64,000 nucleotides of DNA from an uncultured bacterium (GTDB lineage: Bacteria; Cyanobacteriota; Vampirovibrionia; Gastranaerophilales; Gastranaerophilaceae): assembly GCA_949293185.1 (NCBI GenBank), contig CASFCQ010000002.1, positions 1 to 64,000 of the forward strand. The letters are read 5' to 3'. Position numbers and translations under genes: made by a program. Below are positions 1-64,000 of the stretch, one piece after another. The notes beneath the pieces were generated by a model, which saw only the letters and a program-made list of their open reading frames with translations, was not told the DNA's origin and searched no databases. The first letter of the stretch is position 1, and each line of letters starts with the position of its first letter.

Positions 1-180
1 TAACAAACCTTCATGAGCCATTTTTCTCAAACAGATTCTGCAAAGACCGAAATCTCTGTGATATCCGTGAGGACGTCCGCAAATGGAACATCTGTTATGA
101 AGTCTTACTCTGGGGTATTTGCCCTTTGATACGAGTAATTTTCTTCTTTCTTCTTTAGCTATCATTGATTTTTTAGCCAC
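1..180 (-). CDS. rpsN: 30S ribosomal protein S14, zinc-binding type (3' end outside window)
   Basis: Reading the complement from 180 gives 60 residues starting [14 protein letters not shown] and reaching MAHEGLL at the window edge. The C-terminal segment with the stop (usually about eight residues) lies outside. Two CxxC pairs (Cys31/Cys34 and Cys47/Cys50, in [18 protein letters not shown]) are the zinc knuckle of the short S14 form. About six residues more than usual separate the N-terminus from the first CxxC. The start codon is GTG at 178-180, with GGAG about six bases upstream. It lies 93 bases downstream of rplE, in the normal spc order. S14 sits in the head of the 30S subunit and completes 3' domain assembly. 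Confidence 0.93.
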
Positions 181-273
181 GATTTTCTCCTTTTTATGCA
201 AATTGCATTGATTTTTTTCGTTTTAGTTTGTAGAAGCCTTTATATCTCGGCTTCACTCACCCATTTTATATGT

Positions 274-837
274 TTATGAGTGTGATTTTTTCTTAAACGG
301 CATACCCAAATCAGCAAGCAAAGCTCTTGCTTCTTCGTCAGTTTTGGCAGTAGTGATAATAGAAATGTTCATACCGAATACTGCATCAACTTCGTCGTAA
401 GAAATTTCAGGGAACAATGTTTGTTCTTTCAAACCTAATGTGTAGTTGCCTCTGCCGTCAAAACTTTTAGAAGAAATACCTCTAAAGTCACGGATTCTGG
501 GTAAAACTACGCAGATGAGTTTTTGCAAAAAGTCGTACATTCTTTCGCCTCGGAGTGTAACCATACAACCAACCGGCATACCTTCTCTCAATTTGAAAGA
601 AGAAATCGACTGTTTTGCTTTTGTAATTACAGCTTTTTGACCTGCAATTTTTGTCAATTGTTTTACGATTGTTTCAGCTAATTTTGAGTTATGGCAAGCT
701 TCGCCAACACCCATGTTTATAACAATTTTATTTAATTTAGGAATCTGGTTAACGTTTTCGTAACCAAATTGAGATTTTAAAGATTCTTTTACTTCTTCTT
801 CGTATCTTACTTTTAAGTCTTTAGTTAATGTAGTCAT
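274..837 (-). CDS. rplE: 50S ribosomal protein L5
   Basis: L5 binds 5S rRNA and helps form the central protuberance of the 50S subunit. Family hallmarks are [14 protein letters not shown] near the N-terminus, [16 protein letters not shown] in the middle, [19 protein letters not shown], and a C-terminal [18 protein letters not shown] start it at the ATG at 835-837 ([12 protein letters not shown], 187 residues), which has AGGAAAG just upstream and matches the usual L5 length. An in-frame ATG 14 codons earlier gives a leader with no L5 similarity and no good ribosome binding site. The 93-nt spacer to rpsN is slightly long for this operon and shows no convincing structure. Confidence 0.96.
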
Positions 838-920
838 TTTTCTTTCCTTTTCGCAGAATGTACCTTCATTATGCCACAAACATAAGATTTATGTATAACA
901 AGGCACCCATACTTTAGTAA

Positions 921-1292
921 TTAGTCATCAATTTGTTGGCCGCATTTTTTGCAAACACGTACCTTTTTGCCGTCTACAATTTCGTGTCTGGCTTTTGTCG
1001 GGCTTTCACAAGCCATGCAATAAAGCATAACCTTTGAAGAATCAACAGGAGCTTCAATTTTATTCAAACCGCCCTGGATACCTGCCATCGGATTAGGCTT
1101 TTGTGCTTTTGTTACCATGTTTAAGCCTTCAACAATAACTTTGTTTTCAGACTTAAGCACTTTTTTCACGTTAGCAATTTTAGGCTCTTTTGCATCTTTG
1201 TCATATTTATCTTTTCCGGATATCAAGATAACACGGTCGCCTGCTTTAACGTGCAAATCATGTTGTTCTATTTGTTTTTTAGTCTTTCTCAT
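921..1292 (-). CDS. rplX: 50S ribosomal protein L24
   Basis: L24 is one of the two assembly-initiator proteins of the large subunit. The N-terminal KOW motif is visible (HVKAGDRVILISGKDK), followed by IANVKKVLKSENKVIVEGLN. The C-terminus carries two CxxC pairs (CMAC and CKKC around residues 94-118), the zinc-ribbon tail common in L24 of many low-GC bacteria. Length is 123 residues, at the upper end of normal. The start ATG is preceded by AAGGAAAG. It lies between rplN and rplE, with 28 bases to rplN's stop side and 83 to rplE's start, as expected in the spc operon. Confidence 0.96.
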   Translation of the reverse strand: MRKTKKQIEQHDLHVKAGDRVILISGKDKYDKDAKEPKIANVKKVLKSENKVIVEGLNMVTKAQKPNPMAGIQGGLNKIEAPVDSSKVMLYCMACESPTKARHEIVDGKKVRVCKKCGQQIDD

Positions 1293-1315
1293 TGTTCTTT
1301 CCTTAATTAAGTTGT

Positions 1316-1735
1316 TTATCCGCCTGTCAAATCAAAGATTTGTTCGTTCCTTCGCTTTCGCTCCGTCACAACGGCGGGTTGGACAAGAGAGATAATTTTC
1401 ATAAAGTTTTTATCTCTTAACTCACGGGCAACAGGACCGAATACACGAGTTCCTCTCGGGTTGCCGTCTTTGTTAATAATTACGGCTGCGTTTTCATCAA
1501 ATCTGATTACAGAACCGTCAGCACGTTTGATATCAGCTTTTGTTCTAACGATAACTGCTTTTACTACATCAGACTTTTTAACAGCCATATTAGGTGTAGC
1601 ATCTTTTACAGCAGCAACAACTACGTCACCCACGTGAGCATATTTTTTATTAGAACTGCCCATAACACGGATAACAAGAAGCTCTTTTGCCCCTGTATTG
1701 TCAGCCACTACTAATCTGGTTTCATTTTGTATCAT
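1316..1735 (-). CDS. rplN: 50S ribosomal protein L14 with extended C-terminus
   Basis: L14 contacts 16S rRNA in bridge B8 and binds L19. The canonical part is complete: [18 protein letters not shown] at the start, [25 protein letters not shown], then [14 protein letters not shown] and FMKIISL. Bacterial L14 normally stops two to five residues after FMKIxSLAPEV, at about 122 residues. This reading frame runs to 139, adding roughly 17 residues ([19 protein letters not shown]). The added segment is basic, then Gly-rich, and is encoded by a locally more GC-rich stretch, as if a short insertion had replaced the native stop. Identity is certain; the tail is the oddity. Confidence 0.95.
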
Positions 1736-1771
1736 TGTCTTATCCTTTATTTCTATTGTTTAAGAAATCCC

Positions 1772-1790
1772 GTCAAAAAATTTTTTTGAC
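1772..1790. repeat. short perfect inverted repeat between rpsQ and rplN
   Basis: GTCAAAAAA, one T, then TTTTTTGAC form a perfect 9-bp palindrome in the 89-nt rpsQ-rplN spacer, which is longer than most spacers here. It could fold in the mRNA as a weak hairpin, but the stem is almost all A-U and no separate U tract follows, so I do not call it a terminator. Confidence 0.35.
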
Positions 1791-1824
1791 AGTTAAGTCC
1801 CTAAAATAAGAACCCGCCCCTAAA

Positions 1825-2070
1825 CTAGTTAGCCTTTTCAACTATTTCTGAGATAACCCAGCGTTTGTCTGAAGAGATTGGTTTAGATTCAACGATTCTT
1901 ACAACATCACCTACTGCGCACTCGTTTTGAGCATCATGTGCTTTGTATTTTTTGTGAGTTTCGATGATTTTGTGGTATTTAGGGTGTTTATTATATTCAG
2001 CTACTTGAATAACAGCTGTTTTGTCCATTTTGTTGCTTACAACAACACCTTGTTTTTCTTTCTTCGGCAT
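1825..2070 (-). CDS. rpsQ: 30S ribosomal protein S17
   Basis: S17 is a primary 16S rRNA-binding protein with an OB fold. The 81-residue product has the usual pattern GVVVSNKMDKTAVIQV near the N-terminus, HPKYHKIIETHKKYKAHD in the middle and GDVVRIVESKPISSDKRW near the end. The start ATG lies one base after the rpmC stop codon (TAA-G-ATG), so the two are very probably translationally coupled. Length and order are normal. Confidence 0.96.
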   Translation of the reverse strand: MPKKEKQGVVVSNKMDKTAVIQVAEYNKHPKYHKIIETHKKYKAHDAQNECAVGDVVRIVESKPISSDKRWVISEIVEKAN

Positions 2071-2071
2071 C

Positions 2072-2266
2072 TTATTTTACCTCTGACTTTTCTTTGATTA
2101 ACGTTTTAGCCTGAGCTATAACTGTTTTTAACTGACGAATTTGAGCAGTGTTTTCGAGTTTTTGCAAAGATTTTTGCAATCTTAAATCAAAAAGCTGCTT
2201 TTTAGTGTCGTTAATCAACGTATTAAGCTCATCTATTGATTTTTCTTTAAGTTCTTGTAATTTCAT
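2072..2266 (-). CDS. rpmC: 50S ribosomal protein L29
   Basis: L29 sits near the exit tunnel next to L23 and helps form the docking site for trigger factor and SRP. The 64-residue product is predicted all-helical and carries the family signature around MKLQELKEKSIDELNTLI and KKQLFDLRLQKSLQKLEN, followed by IRQLKTVIAQAKTLI. It starts 39 bases after rplP's stop and ends one base before rpsQ's start. Confidence 0.95.
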   Translation of the reverse strand: MKLQELKEKSIDELNTLINDTKKQLFDLRLQKSLQKLENTAQIRQLKTVIAQAKTLIKEKSEVK

Positions 2267-2305
2267 TGTTTTTTCCTTTAATTACGATTGGTAATTATTC
2301 ACTTC

Positions 2306-2725
2306 TTAAGCTTCAGCAGCTTCTTTTTCAATAATTTTAACTTTGATAGGAAGCTTTTGAGCAGCCAATTTAAGTGATTCGATAGCAACATCTCTTTGAG
2401 GGAATTCTAGTTCAAAGAGAACTCTGCCCGGTTTAACTACCGCAACCCAGTATTCAGGGTTACCTTTACCTTTACCCATACGAGTTTCAGCAGGTTTTGC
2501 AGTGATTGGTTTATCCGGGAAGATTTTAATCCAAACATTACCGCCTCTTTTGATGTTACGAGTCATCGCACGTCTAGCGGCTTCTATTTGTCTTGATGTT
2601 ATCCAGGCAGGATCACAGGCAATAAGACCAAAGTTACCGAATTCGAGTTTTGTACCTCTGGTTTCGTGACCTTTCATTCTGCCTTTCATTTTTTTACGAT
2701 ATTTAGTTTTTTTGGGCATTAACAT
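2306..2725 (-). CDS. rplP: 50S ribosomal protein L16
   Basis: L16 organises the A-site side of the peptidyl transferase centre. The N-terminus [19 protein letters not shown] fits the family form MLxPKRTKYRK, which supports the first ATG although another Met follows two codons later. Further hallmarks are [53 protein letters not shown] and VKPGRVLFE. An AGGAG lies about ten bases upstream. Length 139 is normal. It follows rpsC by 41 bases. Confidence 0.97.
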
Positions 2726-2766
2726 TTTAGTGTCGCTCCTAATTATTGTTTTGTATTAATTAACTA

Positions 2767-3504
2767 TTATTCTGCTGCGGCTTCAGCGTTTCTTTTTCTT
2801 CTTCTGCCGCCAACAGGTTTTTCTTCATGGTTAGCAGCTGCTTTTTTGGATTTGATATTCATATCAGCTTTTTCGCCCGGCATTAAGTTGCCTTTGAAAA
2901 TCCAAACTTTTACGCCGATTTTACCCATGATTGTATCAGCTTCTGCAAAGCCGTAGTCTACATCAGCTCTGAGAGTTTGAAGAGGAATTCTGCCTTCTTT
3001 AACCCATTCGCTTCTTGCAATTTCAGCACCGCCCAAACGTCCTGATACCATAATTTTGATACCTTGAACGCCAGAACGCATTGTTCTTTGGATAGACTGC
3101 TTCATTGCTCTTCTGAAAGCAATACGTTTTTCCAATTGAAGAGCGATGTTTTCAGCTACCAATTGAGCATCAGCATCTGTTCTTGCAACTTCAACTACGT
3201 CTATAGAAACTGTTCTGTTAACGAGTTTTGCAATGTCAGCTCTCAATTCTTCGATACCTTGACCGCCTCTGCCAACAACGATACCGGGTTTTGCAGTAAC
3301 TACTGTAATGTTGAGGTTTTGAGCTTTTCTGTCGATTAATATCTTAGAAATGCCAGCTGCATAGAGTCTTTTCTTAATGTATTTTCTTAATTTATCGTCT
3401 TCTTTAACGAATTCGGGATAATCTTTTCTCTTAGCGTACCATGTGCTTTCCCAAGGTTCGATTATACCTACTCTGAATCCTTTTGGATGTGTCTTTTGTC
3501 CCAA
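2767..3504 (-). CDS. rpsC: 30S ribosomal protein S3
   Basis: S3 lines the mRNA entry channel and has mRNA-unwinding activity with S4 and S5. The 245-residue product has the N-terminal [13 protein letters not shown] segment, a type-II KH domain with [17 protein letters not shown] around residues 70-90, and the C-terminal [17 protein letters not shown] block. A basic tail (GGRRRKRN) follows. The start codon is TTG at 3502-3504, fixed by a strong GGAGG six bases upstream and by homology at the N-terminus. It lies 11 bases downstream of rplV. Confidence 0.97.
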
Positions 3505-3515
3505 GGTCAGCCTCC

Positions 3516-3857
3516 TTAATTCTTACTACTTGCTAATTTAACTGTTAAATGAGAAGTTCTTTTGAGTCTTCTGTAGATTCTGCCTTGAGCTCTCGGTTTA
3601 CCTCTCTTATATGTTTTACTTTCATCAGCAAAGATTTCTGAAATTTTGAGGTCTTCAGCATTTGCACCGAATTTTTCATTAGCATTAGCAATTGCTGCAA
3701 CCAAGTTTTTTTCAACAACTCTTGCTGCGAAGTATGGCATAAATTTTAAGATTTTAGCTGCTTCTAAAGCAGATTTGCCTCTTAACTCGTTGATTACTCT
3801 GCGTAATTTGCGAGCCGGCATGCTTATATTAGTTTGTCTTGCCACTGATTCTTGCAT
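3516..3857 (-). CDS. rplV: 50S ribosomal protein L22
   Basis: L22 lines the nascent-chain exit tunnel with a long beta-hairpin; changes in its tip can give macrolide resistance. The 113-residue product shows [22 protein letters not shown] at the N-terminus. The loop and hairpin segment reads [31 protein letters not shown], the conserved region of the family. It is three bases downstream of rpsS and 11 upstream of rpsC. Nothing unusual. Confidence 0.96.
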
Positions 3858-3860
3858 AAT

Positions 3861-4142
3861 TTACTTCCTTTTAGCTGTTTTATCTTGACCTGCATGGCCT
3901 CTGAATAACCTTGTAGGTGCAAATTCACCTAATTTATGACCAACCATTTGTTCAGTAACATAAACCGGTACGTGGCTTTTGCCGTTGTGAACAGCGATTG
4001 TGTGTCCGAGCATATCGGGTACAATCATTGATGCTCTTGACCAAGTTTTTATTACTTTTTTCTCTCCAGCTTCGTTCATCTTAGCGATTTTCTTCTGAAG
4101 TGATTCTTGTACAAATGGACCTTTTTTTAGCGAACGAGCCAT
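3861..4142 (-). CDS. rpsS: 30S ribosomal protein S19
   Basis: S19 forms a complex with S13 in the head of the 30S subunit, next to the A-site tRNA. The 93-residue product starts [15 protein letters not shown] and carries [44 protein letters not shown] and FRGHAGQDK, all standard. It follows rplB by 11 bases and precedes rplV by three bases. Confidence 0.97.
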
Positions 4143-4153
4143 TCATTATCTCC

Positions 4154-4987
4154 TTACTTATTACGTTTTCTGCCTCTTACAATATATTTGTCAGAGTGCT
4201 TGTTAGATTTTCTAGTTTTATAACCAAGAGCCGGTTTACCCCATGGAGTTTTCGGGTGTCCGCCGGGACCTGTTTTACCTTCACCACCGCCGTGAGGGTG
4301 ATCGCAAGGGTTCATTGTTACACCGCGGACTGTAGGTCTGATACCCATGTATCTTTTACGTCCGGCTTTACCGATTTTCATGTTTTTCTGTTCGGCATTA
4401 CCTAAAACACCTACTGTAGCGATGCATTCTTTTCTTATCATTCTCATTTCTGAGCTAGGTAATTTGATTGTTACGTAGTTGCCTTCTTTAGCCATTAATT
4501 GGGCAGCAGCACCTGCTGTTCTGACTAATTTAGCACCACGTCCCGGAATCATTTCTACGTTATGCACCATAGTACCTAACGGAATCATTTCTAACGGCAA
4601 TGCATTACCTGTGATAATATCTGCATTCGGACCAGAAACGATTGTGTCACCAACATTCAAGCCTTGAGGTGTTAATATATATCTTTTTTCACCATCAGCG
4701 TAGAATACCAATGAAATTCTTACGTTTCTGTTCGGATCGTATTCGATTGTTTTAACTGTAGCAGGAATACCGAATTTTTCACGTTTGAAGTCGATTACAC
4801 GGTAAGCTTTTTTCACGCCGCCGCCTTTATGACGACATGTAATACGACCTGTATTATTTCTTCCTGCTGTTTTTCTTATTGGCTTCAACAGGGATTTTTC
4901 GGGTTTTGACGCTGTGATTTCTTCAAAATCACTTTTTGTCATTCCTCTTTGTCCCGGAGAAGTCGGATTAAGTATTTTTATACCCAT
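4154..4987 (-). CDS. rplB: 50S ribosomal protein L2
   Basis: L2 is a primary 23S rRNA-binding protein needed for subunit association and peptidyl transfer. The 277-residue product has the N-terminal PTSPGQRG segment, [36 protein letters not shown] and the essential C-terminal block with [18 protein letters not shown] (the conserved His is present) and [14 protein letters not shown]. Length is normal. The 97-nt gap to rplW upstream contains no recognisable gene. Confidence 0.97.
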
Positions 4988-5084
4988 TTTTCTTTTGCTC
5001 CTGTTTTCTAGGGTTTACATAACCATCGGCTGTTTATATTGCCACCGTTATGTCCATTGTGTTACGTCTTGCAACCGGAGGTAA

Positions 5085-5393
5085 TTAAGCTCCGATTAAT
5101 TCTTCTATCGGATCTCCCTCAATAGAAACGATTGCTTTCTTTCCTGATTGAGTTCTTCCTGCGCTATAGCCTACACGTCTTGCGTGAGAAGGCATATAAA
5201 CTGTTCTTACTTTTTTTACTTTTCTGCCCGGGAAAGCAAGTTCGACAGCTTGAGCAATTTCAACTTTTGTTGCATCTTTAACTACTTCGAAAGTGTATTG
5301 TTGCAATGAAGTTGCTTCCATAGACTTTTCAGTAATGATAGGTCTTTTAATGATGTCGTACAATCTTTCCGTATTGTTTTTCATGCTGCTCAT
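5085..5393 (-). CDS. rplW: 50S ribosomal protein L23
   Basis: L23 sits at the tunnel exit and docks trigger factor and SRP. The 102-residue product has DIIKRPIITEKSMEA near the N-terminus, YTFEVVKDATKVEIAQAVE and FPGRKVKKVRTVYMPSHARR. The start ATG (5391-5393) lies in the downstream copy of the tandem duplication at 5381-5488. The upstream copy carries an identical ATG context that opens only an eight-codon frame (MSSMKKQQ, then stop). Before the duplication this ATG must have overlapped the rplD stop codon as TAATG. Confidence 0.95.
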   Translation of the reverse strand: MSSMKNNTERLYDIIKRPIITEKSMEATSLQQYTFEVVKDATKVEIAQAVELAFPGRKVKKVRTVYMPSHARRVGYSAGRTQSGKKAIVSIEGDPIEELIGA

Positions 5394-5488
5394 TATTTAG
5401 ACAACCTTTCAGTAATTTCTTTTATTGCTGCTTTTTCATGCTGCTCATTATTTAGACAACCTTTCAGTAATTTCTTTTATTGCTGCTT
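5381..5488. repeat. perfect tandem duplication, 55-bp period, spanning the rplD end and rplW start
   Basis: The block beginning TCATGCTGCTCATTATTTAG at 5381 recurs at 5436, and the copies match base for base for at least 53 bp. Each copy holds the last codons of rplD, the overlapping stop/start TAATG, and the first codons of rplW. As a result rplD ends in one copy, rplW starts in the other, and the 54 nt between them are a dead duplicate. Identity of the copies suggests a very recent event or an assembly artefact. Confidence 0.93.
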
Positions 5489-6083
5489 CTGTAATAATTA
5501 CGTTATCTGCTTCTAACAGGTCTTTAACGTTCAGGTTAGAAGGTAATATAATTCTTACATTCGGTAAATTTCTTGCGCTTAATTCGAGGTAAGCGTTTTC
5601 TGCTGCTTTAACATCAGCGATGATTAAAACTTTACCTTCAACTTTAAGAGCTTTAAGAGTTTCAGCCATCAATTTTGTTTTAGGTTCGTTGATTTCTGAG
5701 AAATCTTTAACCAAAACAGTATTTTCGATTCTTGCTGATAAAGCTGATTTAAGAGCGAGTCTTCTAGCTTTTGACGGCATAGAGAAACCGTAATCTCTGG
5801 GTTTTGGTCCAAAGATAACGCCGCCGCCTGCAAACAAAGGTGATCTTAATGAACCTGCTCTTGCACGACCGGTACCTTTTTGTTTCCAGGGTTTTCTTCC
5901 GCCGCCTGATACTTCAGCTCTTGTTTTTGTACATGCAGTGCCTGCTCTGCCATTATTCAACTGGCGTCTTAAGGCTAAGTGCATAACATGCAGGTTAGGT
6001 TCAACGCCAAAGACTTTTTCGTCAAGGGCAATTTGTCCTACTGCACTTCCTTTTGTATTTAATATTGAAACTTCTTTTGTCAT
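5448..6083 (-). CDS. rplD: 50S ribosomal protein L4
   Basis: L4 binds 23S rRNA through a globular domain and a long loop reaching into the exit tunnel; in E. coli it also represses the S10 operon. The 211-residue product shows RRQLNNGRAGTACTKTRAEV, then GGGRKPWKQKGTGRARAGS and SPLFAGGGVIFGPKPRDY, which form the loop and are highly conserved, then KARRLALKSALSAR. The C-terminus IKEITERLSK is encoded within the upstream copy of the tandem duplication. The stop TAA overlaps a decoy ATG by one base. A 66-nt gap separates it from rplC. Confidence 0.96.
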   Translation of the reverse strand: MTKEVSILNTKGSAVGQIALDEKVFGVEPNLHVMHLALRRQLNNGRAGTACTKTRAEVSGGGRKPWKQKGTGRARAGSLRSPLFAGGGVIFGPKPRDYGFSMPSKARRLALKSALSARIENTVLVKDFSEINEPKTKLMAETLKALKVEGKVLIIADVKAAENAYLELSARNLPNVRIILPSNLNVKDLLEADNVIITEAAIKEITERLSK

Positions 6084-6149
6084 TTTTCTTTAACCTCAAT
6101 TAAATTTGTTATGTTTGAGTTGTTTTATATATTAAAAGCGAAAATTTCG

Positions 6150-6827
6150 CTAATTCCATTTAACTCTTGAAGGAACTATTGTAACCATTTTGCCTTCCGG
6201 ACCTGGTACTGATCCCTTAACAAGAAGTAAGTTGCTTTCTTTGTCAACTTGAACAACAGTTAATTTAGTAATGGTTACTTTTTCATTCCCCATATTTCCT
6301 GCCATTCTTTTTCCTTTGATAACACGGCTCGGGGTAGTACCTGCACCGATAGAACCGGGTTCTCTGTGGTTTTTAGAACCGTGTCCCATAGGTCCTCTTG
6401 AGAAGTTCCATCTCTTAACTGTACCCTGGAAACCTTTACCGACTGATTTGCCTGTTACGTCAACTTTTGCAACATTTTCAAGTACTGACAAATCAATTTG
6501 TTGTCCGATTGTATATTCTGATGAGTTTTCTACTCTGAATTCCTGCAAATGTCTGAAGTTATCAAGACCATTTTTAGCGAAGTGACCGATTTGTGCTTTA
6601 GAAAGATGTTTTTCTTTAGCAGGTTCAAAACCGACCTGAATTGCATTGTAACCGTCAGAGTCAACAGTTTTAACCTGAGTGACTGTCATCGGGTCAACTT
6701 TGATAACTGTTACAGGAATTGCAAGTCCATGTTCATTAAAGACTTGAGTCATTCCTAATTTTTTACCGATAACGCCTAATCTGTTTTTGCTGGCAGATTT
6801 TTGGGCGCTTTTAGCGTTTGTAGTCAT
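6150..6827 (-). CDS. rplC: 50S ribosomal protein L3
   Basis: L3 is an early-assembly 23S rRNA-binding protein whose loop reaches the peptidyl transferase centre. The 225-residue product starts with a low-complexity Ser/Ala/Lys tail of about 14 residues, then GVIGKKLGMTQVF. The conserved loop KRWNFSRGPMGHGSKNHREPGSIGAG is complete, followed by KGKRMAGNMGNEKVT. It follows an unusually long 213-nt spacer after rpsJ. An AGGAGAAAGG lies upstream of the ATG. Confidence 0.96.
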   Translation of the reverse strand: MTTNAKSAQKSASKNRLGVIGKKLGMTQVFNEHGLAIPVTVIKVDPMTVTQVKTVDSDGYNAIQVGFEPAKEKHLSKAQIGHFAKNGLDNFRHLQEFRVENSSEYTIGQQIDLSVLENVAKVDVTGKSVGKGFQGTVKRWNFSRGPMGHGSKNHREPGSIGAGTTPSRVIKGKRMAGNMGNEKVTITKLTVVQVDKESNLLLVKGSVPGPEGKMVTIVPSRVKWN

Positions 6828-6839
6828 ATTCTACCTTTC

Positions 6840-7040
6840 TCCTTGTGAGCGCTACTCTTCTTACTTCGGGCGGATGTCCCTGCCGCCTCTTTTTTGTTAC
6901 GGACTGTAGATCACATTAAATCATATTCAATTGTAATGTGTTATTAGTTCCGGATTTACAACCCTTAATGAAGCCTGCCTTAAAAGTTTGTGGCAGCCAC
7001 AGGTCTTTCATTTAAAGAAAGCCTGTCAGCTTTCACATCC
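6840..7040 (-). promoter_or_regulatory. structured rpsJ-rplC intercistronic leader (candidate regulatory RNA)
   Basis: This spacer between two S10-operon genes holds several inverted repeats and no reading frame. A stem ACAGG-C-TTTC/GAAA-GA-CCTGT lies at 6999-7026, right after the rpsJ stop. A palindrome TGTGGCAGCCACA at 6989-7001 shares three bases with it, so the two folds compete. GGCGG/CCGCC with a nine-base loop lies at 6869-6887, near the rplC ribosome binding site. In E. coli, S10-operon autoregulation by L4 uses a leader upstream of rpsJ. A comparable role here is inference only. Confidence 0.4.
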
Positions 7041-7358
7041 TTATAATTTTACTTCAATATCAACACCTGCAGGTAAATCCATTCTGCTTAACTCTTCAGT
7101 TGTCTGTTGAGTAGGGTCATAGATGTCGATAATTCTTTTGTGAATACGCATTTCAAAATGCTCTCTTGATTTTTTATCAACGTGAGGTGATCTTAAAACG
7201 CAATATAATCTTCTTTTTGTCGGAAGAGGAATAGGACCTGCAACCTTAGCATCTGTTCTCTTTGCTGTTTCAACAATTTTTTCTGCAGAAACATCAATGA
7301 GCTTATGATCATATGCTTTTAAACAAACTCTGATTCTTTGTCTTTGAGCTGTACTCAT
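7041..7358 (-). CDS. rpsJ: 30S ribosomal protein S10
   Basis: S10 is both a 30S head protein and, as NusE, part of transcription antitermination complexes with NusB. The 105-residue product shows [28 protein letters not shown] in segments, then [27 protein letters not shown] and [10 protein letters not shown], all standard. It is the first gene of the operon in this window. A possible promoter lies about 140-165 bases upstream. The ATG has AAGGAAG in front. Confidence 0.97.
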
Positions 7359-7455
7359 TTGTTATACTTCCTTTGCTTTACTTATTATTTGTTCGTAAGT
7401 CTTTGTTAACTGCCGGGGTACGCTTGTGTGATGGGGCTTTTTAATTTTATTAAAA

Positions 7456-7473
7456 GCGCACACATTTATGCGC
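7456..7473 (-). promoter_or_regulatory. small hairpin in the S10-operon leader
   Basis: On the minus strand GCGCA and TGCGC pair across an eight-base loop and are followed by TTTTAAT. The stem is only five pairs, so this is at best a weak attenuator-like element in the roughly 130-nt 5' leader of rpsJ. I include it because it lies between the putative promoter and the first gene of an operon known to be attenuated in other bacteria. Confidence 0.22.
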
Positions 7474-7497
7474 ACAGCCAGCTAGTGTAATAATTAC

Positions 7498-7524
7498 CTT
7501 ATATTAAACAAAATTGCTCGTCAA
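7498..7524 (-). promoter_or_regulatory. possible sigma70-type promoter for the S10 operon
   Basis: On the minus strand TTGACG (7519-7524) is followed by 15 bases and TATAAG (7498-7503). Both hexamers are good matches, but the spacer is two bases shorter than ideal. Transcription would start near 7490, giving a leader of about 130 nt before rpsJ. No better promoter is visible between rpsJ and the end of the CHR gene. Confidence 0.35.
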
Positions 7525-7605
7525 CAGGTATATTTAAGATTTTATTTCAAATCTAAAAAAATTTACAAAAGTTTATAAAAATAAAACAATTCGATGCACG
7601 CAGAA

Positions 7606-8172
7606 TTAGATTTTTATAAAACACCCTAATACAATTGCCATAACAATCAATATCATTGGATTCTTTTTTAACTTCAGACCGACTGCGCTAAATATTACAA
7701 GCAGAATCAATGCCTTTAGAGAAATTATATCGAAGAAATTGTGTGAAGTTTTAAATTTTTCAAAATGGAAAAATGTAGTATTCATAATCTTAAGCCCGGC
7801 AACACCGATTAGCGCAACAGCTGCAGGACGCAACCCGTACATGATATGGTTTATATATTTGTTTTCCTTATTCTTTTTTAAAAATTTTGCAAGACTGCAA
7901 ATGATTATCACAGACGGAATCATAAAAGCAACGGTTGTAAACAAAGACCCGAACACTCCGCCGACTTTCACACCGACGAATGTTGCCATATTTATCCCGA
8001 TAGGTCCGGGGGTAAGGTTAGATACAGCTATCATCTGTGTTATTTCTGCGACATTAAACCAGTTGTATTTTTCAACCAGATAATATAAAAACGGTATTAC
8101 AGTATATCCGCCGCCGATTGCAACAGCACCTATTTTCATATATTCAAAAGCAAGGAGCAGTATATTATGCAT
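7606..8172 (-). CDS. CHR-family (chromate transporter-like) half protein, second of pair
   Basis: Members of the CHR superfamily are membrane exporters. Short members carry one CHR domain and work as pairs. This 188-residue product has the repeat motif GAVAIGGGYTVIPFL near residue 12, SNLTPGPIGINMATFVG at about 55-70, and about five or six hydrophobic helices. I start it at the ATG at 8170-8172 (MHNILLLAFEYMK), which has AGGAG seven bases upstream and overlaps the previous gene's stop by eight bases. A longer frame reaching 8250 has no support. The substrate is unknown; chromate is only the family name. Confidence 0.85.
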   Translation of the reverse strand: MHNILLLAFEYMKIGAVAIGGGYTVIPFLYYLVEKYNWFNVAEITQMIAVSNLTPGPIGINMATFVGVKVGGVFGSLFTTVAFMIPSVIIICSLAKFLKKNKENKYINHIMYGLRPAAVALIGVAGLKIMNTTFFHFEKFKTSHNFFDIISLKALILLVIFSAVGLKLKKNPMILIVMAIVLGCFIKI

Positions 8173-8800
8173 CTTCTTGCTCCTTTTCTTTATCATTTTC
8201 GCCGCACTGCTGTGAACAAGCACACGGTGCATCTTTTTTAGGAAACGCAAAATGTCTGAACAATCCTAAAAGCCCTGCAGAAATAACAATAATAAAAGGT
8301 GAAACATTAAATATCGCAGCGCACAACGCAAGCACAAAAACAAATGCGCTAAATTTGTCATATACAGAAAAACCCCATAGCTCAAGTATAGTCAGGAATA
8401 TCAACACACAAACAGCTATATCAAGCACTGAAAAGATGCTTTGAACTATCGGGTAATGTGTAATAACAGACAGAAAAGAAAATATCAAAACAATACTTAA
8501 ATATGCAGGCAGGCAAACTCCTGTTACGGCCGCTATTGCACCTGCAACGCCTCTGGCTTTATATCCGGTAAACATTGATACATTGCCTGCAACCAGCCCA
8601 GGGAAACACTGGCTCAGTGCATAGTAGTTTGTTATTTCCTCCATTGTGCAGATTTGTTCTTTATCGCACATTTCACTTTTTAAAAATGGCAAAATAGCAT
8701 AACCGCCGCCAAAAAGCACCATTCCAATCTTAAAAAATATCCAGAACAGCTTTAACAGGCTGATTTGTTTTGCTTCAATTGTTTTGCTTTCAGCGTTCAT
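8165..8800 (-). CDS. CHR-family (chromate transporter-like) half protein, first of pair
   Basis: This 211-residue membrane protein is the other half of the CHR pair. After a short cytoplasmic start it has FKIGMVLFGGGYAILPFL, a SQCFPGLVAGNVSMFTG segment and multiple hydrophobic helices. It ends in a charged tail containing CACSQQC, a small cysteine cluster that its partner lacks. The ATG overlaps the lpxB stop by four bases (ATGA), so translation is probably coupled to lpxB. The pairing is normal for short-chain CHR proteins; the linkage to lipid A genes is less usual. Confidence 0.85.
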   Translation of the reverse strand: MNAESKTIEAKQISLLKLFWIFFKIGMVLFGGGYAILPFLKSEMCDKEQICTMEEITNYYALSQCFPGLVAGNVSMFTGYKARGVAGAIAAVTGVCLPAYLSIVLIFSFLSVITHYPIVQSIFSVLDIAVCVLIFLTILELWGFSVYDKFSAFVFVLALCAAIFNVSPFIIVISAGLLGLFRHFAFPKKDAPCACSQQCGENDKEKEQEDA

Positions 8801-9933
8801 TGTTGCAGCTCCACACTCAGGATTTGAGCAACCTCTTTTGCAGCTTCATGCTTGGATAGTATTGCCTTAACCTGCGACAAATCCTGTATCATGTTTTGTC
8901 TGTATGTTTCATCTTTCAGGATTTTTAAAATATAATCCGCAATTGTATGAGGGTTAGAATCCGACATTAAAAGCTCAGGCACAATATCCTTGTCCATAAT
9001 AATATTAGGCAGACAAACTCTGTCAATACATCTCACAAGCCTGTACACCAAATAAGCAAACCAAGGACCTTTGTAGCTGATTATCATCGGAGTGTTGTAT
9101 AAAGCAGCCTCAAGAGCTACAGTCCCGGACGCAAGCATCAATGCATCAGATACGCTTAACAGTTCATAGTTAGCATTTTTAACAATTTTTATATCAGTAT
9201 CTTTTATAAATTTTTTAAACGTTTTGTCATTCAAACTATCAGCCTGTGCAATCACAAACTGTACATCATTATACTGTTCTTTAATAATTTTTGCCGCATC
9301 GAGAAAAGTTTTTGCTAGATAATGAAGCTCAAAGGTTCTGCTTCCGGGAAAAACGGAAACAAGTTTTTTATTTTTATCAAGCCCGTATTTGTCAAAAACC
9401 TCATCTCTGTTTGCTGCAGACGGCATCTGCGACACAAGCGGATGACCTACAAACTGAACATCAATTCCCTCTTTTTTATACATATCCGCTTCAAACGGAA
9501 AAATCGTCATAACTTTAGCAATATTTTTCTTAACTGTTTTGATTCTCCATTTACGCGAAGCCCAAATCTGAGGCGGAATATAATAAAATACTTTTATCCC
9601 CGATTTTTTTAAAAATTTTGAAATATTCAGATTAAATCCGCCGTAATCTATAAGCAGCACCAAATCAGGCTTGTACTCTTTGGTAAGATAATCAACAAGC
9701 CTTTTACCGAGAGTAAGATGGTCAAACAGGATTTTAGGAGTTAATCCCATTGCTGACATATGAGCTTTGCTATGGTCAACAAAAAGCTTTACTCCAGTTT
9801 TTTTCAGATTTTCGCCGCCTATTGCTTCTATTTCTATATCATTACGGTTTTGCAAAAGATTTTCAACAACAAGCGAGGCATGTTTATCGCCCGAGAGTTC
9901 GCCTGTTACAATAAATAGCTTTTTTTTCTCCAT
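8797..9933 (-). CDS. lpxB: lipid-A-disaccharide synthase
   Basis: LpxB is a peripheral membrane GT-B glycosyltransferase (family GT19). It joins UDP-2,3-diacylglucosamine to lipid X to form the lipid A disaccharide. The 378-residue product opens with the family signature TGELSGDKHASLV. It continues with GGENLKKTGVKL, LIDYGGFNLNISKFLKK, YYIPPQIWASRKWRI, FVGHPLV, VFPGSRTFEL and LMLASGTVALEAAL. The 3' end overlaps the downstream CHR gene by four bases. lpxI lies 48 bases upstream, so substrate synthesis and use are encoded together. Its presence implies an LPS-type outer membrane. Confidence 0.95.
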   Translation of the reverse strand: MEKKKLFIVTGELSGDKHASLVVENLLQNRNDIEIEAIGGENLKKTGVKLFVDHSKAHMSAMGLTPKILFDHLTLGKRLVDYLTKEYKPDLVLLIDYGGFNLNISKFLKKSGIKVFYYIPPQIWASRKWRIKTVKKNIAKVMTIFPFEADMYKKEGIDVQFVGHPLVSQMPSAANRDEVFDKYGLDKNKKLVSVFPGSRTFELHYLAKTFLDAAKIIKEQYNDVQFVIAQADSLNDKTFKKFIKDTDIKIVKNANYELLSVSDALMLASGTVALEAALYNTPMIISYKGPWFAYLVYRLVRCIDRVCLPNIIMDKDIVPELLMSDSNPHTIADYILKILKDETYRQNMIQDLSQVKAILSKHEAAKEVAQILSVELQQ

Positions 9934-9981
9934 AATCTTAAACTCCCTTGCATGCCTGCAGTCAGTGAAAAAAATCTCAGC

Positions 9982-10797
9982 CTAAATAGCCATTACGATT
10001 ATGCCTTTTTTGTTGGCAAAATCAATAACCTTTTTCTGGTCAACAATAATAGTTTCGTTAGCTTCAATAGCGAGAATTTTTGCGCCGAATCTGTCCATTG
10101 TCTTAAGAGTATTAAGCCCTATTGCAGGGATATCAAAACGTTTATCCTGAGTCGGTTTGCTCACCTTAACTACTGTAATACCTTTGCCGCCGAGTTTACA
10201 TCCTCTTTCAATGCATTTATCAGTACCTTCGATTGCTTCTACAGCCATAATCATTTTGTTTTTGATAACAACGGACTGTCCGACATCGAGTTTGCCCATC
10301 TCCTTAGCCAGCCAGTAACCGTATTCAACATCCAGAGCCTGTTCTTCATCCGGCTCGTGAACACCGAGCACACCGGGAGGCGCCATAAGGTTTTTGATAA
10401 AAATTGTCTGATCAAGAACTCTTATACCCATTTTTTCAAGCTGGTCAACTATAATAAGCATAACAGCGTCATCATTAAGCCTTTGAGCTTCTTTCATAAG
10501 GCGGATAGCTTCCATATCGAGTTTTGGGCGTCTTAGAAGCAAACCTTTATGTACTTTTCCTATAAAAGTTACCTGAGTAATTTTTTCATCAATAAGTGTT
10601 TGTTTAATTTTCAGAACCTCGCCGGGTCCGAAATTATAAACCTTTGAACAAAACTTTTTGAGTCTGTTTCTGTTATCAGATGAGAGAGAAATTGCAACAA
10701 CATCAAAACCGTTTTTTTGTGCAGACTCAGCCATAGCAACGGGCAGTTCACCGTCACCGGCGATTAAACACTGTTTTTTATCCAGAACAATAGACAA
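9982..10797 (-). CDS. lpxI: UDP-2,3-diacylglucosamine pyrophosphatase LpxI
   Basis: LpxI hydrolyses UDP-2,3-diacylglucosamine to lipid X in bacteria that lack LpxH. The 271-residue product fits the DUF1009 family: N-terminal CLIAGDGELPVAMAE, FIGKVHKGLL in the middle, and the C-terminal catalytic domain with EAIEGTDKCIERG, KPTQDKRFDIPAIG (conserved Asp residues) and GLNTL. The start is a TTG at 10795-10797, supported by GGAGAGG just upstream. It is the first gene of the lpxI-lpxB-CHR-CHR run. Confidence 0.93.
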   Translation of the reverse strand: MSIVLDKKQCLIAGDGELPVAMAESAQKNGFDVVAISLSSDNRNRLKKFCSKVYNFGPGEVLKIKQTLIDEKITQVTFIGKVHKGLLLRRPKLDMEAIRLMKEAQRLNDDAVMLIIVDQLEKMGIRVLDQTIFIKNLMAPPGVLGVHEPDEEQALDVEYGYWLAKEMGKLDVGQSVVIKNKMIMAVEAIEGTDKCIERGCKLGGKGITVVKVSKPTQDKRFDIPAIGLNTLKTMDRFGAKILAIEANETIIVDQKKVIDFANKKGIIVMAI

Positions 10798-10934
10798 TTT
10801 CCTCTCCTTTTTTTACGCGTATTTTCATATATCAGTTATTAAAAAATAAATAACGATACAGCCTGTATGTTTATAATACAATAACAAGTTTTTTTTTCAA
10901 ATTTATTGAAAATATTTTTTTAAATTTATTAAAG

Positions 10935-11446
10935 TTAGTATTTTTCTATACGTCTGAAAAACTCAAAGCCCAATACCCCGAGAATCAGAATAAAAATAAT
11001 ACAGGAAGCAGAATTCGCCGGATTTGATACTTCTAAAAATTTGTCTGATGAGTGTAAATATGTATTTATCTGACTTTCAATATTTTCAAAAGCCGCCATT
11101 CTTCCGGAAGATGTAAAAATAACCTCATCTGCACCGTTTACATTAATGACTAAACTTGAACTACCTCTGTTTCTTCTATAATAATGACGGGAATATCTAT
11201 AAGAATTTCTTTTTTATAATATGTTGCAGCAAAACTAATTGTATCGATTTTATAATATTTTTGACTTATTGTAATCGGAATTATAGGAGTTGCTTTTGAT
11301 AAAATGCAGACATTTCTGCCTCTGTCGCAGCTGAATTTTGTCTGCGGAGCAAAAATATACCCAAGAATCAAAATAACAAAAAGCCCTATAACACAATATA
11401 TTATTTTATCAGGGCTGAATAACGAATTATTCACGGGTGCAGACAT
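10935..11446 (-). pseudogene. membrane-anchored unknown protein, frameshifted at an A run
   Basis: The ATG at 11446 (MSAPVNNSLFSPDK, AGGAG six bases upstream) opens a frame with one N-terminal transmembrane helix, a CDRGRNVC motif and KYYKIDTISFAATYYKK, which then stops early at 11150. A -1 shift at the A6 run at 11211-11216 joins it to an otherwise untranslated downstream frame. That frame reads RHYYRRNRGSSSLVINVNG, IFTSSGRMAAFENIESQIN, then a second transmembrane helix and FFRRIEKY, and stops at 10935. One extra A would give an intact protein of about 170 residues with two transmembrane helices. The cause may be a true mutation, a sequencing error or slippage. I do not recognise the family by name. 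Confidence 0.75.
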
Positions 11447-11536
11447 AACATCTCCTTTTTCTTTTTGAAAAGGGTAACATTTGTACAGCCATTTGCAATC
11501 ATTCACTAAACGTATCTTTTCTATATAAATGTATAA

Positions 11537-11567
11537 TAAAAAACGACTGATTTCTCAGACGTTTTTT
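11537..11567 (-). terminator. intrinsic terminator, probably bidirectional
   Basis: AAAAACG-A-CTGA and TCAG-A-CGTTTTT flank a four-base loop, giving an A/T-flanked hairpin downstream of the gene at 11595. On the minus strand the stem is followed by a T-rich run. It separates that gene from the frameshifted gene at 11446. Confidence 0.6.
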
Positions 11568-11594
11568 ATTTTTAAATTTTTAATTTTTTATTTA

Positions 11595-12011
11595 TTAGGT
11601 TAATGCAATTTCAGCTTTTTTAATAAATTCTTTAAAAGCTGTTTTTATCTGAGGATTTTTTAAAGCTGATTCGATAGAAAATTTATTTCCGTTAGCTATA
11701 GTCACATCGTGCACTTTTCCTTCTTCAAAGGGTGAATATGCAACGAATGATATTGTTCTTGTGCGAAAATCTCTTTTATCAGCAAGAGGTTCAATGACAA
11801 TAGACGCTTTTTTAATTGCTGAATCTTTCATCGGTTCTTCAATATCTGCTTTTATGGGTTTAAATTTTCCGATTTCAACAATCTGCGAGAACTTTTCTCT
11901 CAACTGTTTAAGCGCCGCATCCAATTTTTGAGAAGATGTCTGCATTACTGCATTATTCATATGCGGTCTTAGCATTCGCTGTGTTGTGGTAGTGGCATTC
12001 AACTTATTCAT
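11595..12011 (-). CDS. unknown small protein downstream of the RelA/SpoT-like gene
   Basis: This 138-residue protein matches no family I recognise. The N-terminus is Thr- and Asn-rich (MNKLNATTTTQRML), followed by a probable amphipathic helix (SQKLDAALKQLREKFSQIV), a basic and strand-rich middle with RDFRTRTISFVAYSPFEEG, and a helical C-terminus (FKEFIKKAEIALT). No signal peptide or membrane helix is seen. The ATG at 12009-12011 has GGAG six bases upstream; an ATG four codons earlier lacks one. It lies 22 bases after the RelA/SpoT-like gene and shares its terminator, so the two are probably one transcript. It could be a partner or antitoxin, but that is inference. Confidence 0.7.
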   Translation of the reverse strand: MNKLNATTTTQRMLRPHMNNAVMQTSSQKLDAALKQLREKFSQIVEIGKFKPIKADIEEPMKDSAIKKASIVIEPLADKRDFRTRTISFVAYSPFEEGKVHDVTIANGNKFSIESALKNPQIKTAFKEFIKKAEIALT

Positions 12012-12033
12012 ACTTATCTCCATTTATTATTAA

Positions 12034-13491
12034 TTATTTCTTTGGTGTAACTTTTTTTAGGTTGGGTTTTCCGTATCTTGACTTTAAAATATTTGCAGTG
12101 TCATCAATTTGCTGTAGAGATTCAAAACTCAACAACGGCTCATATTCTCCAAGTCCAAAATCCGTTAAAATAGGTTTTTGCACAGATATACGCTTCTTTG
12201 TTTCCGGATTTTCGTTGTGTCTTATCCAGGAGTACATTGCTCTTTCGTAATCTGTATATGCAGCTTCTTTTTTAGGATTTCCGAAGACCTCAAAGACTGC
12301 TTTTTCTATACCTATTGATTCGTAATATTTTTCGAGTTCCGGAATATTTTTGCCTATATTTTTCTTTGCAAGAATATCATAAATCAAATGTTCAATCTGA
12401 CCGATTTTATTAAGCTGTTCGCTGCGCAGCTGCAGCTCAACCCATACATATCGTATTTTACCGCTTTTATCTTTAACAGGATGTAAAATATTCATCTGGG
12501 TCGTTGTATAGCCGTTTTGTTTTCTGATTGCACTTGTTTGAACAAGTTCAATCCCGGGAACAGACTGTTTCCAGAGTTTTACGGTATCCTGACTTATGTA
12601 AGGATATATATGTTTTGAGTGATAGTTGCTTACCCTTGTTACATTGAGTTTTCCTGAAAGTATACTGTCTGTCAGATACTGGGCGGCAACAGTCATATTT
12701 GCATTTTCCGGAATCACCATTCTCAACCCGATGAGGTCTTTTATCCATTCTATAGCTTCATCATAATCTCTTTTTCCGGTTGTAAGAATTTTTTCAAAAG
12801 CTTTGTAATCTCTTGATTCAAATTTTACATCACCGTCAAAAACAGAAAGCTTTACAAGTTCTTTTTCAGTCTTATCAAGCAGTTTGTATGGTTTTTGATA
12901 CAACCTTCTCGATAAAATATTCATTATTTCAGTATTAACTTTTTGATCTTTAAACTCTTTTATAATTTTATTGTAGATTGAAACAGACTCTTTGGAAGAC
13001 GGAACACCGTTTTTGCTTCTGGCATGGAGATATTTTCCATAGTTTTTTTCTCCTCCGAAAACAGTTTTTATGTCTTTTATTACCCTGCCTATAGTATCGT
13101 TGCCCATAGTCTCGAGTCTTTTTGCCATCCCTTTATAAAAAGTAGCTTTTTTTACTGCCAGGTTTATGACTTTAGTCTGATTCGGGGTAAACACTTTTGC
13201 ACCGTTAGCTGTAGTTTTTGGCTGCAGCAAAAACATTATTTCATCATTAAAAATTTTTTCTTTTTTTATAAATTCATAATCAACTAAAGTCTGATGCTGC
13301 GTTGCAGATGTCATCTTTTTGGCTTCATTTTTTGTAACGGAAGATGTTGCTGCAGCAGAAAATGTATCTTGCACAGGTGTACGCTCAAGCGGGTTAGTCG
13401 CTGTTTTTTGAATTTGGATGGTTTGCGTTTTTACTTTTTCAGCAGCTCTTGTAAGGTGTTTTATTGCTGAACTTTTGAGTATTTTTATCAT
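12034..13491 (-). CDS. RelA/SpoT-fold nucleotidyltransferase-like protein
   Basis: The product is 485 residues from the ATG at 13491, which has AGGA six bases upstream; a TTG 17 codons earlier is weaker. Residues about 245-375 match the RelA/SpoT synthetase fold: KDLIGLRMVI (251-260, with the catalytic-position Asp252), RKQNGYTTTQM (the family's xNGYxSxH block, with His replaced), and VWVELQLRSEQLNKIGQIEH (Glu352 at the catalytic position). An upstream R-S-K...SIYNKI segment near 158-176 may be the G-loop, separated by an unusual insertion of about 70 residues. No HD hydrolase, TGS or ACT domain is seen. The N-terminal 150 residues are unassigned. It may make (p)ppGpp or modify another nucleotide or tRNA, as toxic small alarmone synthetases do. 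Confidence 0.7.
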   Translation of the reverse strand: MIKILKSSAIKHLTRAAEKVKTQTIQIQKTATNPLERTPVQDTFSAAATSSVTKNEAKKMTSATQHQTLVDYEFIKKEKIFNDEIMFLLQPKTTANGAKVFTPNQTKVINLAVKKATFYKGMAKRLETMGNDTIGRVIKDIKTVFGGEKNYGKYLHARSKNGVPSSKESVSIYNKIIKEFKDQKVNTEIMNILSRRLYQKPYKLLDKTEKELVKLSVFDGDVKFESRDYKAFEKILTTGKRDYDEAIEWIKDLIGLRMVIPENANMTVAAQYLTDSILSGKLNVTRVSNYHSKHIYPYISQDTVKLWKQSVPGIELVQTSAIRKQNGYTTTQMNILHPVKDKSGKIRYVWVELQLRSEQLNKIGQIEHLIYDILAKKNIGKNIPELEKYYESIGIEKAVFEVFGNPKKEAAYTDYERAMYSWIRHNENPETKKRISVQKPILTDFGLGEYEPLLSFESLQQIDDTANILKSRYGKPNLKKVTPKK

Positions 13492-13698
13492 TTCAATTCC
13501 TGTATTATTTTTCGGCTTACTATTTATTAAATCCATAAACAAAAAAATTTGTCATTTTATCGATAAAATTTTTTTTAATGAAATATTTTGTTACATCAAT
13601 TCCCAGATAAGCTCCTTCATGTTAAAATTTCCGTTAGGAGTTGTTTTCCCCGATACAAAAAAAATACGGAGAAATAACACAAAACAAGAAAGATAGAT

Positions 13699-14280
13699 AT
13701 GTCTAAACGAAAGATAGCATATATTGTAATTTTGTTGGCAGTAGTTATAGGGTGCAGCTGGGCATTTATTTCAGCAGGAATTATTACAAAAAACTTTAAA
13801 AAAGAAGCACTCAAAAACGCAGGCGAAAAACAGGAAGTCAACGTAAAAAATCTTATTATTACGGAAACTAAAGAAGATAAAAAATACTGGGAGCTCTATG
13901 CCGAAAAGGGTTATTACGACAATCAAAACAAAGTTGTAATACTTTATAATGTTATAGGCAATTTTTACGACAAAGATGAAGTCGTCTTAAGCATGGAATC
14001 ATCTATGGGGACTTACAGTGAAGAAAAGAAAAAAGTCGTGCTTTATGACAATTCTTATTTCATTTATAAAGACGGAACAGATGTCAGGGCAGACCGTTTT
14101 GTATGGCAAGGCAGCGACAAAGATATAACAGCTCAAGGCAACGTAGTAATAAGAAAAAACGGTGAGTTGAGAACATTCAGCAACGAAGCTGTACTAAGCG
14201 AAAAAATGACGAATATAAAAATCATCGGACGCTCAAGAACAGAACTGTATAAAAAGGGGAATTTTGATGGAAAGATTTAA
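13699..14280 (+). CDS. lptC: LPS export protein LptC
   Basis: LptC is the inner-membrane-anchored periplasmic member of the Lpt bridge that passes LPS from LptBFG to LptA. The 193-residue product has one N-terminal transmembrane helix (residues 7-27) and no cleavable signal. A strand-rich domain follows with WELYAEKGYYDNQNKVV and YDNSYFIYKDGTDVRADRFVW, typical of the OstA/LptC jellyroll. It overlaps the next gene, an LptA-like protein, by 14 bases, the usual lptC-lptA order. It diverges from the RelA/SpoT-like gene across a spacer of about 200 bases that should hold both promoters. Confidence 0.85.
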   Translation: MSKRKIAYIVILLAVVIGCSWAFISAGIITKNFKKEALKNAGEKQEVNVKNLIITETKEDKKYWELYAEKGYYDNQNKVVILYNVIGNFYDKDEVVLSMESSMGTYSEEKKKVVLYDNSYFIYKDGTDVRADRFVWQGSDKDITAQGNVVIRKNGELRTFSNEAVLSEKMTNIKIIGRSRTELYKKGNFDGKI

Positions 14281-15244
14281 AAAAATATTTATATCAACCG
14301 TTTTCTTACTAACAAGCGCAGGTATAGCGTTTGCAGCAGATTTGTCTATAGAATCAGACAAACAAACATTTAAAATGGAAGAAAACAAAGCAAAATTTGA
14401 CGGTAACGTAAAAGTTAAAATGGATGATATAAACGCAAAAGCCCCGAGAGCCGAAGTTTTTATCGACCCTAAAACAAAACAGCTTACAGATGCGGTAATG
14501 TATGACCAGCCCTATGTTGTTCAGGTAAAACAGGATAAAACCAACGAAATTAAAGCTAATATTTTAAAAATGTCATTGCTGAATAAAACAATAAAAGCAG
14601 AGGGTAACACACAGACAACCGTTACCCCAAAAGATGCACCAAAGCCTACTGTAATAATAACAGCAGACGCTCAATCTTATGACACAAAAACAAAAACACT
14701 TACAGCGCACGGCGGTGTAATTATTTATTACAAAGATGTGGAAACTTTCTCTGACTCTGCTGTTGCAAACCTCACAAAAAACGGGGATTTACAAAAAATC
14801 ACATTAACAGGACACGGAAGATTAAAACAAAAAGACAGTGTTATCACTGCAGACAAATTTATTTATGATGCAGTGCAGGAAATTGCCTATGGGTTAGGCA
14901 ACGCTCACAGCGACGTGGATATGGATGGCACACGTATAAACGTATGGTCTGACAGACAGGAGTATTACAAAGCATCCAATATAATACAAGCATCGGGCAA
15001 AGTGCATGTTATATACAAGGATTACGATGCAAAAGGACCTAAAGCAACTGTTTATCCTGATCCAAAAACCAACAAGCCTAATGAAATTGTATTTATCGGA
15101 CGTTCAACTATCGTAGAGCAAATGCGTTCTATTGAAGCTGACAGAATCAAAATGTTTATTAACCCAAAAAATTTCTTTGCTGAAGGCAATGTAAAAACAG
15201 TTATAAGAAATGTAGACAGTAAAAGTAATAATTTAACAGAATAA
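14267..15244 (+). CDS. lptA: LptA/OstA-like periplasmic LPS-bridge protein
   Basis: LptA forms the periplasmic bridge carrying LPS to the outer membrane. The 325-residue product starts MERFKKIFIST (ATG at 14267, GGGGA upstream) with a signal peptide ending in AFA at about residue 23. Repeated OstA blocks follow: SDKQTFKMEENKAKFDGNV at the start, ITADAQSYDTKTKTLTAHGG near 130, VITADKFIYDAVQEIAYG near 190 and IEADRIKMFINPKNFFAEG near the end. E. coli LptA is about 185 residues, so this version probably holds two OstA domains. It overlaps lptC by 14 bases. Confidence 0.82.
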   Translation: MERFKKIFISTVFLLTSAGIAFAADLSIESDKQTFKMEENKAKFDGNVKVKMDDINAKAPRAEVFIDPKTKQLTDAVMYDQPYVVQVKQDKTNEIKANILKMSLLNKTIKAEGNTQTTVTPKDAPKPTVIITADAQSYDTKTKTLTAHGGVIIYYKDVETFSDSAVANLTKNGDLQKITLTGHGRLKQKDSVITADKFIYDAVQEIAYGLGNAHSDVDMDGTRINVWSDRQEYYKASNIIQASGKVHVIYKDYDAKGPKATVYPDPKTNKPNEIVFIGRSTIVEQMRSIEADRIKMFINPKNFFAEGNVKTVIRNVDSKSNNLTE

Positions 15245-15273
15245 TTTAAGGACATTTAAATTTATATTATAAT
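15245..15273 (+). promoter_or_regulatory. promoter for a probable leaderless nrnA mRNA
   Basis: TATAAT (15268-15273) is a perfect -10 hexamer lying six bases before the nrnA ATG, with a modest TTTAAG at -35 after a 17-base spacer. No Shine-Dalgarno sequence precedes the ATG. Initiation at the usual distance would put the start of the message at or next to the A of the ATG. Confidence 0.45.
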
Positions 15274-15279
15274 ACATCT

Positions 15280-16251
15280 ATGGATTTAGAATTATTTAAA
15301 ATTGCAATAAAAAATGCAAAAAATATACTGATTATCTCTCACGTCAACCCGGACGGAGACACATTAGGGTCAATGAGTGCGCTTTATCAGGTGATAATAA
15401 ACAACTTTAACAAAAATGCGCAAAACATTGATATGGTGTATAACGGCATTATCCCGGAAATATACAAATTTATACCTTATTTAGATAAAGCAAAGTCACC
15501 TGCACAAGTTAAAGATGAACAATATGACATTGCCATATCCGTTGATATTGCAGCCAAAGACAGGATGGGAGATTCCTTGCCATTGTTTGAACAATCTTCT
15601 ATCCGGATAAATATTGACCACCATAAAACGAATACCAATTTTGGAACAATTAACTGTGTACGAGCAGATGCATGCAGCTGCGGCGAGGTTATGCTGGATA
15701 TTTTTAAAGCCCTTGATTTAAAAATAGATAAAGATACGGCTTGTGCGCTTTACGCAGCTATTTTAACCGATACAGGCGGTTTCCGGTATGAAAATACTAC
15801 GGCGGATACACTTTTAAAAGCATCTGAGCTAATAAAACTAGGAGCAAATCCTGCTGAAATTTCCCGTTACTGTTACGAATCCAAACCGCGCAACATGGTA
15901 CTTTTGCACGCAAATTGTATGATTAATGCGGAATTTTTAGACAACAACAGGATTGCAGGCATCTGTATTACCAATAAAGATATGGAAAAATACAATGCAA
16001 CAAATGATTATACGGAAGGTCTTGTTGAAGAATTACGCCGTATAAAAACAACAGAAGTCTCTTATGTTATAAAAGAAGTGGATGAAAACACTTCTAAAGT
16101 AAGCCTGAGAAGCAAAACTGCAGATGTAAGCGTTGTTGCGCAGGTATTTGGCGGCGGAGGACATACTTTTGCCGCAGGATGTACAATACGCAAGCCTGTT
16201 AATATTGCAAAAGACAAGCTTGTTGAAGAAATAAGAAAAGTTTTGGGATAG
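15280..16251 (+). CDS. nrnA: DHH-family bifunctional oligoribonuclease/pAp phosphatase
   Basis: NrnA-type enzymes degrade nanoRNA of two to five nucleotides and remove the 3' phosphate of pAp, using manganese. The 323-residue product shows ISHVNPDGDTLGS (residues 19-31), VDIAAKDRMGD, NIDHHKTNTNFG (the DHH motif), AAILTDTGGFRYENT and the C-terminal DHHA1 block GGGGHTFAAGC. Length is typical. It follows lptA by 35 bases but appears to have its own leaderless promoter, and it leads into the BrkB-like gene four bases downstream. Confidence 0.9.
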   Translation: MDLELFKIAIKNAKNILIISHVNPDGDTLGSMSALYQVIINNFNKNAQNIDMVYNGIIPEIYKFIPYLDKAKSPAQVKDEQYDIAISVDIAAKDRMGDSLPLFEQSSIRINIDHHKTNTNFGTINCVRADACSCGEVMLDIFKALDLKIDKDTACALYAAILTDTGGFRYENTTADTLLKASELIKLGANPAEISRYCYESKPRNMVLLHANCMINAEFLDNNRIAGICITNKDMEKYNATNDYTEGLVEELRRIKTTEVSYVIKEVDENTSKVSLRSKTADVSVVAQVFGGGGHTFAAGCTIRKPVNIAKDKLVEEIRKVLG

Positions 16252-16255
16252 ATAA

Positions 16256-17116
16256 ATGGGCTTCTTGCAAAAAGCAATAAACTATTTAAAAAATCTGATA
16301 AACCGTATTATCATTGATGATTTTATGGGTATGGCAGCAGAAATGGGCTTTTGGTTTGCTATCGGAATATTTCCGTTTATGCTCTTTATGATGTCGTTTT
16401 TTACATTGCTAGGAAAAAAATCACAATTTATGCCAATCATACATTTTTTGGATTCGGTTGCTCCGACTGACTCAGTTAACCTTATCAAAGAAGTATTGAA
16501 TGAAGTTTTGATATTCCAGCATGGCGGTATTGTTGCTGTTTTCGGTTTTGTGATTACAGTATTTTTATCATCGAATGCAATCTTCTGTATTATAAAAGGA
16601 ATGAATAGGGCGCTTGGAATAGAAGAACACAGAAATTTAATTGTAACAAGAACTATCTCTATATTAATGGTATTTGTTAATATATTTTTTATGTTTATTA
16701 TTATCAACATGGTAATTTTCGGAAAAGTGCTTTTACAGTTTGCACTGAACTTTATAAACTTTTCATCACTGTTCATCAGTATATTCATGATAGGCAGATG
16801 GTTTTTTGCATTTATTGCACTTTACTTAACAGCATATCTTAATTATTTTCTGCTGCCGGCGTGGGAAGGCTCAGATAAACTTAAAAGTAAGGCAGCTTTG
16901 CCGGGGACACTGTTTTTCTGTTTTTGCTGGTTGTTTGGTTCATGGTGTTTTTCTGTTTACATCAACAACCTGCATACATATAACAGGGTATACGGATCTA
17001 TCGGTGCTTTTGTAATGCTAATGGTATGGCTTTATTATTCTTCTTTGATGATGCTTGTCGGCGGAGAGATTAATTCTCAGGCGTACAGAAAGCTCAAACA
17101 AAAGGAAGATGAATAA
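16256..17116 (+). CDS. YihY/BrkB-family (UPF0761) inner membrane protein
   Basis: The 286-residue product has about six hydrophobic helices, with family features MAAEMGFWFAIGIFPFMLFM near residue 25, a GFVITVFLSSNAIFCIIKGMN segment, LLPAWEGSDKLKSKAALPG and YGSIGAFVMLMVWLYYSSL near the C-terminus. The family is called BrkB or 'ribonuclease BN' in old annotations, but RNase activity is not supported and its function is unclear. The stop codon shares one base with the ATG of the next gene (TAATG). Confidence 0.85.
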   Translation: MGFLQKAINYLKNLINRIIIDDFMGMAAEMGFWFAIGIFPFMLFMMSFFTLLGKKSQFMPIIHFLDSVAPTDSVNLIKEVLNEVLIFQHGGIVAVFGFVITVFLSSNAIFCIIKGMNRALGIEEHRNLIVTRTISILMVFVNIFFMFIIINMVIFGKVLLQFALNFINFSSLFISIFMIGRWFFAFIALYLTAYLNYFLLPAWEGSDKLKSKAALPGTLFFCFCWLFGSWCFSVYINNLHTYNRVYGSIGAFVMLMVWLYYSSLMMLVGGEINSQAYRKLKQKEDE

Positions 17117-17796
17117 TGCAGAAACCATTATCTAACAATAATAAAGCTGTAATATTTGATTTAGACGGAACGCTTTTATATACACTGGAAAATCTTTACG
17201 AAAGCACTAATTATGCGCTAGTTCAGTTCAATTACCCTACGCGTACAATTGAAGAAGTCAGGACTTTTGTAGGAAACGGCGTCTCAAAACTAATAGAGCG
17301 TGCTATTCCCGAAGGATTAGATAACCCGAATTTTGAAGAATGTCTTCAAATATTTAAAGAGCACTATTCAAAAACAATGTATGAAAAAACACGTCCATAC
17401 GATGGTGTTGTTAAAATGCTGACCGTATTAAATCAAAACGGAATAATCTGCGCCGTAGTCTCTAACAAATTTGACTCAGCAGTAAAAGAGCTATGCACCT
17501 ATTATTTTGGAGATTTAATACAAGCTGCAGCAGGAGAATGTGGAGATGTGCGCAAAAAACCTTGCCCTGACGGAGTTTTAAAAATAATAAAACAACTGGA
17601 TTGCAAAGGTAATTGCCTGTATGTCGGCGACTCGGAAGTTGATATTCAAACAGCAAAAAATGCAGGACTATTCTGCATAAGTGTTTGCTGGGGATACAAG
17701 GATAAAGATTTTCTTTTACACAACGGTGCAGAAAAAATTGTACAAACAGTTGAAGAACTCACTAAAACAATTCTTACCTGCAACATCTGCAACTAA
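17116..17796 (+). CDS. HAD-superfamily phosphatase, phosphoglycolate phosphatase-like
   Basis: This 226-residue HAD subclass IA hydrolase has motif I VIFDLDGTLLYT (nucleophile Asp and acid/base Asp, residues 14-25), a helical cap, motif II VVSNKFD, motif III Lys in RKKPCPDGVL and motif IV YVGDSEVDIQTAKNAG. The arrangement fits Gph-type phosphoglycolate phosphatases, but substrate specificity in this family is broad. It is coupled to the BrkB-like gene through a TAATG overlap. Confidence 0.82.
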   Translation: MQKPLSNNNKAVIFDLDGTLLYTLENLYESTNYALVQFNYPTRTIEEVRTFVGNGVSKLIERAIPEGLDNPNFEECLQIFKEHYSKTMYEKTRPYDGVVKMLTVLNQNGIICAVVSNKFDSAVKELCTYYFGDLIQAAAGECGDVRKKPCPDGVLKIIKQLDCKGNCLYVGDSEVDIQTAKNAGLFCISVCWGYKDKDFLLHNGAEKIVQTVEELTKTILTCNICN

Positions 17797-17890
17797 CAAC
17801 CTTTTTTAACAAAAACGCTAATTAACCAAACTTGCCCTATAAAAATAATTGAAACATAATTTATTTATACAAATTAACTGAAAGAGATTT

Positions 17891-18427
17891 ATGGATAAAT
17901 TTGAAGAAAAAACATTATCAAGCAAAACAGTTTATACAGGAAAAATCTTTGATATAACAGATGACGAAATTGTACTGTCTGACGGTCTTGTCAGACACAG
18001 AGAAATTATACACCACCCGGGCGGAGTAGTAATTCTGGCAATAAAAGAAAACGGCAATGTGCTGCTGGTAAAACAGTATCGCTATGCAGTAAAATCCGTA
18101 CAGACAGAACTCCCTGCCGGCAGATTGGAAAAAGGTGAAAATCCGCTAGATGCAGCAAAAAGAGAACTAAAAGAAGAAACCGGATATATTGCACAGAATT
18201 GGGAATCTTTAGGGTATATCTTTACTACATTCGGTATCTGCAATGAAAAATTATATCTGTTTAAAGCAACGGGGCTAACATTTGATAAACCTGCACCTGA
18301 CGAAGGTGAAATTCTTGATTATTTTGAACTTCCGTTAACAGATGTGCAAAATCTTATAAAAAATGGTACAATTAATGATGCTAAGACAATATGCACCATT
18401 TCAAGAGCTGTCTGCGCTTTTGTTTAG
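17891..18427 (+). CDS. NUDIX hydrolase, ADP-ribose pyrophosphatase-like
   Basis: The 178-residue product carries the Nudix box in consensus form: G-RLEKGENPLDAAKRELKEETGY, with REx2EE at the centre (about residues 78-100). The preceding VKQYRYAVKSVQTELPAG and the following FGICNEKLYLFKA are typical of the ADP-ribose pyrophosphatase (YqkG/NudF) subgroup, which hydrolyses ADP-ribose to AMP and ribose 5-phosphate. The ATG is preceded by GAAAGAGA. The gene stands 94 bases after the HAD gene. Confidence 0.88.
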   Translation: MDKFEEKTLSSKTVYTGKIFDITDDEIVLSDGLVRHREIIHHPGGVVILAIKENGNVLLVKQYRYAVKSVQTELPAGRLEKGENPLDAAKRELKEETGYIAQNWESLGYIFTTFGICNEKLYLFKATGLTFDKPAPDEGEILDYFELPLTDVQNLIKNGTINDAKTICTISRAVCAFV

Positions 18428-18447
18428 TAGAAAATAAATCTGTTAAT

Positions 18448-19266
18448 ATGAACAATATAAAAATGCTGGTTCTGGATATAGACGGAACAATTTTTAAAAA
18501 AGATTATACCGCAACACAAAGGGTGAAAAAGACCCTTAAAAATCTGGTACAAGACGGAATTAAAGTTGTATTATGCACCGGAAGAATGTATGCGGCAACA
18601 AAATCAATTGCTCTCGAGCTCGGGTTGAATACTCCGGTAATATGCTATCAGGGCGGTCTTATAAAAGATTTTTCAAACGGGGATAAAACTCTCTGGGAGC
18701 AGTCCATGGACGAATCACTCGCCAAAGATGTTATAAAAGAGTTAAAGCAACGTAATATATTCTTCAATCTTTATATCAACGATATTTTGATGGTTGAGCA
18801 TGATGACAGACTTGTCAGGGAGTATGTTGACGACAGAAATATCGAATACAAAGTAGTAGGCGACTGTGAAAATCTGGATTTAAAAGGCATCAACAAAATA
18901 CTCGCAATAGATGACAATACTGAGTTGATAGCAGATTTGCAAAAAGAAATGGCAGAAAAATATAAAAACAAACTTTATGTTATACGTTCCACACCAAGAT
19001 TTTGCGAATTTTCTGATCCCAATGCAACAAAAGGCAACGCGCTGCGTTTTCTTGCAGGACTGTGGGGAATAAAAAAAGAAGAAATTATGGCATGCGGTGA
19101 TCAGGACAATGATATTGAAATGCTGCTTGCTGCCGGCATCAAAGTGGCAATGGGCAACGCAACCGAAGATTTAAAAAAAGTTGCTGATTATGTTACAGAA
19201 TCTGTCGATAATGACGGTGTTGCTGTAGCCGTTGCAAGGTTTATAGGAGAAAAATATGAGCTTTAG
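18448..19266 (+). CDS. Cof-type HAD-IIB phosphatase
   Basis: The 272-residue product begins MNNIKMLVLDIDGTIFKKD (HAD motif I), has VVLCTGRMYAATKSIA (motif II region), a large C2 cap domain, and ends with Lys in TKGNALRFLAG and the GDQDNDIEMLLAAG motif IV. These are hallmarks of Cof/YidA-type sugar-phosphate or cofactor phosphatases. I start at the ATG at 18448; a longer frame from 18391 lies inside the NUDIX gene and is not family-like. No clear ribosome binding site is seen. It overlaps ispF by 11 bases. Confidence 0.85.
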   Translation: MNNIKMLVLDIDGTIFKKDYTATQRVKKTLKNLVQDGIKVVLCTGRMYAATKSIALELGLNTPVICYQGGLIKDFSNGDKTLWEQSMDESLAKDVIKELKQRNIFFNLYINDILMVEHDDRLVREYVDDRNIEYKVVGDCENLDLKGINKILAIDDNTELIADLQKEMAEKYKNKLYVIRSTPRFCEFSDPNATKGNALRFLAGLWGIKKEEIMACGDQDNDIEMLLAAGIKVAMGNATEDLKKVADYVTESVDNDGVAVAVARFIGEKYEL

Positions 19267-19741
19267 AATAGGACATGGATTTGATTTACACCAATTTGTA
19301 CTTGACAGAGATTTGATTCTTGGCGGTGTAAAAATTGAACACAATAAAGGTCTGCTCGGTCATTCTGACGCTGATGCACTTTGTCATGCAATTATTGATG
19401 CAATGCTTGGAGCACTTGCATTAGGTGATATAGGGCAACATTTCCCTGATACAGATCCGCAATATTACGGCTGTGACAGCACAGAACTGTTAGCGCAAAC
19501 CCTTTACGAAGTTGTAAGAGCAGGTTACAAAATCAACAACATAGATGCAACAATAAAAACCCAACATCCCAGACTTGCGCCTTTCATTAACGACATAAGA
19601 GCAAATCTTGCAGACGTATTGAATATAAACATCTCTCAGGTTTCTGTAAAAGCCAAAACTATGGAAATGATGGGACCAATCGGCGAAGGAAAATGTCTTG
19701 CTGTTGACGCAGTTGTACTGCTTGAAGAAATAGCAATATAA
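19256..19741 (+). CDS. ispF: 2-C-methyl-D-erythritol 2,4-cyclodiphosphate synthase
   Basis: IspF closes the cyclic diphosphate in the MEP pathway of isoprenoid synthesis. The 161-residue product has RIGHGFDLHQF (zinc ligands Asp and His), GLLGHSDADALCHAIIDAMLGA, DIGQHFPDTDPQYYG, the IDATIKTQHPRLAPF block and VKAKTMEMMGPIGEGKCLA. It forms a homotrimer in known species. The ATG has GGAG upstream and overlaps the preceding HAD gene by 11 bases. Confidence 0.96.
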   Translation: MSFRIGHGFDLHQFVLDRDLILGGVKIEHNKGLLGHSDADALCHAIIDAMLGALALGDIGQHFPDTDPQYYGCDSTELLAQTLYEVVRAGYKINNIDATIKTQHPRLAPFINDIRANLADVLNINISQVSVKAKTMEMMGPIGEGKCLAVDAVVLLEEIAI

Positions 19742-19765
19742 TTTAACAAAATATCACGCAATTTT

Positions 19766-19794
19766 TTGTCATAAATTTACTTTATTTATATAAG
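19766..19794 (+). promoter_or_regulatory. sigma70-type promoter for the gene at 19816
   Basis: TTGTCA (19766-19771), a 17-base spacer and TATAAG (19789-19794) give a well-spaced housekeeping-type promoter directly upstream of the gene at 19816. The leader would be about 15 nt and contains GGAAGG. The TTTATATAA core and the following AAGG...AGATTA recur upstream of 34165. Confidence 0.5.
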
Positions 19795-19815
19795 TGAAGG
19801 AAGGTAGATTAGATT

Positions 19816-20178
19816 ATGACAACTATTGCTAATGCAACACCATATGTTTATACCACGTATCAAACATATGGAAATATAAAAAATACAGAAGAAACAACTG
19901 ACAATAAAGAACCCCAATATTTACAAGAACATAAAATGATTGCTCCAAATCAAGTGATGCGATCATTGAAAATGCCAAAACCATCAAGCATAAAGAATTT
20001 TATGCAAAAAATGGAAGAAAAATTTGAACAGTGGATAGAAAAATACAACAGTCGCCCTCACGAATATGATATTGACAGCTGGCAAGAGAATGCGGATATG
20101 ATTTTAGACATAACAGATAACACAGCGGCATTACCTGATGACAAAAATAATTATCAATATATAAACGTAAATGTATAA
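19816..20178 (+). CDS. unknown 120-residue cytoplasmic protein
   Basis: I do not recognise this protein. It has no signal peptide or membrane helix. The N-terminus is Tyr/Thr-rich (ATPYVYTTYQTYGN). The middle is helical with a repeated Met/Lys pattern (KNFMQKMEEKFEQWIEKY), and the C-terminus is acidic and Asn-rich. It has its own promoter 20 bases upstream and shares a bidirectional terminator with dnaK, so it is a monocistronic unit. Codon and base use match neighbouring genes. Confidence 0.7.
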   Translation: MTTIANATPYVYTTYQTYGNIKNTEETTDNKEPQYLQEHKMIAPNQVMRSLKMPKPSSIKNFMQKMEEKFEQWIEKYNSRPHEYDIDSWQENADMILDITDNTAALPDDKNNYQYINVNV

Positions 20179-20185
20179 AATAAAA

Positions 20186-20211
20186 AGCCCTCAATGCAAC
20201 AATTGAGGGCT
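20186..20211. terminator. bidirectional intrinsic terminator between convergent genes
   Basis: AGCCCTCAAT and ATTGAGGGCT form a perfect 10-bp stem with a six-base loop. On the minus strand it is followed by TTTTTATTTT, so it terminates dnaK well. On the plus strand the tail is weaker (TTACTTATT) and it would end the gene at 19816. Confidence 0.88.
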
Positions 20212-20246
20212 TACTTATTAGGTTGAGTGTATGTATGAGTTACTTA

Positions 20247-22127
<1,881 letters not shown>

Positions 22128-22257
22128 CTAATCTACTATAACTCTTTTATACCACTGTTTTTTTCAAATAATTAAAAAATAAACAAAAAATTAATATTTC
22201 CGGCATGCTGCTATAAATGTTTATTCTTTCAATATTAGAACATATATGTTTTTATAC

Positions 22258-22296
22258 AAAAATAGCATCTATAAAAACATTTATAGATGCTATTTT
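22258..22296. terminator. bidirectional intrinsic terminator after the [FeFe]-hydrogenase operon
   Basis: AAAATAGCATCTATAAA and TTTATAGATGCTATTTT form a perfect stem of about 17 bp with a four-base loop. It lies 24 bases past the hydrogenase stop on the minus strand, ending that operon before the dnaK promoter region (22092-22257), where I see no strong promoter and no CIRCE element. Confidence 0.85.
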
Positions 22297-22319
22297 TACT
22301 ATACAATTTGCTTTTTGGT

Positions 22320-23789
22320 TTAGTTTGTTTTTGGTTCAATAACAGGCAAATCATTTATACATTTGCTTTCACCTGCGTAAGCCTGAATTTTTTTAGTAGT
22401 AATACGTTTGTTATTCAAACATGCCGAACCAGCAACGCATCCGCCCTCACAAGCCATAATTTCAACAAGGTTGCCCTCAGGACACTGACCTTTTTTAGCC
22501 CAGTTTTTAAGATCCTTAACAGATTTTGTATTTAAACCGTTAACACATGTCGGGAACAGTTCAGGAAAATCTTTTAAAGCAACCTTAACAGATTCGGCAA
22601 CACCGCCGGTTACGGCAAAGTTGCGTCCTTCTTTTGAAGCTTCGTTAGCAAAATGGTAATCCTCACAGTTTGCAACCTCTATATTCAAGGCAACAAACAG
22701 TGCCCCCATTTCTTCAAAGTTCATTACATAATCTGTGTATTCTTCTTTTTGAGCTTCTTTTCTTTTTGCGACGCAAGGTCCGATAAATACTGTTACACAG
22801 TCAGGATACTGTTCTTTTACAAATTTTGCCGTGTAATACATCGGAGTTCTTGTGTCAGAACGGAAGGGTTTAAGCTCTGGTATATGTTTTTCAACAAGCT
22901 CATTATACGCTGCACAGCATGATGTTGTCATAAACTCATCGCCGCGCTCCATTCTTTCTTTAAAGTCGTCTGCTTCTGTTCTTGCTGTGGTGTCAGCCCC
23001 CTGAGCGACCTCAAAAACTTCAGAAAATCCTGATTCAATAAGAGCTTGAGCTATCTTATTAACAGAAACAGGAAGCTGTCCGACAACGGCAGGAGCAACC
23101 ATAGCCACAACCTTTTTGCCGGCTTTCATTTCTTTCAAAATGTCTATAACCTGACTTTTTTCATGTACAGCAGCAAACGGACATGCACCCACGCAAGCTC
23201 CGCAGCTTATACATTTGTCAAAGTCAATTACTGCATGTCCCATTTCGTTTTTGTGGATTGCACCGACAGGGCAGGCATCTTCACAAGGAACTTTCAGTTT
23301 TACAATTGCACTGTATGGGCAAACCTGCATACACATACCGCAGTTTTTGCATTTGTCGCCGTCTATAACGGAGCGTCCGTCTTTAATCTGTATTGCGCCG
23401 AATTTACATGTAGAAACGCAAGGTCTTGCAACACATCCCTGACAGAGTTCTGTTACATACACACGGCTCGGTACGCAGCCTTTGCACGCAGCATCAACTA
23501 CGGTTAAAATTTCTTTTTCAGGTTCTGTTCTATCCATTGCCTGCTGAGCATATGTATTAAGTGAAGTCATTTCATCGTCAGTTTCAACGCTCAAGCCAAG
23601 CCCGGCAATTGCTCTCTGGCGAAGGATTGCTCTTTCTTTATAAATACAGCATCTGTAAGGTGCTTCGCCGTTTTTGGGGCGCATCTGAAAGGGTAATTCT
23701 CTAACGTTACCCATTTCCTGATTTATAAAAGCATGAATAAGTCTTACAAGAACCTCACGCTTTATGTGGGTAGTATTACTGTTATCCAT
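22320..23789 (-). CDS. [FeFe] hydrogenase with N-terminal ferredoxin domains (group B-like)
   Basis: The 489-residue product combines several [4Fe-4S] ferredoxin motifs (Cys runs near 116-128, 147-157 and 193-203) with an H-cluster domain. L1 is TSCCAAY (about 289-295), L2 is IGPCVAKRKEA (Cys339) and L3 is EIMACEGGCVAGS (Cys447 and Cys451). All H-cluster cysteines, and the extra L1 Cys that passes protons in active enzymes, are present. The GPC form of L2 and the ferredoxin-rich N-terminus resemble group B (monomeric) [FeFe] hydrogenases, thought fermentative. The ATG at 23789 overlaps the preceding ferredoxin-like gene by eight bases. Maturases HydEFG are not in the window. Confidence 0.88.
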   Translation of the reverse strand: MDNSNTTHIKREVLVRLIHAFINQEMGNVRELPFQMRPKNGEAPYRCCIYKERAILRQRAIAGLGLSVETDDEMTSLNTYAQQAMDRTEPEKEILTVVDAACKGCVPSRVYVTELCQGCVARPCVSTCKFGAIQIKDGRSVIDGDKCKNCGMCMQVCPYSAIVKLKVPCEDACPVGAIHKNEMGHAVIDFDKCISCGACVGACPFAAVHEKSQVIDILKEMKAGKKVVAMVAPAVVGQLPVSVNKIAQALIESGFSEVFEVAQGADTTARTEADDFKERMERGDEFMTTSCCAAYNELVEKHIPELKPFRSDTRTPMYYTAKFVKEQYPDCVTVFIGPCVAKRKEAQKEEYTDYVMNFEEMGALFVALNIEVANCEDYHFANEASKEGRNFAVTGGVAESVKVALKDFPELFPTCVNGLNTKSVKDLKNWAKKGQCPEGNLVEIMACEGGCVAGSACLNNKRITTKKIQAYAGESKCINDLPVIEPKTN

Positions 23790-24042
23790 CAATCTTTCTC
23801 TCTATTGCTTTAAGTATTTTCTCAACTGTAGCCTCGGAGATTATCTCACCGTCAAGTTTTACAAAGGGAGCTTTCATGTATGTTGAATTTTTACATAAAT
23901 CCAGACAGGTATGAGCTTTTACTTCGACCTTGTTTTTGTACTGGGGCGGGATAATAGATTCTATCTCCTGTAATTTTGATGCACCCATAACAAAGCATGT
24001 AGTGCCGAAACATAATTCTAACAATATTTTTTCATCAGCCAT
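23782..24042 (-). CDS. thioredoxin-fold [2Fe-2S] ferredoxin-like protein
   Basis: The 86-residue protein has the NuoE/HndA-type pattern of a thioredoxin-like 2Fe-2S protein: CFGTTC (Cx4C) near residues 11-16 and CLDLC (Cx3C) near 51-55, about 35 residues apart. Such proteins pass electrons in complex I and multimeric hydrogenases. The gene overlaps the hydrogenase gene and lies 50 bases after the phosphatase gene, so it probably serves as electron donor or acceptor within this hydrogenase module. Confidence 0.85.
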   Translation of the reverse strand: MADEKILLELCFGTTCFVMGASKLQEIESIIPPQYKNKVEVKAHTCLDLCKNSTYMKAPFVKLDGEIISEATVEKILKAIERKIDG

Positions 24043-24092
24043 TTATTTCTCCCTTTAAAAAATTAGGTGTTGTTTGAAATTTTGTAATTCCA

Positions 24093-25268
24093 TCAGATAA
24101 ACTTGAGGTTTACCTTCTTAATATAACGTCCTGATAAAATTTTTTCCAGTTGTTTTACGACATTTTTACGAATTTCCAACTCTAAAGGCAGGTCAGGATC
24201 GTAATGTGCCTGATTAAGCTTTGATCCTATCATAAAGTTTATGACGTCAGAATCCAGAAGAAGTTCAATCAGCCTTCCTGCGGCATCATCAGGCCAGCGG
24301 TCGTAGCCTTCATTCAAGTATTCAAGCACCTTTGTAAGCGTTAAAATACCTTCCGTTATAAGGTCAACTCCGTCCATATGGGAACATGCCGGCAGCATAC
24401 CCTTATTATATTTTTCCGTAGTAATTTCACGCCCGAGTTCTCTGGCAATGAGATTAGCCGTTGTACCTCCTACGATAGCCTTTCTTCCGTCAAAGTCGTC
24501 AAAGATTTTTGAATACTCGGCATCTCTGTCCTGTCTATATGGCGGACCGGTAAATATCAAGAGTTTTCTCGGTTTTCTGAAATATAAAACTAACGCTGAC
24601 ACATCGTCTTTGGACTGATGGTCCGGTTCTTTTCTGATAGATTCTTTAACGATTTCCATTGCAAGATGCCTGCTTGAGATAGACGGGTCGCGTTTTATTT
24701 CTGATTCAACAAATTCAATCAAGCCTTCTCTTCTCCAGCCGAGCTTGTACTCATCCGTACCCATACCTGCCTGCGTCACGCCATCAGAGCAAAAAATCAG
24801 TCTGTCCTCGGGTTCTAGTTTAAAGTTATAAAGATGCATATGGCGGTTTGTAAATTTTTTAGAGGTTACAATCCTCGGTGTATGTTCCACAAGCCTGCCG
24901 TTTCTGATATGTATAAAGTCAGGGTTGCCTTCTTCAACTATTTTTATCTCACCTTCATCAGAACATTCAAAAGCGGAAAATGTTGAGTAGCTAATCTTTC
25001 TGACCTGACAAACAGGCAAAGAGTTCATAATAACTTCCGTTGCCTTTAATATGTCTTTGCCGTCTTCAATGAATTTAAGAATCATTGTTGCAGTCATTGT
25101 CGCAAGAATGTTAGCCTTGATACCGCTGCCCAAACCGTCAGAGAGCACTGCAAGAAGACGTCCTTCGTCCGTAAATCGTTTTGACTTAAAGCAGTCGCCA
25201 AAGGCATTCTGCCCGTGTTTTTTCTGCTGAAAGCAGTCTATGTCAACAAAGAATGATTTTTCAGACAT
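24093..25268 (-). CDS. SpoIIE-type PP2C-like serine phosphatase
   Basis: The 391-residue product has a SpoIIE/PP2C phosphatase domain in its first 230 residues. It shows FGDCFKSKRF, AVLSDGLGSGIKANILA (metal-binding Asp and Gly), FSAFECSD, DRLIFCSDGVTQAGMG and KDDVSALVLYF. The last 150 residues (GGTTANLIARELGRE, MDGVDLITEGILTL) are a conserved extension seen in hydrogenase-linked members. Such phosphatases accompany sensory [FeFe] hydrogenases with PAS domains. The ATG shares one base with the upstream stop (TAATG), so it is probably made together with the HydS-like sensor. Its phosphoprotein target is not encoded nearby. Confidence 0.88.
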   Translation of the reverse strand: MSEKSFFVDIDCFQQKKHGQNAFGDCFKSKRFTDEGRLLAVLSDGLGSGIKANILATMTATMILKFIEDGKDILKATEVIMNSLPVCQVRKISYSTFSAFECSDEGEIKIVEEGNPDFIHIRNGRLVEHTPRIVTSKKFTNRHMHLYNFKLEPEDRLIFCSDGVTQAGMGTDEYKLGWRREGLIEFVESEIKRDPSISSRHLAMEIVKESIRKEPDHQSKDDVSALVLYFRKPRKLLIFTGPPYRQDRDAEYSKIFDDFDGRKAIVGGTTANLIARELGREITTEKYNKGMLPACSHMDGVDLITEGILTLTKVLEYLNEGYDRWPDDAAGRLIELLLDSDVINFMIGSKLNQAHYDPDLPLELEIRKNVVKQLEKILSGRYIKKVNLKFI

Positions 25269-27016
25269 TAATTTTCTCCGTTTTCGGTTATTTCAGAGTC
25301 TTCTGTTTCAGAAGCATTATCTTCATATCCTTGAGCAATCTGACTTAAGAGAAGTTCTGTATCTACCATATGCTCGCCCAACAGGCAGGCAATGTTTTGT
25401 ACGGTCGCAATATTTTTTTCGATAACCTCATGAGCTTTTTTAGCTATTTGTTCACGCTTCATTTCTGTCTGGGTAACGTCTGTGATAACAGCGCCTACAA
25501 ATTTATTGCGCTCAATCTCAAATACAGCTATATCATAGAGGTTTTTACCTATCGGATAGCGTTCTTTGTGTATATCTTTACCTGATTTAAGTGTACGTTT
25601 AAACAAATCCGTAAAAGGAACGACTCTATCTAAAGCACCGCCGGCCAATCCTTCGGGTCTGCCGTTAAACAGTTCCATAAGGTCAGGAGCAAACATCCTG
25701 ACAAACGCCTCGTTTGTTTCCAGTATGTTCAAGTCAGCATCCGCCATAACAATAGCCGACGGCATAGACCTAAGCATTGCGCTGGCTTTCCTGATAGCCA
25801 ATTTTCTCATATAAGAAACGCACATTGAAGGCTCTGCATCACCGTTTAAAAGAGCTTCGGCAAGCTGTCTGCATGTATCATATCCGCAGCCGCCGCAGTT
25901 GAGTTCGTCTTCTACACCATGTTTACCGATTCTTGCCATAGCTTCGGCAATTTCTTCAGGTGTATATTTTTTAGTATTTTGCGGAAATTCGTGATATTCC
26001 TTTTCAACCACAACCTCAGGTTCAGTCGGAATATCTTCTCTCAATTTTACTGTTCGCAAAATATCAGACATTGTAATAACTCCGGGTTTTGAAGGATCTT
26101 TACAAGGACCGTTAGCACAGCCGCCTGGGCAGGCAAGAGCTTCTATAAATATTGTTCTGTCCAGATGTTCGGGGTTAAGATTTTCCAGAGAGTCTCTAAA
26201 TGCAGGAATAGAACTTACACTGACCAGCTGAATATCTTTAGCACATCCGGAGAGTCTTATTGTCTTATTCATACCGCCTTCTATCGGGTAGTACGCACCC
26301 TCGTAAGCTTTTTTAGGAACAAACCTTGTATCCTGAGCAAGTTCGATATTTTCAGGCTCAATGCTTTCTTGAGCAAGCCACTGGGAAAGCTCGTGGAATG
26401 TTAAAGATACATCGATAAGTTCGGGGTTTCTGTCAGCTTCGTTTTTCTTCGCAATACAAGGACCGACAAAGACAACACCAATGTCATCCCCGTATCTTTG
26501 TTTTAAAAGTTTTGCGTGTGTCATAGCAGGAGAGCCGACAGGAGTGATATATTTTGTGTATTCAGGCATGTAGAGTCTTACGTAGTCTACAATTGCGGGG
26601 CAGGCGCTTGAAATATGAATTTTACTGTCACGTTTGGAGAGAATTTTTGTAACCTCTATAGAAACTTCCTGAGCGCCCAGAGCAGTTTCTGACACACCTT
26701 CAAATCCGAGTTTTTTAATTGCAGAGATAAGTTTTTCACTTCCACAGTCCCAATATCCTGCCCAGCTCGGTGCAAGAGAAACAAAAACTCTGCTTTTTGC
26801 AGTCAAAACTGCGCGGGCTTTGTTTATATCGTTTCTGATTTTTTTTGCTTCTGACGGGCACACAAGAACACAATGACCGCAGGCAATACATCTTTCCGGT
26901 ATAACAGAGGCGTGTCCGTTTTCTATGCGGATAGCCTTCATGCTGCACTGGCGCACGCATTTGTAGCAGTCAACACATTCGTTCTGTAGTGTATAAATCG
27001 GATATTGGCTGTTCAT
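25268..27016 (-). CDS. sensory [FeFe] hydrogenase-like protein with PAS domain (HydS-like)
   Basis: The 582-residue product has, in order: two [4Fe-4S] ferredoxin motifs (Cys14/17/20/24 and 43/46/49/53); an H-cluster domain with L1 SACPAIV (Cys139), L2 VGPCIAKKNEA (Cys187) and L3 EALACPGGCANGP (Cys296/300); a further Cys cluster CGGCGYDTC...C (374/377/382/399); a PAS domain (about 415-530); and an acidic helical end. L1 has Ala where catalytic enzymes have the proton-relay Cys, and L2 has Gly for Met, as in the putative H2-sensing group C. No kinase or cyclase domain follows, so output probably runs through the coupled SpoIIE-type phosphatase. Confidence 0.88.
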   Translation of the reverse strand: MNSQYPIYTLQNECVDCYKCVRQCSMKAIRIENGHASVIPERCIACGHCVLVCPSEAKKIRNDINKARAVLTAKSRVFVSLAPSWAGYWDCGSEKLISAIKKLGFEGVSETALGAQEVSIEVTKILSKRDSKIHISSACPAIVDYVRLYMPEYTKYITPVGSPAMTHAKLLKQRYGDDIGVVFVGPCIAKKNEADRNPELIDVSLTFHELSQWLAQESIEPENIELAQDTRFVPKKAYEGAYYPIEGGMNKTIRLSGCAKDIQLVSVSSIPAFRDSLENLNPEHLDRTIFIEALACPGGCANGPCKDPSKPGVITMSDILRTVKLREDIPTEPEVVVEKEYHEFPQNTKKYTPEEIAEAMARIGKHGVEDELNCGGCGYDTCRQLAEALLNGDAEPSMCVSYMRKLAIRKASAMLRSMPSAIVMADADLNILETNEAFVRMFAPDLMELFNGRPEGLAGGALDRVVPFTDLFKRTLKSGKDIHKERYPIGKNLYDIAVFEIERNKFVGAVITDVTQTEMKREQIAKKAHEVIEKNIATVQNIACLLGEHMVDTELLLSQIAQGYEDNASETEDSEITENGEN

Positions 27017-27112
27017 TTAAAGACCTCTTATTAAATTCTTAATCCTTATTTAAGACCAAAGTGTACTAATAATGCGAAAAACAAAATTATAAAAACTTGC
27101 CTCATAAATCAG

Positions 27113-27148
27113 AACAGCCTACCATTAAAATCTAAACGGCAGGCTGTT
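27113..27148 (-). terminator. inverted repeat, possible attenuator inside the hydrogenase operon
   Basis: AACAGCCT and AGGCTGTT pair across a 20-base loop just after the stop of the first ferredoxin-like gene and about 97 bases before the HydS-like gene. The stem is extended by imperfect pairing, but there is no clean T tract on the minus strand. It may be a partial terminator that sets the ratio of the first gene to the rest. Confidence 0.35.
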
Positions 27149-27157
27149 AAAATAAAA

Positions 27158-27418
27158 TTATAAATATTTTTTAAGTAATGCTTCCAATCTTACAGGAGAA
27201 GCCGACTCGCAGTTTTCACCGTTAATAATAACGTTTGGACCAACTGCACAGTTGTTTTCGCATCTGCTGCCCACAACTTCAATTTTTGCATCAAGCCCGT
27301 GTTCTTTTACAAAATTTTCGATATAATCGAGGTTTGCAGCATTACCTCTTGCAAAACAAGAGCTGCCCATACAAACTTTAATGGTAACAGTTTTTGTGTT
27401 TTCTTTTTCTTTTTCCAT
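27158..27418 (-). CDS. thioredoxin-fold [2Fe-2S] ferredoxin-like protein, first gene of the hydrogenase operon
   Basis: The 86-residue product (ATG at 27416-27418, AAGGAT upstream) has VCMGSSCFARG (Cx4C) and SRCENNCAVGPNV (Cx3C), the 2Fe-2S ligands of the NuoE-like thioredoxin fold. A longer frame to 27505 adds a Lys-rich leader with no family similarity. It is related to the gene at 23782, so the operon carries two such carriers, one before the sensor and one before the hydrogenase. Confidence 0.85.
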   Translation of the reverse strand: MEKEKENTKTVTIKVCMGSSCFARGNAANLDYIENFVKEHGLDAKIEVVGSRCENNCAVGPNVIINGENCESASPVRLEALLKKYL

Positions 27419-27605
27419 TTTTTTATCCTTATTAACTGTCTGCAGAATATTATTTCCTAAATATTTATGAATAGATAAAATAGTGATTTTTTTCACCCTT
27501 ACCAATATTATTTTATGTTAATTAATCTTAATTGGCAAGCGATTTTATACGAAATCGACCACATATCAAACGAGTATACAGAAATGCTTTTATAAACTTA
27601 TACAC

Positions 27606-27634
27606 TTCACAAGTTGCTATACATGTAGTAAAAT
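27606..27634 (+). promoter_or_regulatory. possible sigma70-type promoter for the gene at 27698
   Basis: TTCACA (27606-27611), a 17-base spacer and TAAAAT (27629-27634) give a plausible promoter. It implies a leader of about 57 nt before the GTG at 27698, which has only a weak ribosome binding site (AAGAGGC). Confidence 0.42.
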
Positions 27635-27697
27635 ATAAATAGAAGTGTTTCATCATCAGTTATATATAATGAAGGAATAAACTTAAGAGGCTTTGGT

Positions 27698-28090
27698 GTG
27701 TTAATAAACAGTTTTTCTAATTCTTTTTCTACTCCGCTCAGAGAAAGACAAAAACAAAAAGATGATTTAATTCAACGCAATTACAATCACATATATGCGC
27801 ACGAAATGGCACACAAAATGGCTGGCGGGTCATTTGCCGGAGCAATTTCCATTGAAAAAAATGCCGACGGAATTCCTGTTTCCGGACACGTTCCCATACA
27901 AATGCCGGTATTGGATAAAGCAAATCCTCAAAAAACTATTGATCACGCAAACACCGTGATAAAAGCAGCAATGGCGCCTTCTGATCCTTCTTCTCAGGAT
28001 TATAAGGTTGCTGCAGAGGCTGCAGATATCAAAAACAAGGCTGAATCATTAAAATCAAAAACAGGCAGCAAGCTTAACGTTATTGCTTAG
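27698..28090 (+). CDS. small SprA-related putative metalloprotease-like protein
   Basis: The 130-residue protein contains HIYAHEMAHKMAGGSFAGA, an HExxH zinc motif within the SprA-related/CJM1_0395-type pattern. The rest of that pattern follows: an A/D-G-x-P-V-x-G-H-V-P-I block (SGHVPIQMP), a TIDHANTVIKAAMAP segment and PSSQDYKVAAEAADI. There is no obvious signal peptide. The start is GTG. Known members are longer, so this is a compact form. Protease activity is inferred from the motif only. The 3' end overlaps the convergent dGTPase-like gene by 11 bases. Confidence 0.72.
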   Translation: MLINSFSNSFSTPLRERQKQKDDLIQRNYNHIYAHEMAHKMAGGSFAGAISIEKNADGIPVSGHVPIQMPVLDKANPQKTIDHANTVIKAAMAPSDPSSQDYKVAAEAADIKNKAESLKSKTGSKLNVIA

Positions 28091-29435
28091 ACATTATTGA
28101 TTCATAAGTCTTTATTGCATACTTGTCCGTCATTCCTGAAATATAATCAATTATTGCCTGTTTATAGTCTTTGGGGTTATTCAGGTCATAAATAACAGCA
28201 TTACTAAAATTATGCGGACGATACGGATTTGAGCTGTATTTGACAATCCAGTTTTTAAAATTATCGGTATATTTATTATTACAGACTTTTCCCAGCTCTT
28301 CGATTGTGTTATTTCCTCTGTAATATGCATCATAATGGTTGTAAATTGTATTAATAATATTATCGCATCCGGTTTGTGAAATACTTTTGGCATTTTGTTT
28401 CAGATAAATATTTTCATAATTATATTTTTTTATTGCATTCATTAACTCAGCTACAGGTTTTGAAAAACCTATTCCCTTTTGGGGTGATGAATTTTGGATA
28501 ATATCGTTCACAAAAAGGCTTATTAAAGAAGTATTATTTAGTTCATAATCAGAATTTGGAATATATGATTTAAGAATTTGTTTAAGATCTTTATGATTTT
28601 TGCTGTTTAATATTCCAAGTTTTGTTGCATCTTCGATATCTCTTCCAAGATATGCAATTTTGTCAGAAATTTTAACGACAACACCTTCCCAGCTATAGGG
28701 TTCAACCTGTCCTGGTGCAGTTATAGAGTATAAATCTATAACGTTATCACGCGGCTTAATAAAATTCTTATCAACCTCACCGCAATGGTTTATTATACCG
28801 TCACGCACAGCATATGTTAACCCGAGGTTATTTTCACAGCCTTTACTGTTTGGCAGGGTAAGAATTTTATCAACCATTCTGAGGCTGTTTTTTTCATGCC
28901 AAAAGTTTGGCAATCCCTCTCTCTGACAAATGTATTGAAGAGATTTTTCTCCATCATGCCCGAACGGAGAATGCCCGATATCATGCCCCATGGCGATTGT
29001 TTCTATCAAATCTTCATTGAGACCGAGTTTTTTTGATATATTTCTTGCAATATCCGAAACTTGCAAAATATGAGTACTGCGCGTCGAAACCATATCATTG
29101 TCGCAAAGAGGAAATACCTGAGTTTTAAATCGCATTCTGTCAAATCCATCCGTATGCATGATACGGTTTCTGTCGCGTTCAAAATCCGAACGTATGTCAT
29201 TGGGTTTATGTTCTATAGAAGTATATCTTTTGATTGCATTTGCCCATTTTGGATTGTTTTCAGTCATTGAACAATCTTTAAAACGAGCAAGGCTTTCTGG
29301 TGTTCCTTTAAAACATACGGTATCAACAACAGGCTGTCGAAGCAGTTTTTCAAAAGATGCAGACCGACAGATTTTCCATTGTTTTAGTTCTAAAGACCGG
29401 TTGTTATTGCTAAATTTAGAAACAGGTAATATCAT
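28080..29435 (-). CDS. dGTPase-like HD-domain triphosphohydrolase
   Basis: Dgt-type enzymes cleave dNTPs to nucleoside and triphosphate. The 451-residue product has an N-terminal extension of about 90 residues. It then shows RNRIMHTDGFDRMRFKTQVF, STRSTHILQVSDIARNI (first His) and MGHDIGHSPFGHDGE (the HD pair), GIINHCGEVD and later VVKISDKIAYLGRDIEDA (last Asp). That is the full H...HD...D set. I use the ATG at 29435 because an extended -10 (TGGTATAAC) ends six bases upstream, suggesting a leaderless message; another ATG lies six codons earlier and cannot be excluded. Neither has a ribosome binding site. Confidence 0.82.
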   Translation of the reverse strand: MILPVSKFSNNNRSLELKQWKICRSASFEKLLRQPVVDTVCFKGTPESLARFKDCSMTENNPKWANAIKRYTSIEHKPNDIRSDFERDRNRIMHTDGFDRMRFKTQVFPLCDNDMVSTRSTHILQVSDIARNISKKLGLNEDLIETIAMGHDIGHSPFGHDGEKSLQYICQREGLPNFWHEKNSLRMVDKILTLPNSKGCENNLGLTYAVRDGIINHCGEVDKNFIKPRDNVIDLYSITAPGQVEPYSWEGVVVKISDKIAYLGRDIEDATKLGILNSKNHKDLKQILKSYIPNSDYELNNTSLISLFVNDIIQNSSPQKGIGFSKPVAELMNAIKKYNYENIYLKQNAKSISQTGCDNIINTIYNHYDAYYRGNNTIEELGKVCNNKYTDNFKNWIVKYSSNPYRPHNFSNAVIYDLNNPKDYKQAIIDYISGMTDKYAIKTYESIMSKQ

Positions 29436-29441
29436 AAATAC

Positions 29442-29450
29442 GTTATACCA
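29442..29450 (-). promoter_or_regulatory. extended -10 promoter of a probable leaderless gene
   Basis: The minus strand reads TGG-TATAAC, an extended -10 element. Six bases separate it from the ATG at 29435, the same distance as in front of nrnA. No -35 hexamer of note is seen, as expected for the extended -10 type. Confidence 0.38.
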
Positions 29451-29510
29451 CATTTGTAGCAGATAGTTTTATGTTTATAAAGTTTTTGTAACAAATAACA
29501 TTAAGTAAAT

Positions 29511-30179
29511 TTAGATATACGGACATGCTCTGTAATATTTGCAATGTTTGCACATTGCTGTTTTATTGCAGTAAAAATTTGTATTTTCATTAATATTGGT
29601 AATTATTTCCAGAATCTGCATTCTATATTGCATATAAAGCTCCTGCGAGAACGGTATATTTATTCTGCTGTTTGCTGCCAGATTAAGATACTGTAAAGAA
29701 AGTTCTTCAGGCAGTGTGACAAGTTTTTTAAGCTTTAAAATTTCATACATACACAAAAGATAAAAACTCGTCTGAAATTTTACATTTTCGGGTTTAAAAC
29801 CTGAACCTGTTTTCCAGTCAAGAATAATATAGTTTCCGTCAAACTCAAACAAAGCATCAATTCTTCCGGTCAACCAGTAGTTATCAATTTTTAGATTATA
29901 CGGATATTCACTGGCTATTACTTTGTAATTTTTTATATCGCTGTTTTTGAAGTTGTACCATAAAAGCTTGTCTGATTTCGGTAGTGCTTCCACCAGTTTG
30001 GTAACATCATTGCCTTTCAAGTAATAATCAATAATGTTATGGAGATTGTTACCTGTTTTTGTTTGAGATATCGGCTCTGGTATATGAACTCTGTCTATGT
30101 AGCAAAGTTTGTATTTTTGAGGACATTCATCGTACATTTGCAGCTTCGCCAGAGTATATGTTGTTATATTATTTTGCAT
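29511..30179 (-). CDS. PD-(D/E)XK nuclease with Fe-S cysteine cluster (RecB/Cas4/AddB-like)
   Basis: The 222-residue protein has an N-terminal YDECPQKYKLCYID segment, the nuclease core with GRIDALFEFDGNYIILDWKTG (Asp and DWK of PD-(D/E)XK motifs, about residues 115-135), a Gln-containing FQTSFYLLCMY helix, and a C-terminal CKHCKYYRACPY. One upstream Cys plus three C-terminal Cys is the usual layout for a [4Fe-4S] cluster pinning the nuclease fold in AddB and Cas4. The ATG at 30179 has GGGAG upstream and overlaps the large helicase gene by 11 bases, so the two are almost certainly a functional pair. No cas genes are near. Confidence 0.85.
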   Translation of the reverse strand: MQNNITTYTLAKLQMYDECPQKYKLCYIDRVHIPEPISQTKTGNNLHNIIDYYLKGNDVTKLVEALPKSDKLLWYNFKNSDIKNYKVIASEYPYNLKIDNYWLTGRIDALFEFDGNYIILDWKTGSGFKPENVKFQTSFYLLCMYEILKLKKLVTLPEELSLQYLNLAANSRINIPFSQELYMQYRMQILEIITNINENTNFYCNKTAMCKHCKYYRACPYI

Positions 30180-33100
30180 TTTCAACTCCCAAAGATTTTT
30201 TCAAAAAGTCTTCAATCAGGCAGGATATCGTGTAATCCTTAATTTTAGAAAATCTTTTATACTTATTCGCCCCTGAGATGTAGAGCTTTTTCTTAGCTCT
30301 TGTGATTGCTACATAAAAAAGCCGTAAATTCTCCTGAGCCATAAATATTTTTAAATCTTTTTCATTTTTTTTCTTATAATTCAAATTTAAACCTTTTACC
30401 GCTTCAATAAAACGCTCTTTTGACTTAATTTTTATCTTATCTAAATCAACCTGCAGAATTTCTTCGCACAAAGCAGGGATAAATACATAATCAAACTCAT
30501 CACCTTTTGACTTGTGATAAGTCATTACATGTATTGCACTTTCTTGTTGTGACTGGTTTTCATCTTCACTAAAAAATTTAAACTTACTTAAAATAGGTCT
30601 TTTAGAAAGTTCGGCTATTCTTTCTAGCAGCAGCTCAGTGTTTTTGTATTGTTCCGACATTCGCTTTAAAAGCAGAGCTATTATATAGATATTGGATTTT
30701 TCAACATCAGTGTTGTAATAGTAATTTCCTATTTTTACTACAGTTTCTTCCAGCGTAAGCCTTGTTGTTTCAAGCCAGTAATTTAAATCCCACAACAGTT
30801 GAACAAGTGCACAAGAGTTTAAATTATCCTGCTGTTGGAGTATAAACGGGCTTTTTAGCTCTTTTATGCAGTTCAAATCTTCGTTTGTAAGGTTTAAGAT
30901 TCTTTGCTGTTTCAGTTCTTGAGCCACATTCAGAACTGTTTCATTCTGCCAGGGATGTGAAATGAATTTCAGTATAGAAAAGATAAGCGCAAATACAGCC
31001 TGATTTTCAAGGCAATCGCTTCTATTAATAACATTGTAACCGTAGTTGCCAAAAAACTGCGAGTACTCATCTATTTTGTAGTTGTTTCTCACCAGTATGG
31101 CAACAGAAGCATTTTTATCAGTTTTAAATATATTTCTTATCTGTTGAAGTATATAGGAGTTTTCATCGTTATAGTTTTCAAAAGTCTGTACATCAAGACC
31201 ATTTTTTACATCAGGATTTTTACCGGCTACCTCATGCATTTTTATGTCAAAAAAAGAATCTTTTAAATCATCATTCTTTTTTGCATAATCTATAAGTTTG
31301 TTTGCTGTTTCATAAACATCTTTTGAACATCTCTGGGAATGATTCATAGACACATTTGTGCTTGTTTGCACAAAGTGTTTAAATCCGTCTAAATCCGCAT
31401 TTGTGAAGGTAGTTGTAATTGCCTGATTGATATCACCGCAGCGTATAAGATTTTTATGTCTTTCAGAAAGTATATTCAAAAGTTTCTGTTGTATTACAGA
31501 AGAGTCCTGTGCTTCATCTTCAATTACATACCTGCATATATCCTGATAATATTTGGCAACATCTTTATTTTCTTCAAGAATTTTTACACAATAAACAAGC
31601 ATGTCATCATAATCTATAATGTTTTTACTTTTAAGGTAGTTATTGTATACATTATAAAATTTTACAAAAGTCTGCAGTTCTTTATCTTTTGTATATGGAA
31701 TTCTATCGATATCAGCAAGCTTTAACGCGGAAACTGACGTTTCGTATTTATCAAAATCATCTTGAGATAACTGCATTCTTATCATAATTTCTCTTAAAAT
31801 TTTCTGACGGAGGTTGTCGTCACAGACCTCGAAATCCGCGTTTAAGCCGGCTTTGACATAGTTGGCGTTTTCCTTCAAAATTCTCAGTGCAAGACCGTGA
31901 ATTGTTGAAATATTAGGCAATTTTTCAAGATTCGGACAAGCTTTTTTGATTCTTTCCTTAAAGTTTCTTGCAGCTGAATCCATATAAGTCATTACAAATA
32001 TATTTTCGCTTTTAACACCGCGGCTCAGGAGTTTTATTATTAATGCAAGTAAAATAGTGGTTTTCCCCGCACCCGGAACGGCAGAAATTGCCATTTTTCC
32101 TGATTTGTAATCCAGAACGGGTTTCTGGTCTTCACGCGGAGTAAATTTAAAGTCTATTTCGGATGTATCAGTTTCTTCTTTTGATATGATGTATTCTTCT
32201 ATACCGCCAAAATTTTCGTTTCCTTCCGTATCAAATAAACTTGAGAAGGAATATATCTTCTCCTGCGCAAGCAGTGCAAGTTTTCGAAGTTGTTTTTTTG
32301 TCTTTATTTGTCCCAGCATAATGTTGTCATCGTAAGTAAACTCTTTTTTACTCCACGACTTTTGAAACACCCATGCATTATACAATGTGCCGAAATCTTC
32401 TTTTGTCCATAAGGATGAACTTACATCAAGCCAGAGTTGATATTTAGTTTTCAGTGAAAAATCAATAATTTTTTGTGCTGTTGCAACAACTACGGATTTA
32501 TCGTCCAGCTCCGGAGAATAAGACGGATTCTCTGATATTATGGAATTTTCTATCTGGCTTAATATTATACGCTGCATTGATGGGTTAGCTTTTTCAGCTG
32601 CAAATACTGTTTCAAAATCCTGAATCTGTTTCATAAAAAAATTGAATTTTTCAAGCTGATGCAACTCATCAAACGACGGGGTTACAAGATTTTTGTATAT
32701 AGCAAAGACTTTTTCGGATAAAGGTAAATCTCCTTGTTTTATATAGTCTATTGTCTCTTCCAGAGCTTTGAGAGCTTTATTATACACAGGATTTTGCAAA
32801 TCAACAGCTTTTATTTCTCCTGTCTGATTGTAATGAGAAACAACCTGCAAACAATACTTAACCGGAATTTTTAGCAAACTGCTCAACAGATTACGGAGTT
32901 TTAAAACATCCGTATCATCGCCGAGAACAAGGTTCAGCAGAGTCAATGTATCCTTTACAAGAGGAGTATCCCTTAATTTTTCACTGCCGGAAAAGTAAGA
33001 AATATTGATATTTAAGGGCTTAAAGACTTCTTCCAGTGTAAACTTTAATGTGGTATCAACAATAGGGGTAACTATAGAAATCTCGTCTGCGTTGACTCCT

Positions 33101-33999
33101 TCTTTAATAAGTTCTGCAATCTTTAAAGCTGCAGCATTAAGCATTTCCAGCCTGCGGGAATAATCACAGTGATATGTTGTCAATGCAAATTCCTCACAAT
33201 TATCGAGATCGATTCTTTCTTCATCCCTAAAAATTTCTTCCAGATTTTCCACTGTTTTTATGTCTGTGTTTAAGAACCCTAAACGAGAAGCCCCGTAACG
33301 GTCATAACCGATAAAAACTTGTTTTAAATCAGGCTTTAAGTATTTTATAAAATCTAATTCAAGCTGAGTGATTTCGTCAGCATCATCTAAAATAAGATAC
33401 TCAATATCTTTAAACACACCGGATTTTTTATAAATATAACTAAAAACAGCAGCCTGTCTTATATAGTCGAATGCTCTGTATTCAAGTGTCTTTTTTTTAT
33501 AAATTTCTATTGCTTTTCTGGCGTCATCAGCAAAACTTTCCCCTAAAACGCAGCTTTTCTCTTTAACTTCATCATCAGTAAGCGCGTTATTAACAATGAG
33601 AGAATATCTTCTGAACAACTGGTGAATAAGATTGATTTTTGAGTTGTAATCACTAAAGCCGACTTCTCTTATTGCATGTCTGAAGAAGAACTGTGATATC
33701 TCAAGCCCCGTAAGATTAGGAGTAACAACATCAGCGCCAATATTAATATCGTTTTGAATATTGCACCATTCTTTAAGAATTGTGTTATAAATAAGACCGG
33801 AAAAAGTGTGTATTTGAGGATTTTCAAAATGATTAATTTTCAGTGTTTGTTTTACAGAATTAATAAATTCAGATTTTTTAAAAGAGTTTTGTAAAAGCAC
33901 AAGGATTTTATCCGCACCGATGCCATGTTCGAGCAGATTTGTGTATTCTTTGACCAGACGCCGGGTTCTGTCTGTTTTTGAACTGCCTTGTATAAGCAT
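30169..33999 (-). CDS. double UvrD/AddAB-like superfamily 1 helicase in a single chain
   Basis: The 1276-residue protein looks like two UvrD-type helicases joined. The C-terminal half (from about residue 620) is canonical: AVPGAGKTTIL (Walker A, near 640), YVIEDEAQDSS (Walker B), MNHSQRCSKDV, IHVMTYHKSKGDEFDYVFIPAL (motif V) and LRLFYVAITRAKKKLYISG (motif VI, near 1226). The N-terminal half keeps the fold but has a weak P-loop (GSSKTDRTRR) and ILDDADEITQLE near 205, like the AddB-type inactive partner. A nuclease gene overlaps its 3' end. I infer a double-strand-break resection machine of AddAB/RecBCD type. The ATG has GGGGAG upstream. Confidence 0.83.
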   Translation of the reverse strand: MLIQGSSKTDRTRRLVKEYTNLLEHGIGADKILVLLQNSFKKSEFINSVKQTLKINHFENPQIHTFSGLIYNTILKEWCNIQNDINIGADVVTPNLTGLEISQFFFRHAIREVGFSDYNSKINLIHQLFRRYSLIVNNALTDDEVKEKSCVLGESFADDARKAIEIYKKKTLEYRAFDYIRQAAVFSYIYKKSGVFKDIEYLILDDADEITQLELDFIKYLKPDLKQVFIGYDRYGASRLGFLNTDIKTVENLEEIFRDEERIDLDNCEEFALTTYHCDYSRRLEMLNAAALKIAELIKEGVNADEISIVTPIVDTTLKFTLEEVFKPLNINISYFSGSEKLRDTPLVKDTLTLLNLVLGDDTDVLKLRNLLSSLLKIPVKYCLQVVSHYNQTGEIKAVDLQNPVYNKALKALEETIDYIKQGDLPLSEKVFAIYKNLVTPSFDELHQLEKFNFFMKQIQDFETVFAAEKANPSMQRIILSQIENSIISENPSYSPELDDKSVVVATAQKIIDFSLKTKYQLWLDVSSSLWTKEDFGTLYNAWVFQKSWSKKEFTYDDNIMLGQIKTKKQLRKLALLAQEKIYSFSSLFDTEGNENFGGIEEYIISKEETDTSEIDFKFTPREDQKPVLDYKSGKMAISAVPGAGKTTILLALIIKLLSRGVKSENIFVMTYMDSAARNFKERIKKACPNLEKLPNISTIHGLALRILKENANYVKAGLNADFEVCDDNLRQKILREIMIRMQLSQDDFDKYETSVSALKLADIDRIPYTKDKELQTFVKFYNVYNNYLKSKNIIDYDDMLVYCVKILEENKDVAKYYQDICRYVIEDEAQDSSVIQQKLLNILSERHKNLIRCGDINQAITTTFTNADLDGFKHFVQTSTNVSMNHSQRCSKDVYETANKLIDYAKKNDDLKDSFFDIKMHEVAGKNPDVKNGLDVQTFENYNDENSYILQQIRNIFKTDKNASVAILVRNNYKIDEYSQFFGNYGYNVINRSDCLENQAVFALIFSILKFISHPWQNETVLNVAQELKQQRILNLTNEDLNCIKELKSPFILQQQDNLNSCALVQLLWDLNYWLETTRLTLEETVVKIGNYYYNTDVEKSNIYIIALLLKRMSEQYKNTELLLERIAELSKRPILSKFKFFSEDENQSQQESAIHVMTYHKSKGDEFDYVFIPALCEEILQVDLDKIKIKSKERFIEAVKGLNLNYKKKNEKDLKIFMAQENLRLFYVAITRAKKKLYISGANKYKRFSKIKDYTISCLIEDFLKKSLGVENAK

Positions 34000-34164
34000 A
34001 TTACTCCCCGATGTTATATTGTAACATTTAAAATTATTAACAAATGTTAAGATAATTTTTTATTTTAGGCAATCCGCTAAGATAAATTGTTTTTATATAA
34101 ATGTAAGGTTAGATTAATAAGGTTATGTACCCGCAAAAGGGTAAATTAATTTTGGAGGTCGGTT

Positions 34165-35043
34165 ATGAACGGTATATCATCAGCAGGATTTTACGGTTAT
34201 CCTAATCCGTACCAGATGACGGCAACTGCAACAGCATCGGGTAACGGTTTAACTGAATTAAATTCGGGATTTTACCAGCACTTTGGTTTGGGTAATGTTC
34301 CTGTTTACGATGTATCAATTAACGGTGCTATGGGAGGTATGACAAATCCTTATGCAATGGGAATGGGTATGTACGGAATGAATCCGCAATACTGGCCACA
34401 GTATCTCAAGTATATGAATATGGATTATAAAGACCGCCTTGCATATGATTACGACCTTAGAAACATAGCCAGAGAACAATACTATCAGGAAGGTAAAGAT
34501 GCCAAAAACTACGCATCTGCAACTGACGGCTTGACAGGTTCAATCAGAGAAGCTTGCAATGCATTGCAGACAGTAGTTATAGAAGGTGAATCAGATCAGA
34601 TTGTTGAACAGTTTGAACGAATTGTTAACACATTGAGACAATCTCCGTTATATACAAGATTACAACAAGAGTTTAAAGACAATCCTGCAATGCTCGAAAT
34701 GACTTTGAGAAACTGTGCAAAAGAACAGTTCCATGCAGTAACGGGTCAGGATTTGAAAGCAATGATACAGCAAAACTGCGACGGAACTTTAGCAAACTCT
34801 TTCTGGAATACTATTACATTCGGCAATGCTCAAAGATATTCAACAGAAGAAGTTATTGCAAAAATCGAAGGTTCGGAAGCTCCGAAATCAGAAAAGACAA
34901 AAGCATTAGCAGGAAAAATCGGCGGTGCTACAGCAACAACCGGTACAGGTGCAGCTATCGGATTCCTGGTAGGCGGTCCTATCGGTGCGGTAGTCGGCGG
35001 TGCTGCAGGTCTTATTGCAGGTATCATCGGTGCTAACTGCTAA
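34165..35043 (+). CDS. unknown protein with C-terminal glycine zipper
   Basis: This 292-residue protein is not recognised. Residues 1-100 are rich in Gly, Tyr, Met and Asn (GMGMYGMNPQYWPQYLKYM). Residues 100-245 are predicted helical (IREACNALQTVVIEGESDQI). The last 45 residues form a glycine zipper (GTGAAIGFLVGGPIGAVVGGAAG), which often inserts in or associates with membranes. There is no signal peptide, so it may be cytoplasmic or exported by another route. GGAGG lies seven to eight bases before the ATG. A leader of about 75 nt precedes it, and a strong terminator follows, so it is monocistronic. Confidence 0.75.
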   Translation: MNGISSAGFYGYPNPYQMTATATASGNGLTELNSGFYQHFGLGNVPVYDVSINGAMGGMTNPYAMGMGMYGMNPQYWPQYLKYMNMDYKDRLAYDYDLRNIAREQYYQEGKDAKNYASATDGLTGSIREACNALQTVVIEGESDQIVEQFERIVNTLRQSPLYTRLQQEFKDNPAMLEMTLRNCAKEQFHAVTGQDLKAMIQQNCDGTLANSFWNTITFGNAQRYSTEEVIAKIEGSEAPKSEKTKALAGKIGGATATTGTGAAIGFLVGGPIGAVVGGAAGLIAGIIGANC

Positions 35044-35137
35044 TAATAAAATAATTTCGGATACAATATTTTTGATTTAATAAGTGATTTTAAAAAGCTA
35101 ACCAATATTTTTATATTCCGACTATAACTAACCAAAC

Positions 35138-35172
35138 AAAAAAGCTTTTACCTGTATGGTAAAGGCTTTTTG
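35138..35172 (+). terminator. intrinsic terminator
   Basis: AAAAAGCTTTTACC and GGTAAAGGCTTTTT form a long stem with a short loop and one G-U pair, followed by Ts. It lies about 95 bases after the stop of the glycine-zipper gene and 50 bases before the purD-like gene. Confidence 0.82.
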
Positions 35173-35222
35173 TTACAAAAAATTTATGTTATAAAATATT
35201 ATATAGGGAAAAAGGAAATTAT

Positions 35223-36488
35223 ATGAAAATATTGATAGTTGGTTCAGGGGCTAAAGAATATACAATAGCTAAACTCGTTTCTCAATACGAAGAAACCGAA
35301 CTTGTTTTTGTTGCCCCGGGCAATGATGCTATTTCTGAGTTTGCAAACTGCATTGATATAAAAGCCGATGATGTTGAAAATCTTGCGGAATTTGCTAAAG
35401 CTAATGAAATAGATATGACGATTGCAGCATCCGAAAAAGCTATTTCAAACGGAATTGCAGATAAATTTAACGAAGAAGGGCTGATGATATTTGCCCCGAC
35501 AGCTGAAGCTGCGAAAATCACAAACTCTAAATCAATTGCAAAAAAATTTATGTACAAAACAAAAATCCCTACCCCGAAATTCGGGATTTTTGACAGAGAA
35601 AATATGGCATTGGATTACGCAAGAAAATCGAAATATCCGCTTGTCGTAAAAACAGACGCACACCAGCACGGCGAGAATGTATTTATATGCGACAATTTCA
35701 AAATAGCCAAAAGAATAATTGAAGATCTTTTTGACAACGCACAAAAAAAAGTAATTCTTGAAGACTACGTTGCAGGACAGGAGTTTTCTTATTACGTGAT
35801 AAGCGACGGATATAACGCTATGCCGTTAAACTCTGTCGTCCCATACAAGTCAGTACTGGAAGGCAACGGAGGTGCGATGACCTCGGGGCTTGGTGCTTAT
35901 GCACCGTTTTATATGATAGATCGTTCACTGGAGAGCAAAATTTTCAAAGAAATTGTCTATCCGGCATTGGATGAACTGGCTCGAGGACATAACCAGTACG
36001 TCGGAATCCTCGGCATAGATATTATACTTGACCGCGGCGGAAAATTGAATGTTATCGAGTTTAATTCATTTTTGAAAGAGCCGGATGCTCAGTGTGTGTT
36101 AAATTTGTTGGACGATAATCTTGCCCAAATTATGAATGCGACTGTTGTCGGTTCTCTGGTTGATGATTATGCAGAAATCCGGACAAAAACTCTTTTTAGT
36201 ACATCACTTGTTCTAAGCGCAGGTAATTATCCGTCAGAAGGCGCATACGGCGAGGTGATAACAGGACTGGATGAAATTACAGAGCACTGTGATGTTTCAT
36301 ATTTCAATACAGTAAAAGATGCAAACGGCAATATGCTTACAAATGGAGGCAGATCTCTTGTGCTTACTACAGAAGCATCTACGCTGGAAAAATCAGCACA
36401 AAAATTGTATGAATGCGTTGAACTTGTCGGGTTTGATTCTATGAAATACAGAAAAGACATAGGCAAGACACTTATTATAGGATGTTAA
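35223..36488 (+). CDS. PurD-like ATP-grasp protein (divergent)
   Basis: PurD makes glycinamide ribonucleotide from phosphoribosylamine and glycine. This 421-residue product has the PurD layout and length: an N-terminal Rossmann-like VGSGAKEYTIAKL (family: GSGGREHALA), an ATP-grasp core with PLVVKTDAHQHGENVF and EDYVAGQEFSYYVISDG, and a C-terminal GYPx-like block. Signature segments are altered. DHKR is VPYKS, the GPNTGGMGAYSP block is AMTSGLGAYAPF, and RFGDPE reads FLKEPDAQ. It may be a divergent PurD or an ATP-grasp ligase with another substrate. It sits where nusA is often found, two bases before rnpM. Confidence 0.7.
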   Translation: MKILIVGSGAKEYTIAKLVSQYEETELVFVAPGNDAISEFANCIDIKADDVENLAEFAKANEIDMTIAASEKAISNGIADKFNEEGLMIFAPTAEAAKITNSKSIAKKFMYKTKIPTPKFGIFDRENMALDYARKSKYPLVVKTDAHQHGENVFICDNFKIAKRIIEDLFDNAQKKVILEDYVAGQEFSYYVISDGYNAMPLNSVVPYKSVLEGNGGAMTSGLGAYAPFYMIDRSLESKIFKEIVYPALDELARGHNQYVGILGIDIILDRGGKLNVIEFNSFLKEPDAQCVLNLLDDNLAQIMNATVVGSLVDDYAEIRTKTLFSTSLVLSAGNYPSEGAYGEVITGLDEITEHCDVSYFNTVKDANGNMLTNGGRSLVLTTEASTLEKSAQKLYECVELVGFDSMKYRKDIGKTLIIGC

Positions 36489-36489
36489 T

Positions 36490-36753
36490 ATGCAAGAGGA
36501 TCAAATCTATAGAAAATGTATAGCCTGCAATCAATTGACCCCCCGCAGCCAACTTGTTAAAATCACAAAAAACAAAACAACAGGCGAGATAAAAATAAAT
36601 CCTGATTCTAAATTTTTCGGTCGTTCAGCTTACATCTGCAAAAACGATGAATGTATAAATAACGCATTTAAAAAGGGCAAACTGTTTAAAATTCTGCATA
36701 TTTCGCAGGATGACACCCTAAAAGAAAAAATCAGGGCTGTACTTGCAAAATAG
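36490..36753 (+). CDS. rnpM: YlxR/RnpM RNA-binding protein
   Basis: YlxR was recently named RnpM, a modulator of RNase P, from work in other bacteria. The 87-residue product has the family features YRKCIACNQLTPRSQLVKI near the N-terminus, FFGRSAYICKNDECINNAFKK in the middle, and a Leu-rich end. It lies two bases after the purD-like gene and 53 bases before infB, the conserved position (normally nusA-ylxR-infB). Confidence 0.85.
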   Translation: MQEDQIYRKCIACNQLTPRSQLVKITKNKTTGEIKINPDSKFFGRSAYICKNDECINNAFKKGKLFKILHISQDDTLKEKIRAVLAK

Positions 36754-36806
36754 ATTGTGTTACAAATATATTATAATATTTAAATAAATGGAGAAATATA
36801 TATAGA

Positions 36807-39269
36807 ATGACAGAAATGATAAGAGTGTACGATTTAGCAAAAGAAATTGGCAAAACCAACAAAGAAGTTATTGAAAAGTTGGATTCGCTTCTTGGTGTCA
36901 AGGTTAAATCACACTCAAGTGTCATTTCATCTATTCAAGCAAACAAATTAAAACAATTGTTATCAGAGCCTAAGGCAGAAACAACTAAAAAGCCGAAGGC
37001 TTTTATCGTTAAAAAGGCGAAAGTTAAAGAAGAGGAAGCACAGGAAGAAAAAGCGGAATCTGTTGAAGAAAAGAAACCGCCGCAAAAAATCAAATTAGGA
37101 AAAATAGAACAACCTGTTATTCCGCCTGCTCCCAAAGTAAAACTCGGAAAAATTGAACCGCCCAAACCTGTTTCTAAACAAACATCAAAACCAACGCCAA
37201 AACCTCAGGACAAAAAAGATAAAGACTCTCAATCATCAAAAGAATCACCTAAAAAGACTCAAGATAATAAAAAAGAGCAACGTCCTGAGAAGAAACCTAT
37301 TCAACGCCATGTAATTCCTCAGGAAATTTATGAGACTAAAGGAAATTCAAAGAAAAAAGGTTCTAAAAAAAGAGAAAAATCTTATAACTCAAAAGAAGAA
37401 GAACAGGAAAGAATAAGCTTAGAAAAAGCAAACGCACAGAAACATAAAAAGAGAACTCACGCAGAAGAAGCTGTGGAGGAAGTTAAAAGTGTAGTGATTA
37501 ATCAACCTTTGACTGTTGGTGAGTTATCAGAAAAAATCCATAAAGCATCAGCTGAAATTGTAAAATTTCTTATGATGCACGGTATTCTTGCTACAGTCAA
37601 TCAGGTTATTGATGTAGCAACAGCTAAAAAAGTATGTGAAAATTTTGAAATAGAAGTTCTTGAAGAAGACCTCGAAGCTTATATGGAAGAAGAGCTTCAA
37701 AAAGAAGAAGAGGCAAAAGAACTGGCGTCAATTGACCCGAAACTTTTAAAACGCAGAGCGCCTGTTATAAGTATCATGGGGCACGTTGACCACGGTAAAA
37801 CAACACTTTTGGATTCTATAAGAGCCTCAAAACATAAAATTGTTTCGACAGAAGTCGGCGGTATAACACAGTCTATCGGTGCTTATACGGTTTATCTGAA
37901 TAACAAAAAGATTGTATTTATTGATACTCCCGGTCACGAAGCCTTTACGGAAATGAGAGCAAGAGGGGCTCAGGCTACTGATATTGCAATTCTTGTTGTT
38001 GCGGCAGACGATGGCATAATGCCTCAGACAATAGAAGCGATTAACCATGCAAAAGCCGCTAATGTGCCAATTATTGTGGCGGTAAACAAGATTGATAAAC
38101 CGGACGCTAACCCCGACAAAATTTTACAGCAGTTAACAGAACACGGTCTTGTCCCCGAAGAATGGGGCGGTGATACCGTGTGCGTAAAAGTCAGCGCACT
38201 CCAGGGAACTGGTATTGATGAACTTTTGGAATACATTCTGCTGCTGGCTGAAGTTCTTGATTTAAAAGCTAACCCCGACGCACCTGCCAGCGGTGTTGTA
38301 ATAGAAGCAAACCTTGACAAAGGAAAAGGTCCGGTTGCAACACTTCTTGTCCAAAACGGAACTTTAAAAACCGGCAACTGTGTTGTTGTGGGTAATGTTT
38401 GCGGTAAGGTCAGAGCTTTGCTTTCCGATTCCGGCGAAAGAGTCAAAAAAGCAGCACCGTCCACACCTGTTGAAATTCTCGGTTTGACGGAAGTTCCTCA
38501 GGCGGGCGACAAATTTGAAGTCGTAGAAAATGAAAAAACTATGCGTGCAATTGTTGCTGAACGCAAAGAAAAAGAAAGAAACTCACGCCTGGAAGCCATG
38601 CTGCCTAACCATATCAGAAATGAAATTGTAGGCGAAGGCGACGATGGTATTCAGCACCTTAACCTTATTATCAAAGCTAATACAAACGGTTCAGCCGAGG
38701 CTCTTTCTCAGGCTATAGGACAGTTTAAGTCTAAAGAAATTGTTATAAAACTTATACACGTTGGCGTGGGCGATATTTCAGAAGCCGATGTTATGCTTGC
38801 TGCAGCCAGCCATGCCATTATTCTCGGATTTACTGTTAAAGAAGACAATAATGCAGAGCTTGCAGCCGCAAGGGAAAACGTTACAATTAAAAAATTCGAT
38901 ATTATTTATCAAATTCTTGAAGACCTTGAAAAAACAATGCTCAGCCTCCTGCAGCCTGAAATCAAAGAGGTTGAACTCGGTAAAGCTGAAGTCAGACAGG
39001 TGTTTACTGTCGGCAAAACTTCAAGAATCGCCGGCTGTTATGTTACGGAAGGTAAAATTATCAGAGGTAAAACAGCTGTTGTTATCAGAAACGGCGAAGA
39101 AATCTTCAAAGGCACAATTGACCAGCTCAAGAGATTTAAAGACGACGTTAAAGAAGTCGCCACAGGTTTTGAATGCGGTATTTCCTTTGCAAAATTCAAT
39201 GACATTCAAGAAGGCGATATAATTCAGGTTTCAACAACCGAAGAAGTAGAAAGACAGGCTCTGGTTTAA
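36807..39269 (+). CDS. infB: translation initiation factor IF-2
   Basis: IF-2 is the GTPase that places fMet-tRNA in the P site and promotes subunit joining. The 820-residue product has an N-terminal IF2_N-type module (IRVYDLAKEIGKTNKEVIEKL), a Lys/Glu/Pro-rich linker (about 50-230), a second IF2_N module, and the G domain with GHVDHGKTTLLDSIR, DTPGHEAFTEMRARGA and NKIDKPDANP. Domains with GVVIEANLDKGKGPVATLL and the fMet-tRNA-binding C-terminal domain (RVKK-type segments, RQVF) follow. A GGAG lies about 13 bases upstream of the ATG, rather far. The stop shares a base with the next ATG (TAATG). Confidence 0.96.
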   Translation: MTEMIRVYDLAKEIGKTNKEVIEKLDSLLGVKVKSHSSVISSIQANKLKQLLSEPKAETTKKPKAFIVKKAKVKEEEAQEEKAESVEEKKPPQKIKLGKIEQPVIPPAPKVKLGKIEPPKPVSKQTSKPTPKPQDKKDKDSQSSKESPKKTQDNKKEQRPEKKPIQRHVIPQEIYETKGNSKKKGSKKREKSYNSKEEEQERISLEKANAQKHKKRTHAEEAVEEVKSVVINQPLTVGELSEKIHKASAEIVKFLMMHGILATVNQVIDVATAKKVCENFEIEVLEEDLEAYMEEELQKEEEAKELASIDPKLLKRRAPVISIMGHVDHGKTTLLDSIRASKHKIVSTEVGGITQSIGAYTVYLNNKKIVFIDTPGHEAFTEMRARGAQATDIAILVVAADDGIMPQTIEAINHAKAANVPIIVAVNKIDKPDANPDKILQQLTEHGLVPEEWGGDTVCVKVSALQGTGIDELLEYILLLAEVLDLKANPDAPASGVVIEANLDKGKGPVATLLVQNGTLKTGNCVVVGNVCGKVRALLSDSGERVKKAAPSTPVEILGLTEVPQAGDKFEVVENEKTMRAIVAERKEKERNSRLEAMLPNHIRNEIVGEGDDGIQHLNLIIKANTNGSAEALSQAIGQFKSKEIVIKLIHVGVGDISEADVMLAAASHAIILGFTVKEDNNAELAAARENVTIKKFDIIYQILEDLEKTMLSLLQPEIKEVELGKAEVRQVFTVGKTSRIAGCYVTEGKIIRGKTAVVIRNGEEIFKGTIDQLKRFKDDVKEVATGFECGISFAKFNDIQEGDIIQVSTTEEVERQALV

Positions 39270-39802
39270 TGCTAAAACTGTATAAAGAGGATTTAGCAGC
39301 TGCAACTTTAATTATTTTTGTTATTTTGTTGCTTGGCTCTCTTTTTCATTATTTTATACTCCAAACTAAGAATGAATTTCAAAATTTAATAGTGTTTATT
39401 TTTGTCTTATTAGGGGCAATTGTTTTTTTGCTCTTATTTATGTTTTCTATCAAACTGTCAGACGACTATAAAAGAAAAGAATCTCCTAATGCATTCATAT
39501 GCCTGGTTTCCTTTAGTGGATTTGCTCTGTTTTTATTAGCTTTACTTCTGGAATCGATAATAATTTCTACAGAGTCTCAGGGAACAATAGGTTTTTTCTA
39601 TCTGTTGCTGCCTGGTATAATCTGGTATATGTTTTCATTATTTCAGATGTTTACAAATGCAGGTTATCTTTTATATGTATTGTTTGCAAAAGAAAAAAAT
39701 TTGAAAACCTTTTTTGATAATTCTCTGGTATTTTTAGTAGGGATTGTACTTTCATTCATTAATACTTTTTGGATACTAAATCAACAAAAGATTGGAGATT
39801 AA
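39269..39802 (+). CDS. four-helix membrane protein, tandem paralogue 1
   Basis: This 177-residue protein opens MLKLYKEDLAAATLIIF and has four predicted transmembrane helices (about 11-30, 40-60, 75-100 and 110-130), with a further hydrophobic end. I recognise no family. The ATG overlaps the infB stop (TAATG), and its own stop overlaps the next ATG in the same way. The next gene has the same N-terminus, so the pair arose by duplication. The coupling to infB suggests it is made at a constant ratio to translation factors, but no function is known to me. Confidence 0.75.
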   Translation: MLKLYKEDLAAATLIIFVILLLGSLFHYFILQTKNEFQNLIVFIFVLLGAIVFLLLFMFSIKLSDDYKRKESPNAFICLVSFSGFALFLLALLLESIIISTESQGTIGFFYLLLPGIIWYMFSLFQMFTNAGYLLYVLFAKEKNLKTFFDNSLVFLVGIVLSFINTFWILNQQKIGD

Positions 39803-40392
39803 TGTTGAAACTGTATAAAGAAGATTTAGCTGCTGTAGCGTTAACTGCTTTTATTGTATTTCTGATTGGATCTATTGCGGACGGCTGGATACTTGTCTAT
39901 GCCAATACCATTTCATCAATTGATACAGGGTTTAATATAACACTTGCGGGTGTGGATATATTTTTAACGGTTTTATTGTTTGTGTTGTTTATTTTTTCTA
40001 AAAAGTTATCTGAAAATAATGACAAAAAGGAATATCGCATTCCTTTTATTACATCTGCAGCGGAATTGAGCGGATATGCTGCAGTAACAAGCGTTGTTGC
40101 ATTTTTAAAAAATATATTGATAATAATTCAGCCTTTCACAACTATAGGAGGAGGGCTATACGGTATAGGGCTTGTATTATTCTTGCTGTTCAGCCCTTTT
40201 GCAATATGGCTTGTTATTTCATTTATTCAGGTTTTTATAAATATTTTTTATATTGTATATGCTTTGTCTTTGGAAGAAAAAAATTGCCTGACATTATTCG
40301 GCAATTCCAGAATAATCCTTGCCGGCATTGCTATTTCTTTATTAAACACAGTTGTTTTTGTTTCTTGTGTCTTGCTTTACTATACCCGATAA
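39802..40392 (+). CDS. four-helix membrane protein, tandem paralogue 2
   Basis: The 196-residue product starts MLKLYKEDLAAVALTAFIVF (ATG at 39802, one-base overlap with the previous stop), nearly identical to its neighbour over the first 12 residues. The rest diverges strongly but keeps four to five hydrophobic helices. A Gly-rich loop (TIGGGLYGIGLVLFLLF) and FINIFYIVYALSLEEKN correspond to FTNAGYLLYVLFAKEKN in paralogue 1. An upstream start at 39769 lies inside paralogue 1 and is unlikely. rbfA begins 59 bases further on. Confidence 0.75.
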   Translation: MLKLYKEDLAAVALTAFIVFLIGSIADGWILVYANTISSIDTGFNITLAGVDIFLTVLLFVLFIFSKKLSENNDKKEYRIPFITSAAELSGYAAVTSVVAFLKNILIIIQPFTTIGGGLYGIGLVLFLLFSPFAIWLVISFIQVFINIFYIVYALSLEEKNCLTLFGNSRIILAGIAISLLNTVVFVSCVLLYYTR

Positions 40393-40451
40393 AAAAACTT
40401 TTTCTTTTGTGATATTATAAAAATGCGTAATAAATAAAATCCGAGGTTAAT

Positions 40452-40805
40452 ATGTCGCTGCGAAACGAACGTGTCAGAAAAACATTAATGAAAGAAATAG
40501 CAGATATCATACAAAAAGATATCAAAGACCCGCGCATCAGCGGCGTTGTGTCGATTACGGATATTGAACTCGCGCATGACAACTCGTTTGCTAAAGTGTA
40601 TTTTTCCGTATTTGCAACAAATGATGAGGCAAAACAACAGACTATTGATGCGCTTGAAGAAAATGTTTCTAAAATCAGATACGAAGTCGGTAAGCGCATA
40701 AGACTAAGACTTACTCCTGAATTAAGATTCATCCCAGACAACTCGCTTGAGCGCGGTACTAAGGTTATGGACTTGATTGATAAAATTTCAAAAGGTGAAA
40801 TCTAG
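40452..40805 (+). CDS. rbfA: ribosome-binding factor A
   Basis: RbfA is a small KH-fold protein that helps mature the 5' end of 16S rRNA and supports growth in the cold. The 117-residue product has ERVRKTLMKEIADIIQKDIKDPRI near the N-terminus, VVSITDIELAHDNSFAKVYFSVF, and the C-terminal LTPELRFIPDNSLERG block. The ATG has GAGG seven bases upstream. It ends directly before truB. Confidence 0.94.
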   Translation: MSLRNERVRKTLMKEIADIIQKDIKDPRISGVVSITDIELAHDNSFAKVYFSVFATNDEAKQQTIDALEENVSKIRYEVGKRIRLRLTPELRFIPDNSLERGTKVMDLIDKISKGEI

Positions 40806-41684
40806 TTGTCCGAACAAAAAGACTTAATGGGATTTATAAACGTTTTTAAACCTCAGGGAATTACTTCTCATGACGTTGTTTCACGTCTTAGAAAAGCCAT
40901 CAAAATAAAACAAATCGGGCACACCGGCACACTTGACCCTCTTGCAGAGGGAGTTTTGCCTGTTGCCATCGGCAAAGCAACAAGACTCATAGAATATTTA
41001 GAGGAAGGCAAGGGATATATTGCATCGATTCAGTTTGGCAAAATATCAGATACATATGATATAGAAGGCAATGTTTCTAACTTTTCAGATAAAAAAGTGA
41101 GTGAAGAAGATATAAAAACAGCTTTAGTAAAATTTACAGGCGAAATAGAGCAGATTCCGCCGGCATACTCTGCAGTTCACTATAACGGTAAAAGGCTGTA
41201 TGAACTTGCCAGAGAAGGTAAAATACCGGAGGATATCCCCAAAAGAAAAGTTTTTGTAGAAACAATTACACTCATTAGCTTTAACGAGGAAGAACAAACA
41301 GCAAAAATAGAAGTTGATTGCTCAAAAGGCACATATATCCGCTCAATTGTTCACGACCTCGGGCAGGAGCTTGGCTGCGGAGCTGTTATGACAGGATTAT
41401 TGAGAACAAAAGCCGGAAAATTTACGGTTAACAATGCGGTTAAGCTTGATGATATAACTGACCTGGCGGCTGCAGAAAAATATTTGCACAATCCTGTTGA
41501 AGTTCTATCATATAAGAGTTACAGGCTTAGCGCTGATGAACTTAATAAAGTAAAGCACGGACAGTCGGTCATTACAAAAGATTATGATGAAAATGAAACT
41601 GTTTGCCTTGTTTACAACAATAAATTGTGTGCAATAGCACAAAAATCAGAAGATAAATTGTTAACAAAAAAAGTATTTATATAA
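40806..41684 (+). CDS. truB: tRNA pseudouridine(55) synthase
   Basis: TruB makes pseudouridine 55 in the T loop of tRNAs. The 292-residue product has GFINVFKPQGITSHDVV, GHTGTLDPLAEGVLPVAIGKATR (catalytic Asp in TLDP, near residue 45), PPAYSAVHYNGKRLYELAREG and the C-terminal RSIVHDLGQELGCGAVMTGLLRT. The start is probably TTG at 40806, immediately after the rbfA stop and preceded by AGGTGA; an ATG seven codons later is the alternative. It completes the infB-rbfA-truB series. Confidence 0.94.
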   Translation: MSEQKDLMGFINVFKPQGITSHDVVSRLRKAIKIKQIGHTGTLDPLAEGVLPVAIGKATRLIEYLEEGKGYIASIQFGKISDTYDIEGNVSNFSDKKVSEEDIKTALVKFTGEIEQIPPAYSAVHYNGKRLYELAREGKIPEDIPKRKVFVETITLISFNEEEQTAKIEVDCSKGTYIRSIVHDLGQELGCGAVMTGLLRTKAGKFTVNNAVKLDDITDLAAAEKYLHNPVEVLSYKSYRLSADELNKVKHGQSVITKDYDENETVCLVYNNKLCAIAQKSEDKLLTKKVFI

Positions 41685-41694
41685 GGATTTTATT

Positions 41695-42573
41695 ATGAAA
41701 AAGATACTGATATTGCTGTTTTTAATGATGTTTAGTTCAACATCTGTTTTTGCCCGGCAAAATTTCAACTTTGATGAAGAAAAGACTATGTGTCCTGCGA
41801 CACCGGTTGTAAACGGAGCATTTGCAGCAACATTGAGCAAAATAACAGGCATGAACTTTTTACTCGCAACCACACTGGAATCTCAGGTACGTAAACAAAT
41901 GAATGAAGCAATGGCTGCAAATTTCAAGGTGGATATAACCCCGTTTGGCGGCAAAAGTATGCTCGAAGGGAAATTCAAAAGCATAACAGCATCTTCGGAT
42001 TCTGCTGCTATAGACGGGCTTTATCTTTCTAATATAAAAGCCCAATCTCTTTGCGGATACAACCATTTTGTATACCACAATGGAGAAGTGCTTACAGCAG
42101 AAAACTTTTTACTTGGATTCAGAACGGAAATTACATCTGATGACCTGCAAAAAATGGTAACAACTCCGGAGTATATGAAAAAACTAAACTCCGCAAATGT
42201 AAATGTCGGCAATATTTCTATACTAAAAGTATTCAGCCCCAAAGCAGAAATAAAGAACAACAAGCTTGTTATCTCTGTGATGTATATGGCACCCCTTGCT
42301 ATGCGTTCTCCCAAACAGGCAACGATGAAAATGGATGTAATTGCACAAAATGGTAATCTGGAGTTTACAAATATAGAAGCAGGCTCTGGACATTCTTCCG
42401 TAAATATGGACACAATTTTGCCTGTTTTAAACAAACTTAACCCGCTTGCAATAAAAACAAATATCTTAAACAATTCAAAAAGCATAATTAAACTAAAAGA
42501 TATTTATATAATAAATGATAAAATTATTATAAAAGGTCTGGTTATTGTTCCCAAAAACTATTATAATAATTAA
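41695..42573 (+). CDS. exported DUF2993/LmeA-like protein
   Basis: The 292-residue product has a signal peptide ending near VFA at residue 20. Its mature part contains a FKVDITPFGGKSMLEGKFKSI segment typical of DUF2993/LmeA-type phospholipid-binding proteins, common in Cyanobacteria. IDGLYLSNIKAQSLCG and a strand-rich C-terminus with VIAQNGNLEFTNIEAGSG follow. Two Cys residues may form a disulfide. LmeA-family proteins are thought to bind lipids or take part in envelope biogenesis. Assignment is from pattern only. It lies ten bases after truB and may share its transcript. Confidence 0.58.
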   Translation: MKKILILLFLMMFSSTSVFARQNFNFDEEKTMCPATPVVNGAFAATLSKITGMNFLLATTLESQVRKQMNEAMAANFKVDITPFGGKSMLEGKFKSITASSDSAAIDGLYLSNIKAQSLCGYNHFVYHNGEVLTAENFLLGFRTEITSDDLQKMVTTPEYMKKLNSANVNVGNISILKVFSPKAEIKNNKLVISVMYMAPLAMRSPKQATMKMDVIAQNGNLEFTNIEAGSGHSSVNMDTILPVLNKLNPLAIKTNILNNSKSIIKLKDIYIINDKIIIKGLVIVPKNYYNN

Positions 42574-42605
42574 AGTTTATGAGTGAAATGATTCGGAGCT
42601 GAATA

Positions 42606-43238
42606 ATGGGATTCTGGTCAAAATTAGTAATATTAACTTTAGCGGTACTCGCTTTTTTCTATGTCAAAGTGAATTTCTTTGATTCACCGCATGTAAAAGT
42701 TGAAAGAAAACTTGTTGCAGAAGAACAGGTTGTTGAGCCGCCGCAAAAAGCAGAACAAACAACAAAAAATGCTGCCAAAAAGACAAACGCAGCAAAAGAA
42801 CAAAAGAAATCACAAAAATATGTTACTGTATACTTCCTTGGCATGGATAAAAACAACAACAGTATTTTTAAAACAGTAAAAAGAGAAGTTCCTTCAGGAA
42901 AAAATGAGCTCAGATACGCATTAACACAGCTTGTTGCCGGTCCGACACAGTACGAAAAGGGTGTAGGCGTATATTCAGAAATTCCTAAGAATGTTCAGAT
43001 TATGGGGGTTGTTGAAAGTGATAAGAAGATTATCATTGATGTATCCGGCAATATACAAACAGGCGGCGGTGCAGACAGCTTATACAGCCGTTTTAAACAG
43101 CTTATAAAAACTGCTATTGCCAACAGCACCCCCAAAAAACCAATTTACCTTTACATTGACGGCAAACAGGCCGAAGTTATCGGCGGCGAAGGTATCATGA
43201 TTACACAACCTTTAAGTGAGAATTCTTTAGATGGCTAA
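42606..43238 (+). CDS. GerMN-domain membrane-anchored protein
   Basis: The 210-residue product has an N-terminal transmembrane helix (about 5-22), a Lys/Ala/Glu-rich linker, and a C-terminal GerMN domain of about 120 residues. That domain shows VTVYFLGMDKNNNSIF, KNELRYALTQLVAGPTQYEKG, KIIIDVSGNIQTGGGADSLYS and PIYLYIDGK. GerMN domains occur in GerM and LpqB-like envelope proteins. Ligand and role here are unknown. It overlaps the HicB-like gene by eight bases. Confidence 0.78.
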   Translation: MGFWSKLVILTLAVLAFFYVKVNFFDSPHVKVERKLVAEEQVVEPPQKAEQTTKNAAKKTNAAKEQKKSQKYVTVYFLGMDKNNNSIFKTVKREVPSGKNELRYALTQLVAGPTQYEKGVGVYSEIPKNVQIMGVVESDKKIIIDVSGNIQTGGGADSLYSRFKQLIKTAIANSTPKKPIYLYIDGKQAEVIGGEGIMITQPLSENSLDG

Positions 43239-43509
43239 TGATAAAGATTTGGATTATTACCTGAATTTAGACTGGACACTCGTTGAAGGAACTGACTTAG
43301 ACTTCAACGGGAATCCTTATCATTATATAGAGATAAAAGAGTTTCCCAGTTTTGCATTCTGCGCAAAAACAAGAGAAATTGCACTGGCTAATTACAAAAA
43401 TCAGTTGAAACTAATGCTGCAGGTAATGCTTGAGGATGGAGAAAGAATCCCTGAACCCGGCGAAGACGATGATGACGGAATTGACTGGGAAAGTATCTGT
43501 CCGGGATAA
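43231..43509 (+). CDS. HicB-like solitary protein
   Basis: The 92-residue protein resembles the HicB antitoxin fold: YYLNLDWTLVEGTDLDFNG, PYHYIEIKEFPSFAFCAKTREIALANYKNQ, and LMLQVMLEDGERIPEPGED. The end is acidic. No HicA toxin gene lies beside it and there is no DNA-binding tail. It overlaps the GerMN gene's end by eight bases. It may be an orphan antitoxin, or a domesticated HicB-like protein with another task. Confidence 0.62.
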   Translation: MANDKDLDYYLNLDWTLVEGTDLDFNGNPYHYIEIKEFPSFAFCAKTREIALANYKNQLKLMLQVMLEDGERIPEPGEDDDDGIDWESICPG

Positions 43510-43629
43510 AAATTTTAATAGCCCTGTACTTTTCTTCCTGAAAACAACTAAACACTCTATATTCTTGAGTACTACAGAGGTTTTATTGTATAATCTTTAC
43601 ATCTGATGTTGATGGAGAATAGTTAGAAT

Positions 43630-44670
43630 ATGAAAAGGTTGTTGGCTTTATTTCTTTGTGTTTTGTATTTACTTTCAACGAACGCGTGCTTTGCGTTTGA
43701 GGAATTGTATTACCTGAAAAATATTGATAAAAATACAGCAGACTCACAAATAAAAGAAGTGCTGACTGACAAGAAATTCGATATAAAAAATCAAAATCCT
43801 ATTCATGCTGTATCACAAAAAAAAGCCGAAAATTTTGCGATAATTGTTTTACAGCAAAGCGGAAAAAATCTTTTTTACTATTATGAATCAAATGATAAAA
43901 ACAAAAAGCTAAATAAAAATATTCTAAAAGCATTTAAGAAAAATGATGTAGAATATGAACAATCCCAAGACTCAATGCTTTTGGCTAATTTTTCGGATAT
44001 AGTTTACAGATACAATACAGGAACAAAAAAAGTTTATTCCTTTGAAGAACCCAAACAACCACAAGCAAGCACAACATCCCAACAGAAAAAAACAACACCG
44101 CCTACCACACTTAAAGGCTATGCAGGTAAAATTGATAAAGGCGTAAAACTAAATATATATCTGCAAAATGCAATAAACACAGCAACAGCTGCGCAGGGTC
44201 AGACGGTGAATGCGGTTTTAAAAGAAGCCTGGACTTATAAAGAATATACAGTAGCTCCTCAGGGCAGTGTTATCACTGGTACAATTATAAAAGCAAGTCC
44301 GGCAAAAGCAGCTTCCCGTAACGGTTCTGTAGATATTGTTTTTAACAAAATTCTTACCCCTAACGGAAAAACAATCGATATATCTACAGAAAAAATAGAA
44401 TTTAATGTTACAAATGACGGAAAAGTAAAACAGGTACTTGGCTCTACTGTTGCAATGGCTGCAATAGGGGCATTACTGGGGCTTGGTATTGCAGCTATGA
44501 CAGGTGACGCCTCCGATTTGGCAAAAGGAGCTATTATAGGTGCAAGTATAGGAGGCGGCGGAGCTTTAGTTACCAATGTTGCACAAAAAGGTATAGATGC
44601 TGAGATACCTGCTTATACAGACATAGAGATAGTTCTTGATAAACCGACCAGTGTTGTTTTAAGCTATTAA
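43630..44670 (+). CDS. exported TrbI/VirB10-like protein with glycine-rich end
   Basis: The 346-residue product has a signal peptide of about 22 residues (ending near CFA), an N-terminal domain of about 110 residues, a Gln/Thr/Pro-rich linker and a C-terminal domain. The C-terminal domain shows GVKLNIYLQNAINTATAAQGQTV and YTVAPQGSVITGTIIKAS, reminiscent of TrbI/VirB10-type beta-barrel domains. FNKILTPNGKTIDIS and a Gly/Ala segment (AIGALLGLGIAAMTG) follow. No other conjugation gene is near, so it is probably an envelope protein and not a type IV secretion part. It begins a run of six envelope-type genes. Confidence 0.6.
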   Translation: MKRLLALFLCVLYLLSTNACFAFEELYYLKNIDKNTADSQIKEVLTDKKFDIKNQNPIHAVSQKKAENFAIIVLQQSGKNLFYYYESNDKNKKLNKNILKAFKKNDVEYEQSQDSMLLANFSDIVYRYNTGTKKVYSFEEPKQPQASTTSQQKKTTPPTTLKGYAGKIDKGVKLNIYLQNAINTATAAQGQTVNAVLKEAWTYKEYTVAPQGSVITGTIIKASPAKAASRNGSVDIVFNKILTPNGKTIDISTEKIEFNVTNDGKVKQVLGSTVAMAAIGALLGLGIAAMTGDASDLAKGAIIGASIGGGGALVTNVAQKGIDAEIPAYTDIEIVLDKPTSVVLSY

Positions 44671-44686
44671 AAAACAGGATATTTTA

Positions 44687-45355
44687 ATGAATAAAAGATT
44701 TGTAATTACAGGAATTTTAATACTGGTATGTTCGATAATATGCAAACTTGTATTTATTGGTATAAGCAAGATTAAAATTGATGAGTTTCATCCGGCATCC
44801 GTTATTTTTATAGTTGATTCATCTGCATCAAACCAATCAAAACTTGAAGATGAAATAGATTATTTAAAATCTGTTTGTTCAGTACTTGACCCTGAAGACA
44901 GCATAAAAATCTTAAAGGTTTCACAAGACTCTTACCTGATATATGAAGGTTCTCCAATGAACAGCTCTACCATAAACAAAACATTAAAAGAGTTTACAAA
45001 ATTAGACAGCGAAGAATACGGCACAGCATACGGCGATGCAATAAAAAAAGCATTTGAACATGCTTTAAACATGAAAAAGGAAGGCTATATACCTTCAATT
45101 GTGGTTATAGGCGATCTGGAAAACGAAGGTGATACAACCAAACAAATCGACTGGGATATTTTGCCGGAAAATGTAAAAAAAATAAAAAAATATATACCGG
45201 AAATATCTATGATGTTTGTTTATGCACACCCTCAAAAATTGGATCTTGTAAAAACAAAACTTACACCTGTTTTAGGCGAAAAAAAACTTATTGTTGTTAA
45301 TGAACAAACCGTTTCGAATTCTCAAAGAAAACTCTTGGACGCAATCGGAAGATAG
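44687..45355 (+). CDS. membrane-anchored vWA-type protein
   Basis: The 222-residue product has an N-terminal membrane helix (about 6-27) followed by a von Willebrand A-like domain. The MIDAS motif DSSAS (residues 46-50) lies in SVIFIVDSSASNQ, followed by YGTAYGDAIKKAFEHAL and IPSIVVIGDLENEGDT. The domain presumably faces the periplasm and binds a divalent metal to contact partners. The gene has AGGAT upstream of its ATG and is nine bases before the polytopic protein gene. Confidence 0.68.
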   Translation: MNKRFVITGILILVCSIICKLVFIGISKIKIDEFHPASVIFIVDSSASNQSKLEDEIDYLKSVCSVLDPEDSIKILKVSQDSYLIYEGSPMNSSTINKTLKEFTKLDSEEYGTAYGDAIKKAFEHALNMKKEGYIPSIVVIGDLENEGDTTKQIDWDILPENVKKIKKYIPEISMMFVYAHPQKLDLVKTKLTPVLGEKKLIVVNEQTVSNSQRKLLDAIGR

Positions 45356-45364
45356 GAGAATAAT

Positions 45365-46972
45365 ATGTCTTTTTCTATAATAACCAAAAACAGCCAGCAG
45401 ACATTTAACGGTAAAAAGCTTGTTGAAATTTCTTCCTCAGTCGGATATGATTGCGTTGTTAACACAGGTTTTGACTTTGTACTGACAGTTCAGTATGACG
45501 AAAAAACTAACAAATGTTTTATTATTAATCAAACAAATTGCAAAGATTTATTGTTTAAAGGACAGCCGCTGCCGCAAAAGCTGATTGTTGATAAACTTTG
45601 CAAAATTATGGTAAAAGACTCTGACGAATTTATTACTGTAAAAATAGACACAGAAAAAATTCAAACCTCACAAATACAACAAAAGACTTCTGCAGAAAAT
45701 ATTAATATACTCCAAAATACTATCACCAGAACAGATACACAGACTCCGGTAAAATCACATCTGGAGCAGCAAAAAGTTCAAATAGAAAACGTTCGCGCCG
45801 GTATAGTCAAACAGATTGCTTATTCCATGAATGATTTAAAGCATAAGCTTTCAATGAATTCAAAAGCCGGTATTATTCTTCATATAGGTCTTTTTGTGGC
45901 AACATTGATTCTTGCTTTCGGCGTCTCTAATTATTTTACGGGTCTGCCGCTAAAAGATTCAGGCAGCATGATACAAATGCCTGTTAATATGAAATTTTTA
46001 ATTGCTTTTACAATAGTTATATACAGTGTTGGCGTAGTGCTAAAGCAGGGAATATATTTGTTTTTACAAAATCGTAGAAATTCATCCGGCAGAGCAAACA
46101 GTATATCTGAAAAAACGCTGATTATTACTTCATCTTTATTTTATGCAGGTGTGTATTTGATAAACGTGGTGTATTACCTTGCACCCGGTTCAATGCCGTT
46201 TTTTGCAATATGTATGTCTCTGTTTTTTACCGCCCTGTGTGTTATACTTGCGATTGCCTGCGGATATTTTAAAAGTGACAGTGTTGAGATTTCAAAAGAA
46301 CTTAGCCAATATGAATACAGAGAAGATTTTGAAAAGGTAATACACGAGTATCGTAGCTGGATAGAAAAATATATAAACTCACTTAGTGAAACTAAAATAG
46401 CTAATATTAAAGACAAACTGTTTTCTCTGCAGATAAAATCTGTAGGGGAAATAATTCTCGGAATTTTAACAGCGCCGTTTCTTGCTTACGGAGTGTCCAA
46501 CACTCTGGCAGCCTGTTTTCCTGATGCGGCAGGCTGGGTAAGAATTTCAGGATTAAGGTTCAGTCCTGTATTTCTTGTGTTGGCTACTTTTTTAATTATC
46601 TTTGCATTTTTTGCTTTCGTTAACGGATTTTTGATAAATAAAAAAATTCAGGCATCTAATGTTATCAAAAATGACGGCTTTAGCAATTACCTGCAGCACG
46701 GTATCGACATTTACGGTATTCAAGGAGCACAAAAACTCGATACCGATATGAGAAGATCCTTTATTATTGGACTATGCATCATTTTTATTGAGTTTTCTAT
46801 GAATATTTCTTATTTTATGCAAGAAATAGGTGCTGACCTTGGCGGTATACTGCTGAGTGCTGTTGCGGCACTTGTGCCGACAGCATTGTTGATTGCGGAA
46901 ACATTTATGCTCAGCCAGACAAAATTTGATACATATGCTTGCGAAGAAGTTTTGTCAAAATATGACAAATAA
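45365..46972 (+). CDS. polytopic membrane protein with FHA-like N-terminus
   Basis: The 535-residue product has about 95 N-terminal residues forming a strand-rich domain that resembles an FHA or YscD-type fold (VEISSSVGYDCVVNTG, KCFIINQTNCKDLLFKG, CKIMVKDSDEFITVKI). A coiled or linker region to about 170 follows, then five to seven transmembrane helices, interrupted by a cytoplasmic helical segment near 310-345 (YRSWIEKYINSLSETKI). No ExbB/TolQ or transporter motif is evident. It is between a vWA gene and two TonB-C genes. The ATG has GGAG upstream. Function unknown. Confidence 0.62.
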   Translation: MSFSIITKNSQQTFNGKKLVEISSSVGYDCVVNTGFDFVLTVQYDEKTNKCFIINQTNCKDLLFKGQPLPQKLIVDKLCKIMVKDSDEFITVKIDTEKIQTSQIQQKTSAENINILQNTITRTDTQTPVKSHLEQQKVQIENVRAGIVKQIAYSMNDLKHKLSMNSKAGIILHIGLFVATLILAFGVSNYFTGLPLKDSGSMIQMPVNMKFLIAFTIVIYSVGVVLKQGIYLFLQNRRNSSGRANSISEKTLIITSSLFYAGVYLINVVYYLAPGSMPFFAICMSLFFTALCVILAIACGYFKSDSVEISKELSQYEYREDFEKVIHEYRSWIEKYINSLSETKIANIKDKLFSLQIKSVGEIILGILTAPFLAYGVSNTLAACFPDAAGWVRISGLRFSPVFLVLATFLIIFAFFAFVNGFLINKKIQASNVIKNDGFSNYLQHGIDIYGIQGAQKLDTDMRRSFIIGLCIIFIEFSMNISYFMQEIGADLGGILLSAVAALVPTALLIAETFMLSQTKFDTYACEEVLSKYDK

Positions 46973-46984
46973 TAGGTGATAATC

Positions 46985-47824
46985 TTGTATAAAACATTTT
47001 TTATAATTTTAGCGGTTTTACTTTTGGCAGCAACAGCCTTAATGGCAACATTTGCGCCCAAAATGCATAAAAGTATTTTTCTGTACGACTCAGGACTGCA
47101 GATTGCACTGCAAAAAACAGAAAATGTACAAACAAAAGTTACACAGACAAAAATCAACACGGTTAAACAGCAGCTGAAACCACAAAAAACACTTGTTGCT
47201 GTTAATGATAACATTGTTGATACTGCTGTTAATATTGTAAATACTCCGCAGAAGTTATCCCCAAAAGCAGTTAATATAGAACAACAGCCCGCTAATATAC
47301 AGCAGCAAAAGCAAACTACTAAATCATCTGCACCTCAAACAACAAAATCCAAACAGCAGCCTGCTAAAACAATACCCCAGCCTGCAGGAAAAAAAGTAAC
47401 CCAAACAGAAACAAAACAAGAGGTAAAAAAACAAACAGCCCAATCTGTAAAAACAGCTGCACAAAAAGAGCAGGAAGAACTTATTCTATGGAACAAATGG
47501 CGCTCGGATTTGCAAAACAGAATAATGCAAGATGCAAAACTTCCGATTGTACAGCAAGGTACGGTATTTCGTTTTGCTTTTGATGTGGATAAATACGGAA
47601 AAATTACTAATATCAGCACATGGTCGGATAATGCAATGTATACCCCGTATGCTATTCAGTATATTGCACCTGTTATAAGAAGTTATCAGGGACGTGATTT
47701 TATGAATTTTCCGACAGGCTCAAATCGCGTAACAACAAGAGTAGAAGGTGCCTGGAAAATTGCAGACAAGACAACATACAGCACACCTGCTGACTTTAAA
47801 GACGTAGAAAAAATAAGGAATTAA
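46985..47824 (+). CDS. TonB-C-terminal-domain protein with long QK-rich linker
   Basis: I start this at TTG 46985, which has AGGTGAT six bases upstream; a GTG at 46976 has none. The 279-residue product has an N-terminal transmembrane helix and a linker of about 130 residues rich in Gln, Thr, Lys and Pro. It ends in a TonB_C-like domain of about 110 residues (LWNKWRSDLQNRIMQDAKL, FAFDVDKYGKITNISTWS, YAIQYIAPVIRSYQ). TonB proteins couple inner-membrane energy to outer-membrane receptors, but no exbB/exbD is nearby and no TonB-dependent receptor is seen. Confidence 0.72.
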   Translation: MYKTFFIILAVLLLAATALMATFAPKMHKSIFLYDSGLQIALQKTENVQTKVTQTKINTVKQQLKPQKTLVAVNDNIVDTAVNIVNTPQKLSPKAVNIEQQPANIQQQKQTTKSSAPQTTKSKQQPAKTIPQPAGKKVTQTETKQEVKKQTAQSVKTAAQKEQEELILWNKWRSDLQNRIMQDAKLPIVQQGTVFRFAFDVDKYGKITNISTWSDNAMYTPYAIQYIAPVIRSYQGRDFMNFPTGSNRVTTRVEGAWKIADKTTYSTPADFKDVEKIRN

Positions 47825-47825
47825 T

Positions 47826-48878
47826 ATGTATAAGTATAAATGCACGGAATGCGGACAAGAATATGACGAACTGCAAGAATACTGTGACTGCGGAAATGAT
47901 TCATTCGACGTTATTGAATCTGATGATATTGCACAATCCTCCTCAGACAGTCAGTATATTCCTTATACTAAAACATTTCAAAACGATAAAAAAATTACAA
48001 ACCCAAACAGACGATATGATATTCCATCCGTTGCTTTTTTAATTGTCTGCATAATTCTTTCTTTTTTCATACTGTTTTTCGTCGGGAATCCGCCAGCTGA
48101 CAAAGGCACACAAAATATAGATTCTAAAAAAGAAAAAGCAGCACAGTCTAACAGCAAAAAGCAAATACAAAATATTCCCTCCATTGATGAATTATGGATA
48201 GAGAACAGACAAAATGCAGCAGCCGTGAAAAAAACAGAACTTCAACAACAAACCCATGCAGAAACTCCGCAGGCTCAGACTGTAGAGAATATCCAAAAGA
48301 CAATAAGCGACTTGTTTAAGCCTGCTTATACTCCCTCTCAGCCTGCAGCCGTAACAAAGCCGGCAAAAACTACAAAACAAACAACTCAATCTGCTGTTAA
48401 AAAGGTTACGGCTGTACCGGCACAAAAAACACAACCTAAAGCAGCATCTACAGTACAAAAGCCTAAAAAACAGCCGGCAGTACAAAAAAATGCACCTAAA
48501 CAAACTTCAGTAAAACCATCATCTGTTTCAAAACAAATTACACCAAAAACTTCAAAACCCAAAGTTAATACAGCTGCCCAAAAACAGGCATTGCTAAACT
48601 ATAAAATTGCATTGAGAAATAAAATTGCGTCAAATATTAATTTTGCAACAGTAGTCGGCGATGGCTCTTGCGCAATTACTTTTAAAATTGCACAATCCGG
48701 AAAGCTTATAAACAGAGCTTTTAGCAAGCAGTCAACCAATGACAGCCTTAATGATGCGGTTTATAACGGAGTAATGCTGACCCCTTCTTACAACCCTCCG
48801 CCAGCAGGATACAAAAATGAAACACTTAAGCTGTCTGTAAAAATGTACGGCGGAAATTTTGAAGTTGACCTGAATTAA
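47826..48878 (+). CDS. TonB-C-terminal-domain protein with N-terminal zinc ribbon
   Basis: The 350-residue product begins with a cytoplasmic zinc ribbon (CTECGQEYDELQEYCDC: two cysteine pairs within the first 22 residues). A transmembrane helix (about 66-86), a long Gln/Lys/Thr/Pro linker with KQ, AQKT and VQKP repeats, and a C-terminal TonB_C-like domain follow (ALRNKIASNINFATVVG, CAITFKIAQSGKLINRAF). It lies one base after its paralogue-like neighbour. The zinc ribbon on the cytoplasmic side is unusual for TonB. The 3' end overlaps a convergent gene by four bases. Confidence 0.7.
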   Translation: MYKYKCTECGQEYDELQEYCDCGNDSFDVIESDDIAQSSSDSQYIPYTKTFQNDKKITNPNRRYDIPSVAFLIVCIILSFFILFFVGNPPADKGTQNIDSKKEKAAQSNSKKQIQNIPSIDELWIENRQNAAAVKKTELQQQTHAETPQAQTVENIQKTISDLFKPAYTPSQPAAVTKPAKTTKQTTQSAVKKVTAVPAQKTQPKAASTVQKPKKQPAVQKNAPKQTSVKPSSVSKQITPKTSKPKVNTAAQKQALLNYKIALRNKIASNINFATVVGDGSCAITFKIAQSGKLINRAFSKQSTNDSLNDAVYNGVMLTPSYNPPPAGYKNETLKLSVKMYGGNFEVDLN

Positions 48879-49819
48879 TTACCCGGAACATATTCATACT
48901 GTTGTTGAGGTTGTTGAGGCATTTGCTGCTGCTGAGATGCACTATTTGTATTTGTCATTGAATTATACAAAGAAGTTGAAAAACTATTTAAATCATTAGG
49001 GGTATATAATTTTCCGCCTGTTGTATCAGCAAGACATTTTAACTCATTAGAATATGAAGAAACAAGCACTACATCTACTGTAATATCTTTACGTTTTGCT
49101 ACAAGCGCTTTTGCAAAGGCACATGGATCACCACCGCAATTTTCTCCGCCGTCAGTTATTAAAATTATCTTTTTGGGATAATTTGCTGCCATTCCTAAAA
49201 AGTCTACATCTACAGCTTCTTTTAAAGCAAGCGTAAGCGGTGTAGAACCGCCTATATCAACAGAGTTCATACCGTTAAGAAGAGTTGCAGAATCATTAGC
49301 TGCTACTTTAACAAGTTGTGCCGTCGAGCGGCAGCTTCCTGAGACATTTCCAAGGTAAGTATCTGTTGATGCGGAAACTTTATACTTGCCGTTATCCTTT
49401 TTAGTTATGCTGTGTATTTTACCAAGAATCGGAGAATAAGGATTTCCGCCGCCATTGTGACCGAACACTCTGAAACCCACAGCTGTACCTTGCGGAAGTT
49501 GAGATATGATAGCAGACATAGTTCTTTTAGCTTCTGTAATCCAGTACGCCATACTGCCTGAATAGTCCATAACTATGTCAATAGTTGATATATAATTATT
49601 CAGAACTTGCTTTGTGTTTACATAGCTTTGGGAACTATAGTTATTGTAAAAATTAGAGGCATTTGTATTTAATACACTGCTGTTTTGTGTTGTGCCATTA
49701 GGACTTGTAACTTTTCCGTGTGTATTAACTTTGTACTTTGCTGCAGCTGCGGCAAGCGAAAAGCTGGACATAAGGATTAACGATATTACAATTTTTTTTA
49801 TGTTTCCGTGAGTATTCAA
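48875..49819 (-). CDS. exported von Willebrand A-domain protein
   Basis: The 314-residue product has a signal peptide (SLILMSSFSLAAAAA), a Ser/Asn-rich spacer with NYSSQSYVN, and a vWA domain with a complete MIDAS: DYSGS (DxSxS), GSTPL (Thr) and TDGGEN (Asp). Four Cys in the domain (CRSTA, CGGDPC, ELKC) suggest disulfides. The last 30 residues are Gln-rich. The start is TTG at 49817-49819, with GGGAG six bases upstream and directly after the yjbQ stop. It is convergent with the TonB-like gene. Confidence 0.8.
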   Translation of the reverse strand: MNTHGNIKKIVISLILMSSFSLAAAAAKYKVNTHGKVTSPNGTTQNSSVLNTNASNFYNNYSSQSYVNTKQVLNNYISTIDIVMDYSGSMAYWITEAKRTMSAIISQLPQGTAVGFRVFGHNGGGNPYSPILGKIHSITKKDNGKYKVSASTDTYLGNVSGSCRSTAQLVKVAANDSATLLNGMNSVDIGGSTPLTLALKEAVDVDFLGMAANYPKKIILITDGGENCGGDPCAFAKALVAKRKDITVDVVLVSSYSNELKCLADTTGGKLYTPNDLNSFSTSLYNSMTNTNSASQQQQMPQQPQQQYEYVPGN

Positions 49820-49820
49820 C

Positions 49821-50234
49821 TTATTCTCCCATTACTTTTACAATGACTCTTTTTCTTCTTTGACCGTCAAATTCCGCATAGTAAATTTGCTGCCATGGTC
49901 CAAAATCCAAACGTCCGTTGGTTACAGGTACAATAACTTCGTGACCTATTAAAAGACTTTTTAAATGGCTGTCGCCGTTTGTTTCACCGGTTCTGTGATG
50001 ATTATAATTTATATCAAAAGGTGCAAGTTCTTCCAGCCATTTGTCAATATCACAAATAAGCCCGTTTTCTGCATCATTAACATAAATACCTGCTGTTATA
50101 TGCATTGCGGAAACGAGAACCATTCCTTCTTTTATTCCGCTATTTTGAACTATTTCTTCTACTTCATCAGTGATATTGATATATTCGCGATGGTTTTGCG
50201 TGTTGAACCATAAATACTCGGTTGCAAATTTCAT
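49821..50234 (-). CDS. yjbQ: YjbQ/UPF0047 family protein
   Basis: The 137-residue product matches the small YjbQ family in length and motifs: [43 protein letters not shown] (conserved histidines), and the C-terminal [21 protein letters not shown]. Members have weak thiamine-phosphate synthase activity in vitro; the cellular role is unclear. It is followed at once by the vWA gene, sharing a transcript. Confidence 0.9.
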
Positions 50235-50291
50235 AAAAACTCCTTTTAATTCTCCTACAGTATTATAACAGTTTATAAAAGTGTAAACAAA

Positions 50292-50660
50292 TTATCTAAA
50301 AACAGTAAGACTGTCATTTGTGTAAATAGCATAAGACATTGTCAGCCACACAGCGATTAAGGCTACCGGTGCAGTAATAACAGACAGCGGCAAAAGACAG
50401 AAATAGATAAAATTAGATGTAGTTGAAATCTGCTCTATAGTAATAGATATCAAGTCAGAAGATTCATCATCACCGGTATCTACAACAGCTTTTTCTATTG
50501 TATTTTGCAAATAAGTGCAATCAGCATCATACACATTCTTTGCAGCAGTACAGCATTTGATTTTTGGCATAGATAATTCTTGTGCACAAGCAAAATAAAA
50601 GAACTGGCACAATACAGTTAAAACCACACAAACTGTCTTAAGAAATATTCTGGTTTTCAT
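50292..50660 (-). CDS. unknown small exported membrane protein
   Basis: The 122-residue product has an N-terminal signal-like helix (VLTVLCQFFYFACA), a short Cys-containing middle (KIKCCTAAKNVYDADC) and a hydrophobic C-terminal helix (FIYFCLLPLSVITAPVALIAVWL). It probably spans or is held in the membrane with the Cys-rich loop outside. I recognise no family. It lies 57 bases upstream of yjbQ on the same strand. No strong ribosome binding site is seen, so confidence is modest. Confidence 0.55.
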   Translation of the reverse strand: MKTRIFLKTVCVVLTVLCQFFYFACAQELSMPKIKCCTAAKNVYDADCTYLQNTIEKAVVDTGDDESSDLISITIEQISTTSNFIYFCLLPLSVITAPVALIAVWLTMSYAIYTNDSLTVFR

Positions 50661-50830
50661 TACAAATAAGGTTATACCACATAGATTTATGCGTCATCAT
50701 TCATTTATATTGATTTTACCCACGCAATCTTTTACATACAAATAATAAAATAATTATACATATGTAATAGATTAAAATATTTTTTGTATTATAATTTTAA
50801 ATGGAACAATAATAAAATTACAGGGTTATT

Positions 50831-51937
50831 ATGAAACAAAATTTGGTTGTAGGAGCAGGATTTTCAGGTGCAGTAATTGCAAGATTAATTGCGGAACAAT
50901 TTAACGAGCAGGTTCTTGTAATTGACAAAAAAGAGCATATTGCCGGCAACAGTTATGATTACACTGACGAAAACGGCATAAAAATTCATAAATACGGTTC
51001 GCATATTTTTCATACAAATGATGAAAAAGTTTGGGCTTTTATAAAAAGATTTACCGATTTTAATACATACATGCACAAAGTCGTTGCTGTAATTGACGGT
51101 ATAGAAACCACCATCCCTTTTAACATAAACACTCTTTACGATGTGTTTCCTAAATCATTAGCCCAACGGCTGGAAGAAAAACTTTTAAAATCTTTTGAAT
51201 ACAACAAAAAAGTACCGATACTGGAATTTCAAAAACAGGCTGATAATGATTTGAAATTTCTGGCAAATTATGTATACGAAAAAGTTTTTTTGCACTATAC
51301 AAACAAACAATGGGGCAACTCGCCGGATGAAGTTGACAGTGCAGTAACAGCAAGAGTGCCTGTATATATAAGCTGCGACGACAGATATTTTCAAGACAAA
51401 TATCAGGGAATCCCTACAGGCGGTTACACAAAAGTTGTTGAAAAAATACTAAAACATAACAACATAACAATCAAGCTAAATACTGATTACAAAGATATCT
51501 CCGGTCATTTTGACAGAATTTTATACACAGGTCCTATAGATGAATTTTTTGATTACAAATACGGAGAACTCCCGTACAGAAGTGTTAATTTTAAATTAGA
51601 AACACACAACCACGAACACTATCAATCAAATGCTGTTGTAAATTATCCGTGCAACTACGATTTTACAAGAATTCACGAGTATAAGTATTATTTAAACGAC
51701 ATTTCTTCTAAAACAGTTATTGCCAAAGAATACTCAGAACCCTTTGAAAACGGAAAAAATGAAAGATATTACCCTATACCTAAAGCAGAAAACACTGCGC
51801 TGTATAACAAGTATCTTGAAGAAGCCAAAAAACTCTCAAATGTTTACTTTTTAGGCAGACTTGGAGATTACAAATACTACAATATGGATCAGGCAATTGC
51901 CAGAGCAATAGAATTATTCGGGGAGATTAGCAAATGA
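50831..51937 (+). CDS. glf: UDP-galactopyranose mutase
   Basis: Glf converts UDP-galactopyranose to UDP-galactofuranose, using reduced FAD. The 368-residue product has the FAD-binding VVGAGFSGAVIARLIAEQ, DKKEHIAGNSYD, KYGSHIFHTND, YTNKQWG, TARVPVYISCDDRYFQD and IPTGGYTK, then YTGPIDEFFDYKYG, and ends YYNMDQAIARA. AGGG lies upstream of the ATG. A TATAAT lies at the upstream edge (50791-50796), but no matching -35 is clear. The gene starts a glycan operon and overlaps galE by four bases. Confidence 0.95.
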   Translation: MKQNLVVGAGFSGAVIARLIAEQFNEQVLVIDKKEHIAGNSYDYTDENGIKIHKYGSHIFHTNDEKVWAFIKRFTDFNTYMHKVVAVIDGIETTIPFNINTLYDVFPKSLAQRLEEKLLKSFEYNKKVPILEFQKQADNDLKFLANYVYEKVFLHYTNKQWGNSPDEVDSAVTARVPVYISCDDRYFQDKYQGIPTGGYTKVVEKILKHNNITIKLNTDYKDISGHFDRILYTGPIDEFFDYKYGELPYRSVNFKLETHNHEHYQSNAVVNYPCNYDFTRIHEYKYYLNDISSKTVIAKEYSEPFENGKNERYYPIPKAENTALYNKYLEEAKKLSNVYFLGRLGDYKYYNMDQAIARAIELFGEISK

Positions 51938-52929
51938 TTTTAATAACCGGCGGAGCAGGCTATATTGGCAGTCATACGGTTTTAAACTTTTTAAAAGATA
52001 ATTACGAAGTGCTTGTTTTTGATAATCTCGAAACAGGTCATATAGAAACAATTGACGAACTAAAAAAAGCAGGAAGCGTCACCTTTGAAAAAGGTGATTT
52101 AAGAAACATCGATGATATTGATAAAGTTTTTTCAAAATATAACATAGATGCAGTTATCCACTTTGCAGCATTTTCTCTTGTAGGAGAAAGTGTCCAAAAT
52201 CCGTCAAAATATTACAGAAACAACACCCTTGGAACACTTAACCTGCTGGATACAATGGTAAAACACAATGTAAAAAAGATTATCTTTTCTTCTACCTGCG
52301 CAACATATGGAGAACCTAAGTACACCCCGATAGACGAAAAACATCCGCAGAATCCGATTAATCCGTATGGTGCATCAAAATTGATGGTAGAACGGATTAT
52401 GAAAGATTATGATACTGCATACGGATTAAAATCAGTAAAACTAAGATATTTTAACGTTGCAGGATGCGATACCCAATGCCGTGTCGGAGAGTGGCATGAT
52501 ATAGAAACACACCTTATACCTAATATCTTAAAATCCGTATTCGAAACAGGCAAAACATTCAAAATTTTTGGAGATGATTATCCTACGCCGGACGGCACAT
52601 GCATAAGAGATTATGTCAATGTTGAAGATTTAGCACAGGCGCATAAACTTGCTTATCTATGGCTTGAAAAAGAAAACCGCTCCGAAGTATTTAATATTGG
52701 AACAGAAGCCGGTAACAGTGTTAAAGAAGTTTTTGACACTTGTGAAAAAGTTTTAAATCAAAAAATAAATGTCGAAGTCACATCAAGACGCCCCGGCGAC
52801 CCAGCTACACTTTTTGCAAATGCAAACAAGGCAAAAACAGTTCTTAACTGGAAGCCTGAAAATTCACTGGAACATAGTATTCAAACAGCTTACAAATTTG
52901 AAAAAAAATTACAAAGTCTGAAAAAATAA
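51934..52929 (+). CDS. galE: UDP-glucose 4-epimerase
   Basis: GalE interconverts UDP-glucose and UDP-galactose with NAD. The 331-residue product has the Rossmann GGAGYIGSHT, the FAAFSLVGES segment, the catalytic pair SSTCATYG and NPYGASKLMVE (YxxxK), and the C-terminal GTCIRDYVNVEDLA and RRPGDPATL. The ATG overlaps the glf stop as ATGA. Together with glf it supplies UDP-galactofuranose for the two glycosyltransferases that follow. Confidence 0.95.
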   Translation: MILITGGAGYIGSHTVLNFLKDNYEVLVFDNLETGHIETIDELKKAGSVTFEKGDLRNIDDIDKVFSKYNIDAVIHFAAFSLVGESVQNPSKYYRNNTLGTLNLLDTMVKHNVKKIIFSSTCATYGEPKYTPIDEKHPQNPINPYGASKLMVERIMKDYDTAYGLKSVKLRYFNVAGCDTQCRVGEWHDIETHLIPNILKSVFETGKTFKIFGDDYPTPDGTCIRDYVNVEDLAQAHKLAYLWLEKENRSEVFNIGTEAGNSVKEVFDTCEKVLNQKINVEVTSRRPGDPATLFANANKAKTVLNWKPENSLEHSIQTAYKFEKKLQSLKK

Positions 52930-52930
52930 G

Positions 52931-53914
52931 ATGGAAAATACAAAGACTCAAAATATTACAAAGCCTGAAATAAAGAGTATTGCAATATCGTGCAATACAT
53001 TTTTAAGACCGGAAATTTTAGAAAAGACATTAAATAGCATAGCCAGTCTTAATATACCTGATAATATAGCAATAAAAGTACTGGTTGTGGACAACGACGC
53101 AAAAGCTTCGGCTCAGCCTGTAATAGATAAAATCAAACCCGATTTTCCGTTTGAAATTTCATATTTTGTAGAAGAGAAACGAGGTCTTGCAAATGCAAGA
53201 AACAGGCTGCTAAAAGAAGCAATAAATCTTGACGTAACACATATTGCAATACTTGATGACGATGATATTGCCGATGTTGATTGGATTATCAATCTTGTTG
53301 ATTTATACAATACACAGGATAATGCATATATTATTTCCGGACCTGAGTATTGCACTTTTGACGGAGAATTTCCTACTTATCTTACAAACAATAATATTTT
53401 TGTGAAGAAAACAAGCAAGAAAAAAGGAGAAATAAGAAAAGTCTGCTCTACCCACAATGCATTTTTTCCTTTGAAAATAGTAAAAGAAGACGGAATATGG
53501 TTTGATTCTTCATTTGTATTTATGGGCGGAGAAGATGGCGATTTCTTTTACAGAGCAGGAAAAGCAGGATACACTATTGTTTTTAACCCCGATGCAATAG
53601 TTAGAGAAATCAACGGCAAAGATAGGGTTAATATAAAGTGGATTTTAAGCAGAAACTACTATAACGGATATTCTGGTTCATACCTGCAGTACAAGACTAG
53701 ACCTAAAAAAATAAAGCGTTTTATGTATTTAATAAAAATATTTTTTATTTGCTTGTTGAATTTGTTAATAATCCCTTTTTCTGTTATTTGCGGACCTACT
53801 GTATTTCTTAACATACTCGGGTTATCATGCAAAAATACGGGAAAACTTATGGGGCTGATAAAATTGCAGCCGCTTAACTATTACAAACACCTCAACGGAG
53901 GCATTAATAAGTGA
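52931..53914 (+). CDS. family 2 glycosyltransferase with C-terminal membrane helix
   Basis: The 327-residue GT-A enzyme has IAISCNTFLRPEILEKTLNSI at the start, VLVVDNDAKA, GLANARNRLLKEA (acceptor loop), and the DxD-type ILDDDDIADVDW. A WFDSSFVFMGGEDGDFFYRAG segment holds the catalytic acidic residues, and a hydrophobic helix lies near 275-300. It overlaps the next glycosyltransferase by four bases (GTGA). The donor is unknown, but UDP-galactofuranose is the obvious candidate from its context. Confidence 0.85.
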   Translation: MENTKTQNITKPEIKSIAISCNTFLRPEILEKTLNSIASLNIPDNIAIKVLVVDNDAKASAQPVIDKIKPDFPFEISYFVEEKRGLANARNRLLKEAINLDVTHIAILDDDDIADVDWIINLVDLYNTQDNAYIISGPEYCTFDGEFPTYLTNNNIFVKKTSKKKGEIRKVCSTHNAFFPLKIVKEDGIWFDSSFVFMGGEDGDFFYRAGKAGYTIVFNPDAIVREINGKDRVNIKWILSRNYYNGYSGSYLQYKTRPKKIKRFMYLIKIFFICLLNLLIIPFSVICGPTVFLNILGLSCKNTGKLMGLIKLQPLNYYKHLNGGINK

Positions 53915-54984
53915 CAAAAATTTCAGTTATAGTTCCTGTCTGCAATGTTGAAAAATACCTTGGCGAGTGTCTTGAAAGCATCATCAAGCAAACTTTTAAA
54001 GATATCGAAATTATTTGCATAAACGACGGCTCAACGGACAGTTCTTTAGAAATATTAAAAGAATTTGCACAAAAAGACTCACGCATAAAAATTATAGACA
54101 AACCCAATTCCGGTTACGGCGATTCAATGAATAAAGGTATCGAAACCGCAACAGGAGAATACATTGGTATTGTCGAATCGGATGACTTTATTGAGCCCGA
54201 TATGTTCGAAAACTTATATAAACTCGCACAAAACAATGACTGTGATATTGTAAAAAGCGACTGGTACAATTACTGGACAAAAGGCGACATAAAAGAGAAA
54301 AACGGCAGGGTTAATGATTATAACGCTAAAGTAACCAACCTGTTTGCTCATCCGGAAATTGTTACGCTGCAGCCTACTTTGTGGAGTGCAATATACAAAA
54401 GAGAACTTTTTATTAATAACAATATAAAATTTTTGCAAACTCCGGGAGCAAGTTATCAGGATACATCTGTATCATTCAAGCTCTATGCACTTGCGAAAAA
54501 AGTTCTTTTTACAAAGAAAGCTTATGTCTACTACAGACAGGACAATGCAAACTCTTCAATAAACAATCCCACAAAGGCACTCTTTGTCTGCAAGGAATAT
54601 GAAGAAATCGACAAATTTTTAGAAAACAACCTCAACATAAAAGAGCAAGTAAACACGCAAAAACTAATTGCCCAATACAAAGCATACCGCTGGGCATGGA
54701 AGAGACTTGCTCCCGAATACAGAAAAGCATTCATTGACAAAATTTCAAAAGAATTTGCTGCATATCAAGAAAAAGGCGAATTTAACAGCGAATTTTTCAA
54801 AAAAGTTAAAGAAAAAAATATTCTTTTGCTGATAAACAATCCTGACAAATTTTTAACAAAAATAGAAAAAGAAGCCAAACAAGAAAAATGGAAAAAAATA
54901 AGACGCAATTTGTTTTCTGTAAAAATTAACAGTTCACGCATAACAATAACTATTTTGGGCAAAAAAATTGTGAATAAAGGTTAA
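53911..54984 (+). CDS. family 2 glycosyltransferase
   Basis: The 357-residue product is a classic GT-A family 2 enzyme: ISVIVPVCNVEKYLGECLESI at the N-terminus, INDGSTDSS (donor loop), NSGYGDSMNKGIETATGEYI, ESDDFIEPDMFE (DxD) and PGASYQDTSVSFK, and a long helical, basic C-terminal region. The start is GTG at 53911, overlapping the previous stop (GTGA). A bidirectional terminator about 70 bases downstream closes the operon. Confidence 0.87.
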   Translation: MTKISVIVPVCNVEKYLGECLESIIKQTFKDIEIICINDGSTDSSLEILKEFAQKDSRIKIIDKPNSGYGDSMNKGIETATGEYIGIVESDDFIEPDMFENLYKLAQNNDCDIVKSDWYNYWTKGDIKEKNGRVNDYNAKVTNLFAHPEIVTLQPTLWSAIYKRELFINNNIKFLQTPGASYQDTSVSFKLYALAKKVLFTKKAYVYYRQDNANSSINNPTKALFVCKEYEEIDKFLENNLNIKEQVNTQKLIAQYKAYRWAWKRLAPEYRKAFIDKISKEFAAYQEKGEFNSEFFKKVKEKNILLLINNPDKFLTKIEKEAKQEKWKKIRRNLFSVKINSSRITITILGKKIVNKG

Positions 54985-55050
54985 ACCACAGGAGTTCACA
55001 CTTTTGCACTACTAAAAGTATAAATAACCTCCAGACACATATTAACAAAC

Positions 55051-55082
55051 AAAAGAGCCTCTTAAATTTAAGAGGCTCTTTT
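55051..55082. terminator. perfect bidirectional terminator
   Basis: AAAAGAGCCTCTTAAA and TTTAAGAGGCTCTTTT form an uninterrupted 16-bp palindrome. It lies between the glycosyltransferase operon (plus) and the autotransporter (minus), with A/T tracts on both sides, and can end both transcripts. Confidence 0.9.
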
Positions 55083-55097
55083 ATATTTATAATCAAA

Positions 55098-58000
55098 CTA
55101 TTTTCCGAGTTTGAACTGTAATCCGCCGGAGAATCCGATACCGGTTCTGCCGCCGTTTCTGATTACGAACTGCAAGAAACCACCGAATCTGTCTTTGAAG
55201 TTTTTAGAAACACCTAAACCGTATTCAAAGTAAGAGTGACGCATTCTTACATAGCCGAGGTCAATATTGCCTGCTCTGCCGTCAACACCGCCCATAATGT
55301 TGTAAACCATCTGAGCTGTTAAGTAAATGTTGAAGGATTTTTTCTGCCATATTAAGTTAACACCGGGTGCAACGTTTACACCGTTGAGCATACCGGAACT
55401 CATACTCATAACGCCGAAGTCAGACCCCCAGTTTTGAGAACCGAATGCGTTATAAGCAGCCATTACTGTAGGCTGTAATATGAAGTCAGCAGGGAGGTGA
55501 ATATTGTATGCTGATTTAGAAGCAACGCCTGCAAACCAGTTGCCAGTGTTGTCGCTGCCTGAGCCATATTCGCCGTGCATAGACATATCGTTGCCGTAAC
55601 CGCCGCCGTATGCCAACAATGAAGTTAAGAAGTTACCTTTGTAAGCAGTACCCATGAAGCCTAATTGAGCACCGTTTTGATACATACTTACGCCGTTAAA
55701 GTGCTGGTGTGCACCGTTATAGCCGATATAAGCTGTCGGCACGATGTTCCAACCGTGTTTAAGTTTGATGAGCGGGAAGTCAGCACCGATTAATGCACCG
55801 TATGCGTTGTTACCTACACTCAAACCTTTCGTCATAGAAAGAGTTTCAAAGTTACCGTAAGCTTTGTACCAGAGGCTTCCTCCTTTTAAGTCATACTGGT
55901 AAGGAGCAAACTGCGGGATAGTAGCAGCATATTTGTTTGCTGTTTTTTCCTGCTCCATAAGCTGTCTTGTAACAAGTCCCATGTGGTCGAATAACAAATT
56001 GTTAATCAACAGCTGGTTCTGCCACGAAGCGATAGTTGCAACCTGACCTCTGTATTGCTGCGGGTTGAGGTGAACAAGCGTACCTGTAAAATCAGCACCG
56101 CCTGCACCGTTACTTAAGAAGTAGCGACCCATTGCAGTGTTAGCATAGAAGCTGGTTGCATCATAATATGGAGTATCTTCGGGATTGCGCTGTTGAATAA
56201 GTCTGTCGGCGCTGAGGTCGAAGTTTCTGTCAACAGGAGATGTTACAAAGTTGATGCCCGTAATCAACAGCGGAGAATTGCTGTCATTAACAAAGCTGTC
56301 AACATTGATTGTATCCATCGTACCCCTGTGAGGGTCATAATCAAATGCAACCGGAAGTTTTCCGTCTTTAAGGCTGTCACCGATGATAAGGTCACCTGCA
56401 ACATCGATTGTATTTGAATAATTACCAACCAGATTCAAACCTGAATTACCGTTAATTGTCCAATCACCGCCGATTGAAGAATTACCCAGTATAGAAAGGT
56501 TAGTATTATTATTTATTAAATTGCCGCCGATAGTTGTATTTTTACCGTTAAGAGCAACTGTTGATTGAGTGCCGTCCTGGGCGTCTGATGTAACATCTCC
56601 GCCAAATACAGTATCTTTTGCAACAATGCTTATACTTGCATTAGAAGAGCCTGAACCTACAGTCAGGTTACCGGTTTGTCTTAAATTTAAATCGTCACCT
56701 TTATTAAAGATAACCTTGTCTTTGTTTGTAAAGTTCAAAGTACCTTCGCTGACTTTAACTTCACCGGTCATATCAATAGCGGAAGTGATATTTGTTGTAG
56801 CCAAGCCTTCTTTGTAGATTGAACCGCCGCCTACTATATCAGGTCTGTATGTGATATCAGCAGTATCGTTGATGAAGTTCAAGATAGCTGTATCTTCCAT
56901 TTCCAAAGTGGAATCATCTTTGATATAAGCGTTGTCACCGTAAGAAAGCATTGTATCTCTCTTAAGAACAATGTCACCGTCGACACCAGTTCCGTTAGAG
57001 AAGCCTATATCAACAACACCGCCGTTGCCTTTGTTTTCAAAGACTGTCGGACCGTCAGAACCGTCAAAGATTGTACCGTTAGATAGAATCAAACCAGCAT
57101 TTTCAACTTTGATATTATGTTGTTCTACTGCACTGCCGTCAGCAGAAGTATTATAGTACAAGTCACCATCCATCAATTTATCAATGTCTGTTAACTCATT
57201 ACCCTGGCTGTCATATATTTTATCTTCAATAAACACGCGTCCGTGAGGTGTTGAAACACCGGCGTTAGCTGTTTTATCAAAGTTTGTAATTGTAATATCA
57301 GAACCTATAAGCGATCCTTTTTCAAGATAAAGGTCACCGGAAGTTTCTTTTATAACATTACCTTCAGCATCAGTTTCGGTTAAACCGGTTACTTCGTTGC
57401 TTGAACCACCGAAGAATGTAGCACCGTTTTTAACAGTTACACGACCCGCATCTTGGTAGTAAGAACCTTCAAAAGCAGATTGGTCACCGTAAATGTTAAT
57501 ATTAGGAGCGTTGGTTTCTCTCATATCCTTTTCAACACGGATATTACCGGAACCACCAACAACTTCTGATTTAAAGTCGAGGTTTTCTGATACAAGAGTC
57601 AATGTTGAGTCAACAGTTAAGTCAGCTCCTTCCTCTGCTACAGAACCTGTGCCTAAGATTACATTAGTGTTTGTGCCGCCGATTGTTGCAACAGCATCAC
57701 CTGCAAAACCAGAACCGCCCTGCATTGTGATAACAGTGTTGTCACCAATATTTTGTTCACCGTGGAGCAATGCATTTTGTAATACACCGTCAGTAAATAC
57801 AAAACCTTCTGTATCTTTGCCGTCTATGTATAAAGTATTGCCGCCGGTGAACTTAGCGTTATCTCTGCCGTCAAGGTCTAAAACAGCTGTTGTATTTTCT
57901 GTTTGACCTGACATATCAGTGTTTGCATCAAGAGTAACATTTGCTCCGGAAGCAAGATTTGCTCCTTTATTAAAGAACAACTTTCCTTTTTCAATAAGGT

Positions 58001-61000
58001 TTTTAACTGTAGCGCCAAAGAAAGTAGAACCGCTTTGGGCTACAACCTCACCGCCGGTTTGATGGTATGTACCGGTCAATCCTGAGTTGTTGCTTAATGC
58101 AGTAATAGTTGTTTTACCGTCTGAGATATTTACTTTACCAGTGCCTTTGATGTCAGAATTAATTGTTACAGTTGAATTTGCATCAAAGTTGTATTTGTCT
58201 TCCTGACCTTCCGGTATGAATGTTGTATCGCCGTCAAACGCACCGATGTTTAATGTGCCGTTATCACCGAGGTTTGTTGTTCCGTCAGCAAGTGTTGAGC
58301 CGTTTTTCATGTTCAACGTACCGTTTTGGATATCGTTGTTTTTAAACGAGTTTCCAAATACGTTTGTTACACCGGTTGAAGTTTGGGCAAACGTACCGTT
58401 AAAGTCCTTAAACAGGTCATTTTGACCGGCGTTGTTAAGGTTCAACGTACCGTTTCCGCTGTGTGTAACACGCCCTGTATTGTCTGCACCCGATGCAATC
58501 GCAAATGCAACTTCAAGGTTCTGGTCATTACCGTCTGTTGTAACAAGCTCAAGCCCGTGGTCTTCATCATCTGCAACAGTGTTTACGATAATCGGATTAT
58601 TAAGATAGCTTGTTGTATCTGTTTTATCACCGATTTGCATTTTACCGCCGACTGTGTCACTGGTTGAAGATATTGTGTTTTGACCTGCAACTTTAGCGCC
58701 TTCTGCGGTTAAATCAACAGTACCTTTGTTTATATTGTTTTTACCGCCGAAGAAGCTTTTGCCTGCGTTAACCGTAACAGTGCCCGTGCCTGTTTGTGTA
58801 TAGTTGCCGGTGTATTCATGCTGGTCAGCACTGATAGTCAAAGCGCCTGCGTCTGTTTTGTTGATGTCTGCAGCAGAAACAGCACCAGTGATTTCGTCAA
58901 CAGTTGTTGAACCGCCAACTGAGATGTTTAAATTAAGCGGGTCAGTTGTGCTTGTATTTGTTATATCAAGAGTACCGGCATTGCCAAGGGATATTTGAGC
59001 ATTATTATCCTTATCAATCACAGAACCGTCTGTGAGTTCAAAATAACCGTTATCGTTAACGGTGTTGTTGCCCATAACAACGCTGTTGGCAGCGAAGATA
59101 ACTCTGCCGTCATTTATATAATTGTTACCGTTAAAGAATTTAGCCTCGTTACCTTCCGAACCGGAGAACTGTATTATACCGCCTTTGTGGGTATAAGTAC
59201 CGTTGAATTCGCTGTTATCAGAAGTAAAGTTAAGAGCCTGTGCTTTGTCAGTAATTGTATTTTCTGTATTAACTGTACCTGCACCTTTTAAATCCGTGCC
59301 AAAGCTTCCGCCCTCAGCAAATTCATAAGCATCTCCCGGGTTTGCAGGTTCTTTAGTGATAGTATTCATTGTATTAGCATTAATATCCAGCACTGAGCCG
59401 CTATTAATAACTAAAGAAGAACCGTCTTGTGCAACGGATTTGTCTTCCATTGTATAGTGAGCAGAAGCACCGCCGCCTTTACCCAGTTCATAATGAGCAG
59501 AACCTGACAAACCGCCGTTTTCACCAAAGGCTACATTTGAATCGTTAACACCGATAGTAGTGTCTTCCGTTCCGCCCTCTAAGATAGATCCGGAAATATT
59601 AACGTTTTCGAGGATAAACTGCCCGCCGTCAACATTAACTTTGTTACCGTCAACAATTTGGTATGCTTTAGAACCGTCACCGATTGTCAAAGTGACATCT
59701 TCCCCTGAAATAGTTACGTCAGAAGATAAGCTTGCTTCATCTCTAAAGATAAAGTTACCGTCTTTAACTTCATTTGTACCGCCAAAGAATATACCGTCAA
59801 CAACCTCTGTTGTACCGTTCTCTTGTACAAAATCTCCGGTAAATCCGGACATATCACCGCTGATTTGAAGGTAGGTATTTTCTCCGTTAACGATAATACT
59901 TGAGGAATCATCGCCTTTAACAGTTCCGCTGATGAGTGATTCATTGCCGTTGGGCTGTGCTACATCGTACTGGTCGCGTTGAGAATTCAAGCCGCTGTTT
60001 TCAATAACAATATCGGTGTTATCAAGTGTGAGATTTTCACCGCTGCCAAGAGCAATCGACGAATTATCTTTCATATTAACAGTTGTGTCGCTTAAATTAG
60101 ATGAACCGCTAAAGAAATTGTTTTCTTGTGCAACAGTAGAGCCGGATGTTGTTGTCGTTCCTATATTTATAGTTCCGCCGGTTTTATTAAAGTCTCCTTT
60201 AAATCCTGACTGATTACCGGAGATTGTAAGGTCGGTATTGCCCTGAGTCATATTGAGCGTACCGCCATCGCCGGTAATATTACCGTCGGTTAAAGCAATT
60301 GACTGGTTCATATTAACTGTACCGCCGTCAATATCAAGCACACCGCCGGCAGAGATTGTACTGTTGCCATTGATATCTAATGTACCGTCTGCAATATTAT
60401 AAGTTCCAGCAATTGTAACTCCGGAAAGTTCAGAAGTTGAAGTTCCTGACTGAGCAACAGTACCGGCAATAGCAGAACCGGTTGCATTCAGACTGCCGCC
60501 GCCAATGTTAACAGTACCTGTAATCTCACCGTTATTCAATGTCAGCGTACCGTCTGTCATTTCTTTTAAGCCATTCAACACTGCGTTGTCTAACGAAATA
60601 GCGCCTGATGTCAATGACGTATTTGCACCGCTGAGAGTTGAACCTGAAAAGATTTTTAACTCGCCGCCTGCTACACTATTTGTTCCGGCGAGGGTAGTTT
60701 TAGCTTCATTACCTACATTAACAACACCGCCGTTGATTGTATTATTAGCGCCTGTGTTGTCAGATGTGTTGATATTAACCGTACCGCCGTTTATTTTATT
60801 TGTACCGGCTAAAGTTGAACCTGATTTTAAATCAACCTTTGTGGAATCGCCAGAGATTGTGTTAGTGCCAAGCAATGTTGCGTTATTTGTAACAGTAACG
60901 CTGCCGCCGTTTATATTATTTGTACCAGAGAAAGAGGTTGTTTCGTTACTTCCGTCACCGACAACAAGTGCGCCGTTGCTCTGGGTATAATTACCGGTGA

Positions 61001-62255
61001 AGACAGAGTTGTTACCTTCTAAGGTTAAAGTGGTATTTTCTTTATTTAATGTTATATTTCCTTCGCCAGTAACATTGCCTGTTAACGTAGTGTCAACCTG
61101 GATATCAATGTTGCCTACAACATCATCGCTTGTTTTGTTCAAAACAATTTTTGAACCGTCAATTGCGTTAGCTGCGGCAATTACAAGAGAACCGCCGTTA
61201 ATCTGGTGAACATTTGTTCCGCCGAAGAATTTGCCGTTTACGGTTGTTTTACCGCCGGTTTGTGTGAAGATACCTGCATAATCAGTGTTGTCGCCGTTTA
61301 AGATAAGGTCATTTGCACTGTTAGTAATTGTTGTACCATCTTCCCCCAGAATTGAGCCGTTAAAGGTGATAGTGCCTGTACCCTTAAGCGTAAGACTTGC
61401 TGGATCACTTGCAGGCCCCCACGCAGGATTGTCATCTCTTTTATCATCAAGGTAAATATCGTTTGCTTTACCGTTTACAGTATTGTTAGAAAAAGTAATA
61501 TCTCCGCCGGTTGCATCAAGGGTGACTTTATTGTTATTGTATATTGCGCCGCCTTGAGAACCCGCCTGGTTTCCGGAGAAAGTTGCGCCGCCCGTTACTG
61601 TAAGTTCACCCTGATTGCCAACATATATAGCCCCGCCGTATGTAGAAGCAGTGTTGCCCTGGAATAAAGCACCGTTATTAAAATTCAACTGTGCATTAGA
61701 GTAAATGGCACCGCCTCTGCCGCCGACATTGTCGCCCCCCGGCTGACCGAGAGCATCGTTACCTTGAAAAGAGGCATTACCAATAAAATCCATTTTGGAA
61801 GTAGTGTAAATTGCACCGCCATCAGGTGTTCTGCCAACCAATGATTCCGACCCTGTGGAGTTTTCTATAAATTGAGATATGCCCTGTATTGTGATAGTCT
61901 GATCATTATTAGATGATGCCCATCCTGGACTACCAAAATACATTGCACCGCCGCCGCTAGAGCCTGCACCGGGTGTACTATTGCCTTCAAATTTTAAATT
62001 ATCTGCCGTAAAAATAACATTTACAGGGGTAGTATTGCTGCCGCCTATAAAAATTGGAGCTACAGTATTTGTCCCCTTGTTGATAAACTCAGCGTCATCT
62101 ATTGTTACAGTTCCGTCTTGAATCCAGTCTTGATTAGTTGTAGCCAAGTCATTACCAGGATTCCAATCATCAGGCATAGCCAGAACTTTTGTACCTGACA
62201 TTGCGCACAGCAAAAGGAATGATGCAACCATGCGTTTTGTTTTGGTTTTACTCAT
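55098..62255 (-). CDS. giant Pmp-like autotransporter adhesin
   Basis: The 2385-residue protein has a signal peptide ending VLA at residue 26, then a Pmp-type region with GGA(I/M)Y repeats near 103, 147, 182, 208 and 236, each joined to FxGN motifs, as in chlamydial polymorphic membrane proteins. A passenger of about 1800 residues rich in Gly, Asn, Thr and Asp carries at least nine copies of a looser unit with FxGxYxQ followed by FFGG. The last 300 residues (from about 2090) form an autotransporter beta-barrel (LWYKAYGNFETL, VPTAYIGYNG, FAGVASKSAYN, FEYGLGVSKNF) ending GGLQFKLGK. I find no Cys after the signal peptide. It has a free promoter region upstream and a terminator downstream. Confidence 0.92.
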   Translation of the reverse strand: MSKTKTKRMVASFLLLCAMSGTKVLAMPDDWNPGNDLATTNQDWIQDGTVTIDDAEFINKGTNTVAPIFIGGSNTTPVNVIFTADNLKFEGNSTPGAGSSGGGAMYFGSPGWASSNNDQTITIQGISQFIENSTGSESLVGRTPDGGAIYTTSKMDFIGNASFQGNDALGQPGGDNVGGRGGAIYSNAQLNFNNGALFQGNTASTYGGAIYVGNQGELTVTGGATFSGNQAGSQGGAIYNNNKVTLDATGGDITFSNNTVNGKANDIYLDDKRDDNPAWGPASDPASLTLKGTGTITFNGSILGEDGTTITNSANDLILNGDNTDYAGIFTQTGGKTTVNGKFFGGTNVHQINGGSLVIAAANAIDGSKIVLNKTSDDVVGNIDIQVDTTLTGNVTGEGNITLNKENTTLTLEGNNSVFTGNYTQSNGALVVGDGSNETTSFSGTNNINGGSVTVTNNATLLGTNTISGDSTKVDLKSGSTLAGTNKINGGTVNINTSDNTGANNTINGGVVNVGNEAKTTLAGTNSVAGGELKIFSGSTLSGANTSLTSGAISLDNAVLNGLKEMTDGTLTLNNGEITGTVNIGGGSLNATGSAIAGTVAQSGTSTSELSGVTIAGTYNIADGTLDINGNSTISAGGVLDIDGGTVNMNQSIALTDGNITGDGGTLNMTQGNTDLTISGNQSGFKGDFNKTGGTINIGTTTTSGSTVAQENNFFSGSSNLSDTTVNMKDNSSIALGSGENLTLDNTDIVIENSGLNSQRDQYDVAQPNGNESLISGTVKGDDSSSIIVNGENTYLQISGDMSGFTGDFVQENGTTEVVDGIFFGGTNEVKDGNFIFRDEASLSSDVTISGEDVTLTIGDGSKAYQIVDGNKVNVDGGQFILENVNISGSILEGGTEDTTIGVNDSNVAFGENGGLSGSAHYELGKGGGASAHYTMEDKSVAQDGSSLVINSGSVLDINANTMNTITKEPANPGDAYEFAEGGSFGTDLKGAGTVNTENTITDKAQALNFTSDNSEFNGTYTHKGGIIQFSGSEGNEAKFFNGNNYINDGRVIFAANSVVMGNNTVNDNGYFELTDGSVIDKDNNAQISLGNAGTLDITNTSTTDPLNLNISVGGSTTVDEITGAVSAADINKTDAGALTISADQHEYTGNYTQTGTGTVTVNAGKSFFGGKNNINKGTVDLTAEGAKVAGQNTISSTSDTVGGKMQIGDKTDTTSYLNNPIIVNTVADDEDHGLELVTTDGNDQNLEVAFAIASGADNTGRVTHSGNGTLNLNNAGQNDLFKDFNGTFAQTSTGVTNVFGNSFKNNDIQNGTLNMKNGSTLADGTTNLGDNGTLNIGAFDGDTTFIPEGQEDKYNFDANSTVTINSDIKGTGKVNISDGKTTITALSNNSGLTGTYHQTGGEVVAQSGSTFFGATVKNLIEKGKLFFNKGANLASGANVTLDANTDMSGQTENTTAVLDLDGRDNAKFTGGNTLYIDGKDTEGFVFTDGVLQNALLHGEQNIGDNTVITMQGGSGFAGDAVATIGGTNTNVILGTGSVAEEGADLTVDSTLTLVSENLDFKSEVVGGSGNIRVEKDMRETNAPNINIYGDQSAFEGSYYQDAGRVTVKNGATFFGGSSNEVTGLTETDAEGNVIKETSGDLYLEKGSLIGSDITITNFDKTANAGVSTPHGRVFIEDKIYDSQGNELTDIDKLMDGDLYYNTSADGSAVEQHNIKVENAGLILSNGTIFDGSDGPTVFENKGNGGVVDIGFSNGTGVDGDIVLKRDTMLSYGDNAYIKDDSTLEMEDTAILNFINDTADITYRPDIVGGGSIYKEGLATTNITSAIDMTGEVKVSEGTLNFTNKDKVIFNKGDDLNLRQTGNLTVGSGSSNASISIVAKDTVFGGDVTSDAQDGTQSTVALNGKNTTIGGNLINNNTNLSILGNSSIGGDWTINGNSGLNLVGNYSNTIDVAGDLIIGDSLKDGKLPVAFDYDPHRGTMDTINVDSFVNDSNSPLLITGINFVTSPVDRNFDLSADRLIQQRNPEDTPYYDATSFYANTAMGRYFLSNGAGGADFTGTLVHLNPQQYRGQVATIASWQNQLLINNLLFDHMGLVTRQLMEQEKTANKYAATIPQFAPYQYDLKGGSLWYKAYGNFETLSMTKGLSVGNNAYGALIGADFPLIKLKHGWNIVPTAYIGYNGAHQHFNGVSMYQNGAQLGFMGTAYKGNFLTSLLAYGGGYGNDMSMHGEYGSGSDNTGNWFAGVASKSAYNIHLPADFILQPTVMAAYNAFGSQNWGSDFGVMSMSSGMLNGVNVAPGVNLIWQKKSFNIYLTAQMVYNIMGGVDGRAGNIDLGYVRMRHSYFEYGLGVSKNFKDRFGGFLQFVIRNGGRTGIGFSGGLQFKLGK

Positions 62256-62583
62256 CCATACTCTCCTTATATATTTTTGTACAGTAATCTTTCAAATTCT
62301 TAATAACTCCGGACATAAAAATCCAAACATTATAAAAATTATACTCCCAAACCAAAAATAAAAAAATAGGTCATAAATACTAGATATTACAGGCTTTACA
62401 ATTCTTAAACAGAAGATTAAAGCCAGCCATTAAGTCATGCCTGCATTGCGTTTTTTGTTTTAAAATCCCCCCCACAACTGTCCCGTCGGCGATGGAAGTA
62501 CAAAAGAACTTAGCTCGTTAAAAAGACAACTTGTTTTTACCACCCCTGCCCCTCTCCAGTTGGTGAGGGAATTATTTATTTGT
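62256..62583. other. intergenic region upstream of the autotransporter
   Basis: These 328 bases contain no convincing gene. The part nearest the autotransporter is AT-rich and should hold its promoter, though I see no well-spaced hexamer pair. A more GC-rich stretch (about 62465-62570) includes a run of seven Cs and a CCCTC...GAGGG inverted repeat at 62551-62570, perhaps the remnant of a repeat or a weak terminator for the gene at 62584. Confidence 0.4.
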
Positions 62584-62910
62584 CTATATTCTAAACTTAT
62601 TGTTTTTCAGCTGTTTGTGCGCCTCTTTAACATCAATAGATTTAGGCTTTTTCGCCATGTATTTTTCAAGATGAGTACGCAGCTCAAAAAAGTGTATCTT
62701 TTTAATCAAATCAATAAATTTATCATAGTCTTTTTTACTTATTATATACAGATTTTGTTTTTTCTCCTGTTTTTTAGTTGCAATCGTAATAAAATCGCCG
62801 TCTTGTTCAAGTAGCTGTTTACGAAAGTGCTTTATATCGTGTGCTTGTCCTTTAATTTTAATAAATTTTCCAAAGCTGGGGCTGGATAGGATTTTTGGGC
62901 TTTCAACCAT
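62584..62910 (-). CDS. unknown small basic protein
   Basis: I do not recognise this 108-residue protein. It starts at ATG 62910 (MVESPKILSSPSFGKF), about 12 bases after a GGAG; an upstream extension to 63000 is unlikely. It is lysine-rich, with a strand-like FKIKGQ-type start, HFRKQLLEQDGDFITIATKK, and a helical second half (YDKFIDLIKKIHFFELR, KEAHKQLKNN). No signal peptide or membrane helix. It lies about 100 bases downstream of the carboxypeptidase gene. Confidence 0.6.
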   Translation of the reverse strand: MVESPKILSSPSFGKFIKIKGQAHDIKHFRKQLLEQDGDFITIATKKQEKKQNLYIISKKDYDKFIDLIKKIHFFELRTHLEKYMAKKPKSIDVKEAHKQLKNNKFRI

Positions 62911-63011
62911 TTTAAGTTTATTCTCCGGCTGTATTTGTCTCTTGTTTATAATTATATAAATACCGTAAAAAATAAATTTGCTACACTGTTCAAATAACAA
63001 ATTAGAAAAAA

Positions 63012-63674
63012 TTAAAAATCATTTGCTGCAAAATCGAAAATTCCTTTTACTTTTTGCCACAGGTCTTCTTTATCCTGCTGGTTTGATCTGTGCTGCGGCA
63101 GTTCGAGAGTAATTGTCGGGATATTTTTTTCTATCCCGCAATAAGTCCCGAAACTTCCCGGGGTTGGGTAGCCGATGGATTCTTGCACATCAAAACCGGT
63201 GATTTGAGAAATTTTTTGTGCAATTTCTTTTGCCGGCCCGTCATAGTTCACGACAGAATAAGGCTCATGTAGTGTAATTATTAAGTCAGGTTTGTATTTT
63301 TCAATTACATAAACCATAAACCTTGTTTCGTCCTCGCTTGCAGGCTCTTCTCCTCCAAAATAGTCATCCTTAGTCGACTTTTCCCAGTTTTTGGCTGGAA
63401 AATTTCTGTTTAAATCAACCCCGTTAGCGTTTGTTCTTGTTTCTTTTGCCATTCCGTCCGGATTCAGACACGGGATAAAAAGCAGCCTGTTTTTTGTATC
63501 AGACCTATAAGAAAGATATCTGTTTATTAAATACTCACCATCCGGCTCATCACCGTGAAACACACCCGTAAAAAGTACTGTTTTTTCATAACCGTCTTTG
63601 GGCGAGCGTTTTAAGAGCAATATTTCATTTCCGTTTTTTGTATTAATTTTTACCTCTAAATCCGCAAATATCAT
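63012..63674 (-). CDS. M14-family zinc carboxypeptidase-like protein
   Basis: The 220-residue product has the M14 zinc motif VFHGDEPDGE (HxxE) near residue 40, NPDGMAKETRTNANGVDLNRNFP, the third zinc ligand in ITLHEPYSVVNY (His), and a catalytic Glu in ITLELPQH. It is short and has no signal peptide, like cytoplasmic MpaA-type enzymes that cut murein peptides such as L-Ala-gamma-D-Glu-meso-Dap. Peptidoglycan recycling is thus a reasonable guess. The ATG at 63674 overlaps the upstream stop (ATGA); a TTG six codons earlier is less likely. Confidence 0.82.
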   Translation of the reverse strand: MIFADLEVKINTKNGNEILLLKRSPKDGYEKTVLFTGVFHGDEPDGEYLINRYLSYRSDTKNRLLFIPCLNPDGMAKETRTNANGVDLNRNFPAKNWEKSTKDDYFGGEEPASEDETRFMVYVIEKYKPDLIITLHEPYSVVNYDGPAKEIAQKISQITGFDVQESIGYPTPGSFGTYCGIEKNIPTITLELPQHRSNQQDKEDLWQKVKGIFDFAANDF

Positions 63675-64000
63675 TGTTCCAGCCTTTTCCAATCTTTAGC
63701 GGCAGATTCAAGAACCTTTTTCACATCGTCATTACCGAGCAAAATCTGCTGCACAGTTGTATTTAAAAGTGTCAAAATTTCTTTATGGTTGTTTTCAAAA
63801 CGAATATTCTTCTGCAAATTACCGAGCTGTTTTGCGCTCAAAACCCTTGCTTTTGCAATAACATCCCCCTCTGTATAAGAATTAAAATAGCTGTCTTTTA
63901 ACGCAAGGTTGTTAACAGGCAGAATAGTTGTCAATTTAGCCAGTTCAATCTGATTTTGTTTATTAGTCAAAAACAGAGCAAACCTTAAAGCGCCGTCCTT
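63671..64000 (-). CDS. ABC transporter solute-binding protein, C-terminal part (5' end outside window)
   Basis: The reading frame is open to the window edge and ends at 63671. The visible 109 residues begin KDGALRFALFLTNKQNQIELAK and continue TTILPVNNLALKDSYF, KARVLSAKQLGN and ILTLLNTTVQQILLGND. That is the C-terminal lobe of family 1 extracellular solute-binding proteins (sugar- or glycerol-3-phosphate-type), where TxxLPxxxxA is conserved. The substrate cannot be told from this part. It is coupled to the M14 gene by a four-base overlap. Confidence 0.72.
   Translation of the reverse strand, partial: KDGALRFALFLTNKQNQIELAKLTTILPVNNLALKDSYFNSYTEGDVIAKARVLSAKQLGNLQKNIRFENNHKEILTLLNTTVQQILLGNDDVKKVLESAAKDWKRLEQ

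What the first reader, a model, noticed from the sequence alone, without database searches (positions are those of the whole stretch)
11595..13491. RelA/SpoT-fold protein with a co-transcribed small partner: possible toxSAS-like or new alarmone module
The 485-residue protein keeps Asp and Glu at the catalytic positions of (p)ppGpp synthetases (DLIGLR and VELQLRS) but has no hydrolase or regulatory domains, a large unassigned N-terminus and an insertion before the core. A 138-residue unknown gene follows 22 bases later and shares its terminator. Toxic small alarmone synthetases are encoded with neutralising partners. The layout fits, but with a much larger enzyme.
Basis: partly seen in the sequence, partly recalled or inferred. 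Interest (0 to 1): 0.65.

Follow-up and report, generated by a model that had tools for sequence, protein, structure and literature searches.

The report
RelA-type enzyme with dedicated small partner
In Gastranaerophilales gut bacteria, a shortened relative of the stringent-response enzymes RelA/SpoT is encoded next to a small protein of a fold not found among solved structures, and relatives of this pair recur as one replaceable part of very large effector-like proteins, which points to a self-toxic enzyme kept in check by its own partner.

Summary
A 485-aa protein (12034-13491, minus) and a 138-aa gene 22 bp downstream are encoded as described. The protein has an intact RelA/SpoT pyrophosphokinase core: R158/K160/S169/K175, D252, Y328, E352. 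The window lies in a Candidatus Gastranaerophilales genome that also has a complete long Rel.

The linkage is strong. Of 63 partner homologues in 146 related genomes, 61 lie downstream of such an enzyme. The pair sits beside lptC-lptA in all 21 same-genus named loci and in two genomes of a second genus, so it is not a mobile toxin-antitoxin module.

In other genera the same domain is one part of 700-4,355-aa proteins. Many share an N-terminal module that can instead carry AvrB-like, calpain, GNAT or HD domains. The small partner goes with the RelA domain (15/16 giants), never with RelA-less giants (0/46). Calpain-bearing giants have a different small gene, and one giant with both domains has both genes.

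Best reading: the enzyme is self-toxic and the partner is its cognate inhibitor, an immunity-type pair related in logic to toxSAS and exported alarmone synthetases. Inhibition, substrate and export are inferred. Nothing was tested at the bench.

The parts
12034..13491 (-). 485-aa RelA/SpoT-domain protein (single synthetase domain, no HD/TGS/ACT)
13333..13491 (-). residues 1-53, mostly disordered and fast-evolving N-terminal tail
   Evidence: pLDDT <50 for 1-19 and 21-52; dN 0.16-0.83 against 0.04-0.43 in the following helical region
12967..13020 (-). R158-x-K160 ... S169 ... K175: ATP (pyrophosphate donor) motif
   Evidence: R158, K167, K175 at least 90% conserved in A4; numbering; pattern as R64/K66/S70/K74 of FaRel2 (PMC11782079)
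12757..12966 (-). lineage-specific helical insertion, residues 176-245, between donor motif and catalytic Asp
   Evidence: alignments; structure
12721..12738 (-). D252-LIGL-R257, Mg-binding Asp of the synthetase
   Evidence: invariant in A2
12496..12522 (-). K324..G327-Y328..Q332 G-loop; canonical His replaced by Gln in this family
   Evidence: Y328 and Q332 invariant in A4; the canonical GY-x-S-x-H is seen
12424..12438 (-). E352-x-Q354-x-R356, second catalytic acid
   Evidence: invariant or nearly invariant
12379..12393 (-). E367-H368-x-x-Y371 conserved element of the synthetase core
   Evidence: invariant in A4
11595..12011 (-). 138-aa partner (alternative start 12023): flexible N-terminal tail, then helix, four strands, two helices; no match among solved structures
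   Evidence: 61 of 63 homologues downstream of the enzyme
11535..11569 (-). terminator-like hairpin about 25 bp after the partner stop
   Evidence: dG -15.7 kcal/mol, z -7.2; not found by the simple scan
13699..15244 (+). divergent neighbours lptC and lptA that mark the fixed chromosomal position
   Evidence: same neighbours in 21 of 21 genus loci and 2 loci of a second genus; lpt identity from sequence and context, no family search was run on them

Best explanation
The first gene encodes an active RelA/SpoT-type pyrophosphokinase that moves pyrophosphate from ATP to an acceptor: a purine nucleotide, or possibly the tRNA 3' end. It would harm the cell if unchecked. The second gene encodes a dedicated protein of a fold unmatched among solved structures that binds the synthetase domain and holds it inactive. 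Related RSD-partner pairs are used elsewhere in Gastranaerophilales as one interchangeable warhead of giant effector-like proteins, in which at least two warhead types have their own small downstream protein; the window carries a short form retained at one chromosomal site. Shown by sequence: fold, intact and selected active site, obligate-looking linkage, domain-specific pairing, vertical inheritance. Inferred: toxicity, inhibition by the partner, acceptor identity, and whether the short form is exported.
For: Fold and intact catalytic residues. 61/63 partners downstream of an RSD gene, plus divergent partners after two further RSD genes. Among giants sharing the N-module, the partner is next to 15/16 with the RSD (the exception is a contig break whose partner is probably the one at the start of another contig) and 0/46 without it, Fisher p 2e-13. 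The calpain warhead shows the same pairing: a 98/111-aa gene (42% identity, E 1e-18) follows calpain giants, and the giant L058 with RSD plus calpain carries both small genes. Orphan partner in G034 at the syntenic site where G070 has giant plus partner. RSD and partner distances co-vary, r 0.94. Both genes under purifying selection. Exported and immunity-paired RSD enzymes are established (PMC12691689; PMC11782079).
Against: No toxicity, binding or activity was tested. RSD proteins without a recognisable partner exist (the 340-370-aa type B and others), so the domain is not always dependent on it. Both members of the short pairs are basic (median pI 9.7 and 9.3), giving no simple charge complementarity. 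Slow evolution of the partner in this genus is unlike typical diversifying immunity genes. The co-variation would arise from linked inheritance alone. The short form has no giant N-module.
Confidence: 0.5

Rival explanations
1. The partner is a dedicated chaperone, adaptor or activator of the RSD protein, needed for folding, export or activity, not an inhibitor.
For: Enzyme-first order with a small, tightly linked gene downstream also suits effector-chaperone pairs. The giants resemble secreted effectors, and the genomes encode a second, divergent FlhA/SctV export gate. Both proteins evolve slowly and in step.
Against: The partner follows the warhead, not the shared N-terminal module (0/46 RSD-less giants). 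No match to type III chaperones or any solved structure. In the short pairs the partner is strongly basic, whereas type III chaperones are generally acidic (established knowledge). An orphan partner persists without its giant.
Confidence: 0.22
2. A housekeeping accessory alarmone synthetase with a regulatory subunit, part of normal stress signalling.
For: Fixed locus beside lptC-lptA in two genera, near-universal in the genus (21 of 22 other genomes), strong purifying selection, no trace in phages, plasmids or viral contigs.
Against: The genome already has a complete long Rel with HD, synthetase, TGS, RIS and ACT. The family carries H-to-Q in the G-loop and a specific insertion after the conserved NY. 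Its relatives sit in effector-like giants.
Confidence: 0.2
3. A toxSAS toxin-antitoxin or anti-phage abortive-infection module (CapRel/FaRel2-like).
For: Single-domain RelA-fold enzyme with a small co-encoded partner; CapRel is among the top structural matches.
Against: Not mobile: vertical and syntenic. No PADLOC hit above noise. Nothing similar in phages, plasmids or viral contigs. The partner does not match antitoxins of known structure. Enzyme-first order.
Confidence: 0.08

Closest known systems
Small alarmone synthetases RelQ/RelP (SAS1/SAS2)
   Same: Synthetase fold; donor motif, Mg Asp, G-loop Tyr and E-x-Q-x-R in order
   Different: Helical N-terminal region, about 70-aa insertion before D252, extra insertion after the NY motif, G-loop His to Gln, dedicated partner
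toxSAS toxin-antitoxin enzymes (FaRel2, CapRel)
   Same: Single RSD plus a small co-encoded protein; CapRel among the best fold matches
   Different: Enzyme-first order, fixed chromosomal locus, partner of a different, unmatched fold; toxicity and substrate unknown
Exported alarmone synthetases and T6SS effector Tas1/Apk1 with its immunity protein (PMC12691689)
   Same: RSD as an exchangeable warhead on large proteins, some with immunity genes; XopAD-type T3SS proteins with a Rel-like domain are the nearest architectural parallel
   Different: None of the export domains named there was detected here; the paper's main text mentions neither Melainabacteria nor Gastranaerophilales; the partner family matches none found in the searches
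Long RSH Rel/RelA/SpoT
   Same: Shared synthetase domain
   Different: No HD, TGS, RIS or ACT; the genome has a separate full-length Rel

Membership tests
RelA/SpoT (RSH) synthetase domain superfamily | RSH synthetase fold | tested here: met
   Pfam score just under the gathering cut-off, fold matches divergent
RelA/SpoT (RSH) synthetase domain superfamily | Donor motif R-x-K...S...K, catalytic Asp and Glu, G-loop Tyr | tested here: met
RelA/SpoT (RSH) synthetase domain superfamily | G-loop His in GY-x-S-x-H (usual, not strictly defining) | tested here: not met
   Gln332 in this family; Asn in some type B members, His in one
toxSAS toxin-antitoxin module | Co-encoded small protein conserved with the enzyme | tested here: met
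   61/63
toxSAS toxin-antitoxin module | Partner belongs to a known antitoxin or immunity family (e.g. pZFD-type, Tis1, Panacea) | tested here: not met
   no sequence or fold match in Pfam, PADLOC, PDB
toxSAS toxin-antitoxin module | Growth arrest relieved by the partner | not testable with these tools
   bench experiment needed
toxSAS toxin-antitoxin module | Mobile or sporadic distribution, often on phages or plasmids | tested here: not met
   syntenic and vertical; no phage, plasmid or viral hits
Exported alarmone synthetase with immunity protein | Export signal or secretion-system domain | tested here: inconclusive
   no secretion-domain Pfam hit in the window protein or in the giants scanned; no hydrophobic signal peptide seen by eye; signal prediction not available; divergent second export gate in the genome
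Exported alarmone synthetase with immunity protein | RSD as warhead in large modular proteins | tested here: met
   met for relatives, not for the window protein itself

The most novel reading that the evidence does not exclude
Gastranaerophilales carry a lineage-specific polymorphic effector system: giant proteins with a common N-terminal module and exchangeable warheads (RelA-type pyrophosphokinase, calpain-like and zincin-like proteases, AvrB-like, GNAT, HD), with warhead-specific small downstream proteins, possibly exported through a divergent second type III-like apparatus. The window pair is a free-standing relative of its RelA warhead unit with a new-fold inhibitor and, given the G-loop His-to-Gln change, possibly a new acceptor.
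Probability: 0.35. Interest if true: 0.82.

Novelty: new variant of a known kind. Interest (0 to 1): 0.62.

Why it matters
Gastranaerophilales (non-photosynthetic gut relatives of Cyanobacteria) have, as far as these paper searches show, no described effector or toxin systems. A RelA-type enzyme with a dedicated, structurally new partner, found both as a chromosomal pair and as one part of giant effector-like proteins, gives a testable entry into how these bacteria interact with neighbours or hosts. It also extends alarmone-type pyrophosphokinases to a new setting, with an active-site change that may mean a different product.

Tried and rejected
NFxG-type N-terminal motif as a shared export signal: only weakly commoner at N-termini (80 of 725 genes against 61 and 52 in control stretches); not pursued. 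Viral, phage and plasmid origin: no matches. Partner as a known fold: best PDB E 0.17, best viral E 0.019 with TM about 0.4. Relationship of the 120-aa type B partner to the main family: suggestive only (39 columns, probability 77%). Zincin-like module (RHExxH) and other giant modules against the PDB: no significant match, so the HExxH reading rests on the motif alone. PADLOC hit for residues 58-102 (E 0.006): weak, outside the core, ignored.

Full report
What is there. The window lies in a 2.2-Mb genome (95 contigs, 99% complete). Named matches to the locus are almost all Candidatus Gastranaerophilales MAGs. On the minus strand a 485-aa gene (12034-13491) is followed after 22 bp by a 138-aa gene (11595-12011), and a strong terminator-like hairpin follows. 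The genome also has a complete long Rel with HD_4, RelA_SpoT, TGS, RIS and ACT domains and a third, shorter RSD protein of about 357 aa on contig C33.

Is it a RelA/SpoT enzyme? Pfam gives 24.9 bits, just below the 27-bit gathering score. A profile of 35 homologues reaches alarmone synthetases in the PDB at E 2e-8. The AlphaFold2 model (mean pLDDT 85.5) matches small alarmone synthetases and CapRel in its 37 best hits, 16 of them at E<=0.001, with probability near 1 for most. TM-scores are low because of insertions and domain arrangement, so the fold match is clear in kind but divergent. The donor motif lies at R158-x-K160...S169...K175, so the domain starts near residue 150. The window's lineage has a roughly 70-aa helical insertion before D252. 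Y328, E352, Q354, E367 and H368 are invariant in A4, D252 is invariant in A2, and dN/dS in the core is low. The G-loop His of other synthetases is Gln332 here. That may change the acceptor; this is inference.

Is the partner real and linked? It is predicted as helix, four strands, two helices with high confidence apart from the N-terminal tail (mean pLDDT 84.7). It resembles nothing in the PDB or the viral library at E below 0.01. In 146 related genomes the partner profile finds 63 copies, and 61 lie downstream of an RSD gene on the same strand (in one of these, L058, another small gene lies between). One of the other two is at a contig start in a genome whose RSD gene runs off another contig (G085). 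The other (G034) sits at the position where a sister species has giant plus partner (L046 versus L168), apparently a retained partner after loss of the enzyme. Two further RSD genes have divergent partners below the cut-off. The short type B proteins (340-370 aa), a few longer family members and several proteins from other families or orders have no recognisable partner, apart from a 119-125-aa gene after some type B enzymes.

Inheritance. In all 21 same-genus loci from the named collection, and in two genomes of a second genus, the pair lies divergently beside lptC-lptA. RSD and partner distances correlate at r 0.94, as expected for genes inherited together. No similar protein was found in phages, plasmids or viral contigs.

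The wider family. In other genera the RSD lies at the end or in the middle of proteins of 320 to 4,355 aa. The giants are modular: an N-terminal module with glycine-rich hydrophobic stretches, an RHExxH module that looks like a zincin protease (motif only), the RSD, and a C-terminal module with an HD domain. Other members carry GNAT or calpain-like domains. The N-module also occurs in proteins without RSD, including one in the window's own genome that ends in an AvrB/AvrC-type domain (E 2e-12), and others with calpain, HD or GNAT domains. The RSD partner is adjacent to 15 of 16 N-module proteins with RSD and to none of 46 without. The calpain domain has its own small gene: L154 and L058 share a calpain-like C-terminus (30% identity, E 7e-51) and a 98-111-aa downstream gene (42%, E 1e-18), and L058, which has both warheads, has both small genes. 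The AvrB-type giants are followed by a 202-aa gene. So at least two warhead types show a specific small partner, which is the logic of toxin-immunity pairs. A Deltaproteobacterial relative fuses the RSD to a Ppx/GppA-type phosphatase domain in one frame (L139), consistent with nucleotide-phosphate or polyphosphate chemistry.

How it most likely works. The enzyme transfers pyrophosphate from ATP to an acceptor; the partner binds the domain and blocks it, releasing it only under some condition or in a target cell. Shown: fold, intact active site under selection, specific linkage. Inferred: toxicity, inhibition, acceptor, export. Main rivals are a chaperone or activator role for the partner, and a housekeeping synthetase with a regulator, which the fixed locus and slow evolution in this genus favour. 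Both proteins of the short pairs are basic, the giants' pairs mostly acidic, which neither supports nor excludes binding.

Known work. toxSAS and Tas1/Apk1 pairs and exported alarmone synthetases establish the kind (PMC11782079, PMC11559606, PMC12691689). The last describes RSDs on XopAD-type T3SS proteins and other export domains; a search of its main text found no mention of Melainabacteria or Gastranaerophilales. Paper searches found no description of this family, within an open-access library only.

Verdict. Real, conserved, and more interesting than a lone toxSAS candidate because of the partner's fold and the warhead-specific pairing. It remains a prediction about function.

Noticed in passing
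L153:3982-8535 (window's own genome, contig C53) and L155:3191-8200: Giant N-module proteins ending in an AvrB/AvrC-type domain (Pfam hit for L153; L155 is 77% identical to it), followed by a conserved 202-203-aa gene; a possible second effector-partner pair in the same genome.
   Followed up: partly
L169:3455-6912 (own genome C33), L073:2-3310: A second, divergent FlhA/SctV and FliI/SctN-type ATPase pair, besides a flagellar FlhA on C43. An FHIPEP gate is kept in many relatives without detectable flagellin; NCBIfam scores fall below both the flagellar and the T3SS cut-offs.
   Followed up: partly
L169:8550-10069: A shorter RSD protein (357 aa) with a 122-aa downstream gene about 3 kb from that export gate and near a dnaJ-like gene; similar type B genes elsewhere mostly lack a partner.
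   Followed up: partly
L139:1-6714: Deltaproteobacteria GWA2_38_16: a frame of at least 2,237 aa with a Ppx/GppA-type domain directly before the RSD, without the small partner.
   Followed up: partly
L045, L051, L053, L055, L057, L070, L079 (A7): Conserved RHExxHxND module with a downstream E-[FL]-x-AVAxEGD motif, zincin-like, next to the RSD in giants and duplicated in L070; no PDB match.
   Followed up: partly
L020, L021, L022, L023, L025: In part of the genus the enzyme is longer (520-618 aa) and the profile matches it as two overlapping halves, so the insertion before the catalytic Asp varies in length.
   Followed up: no
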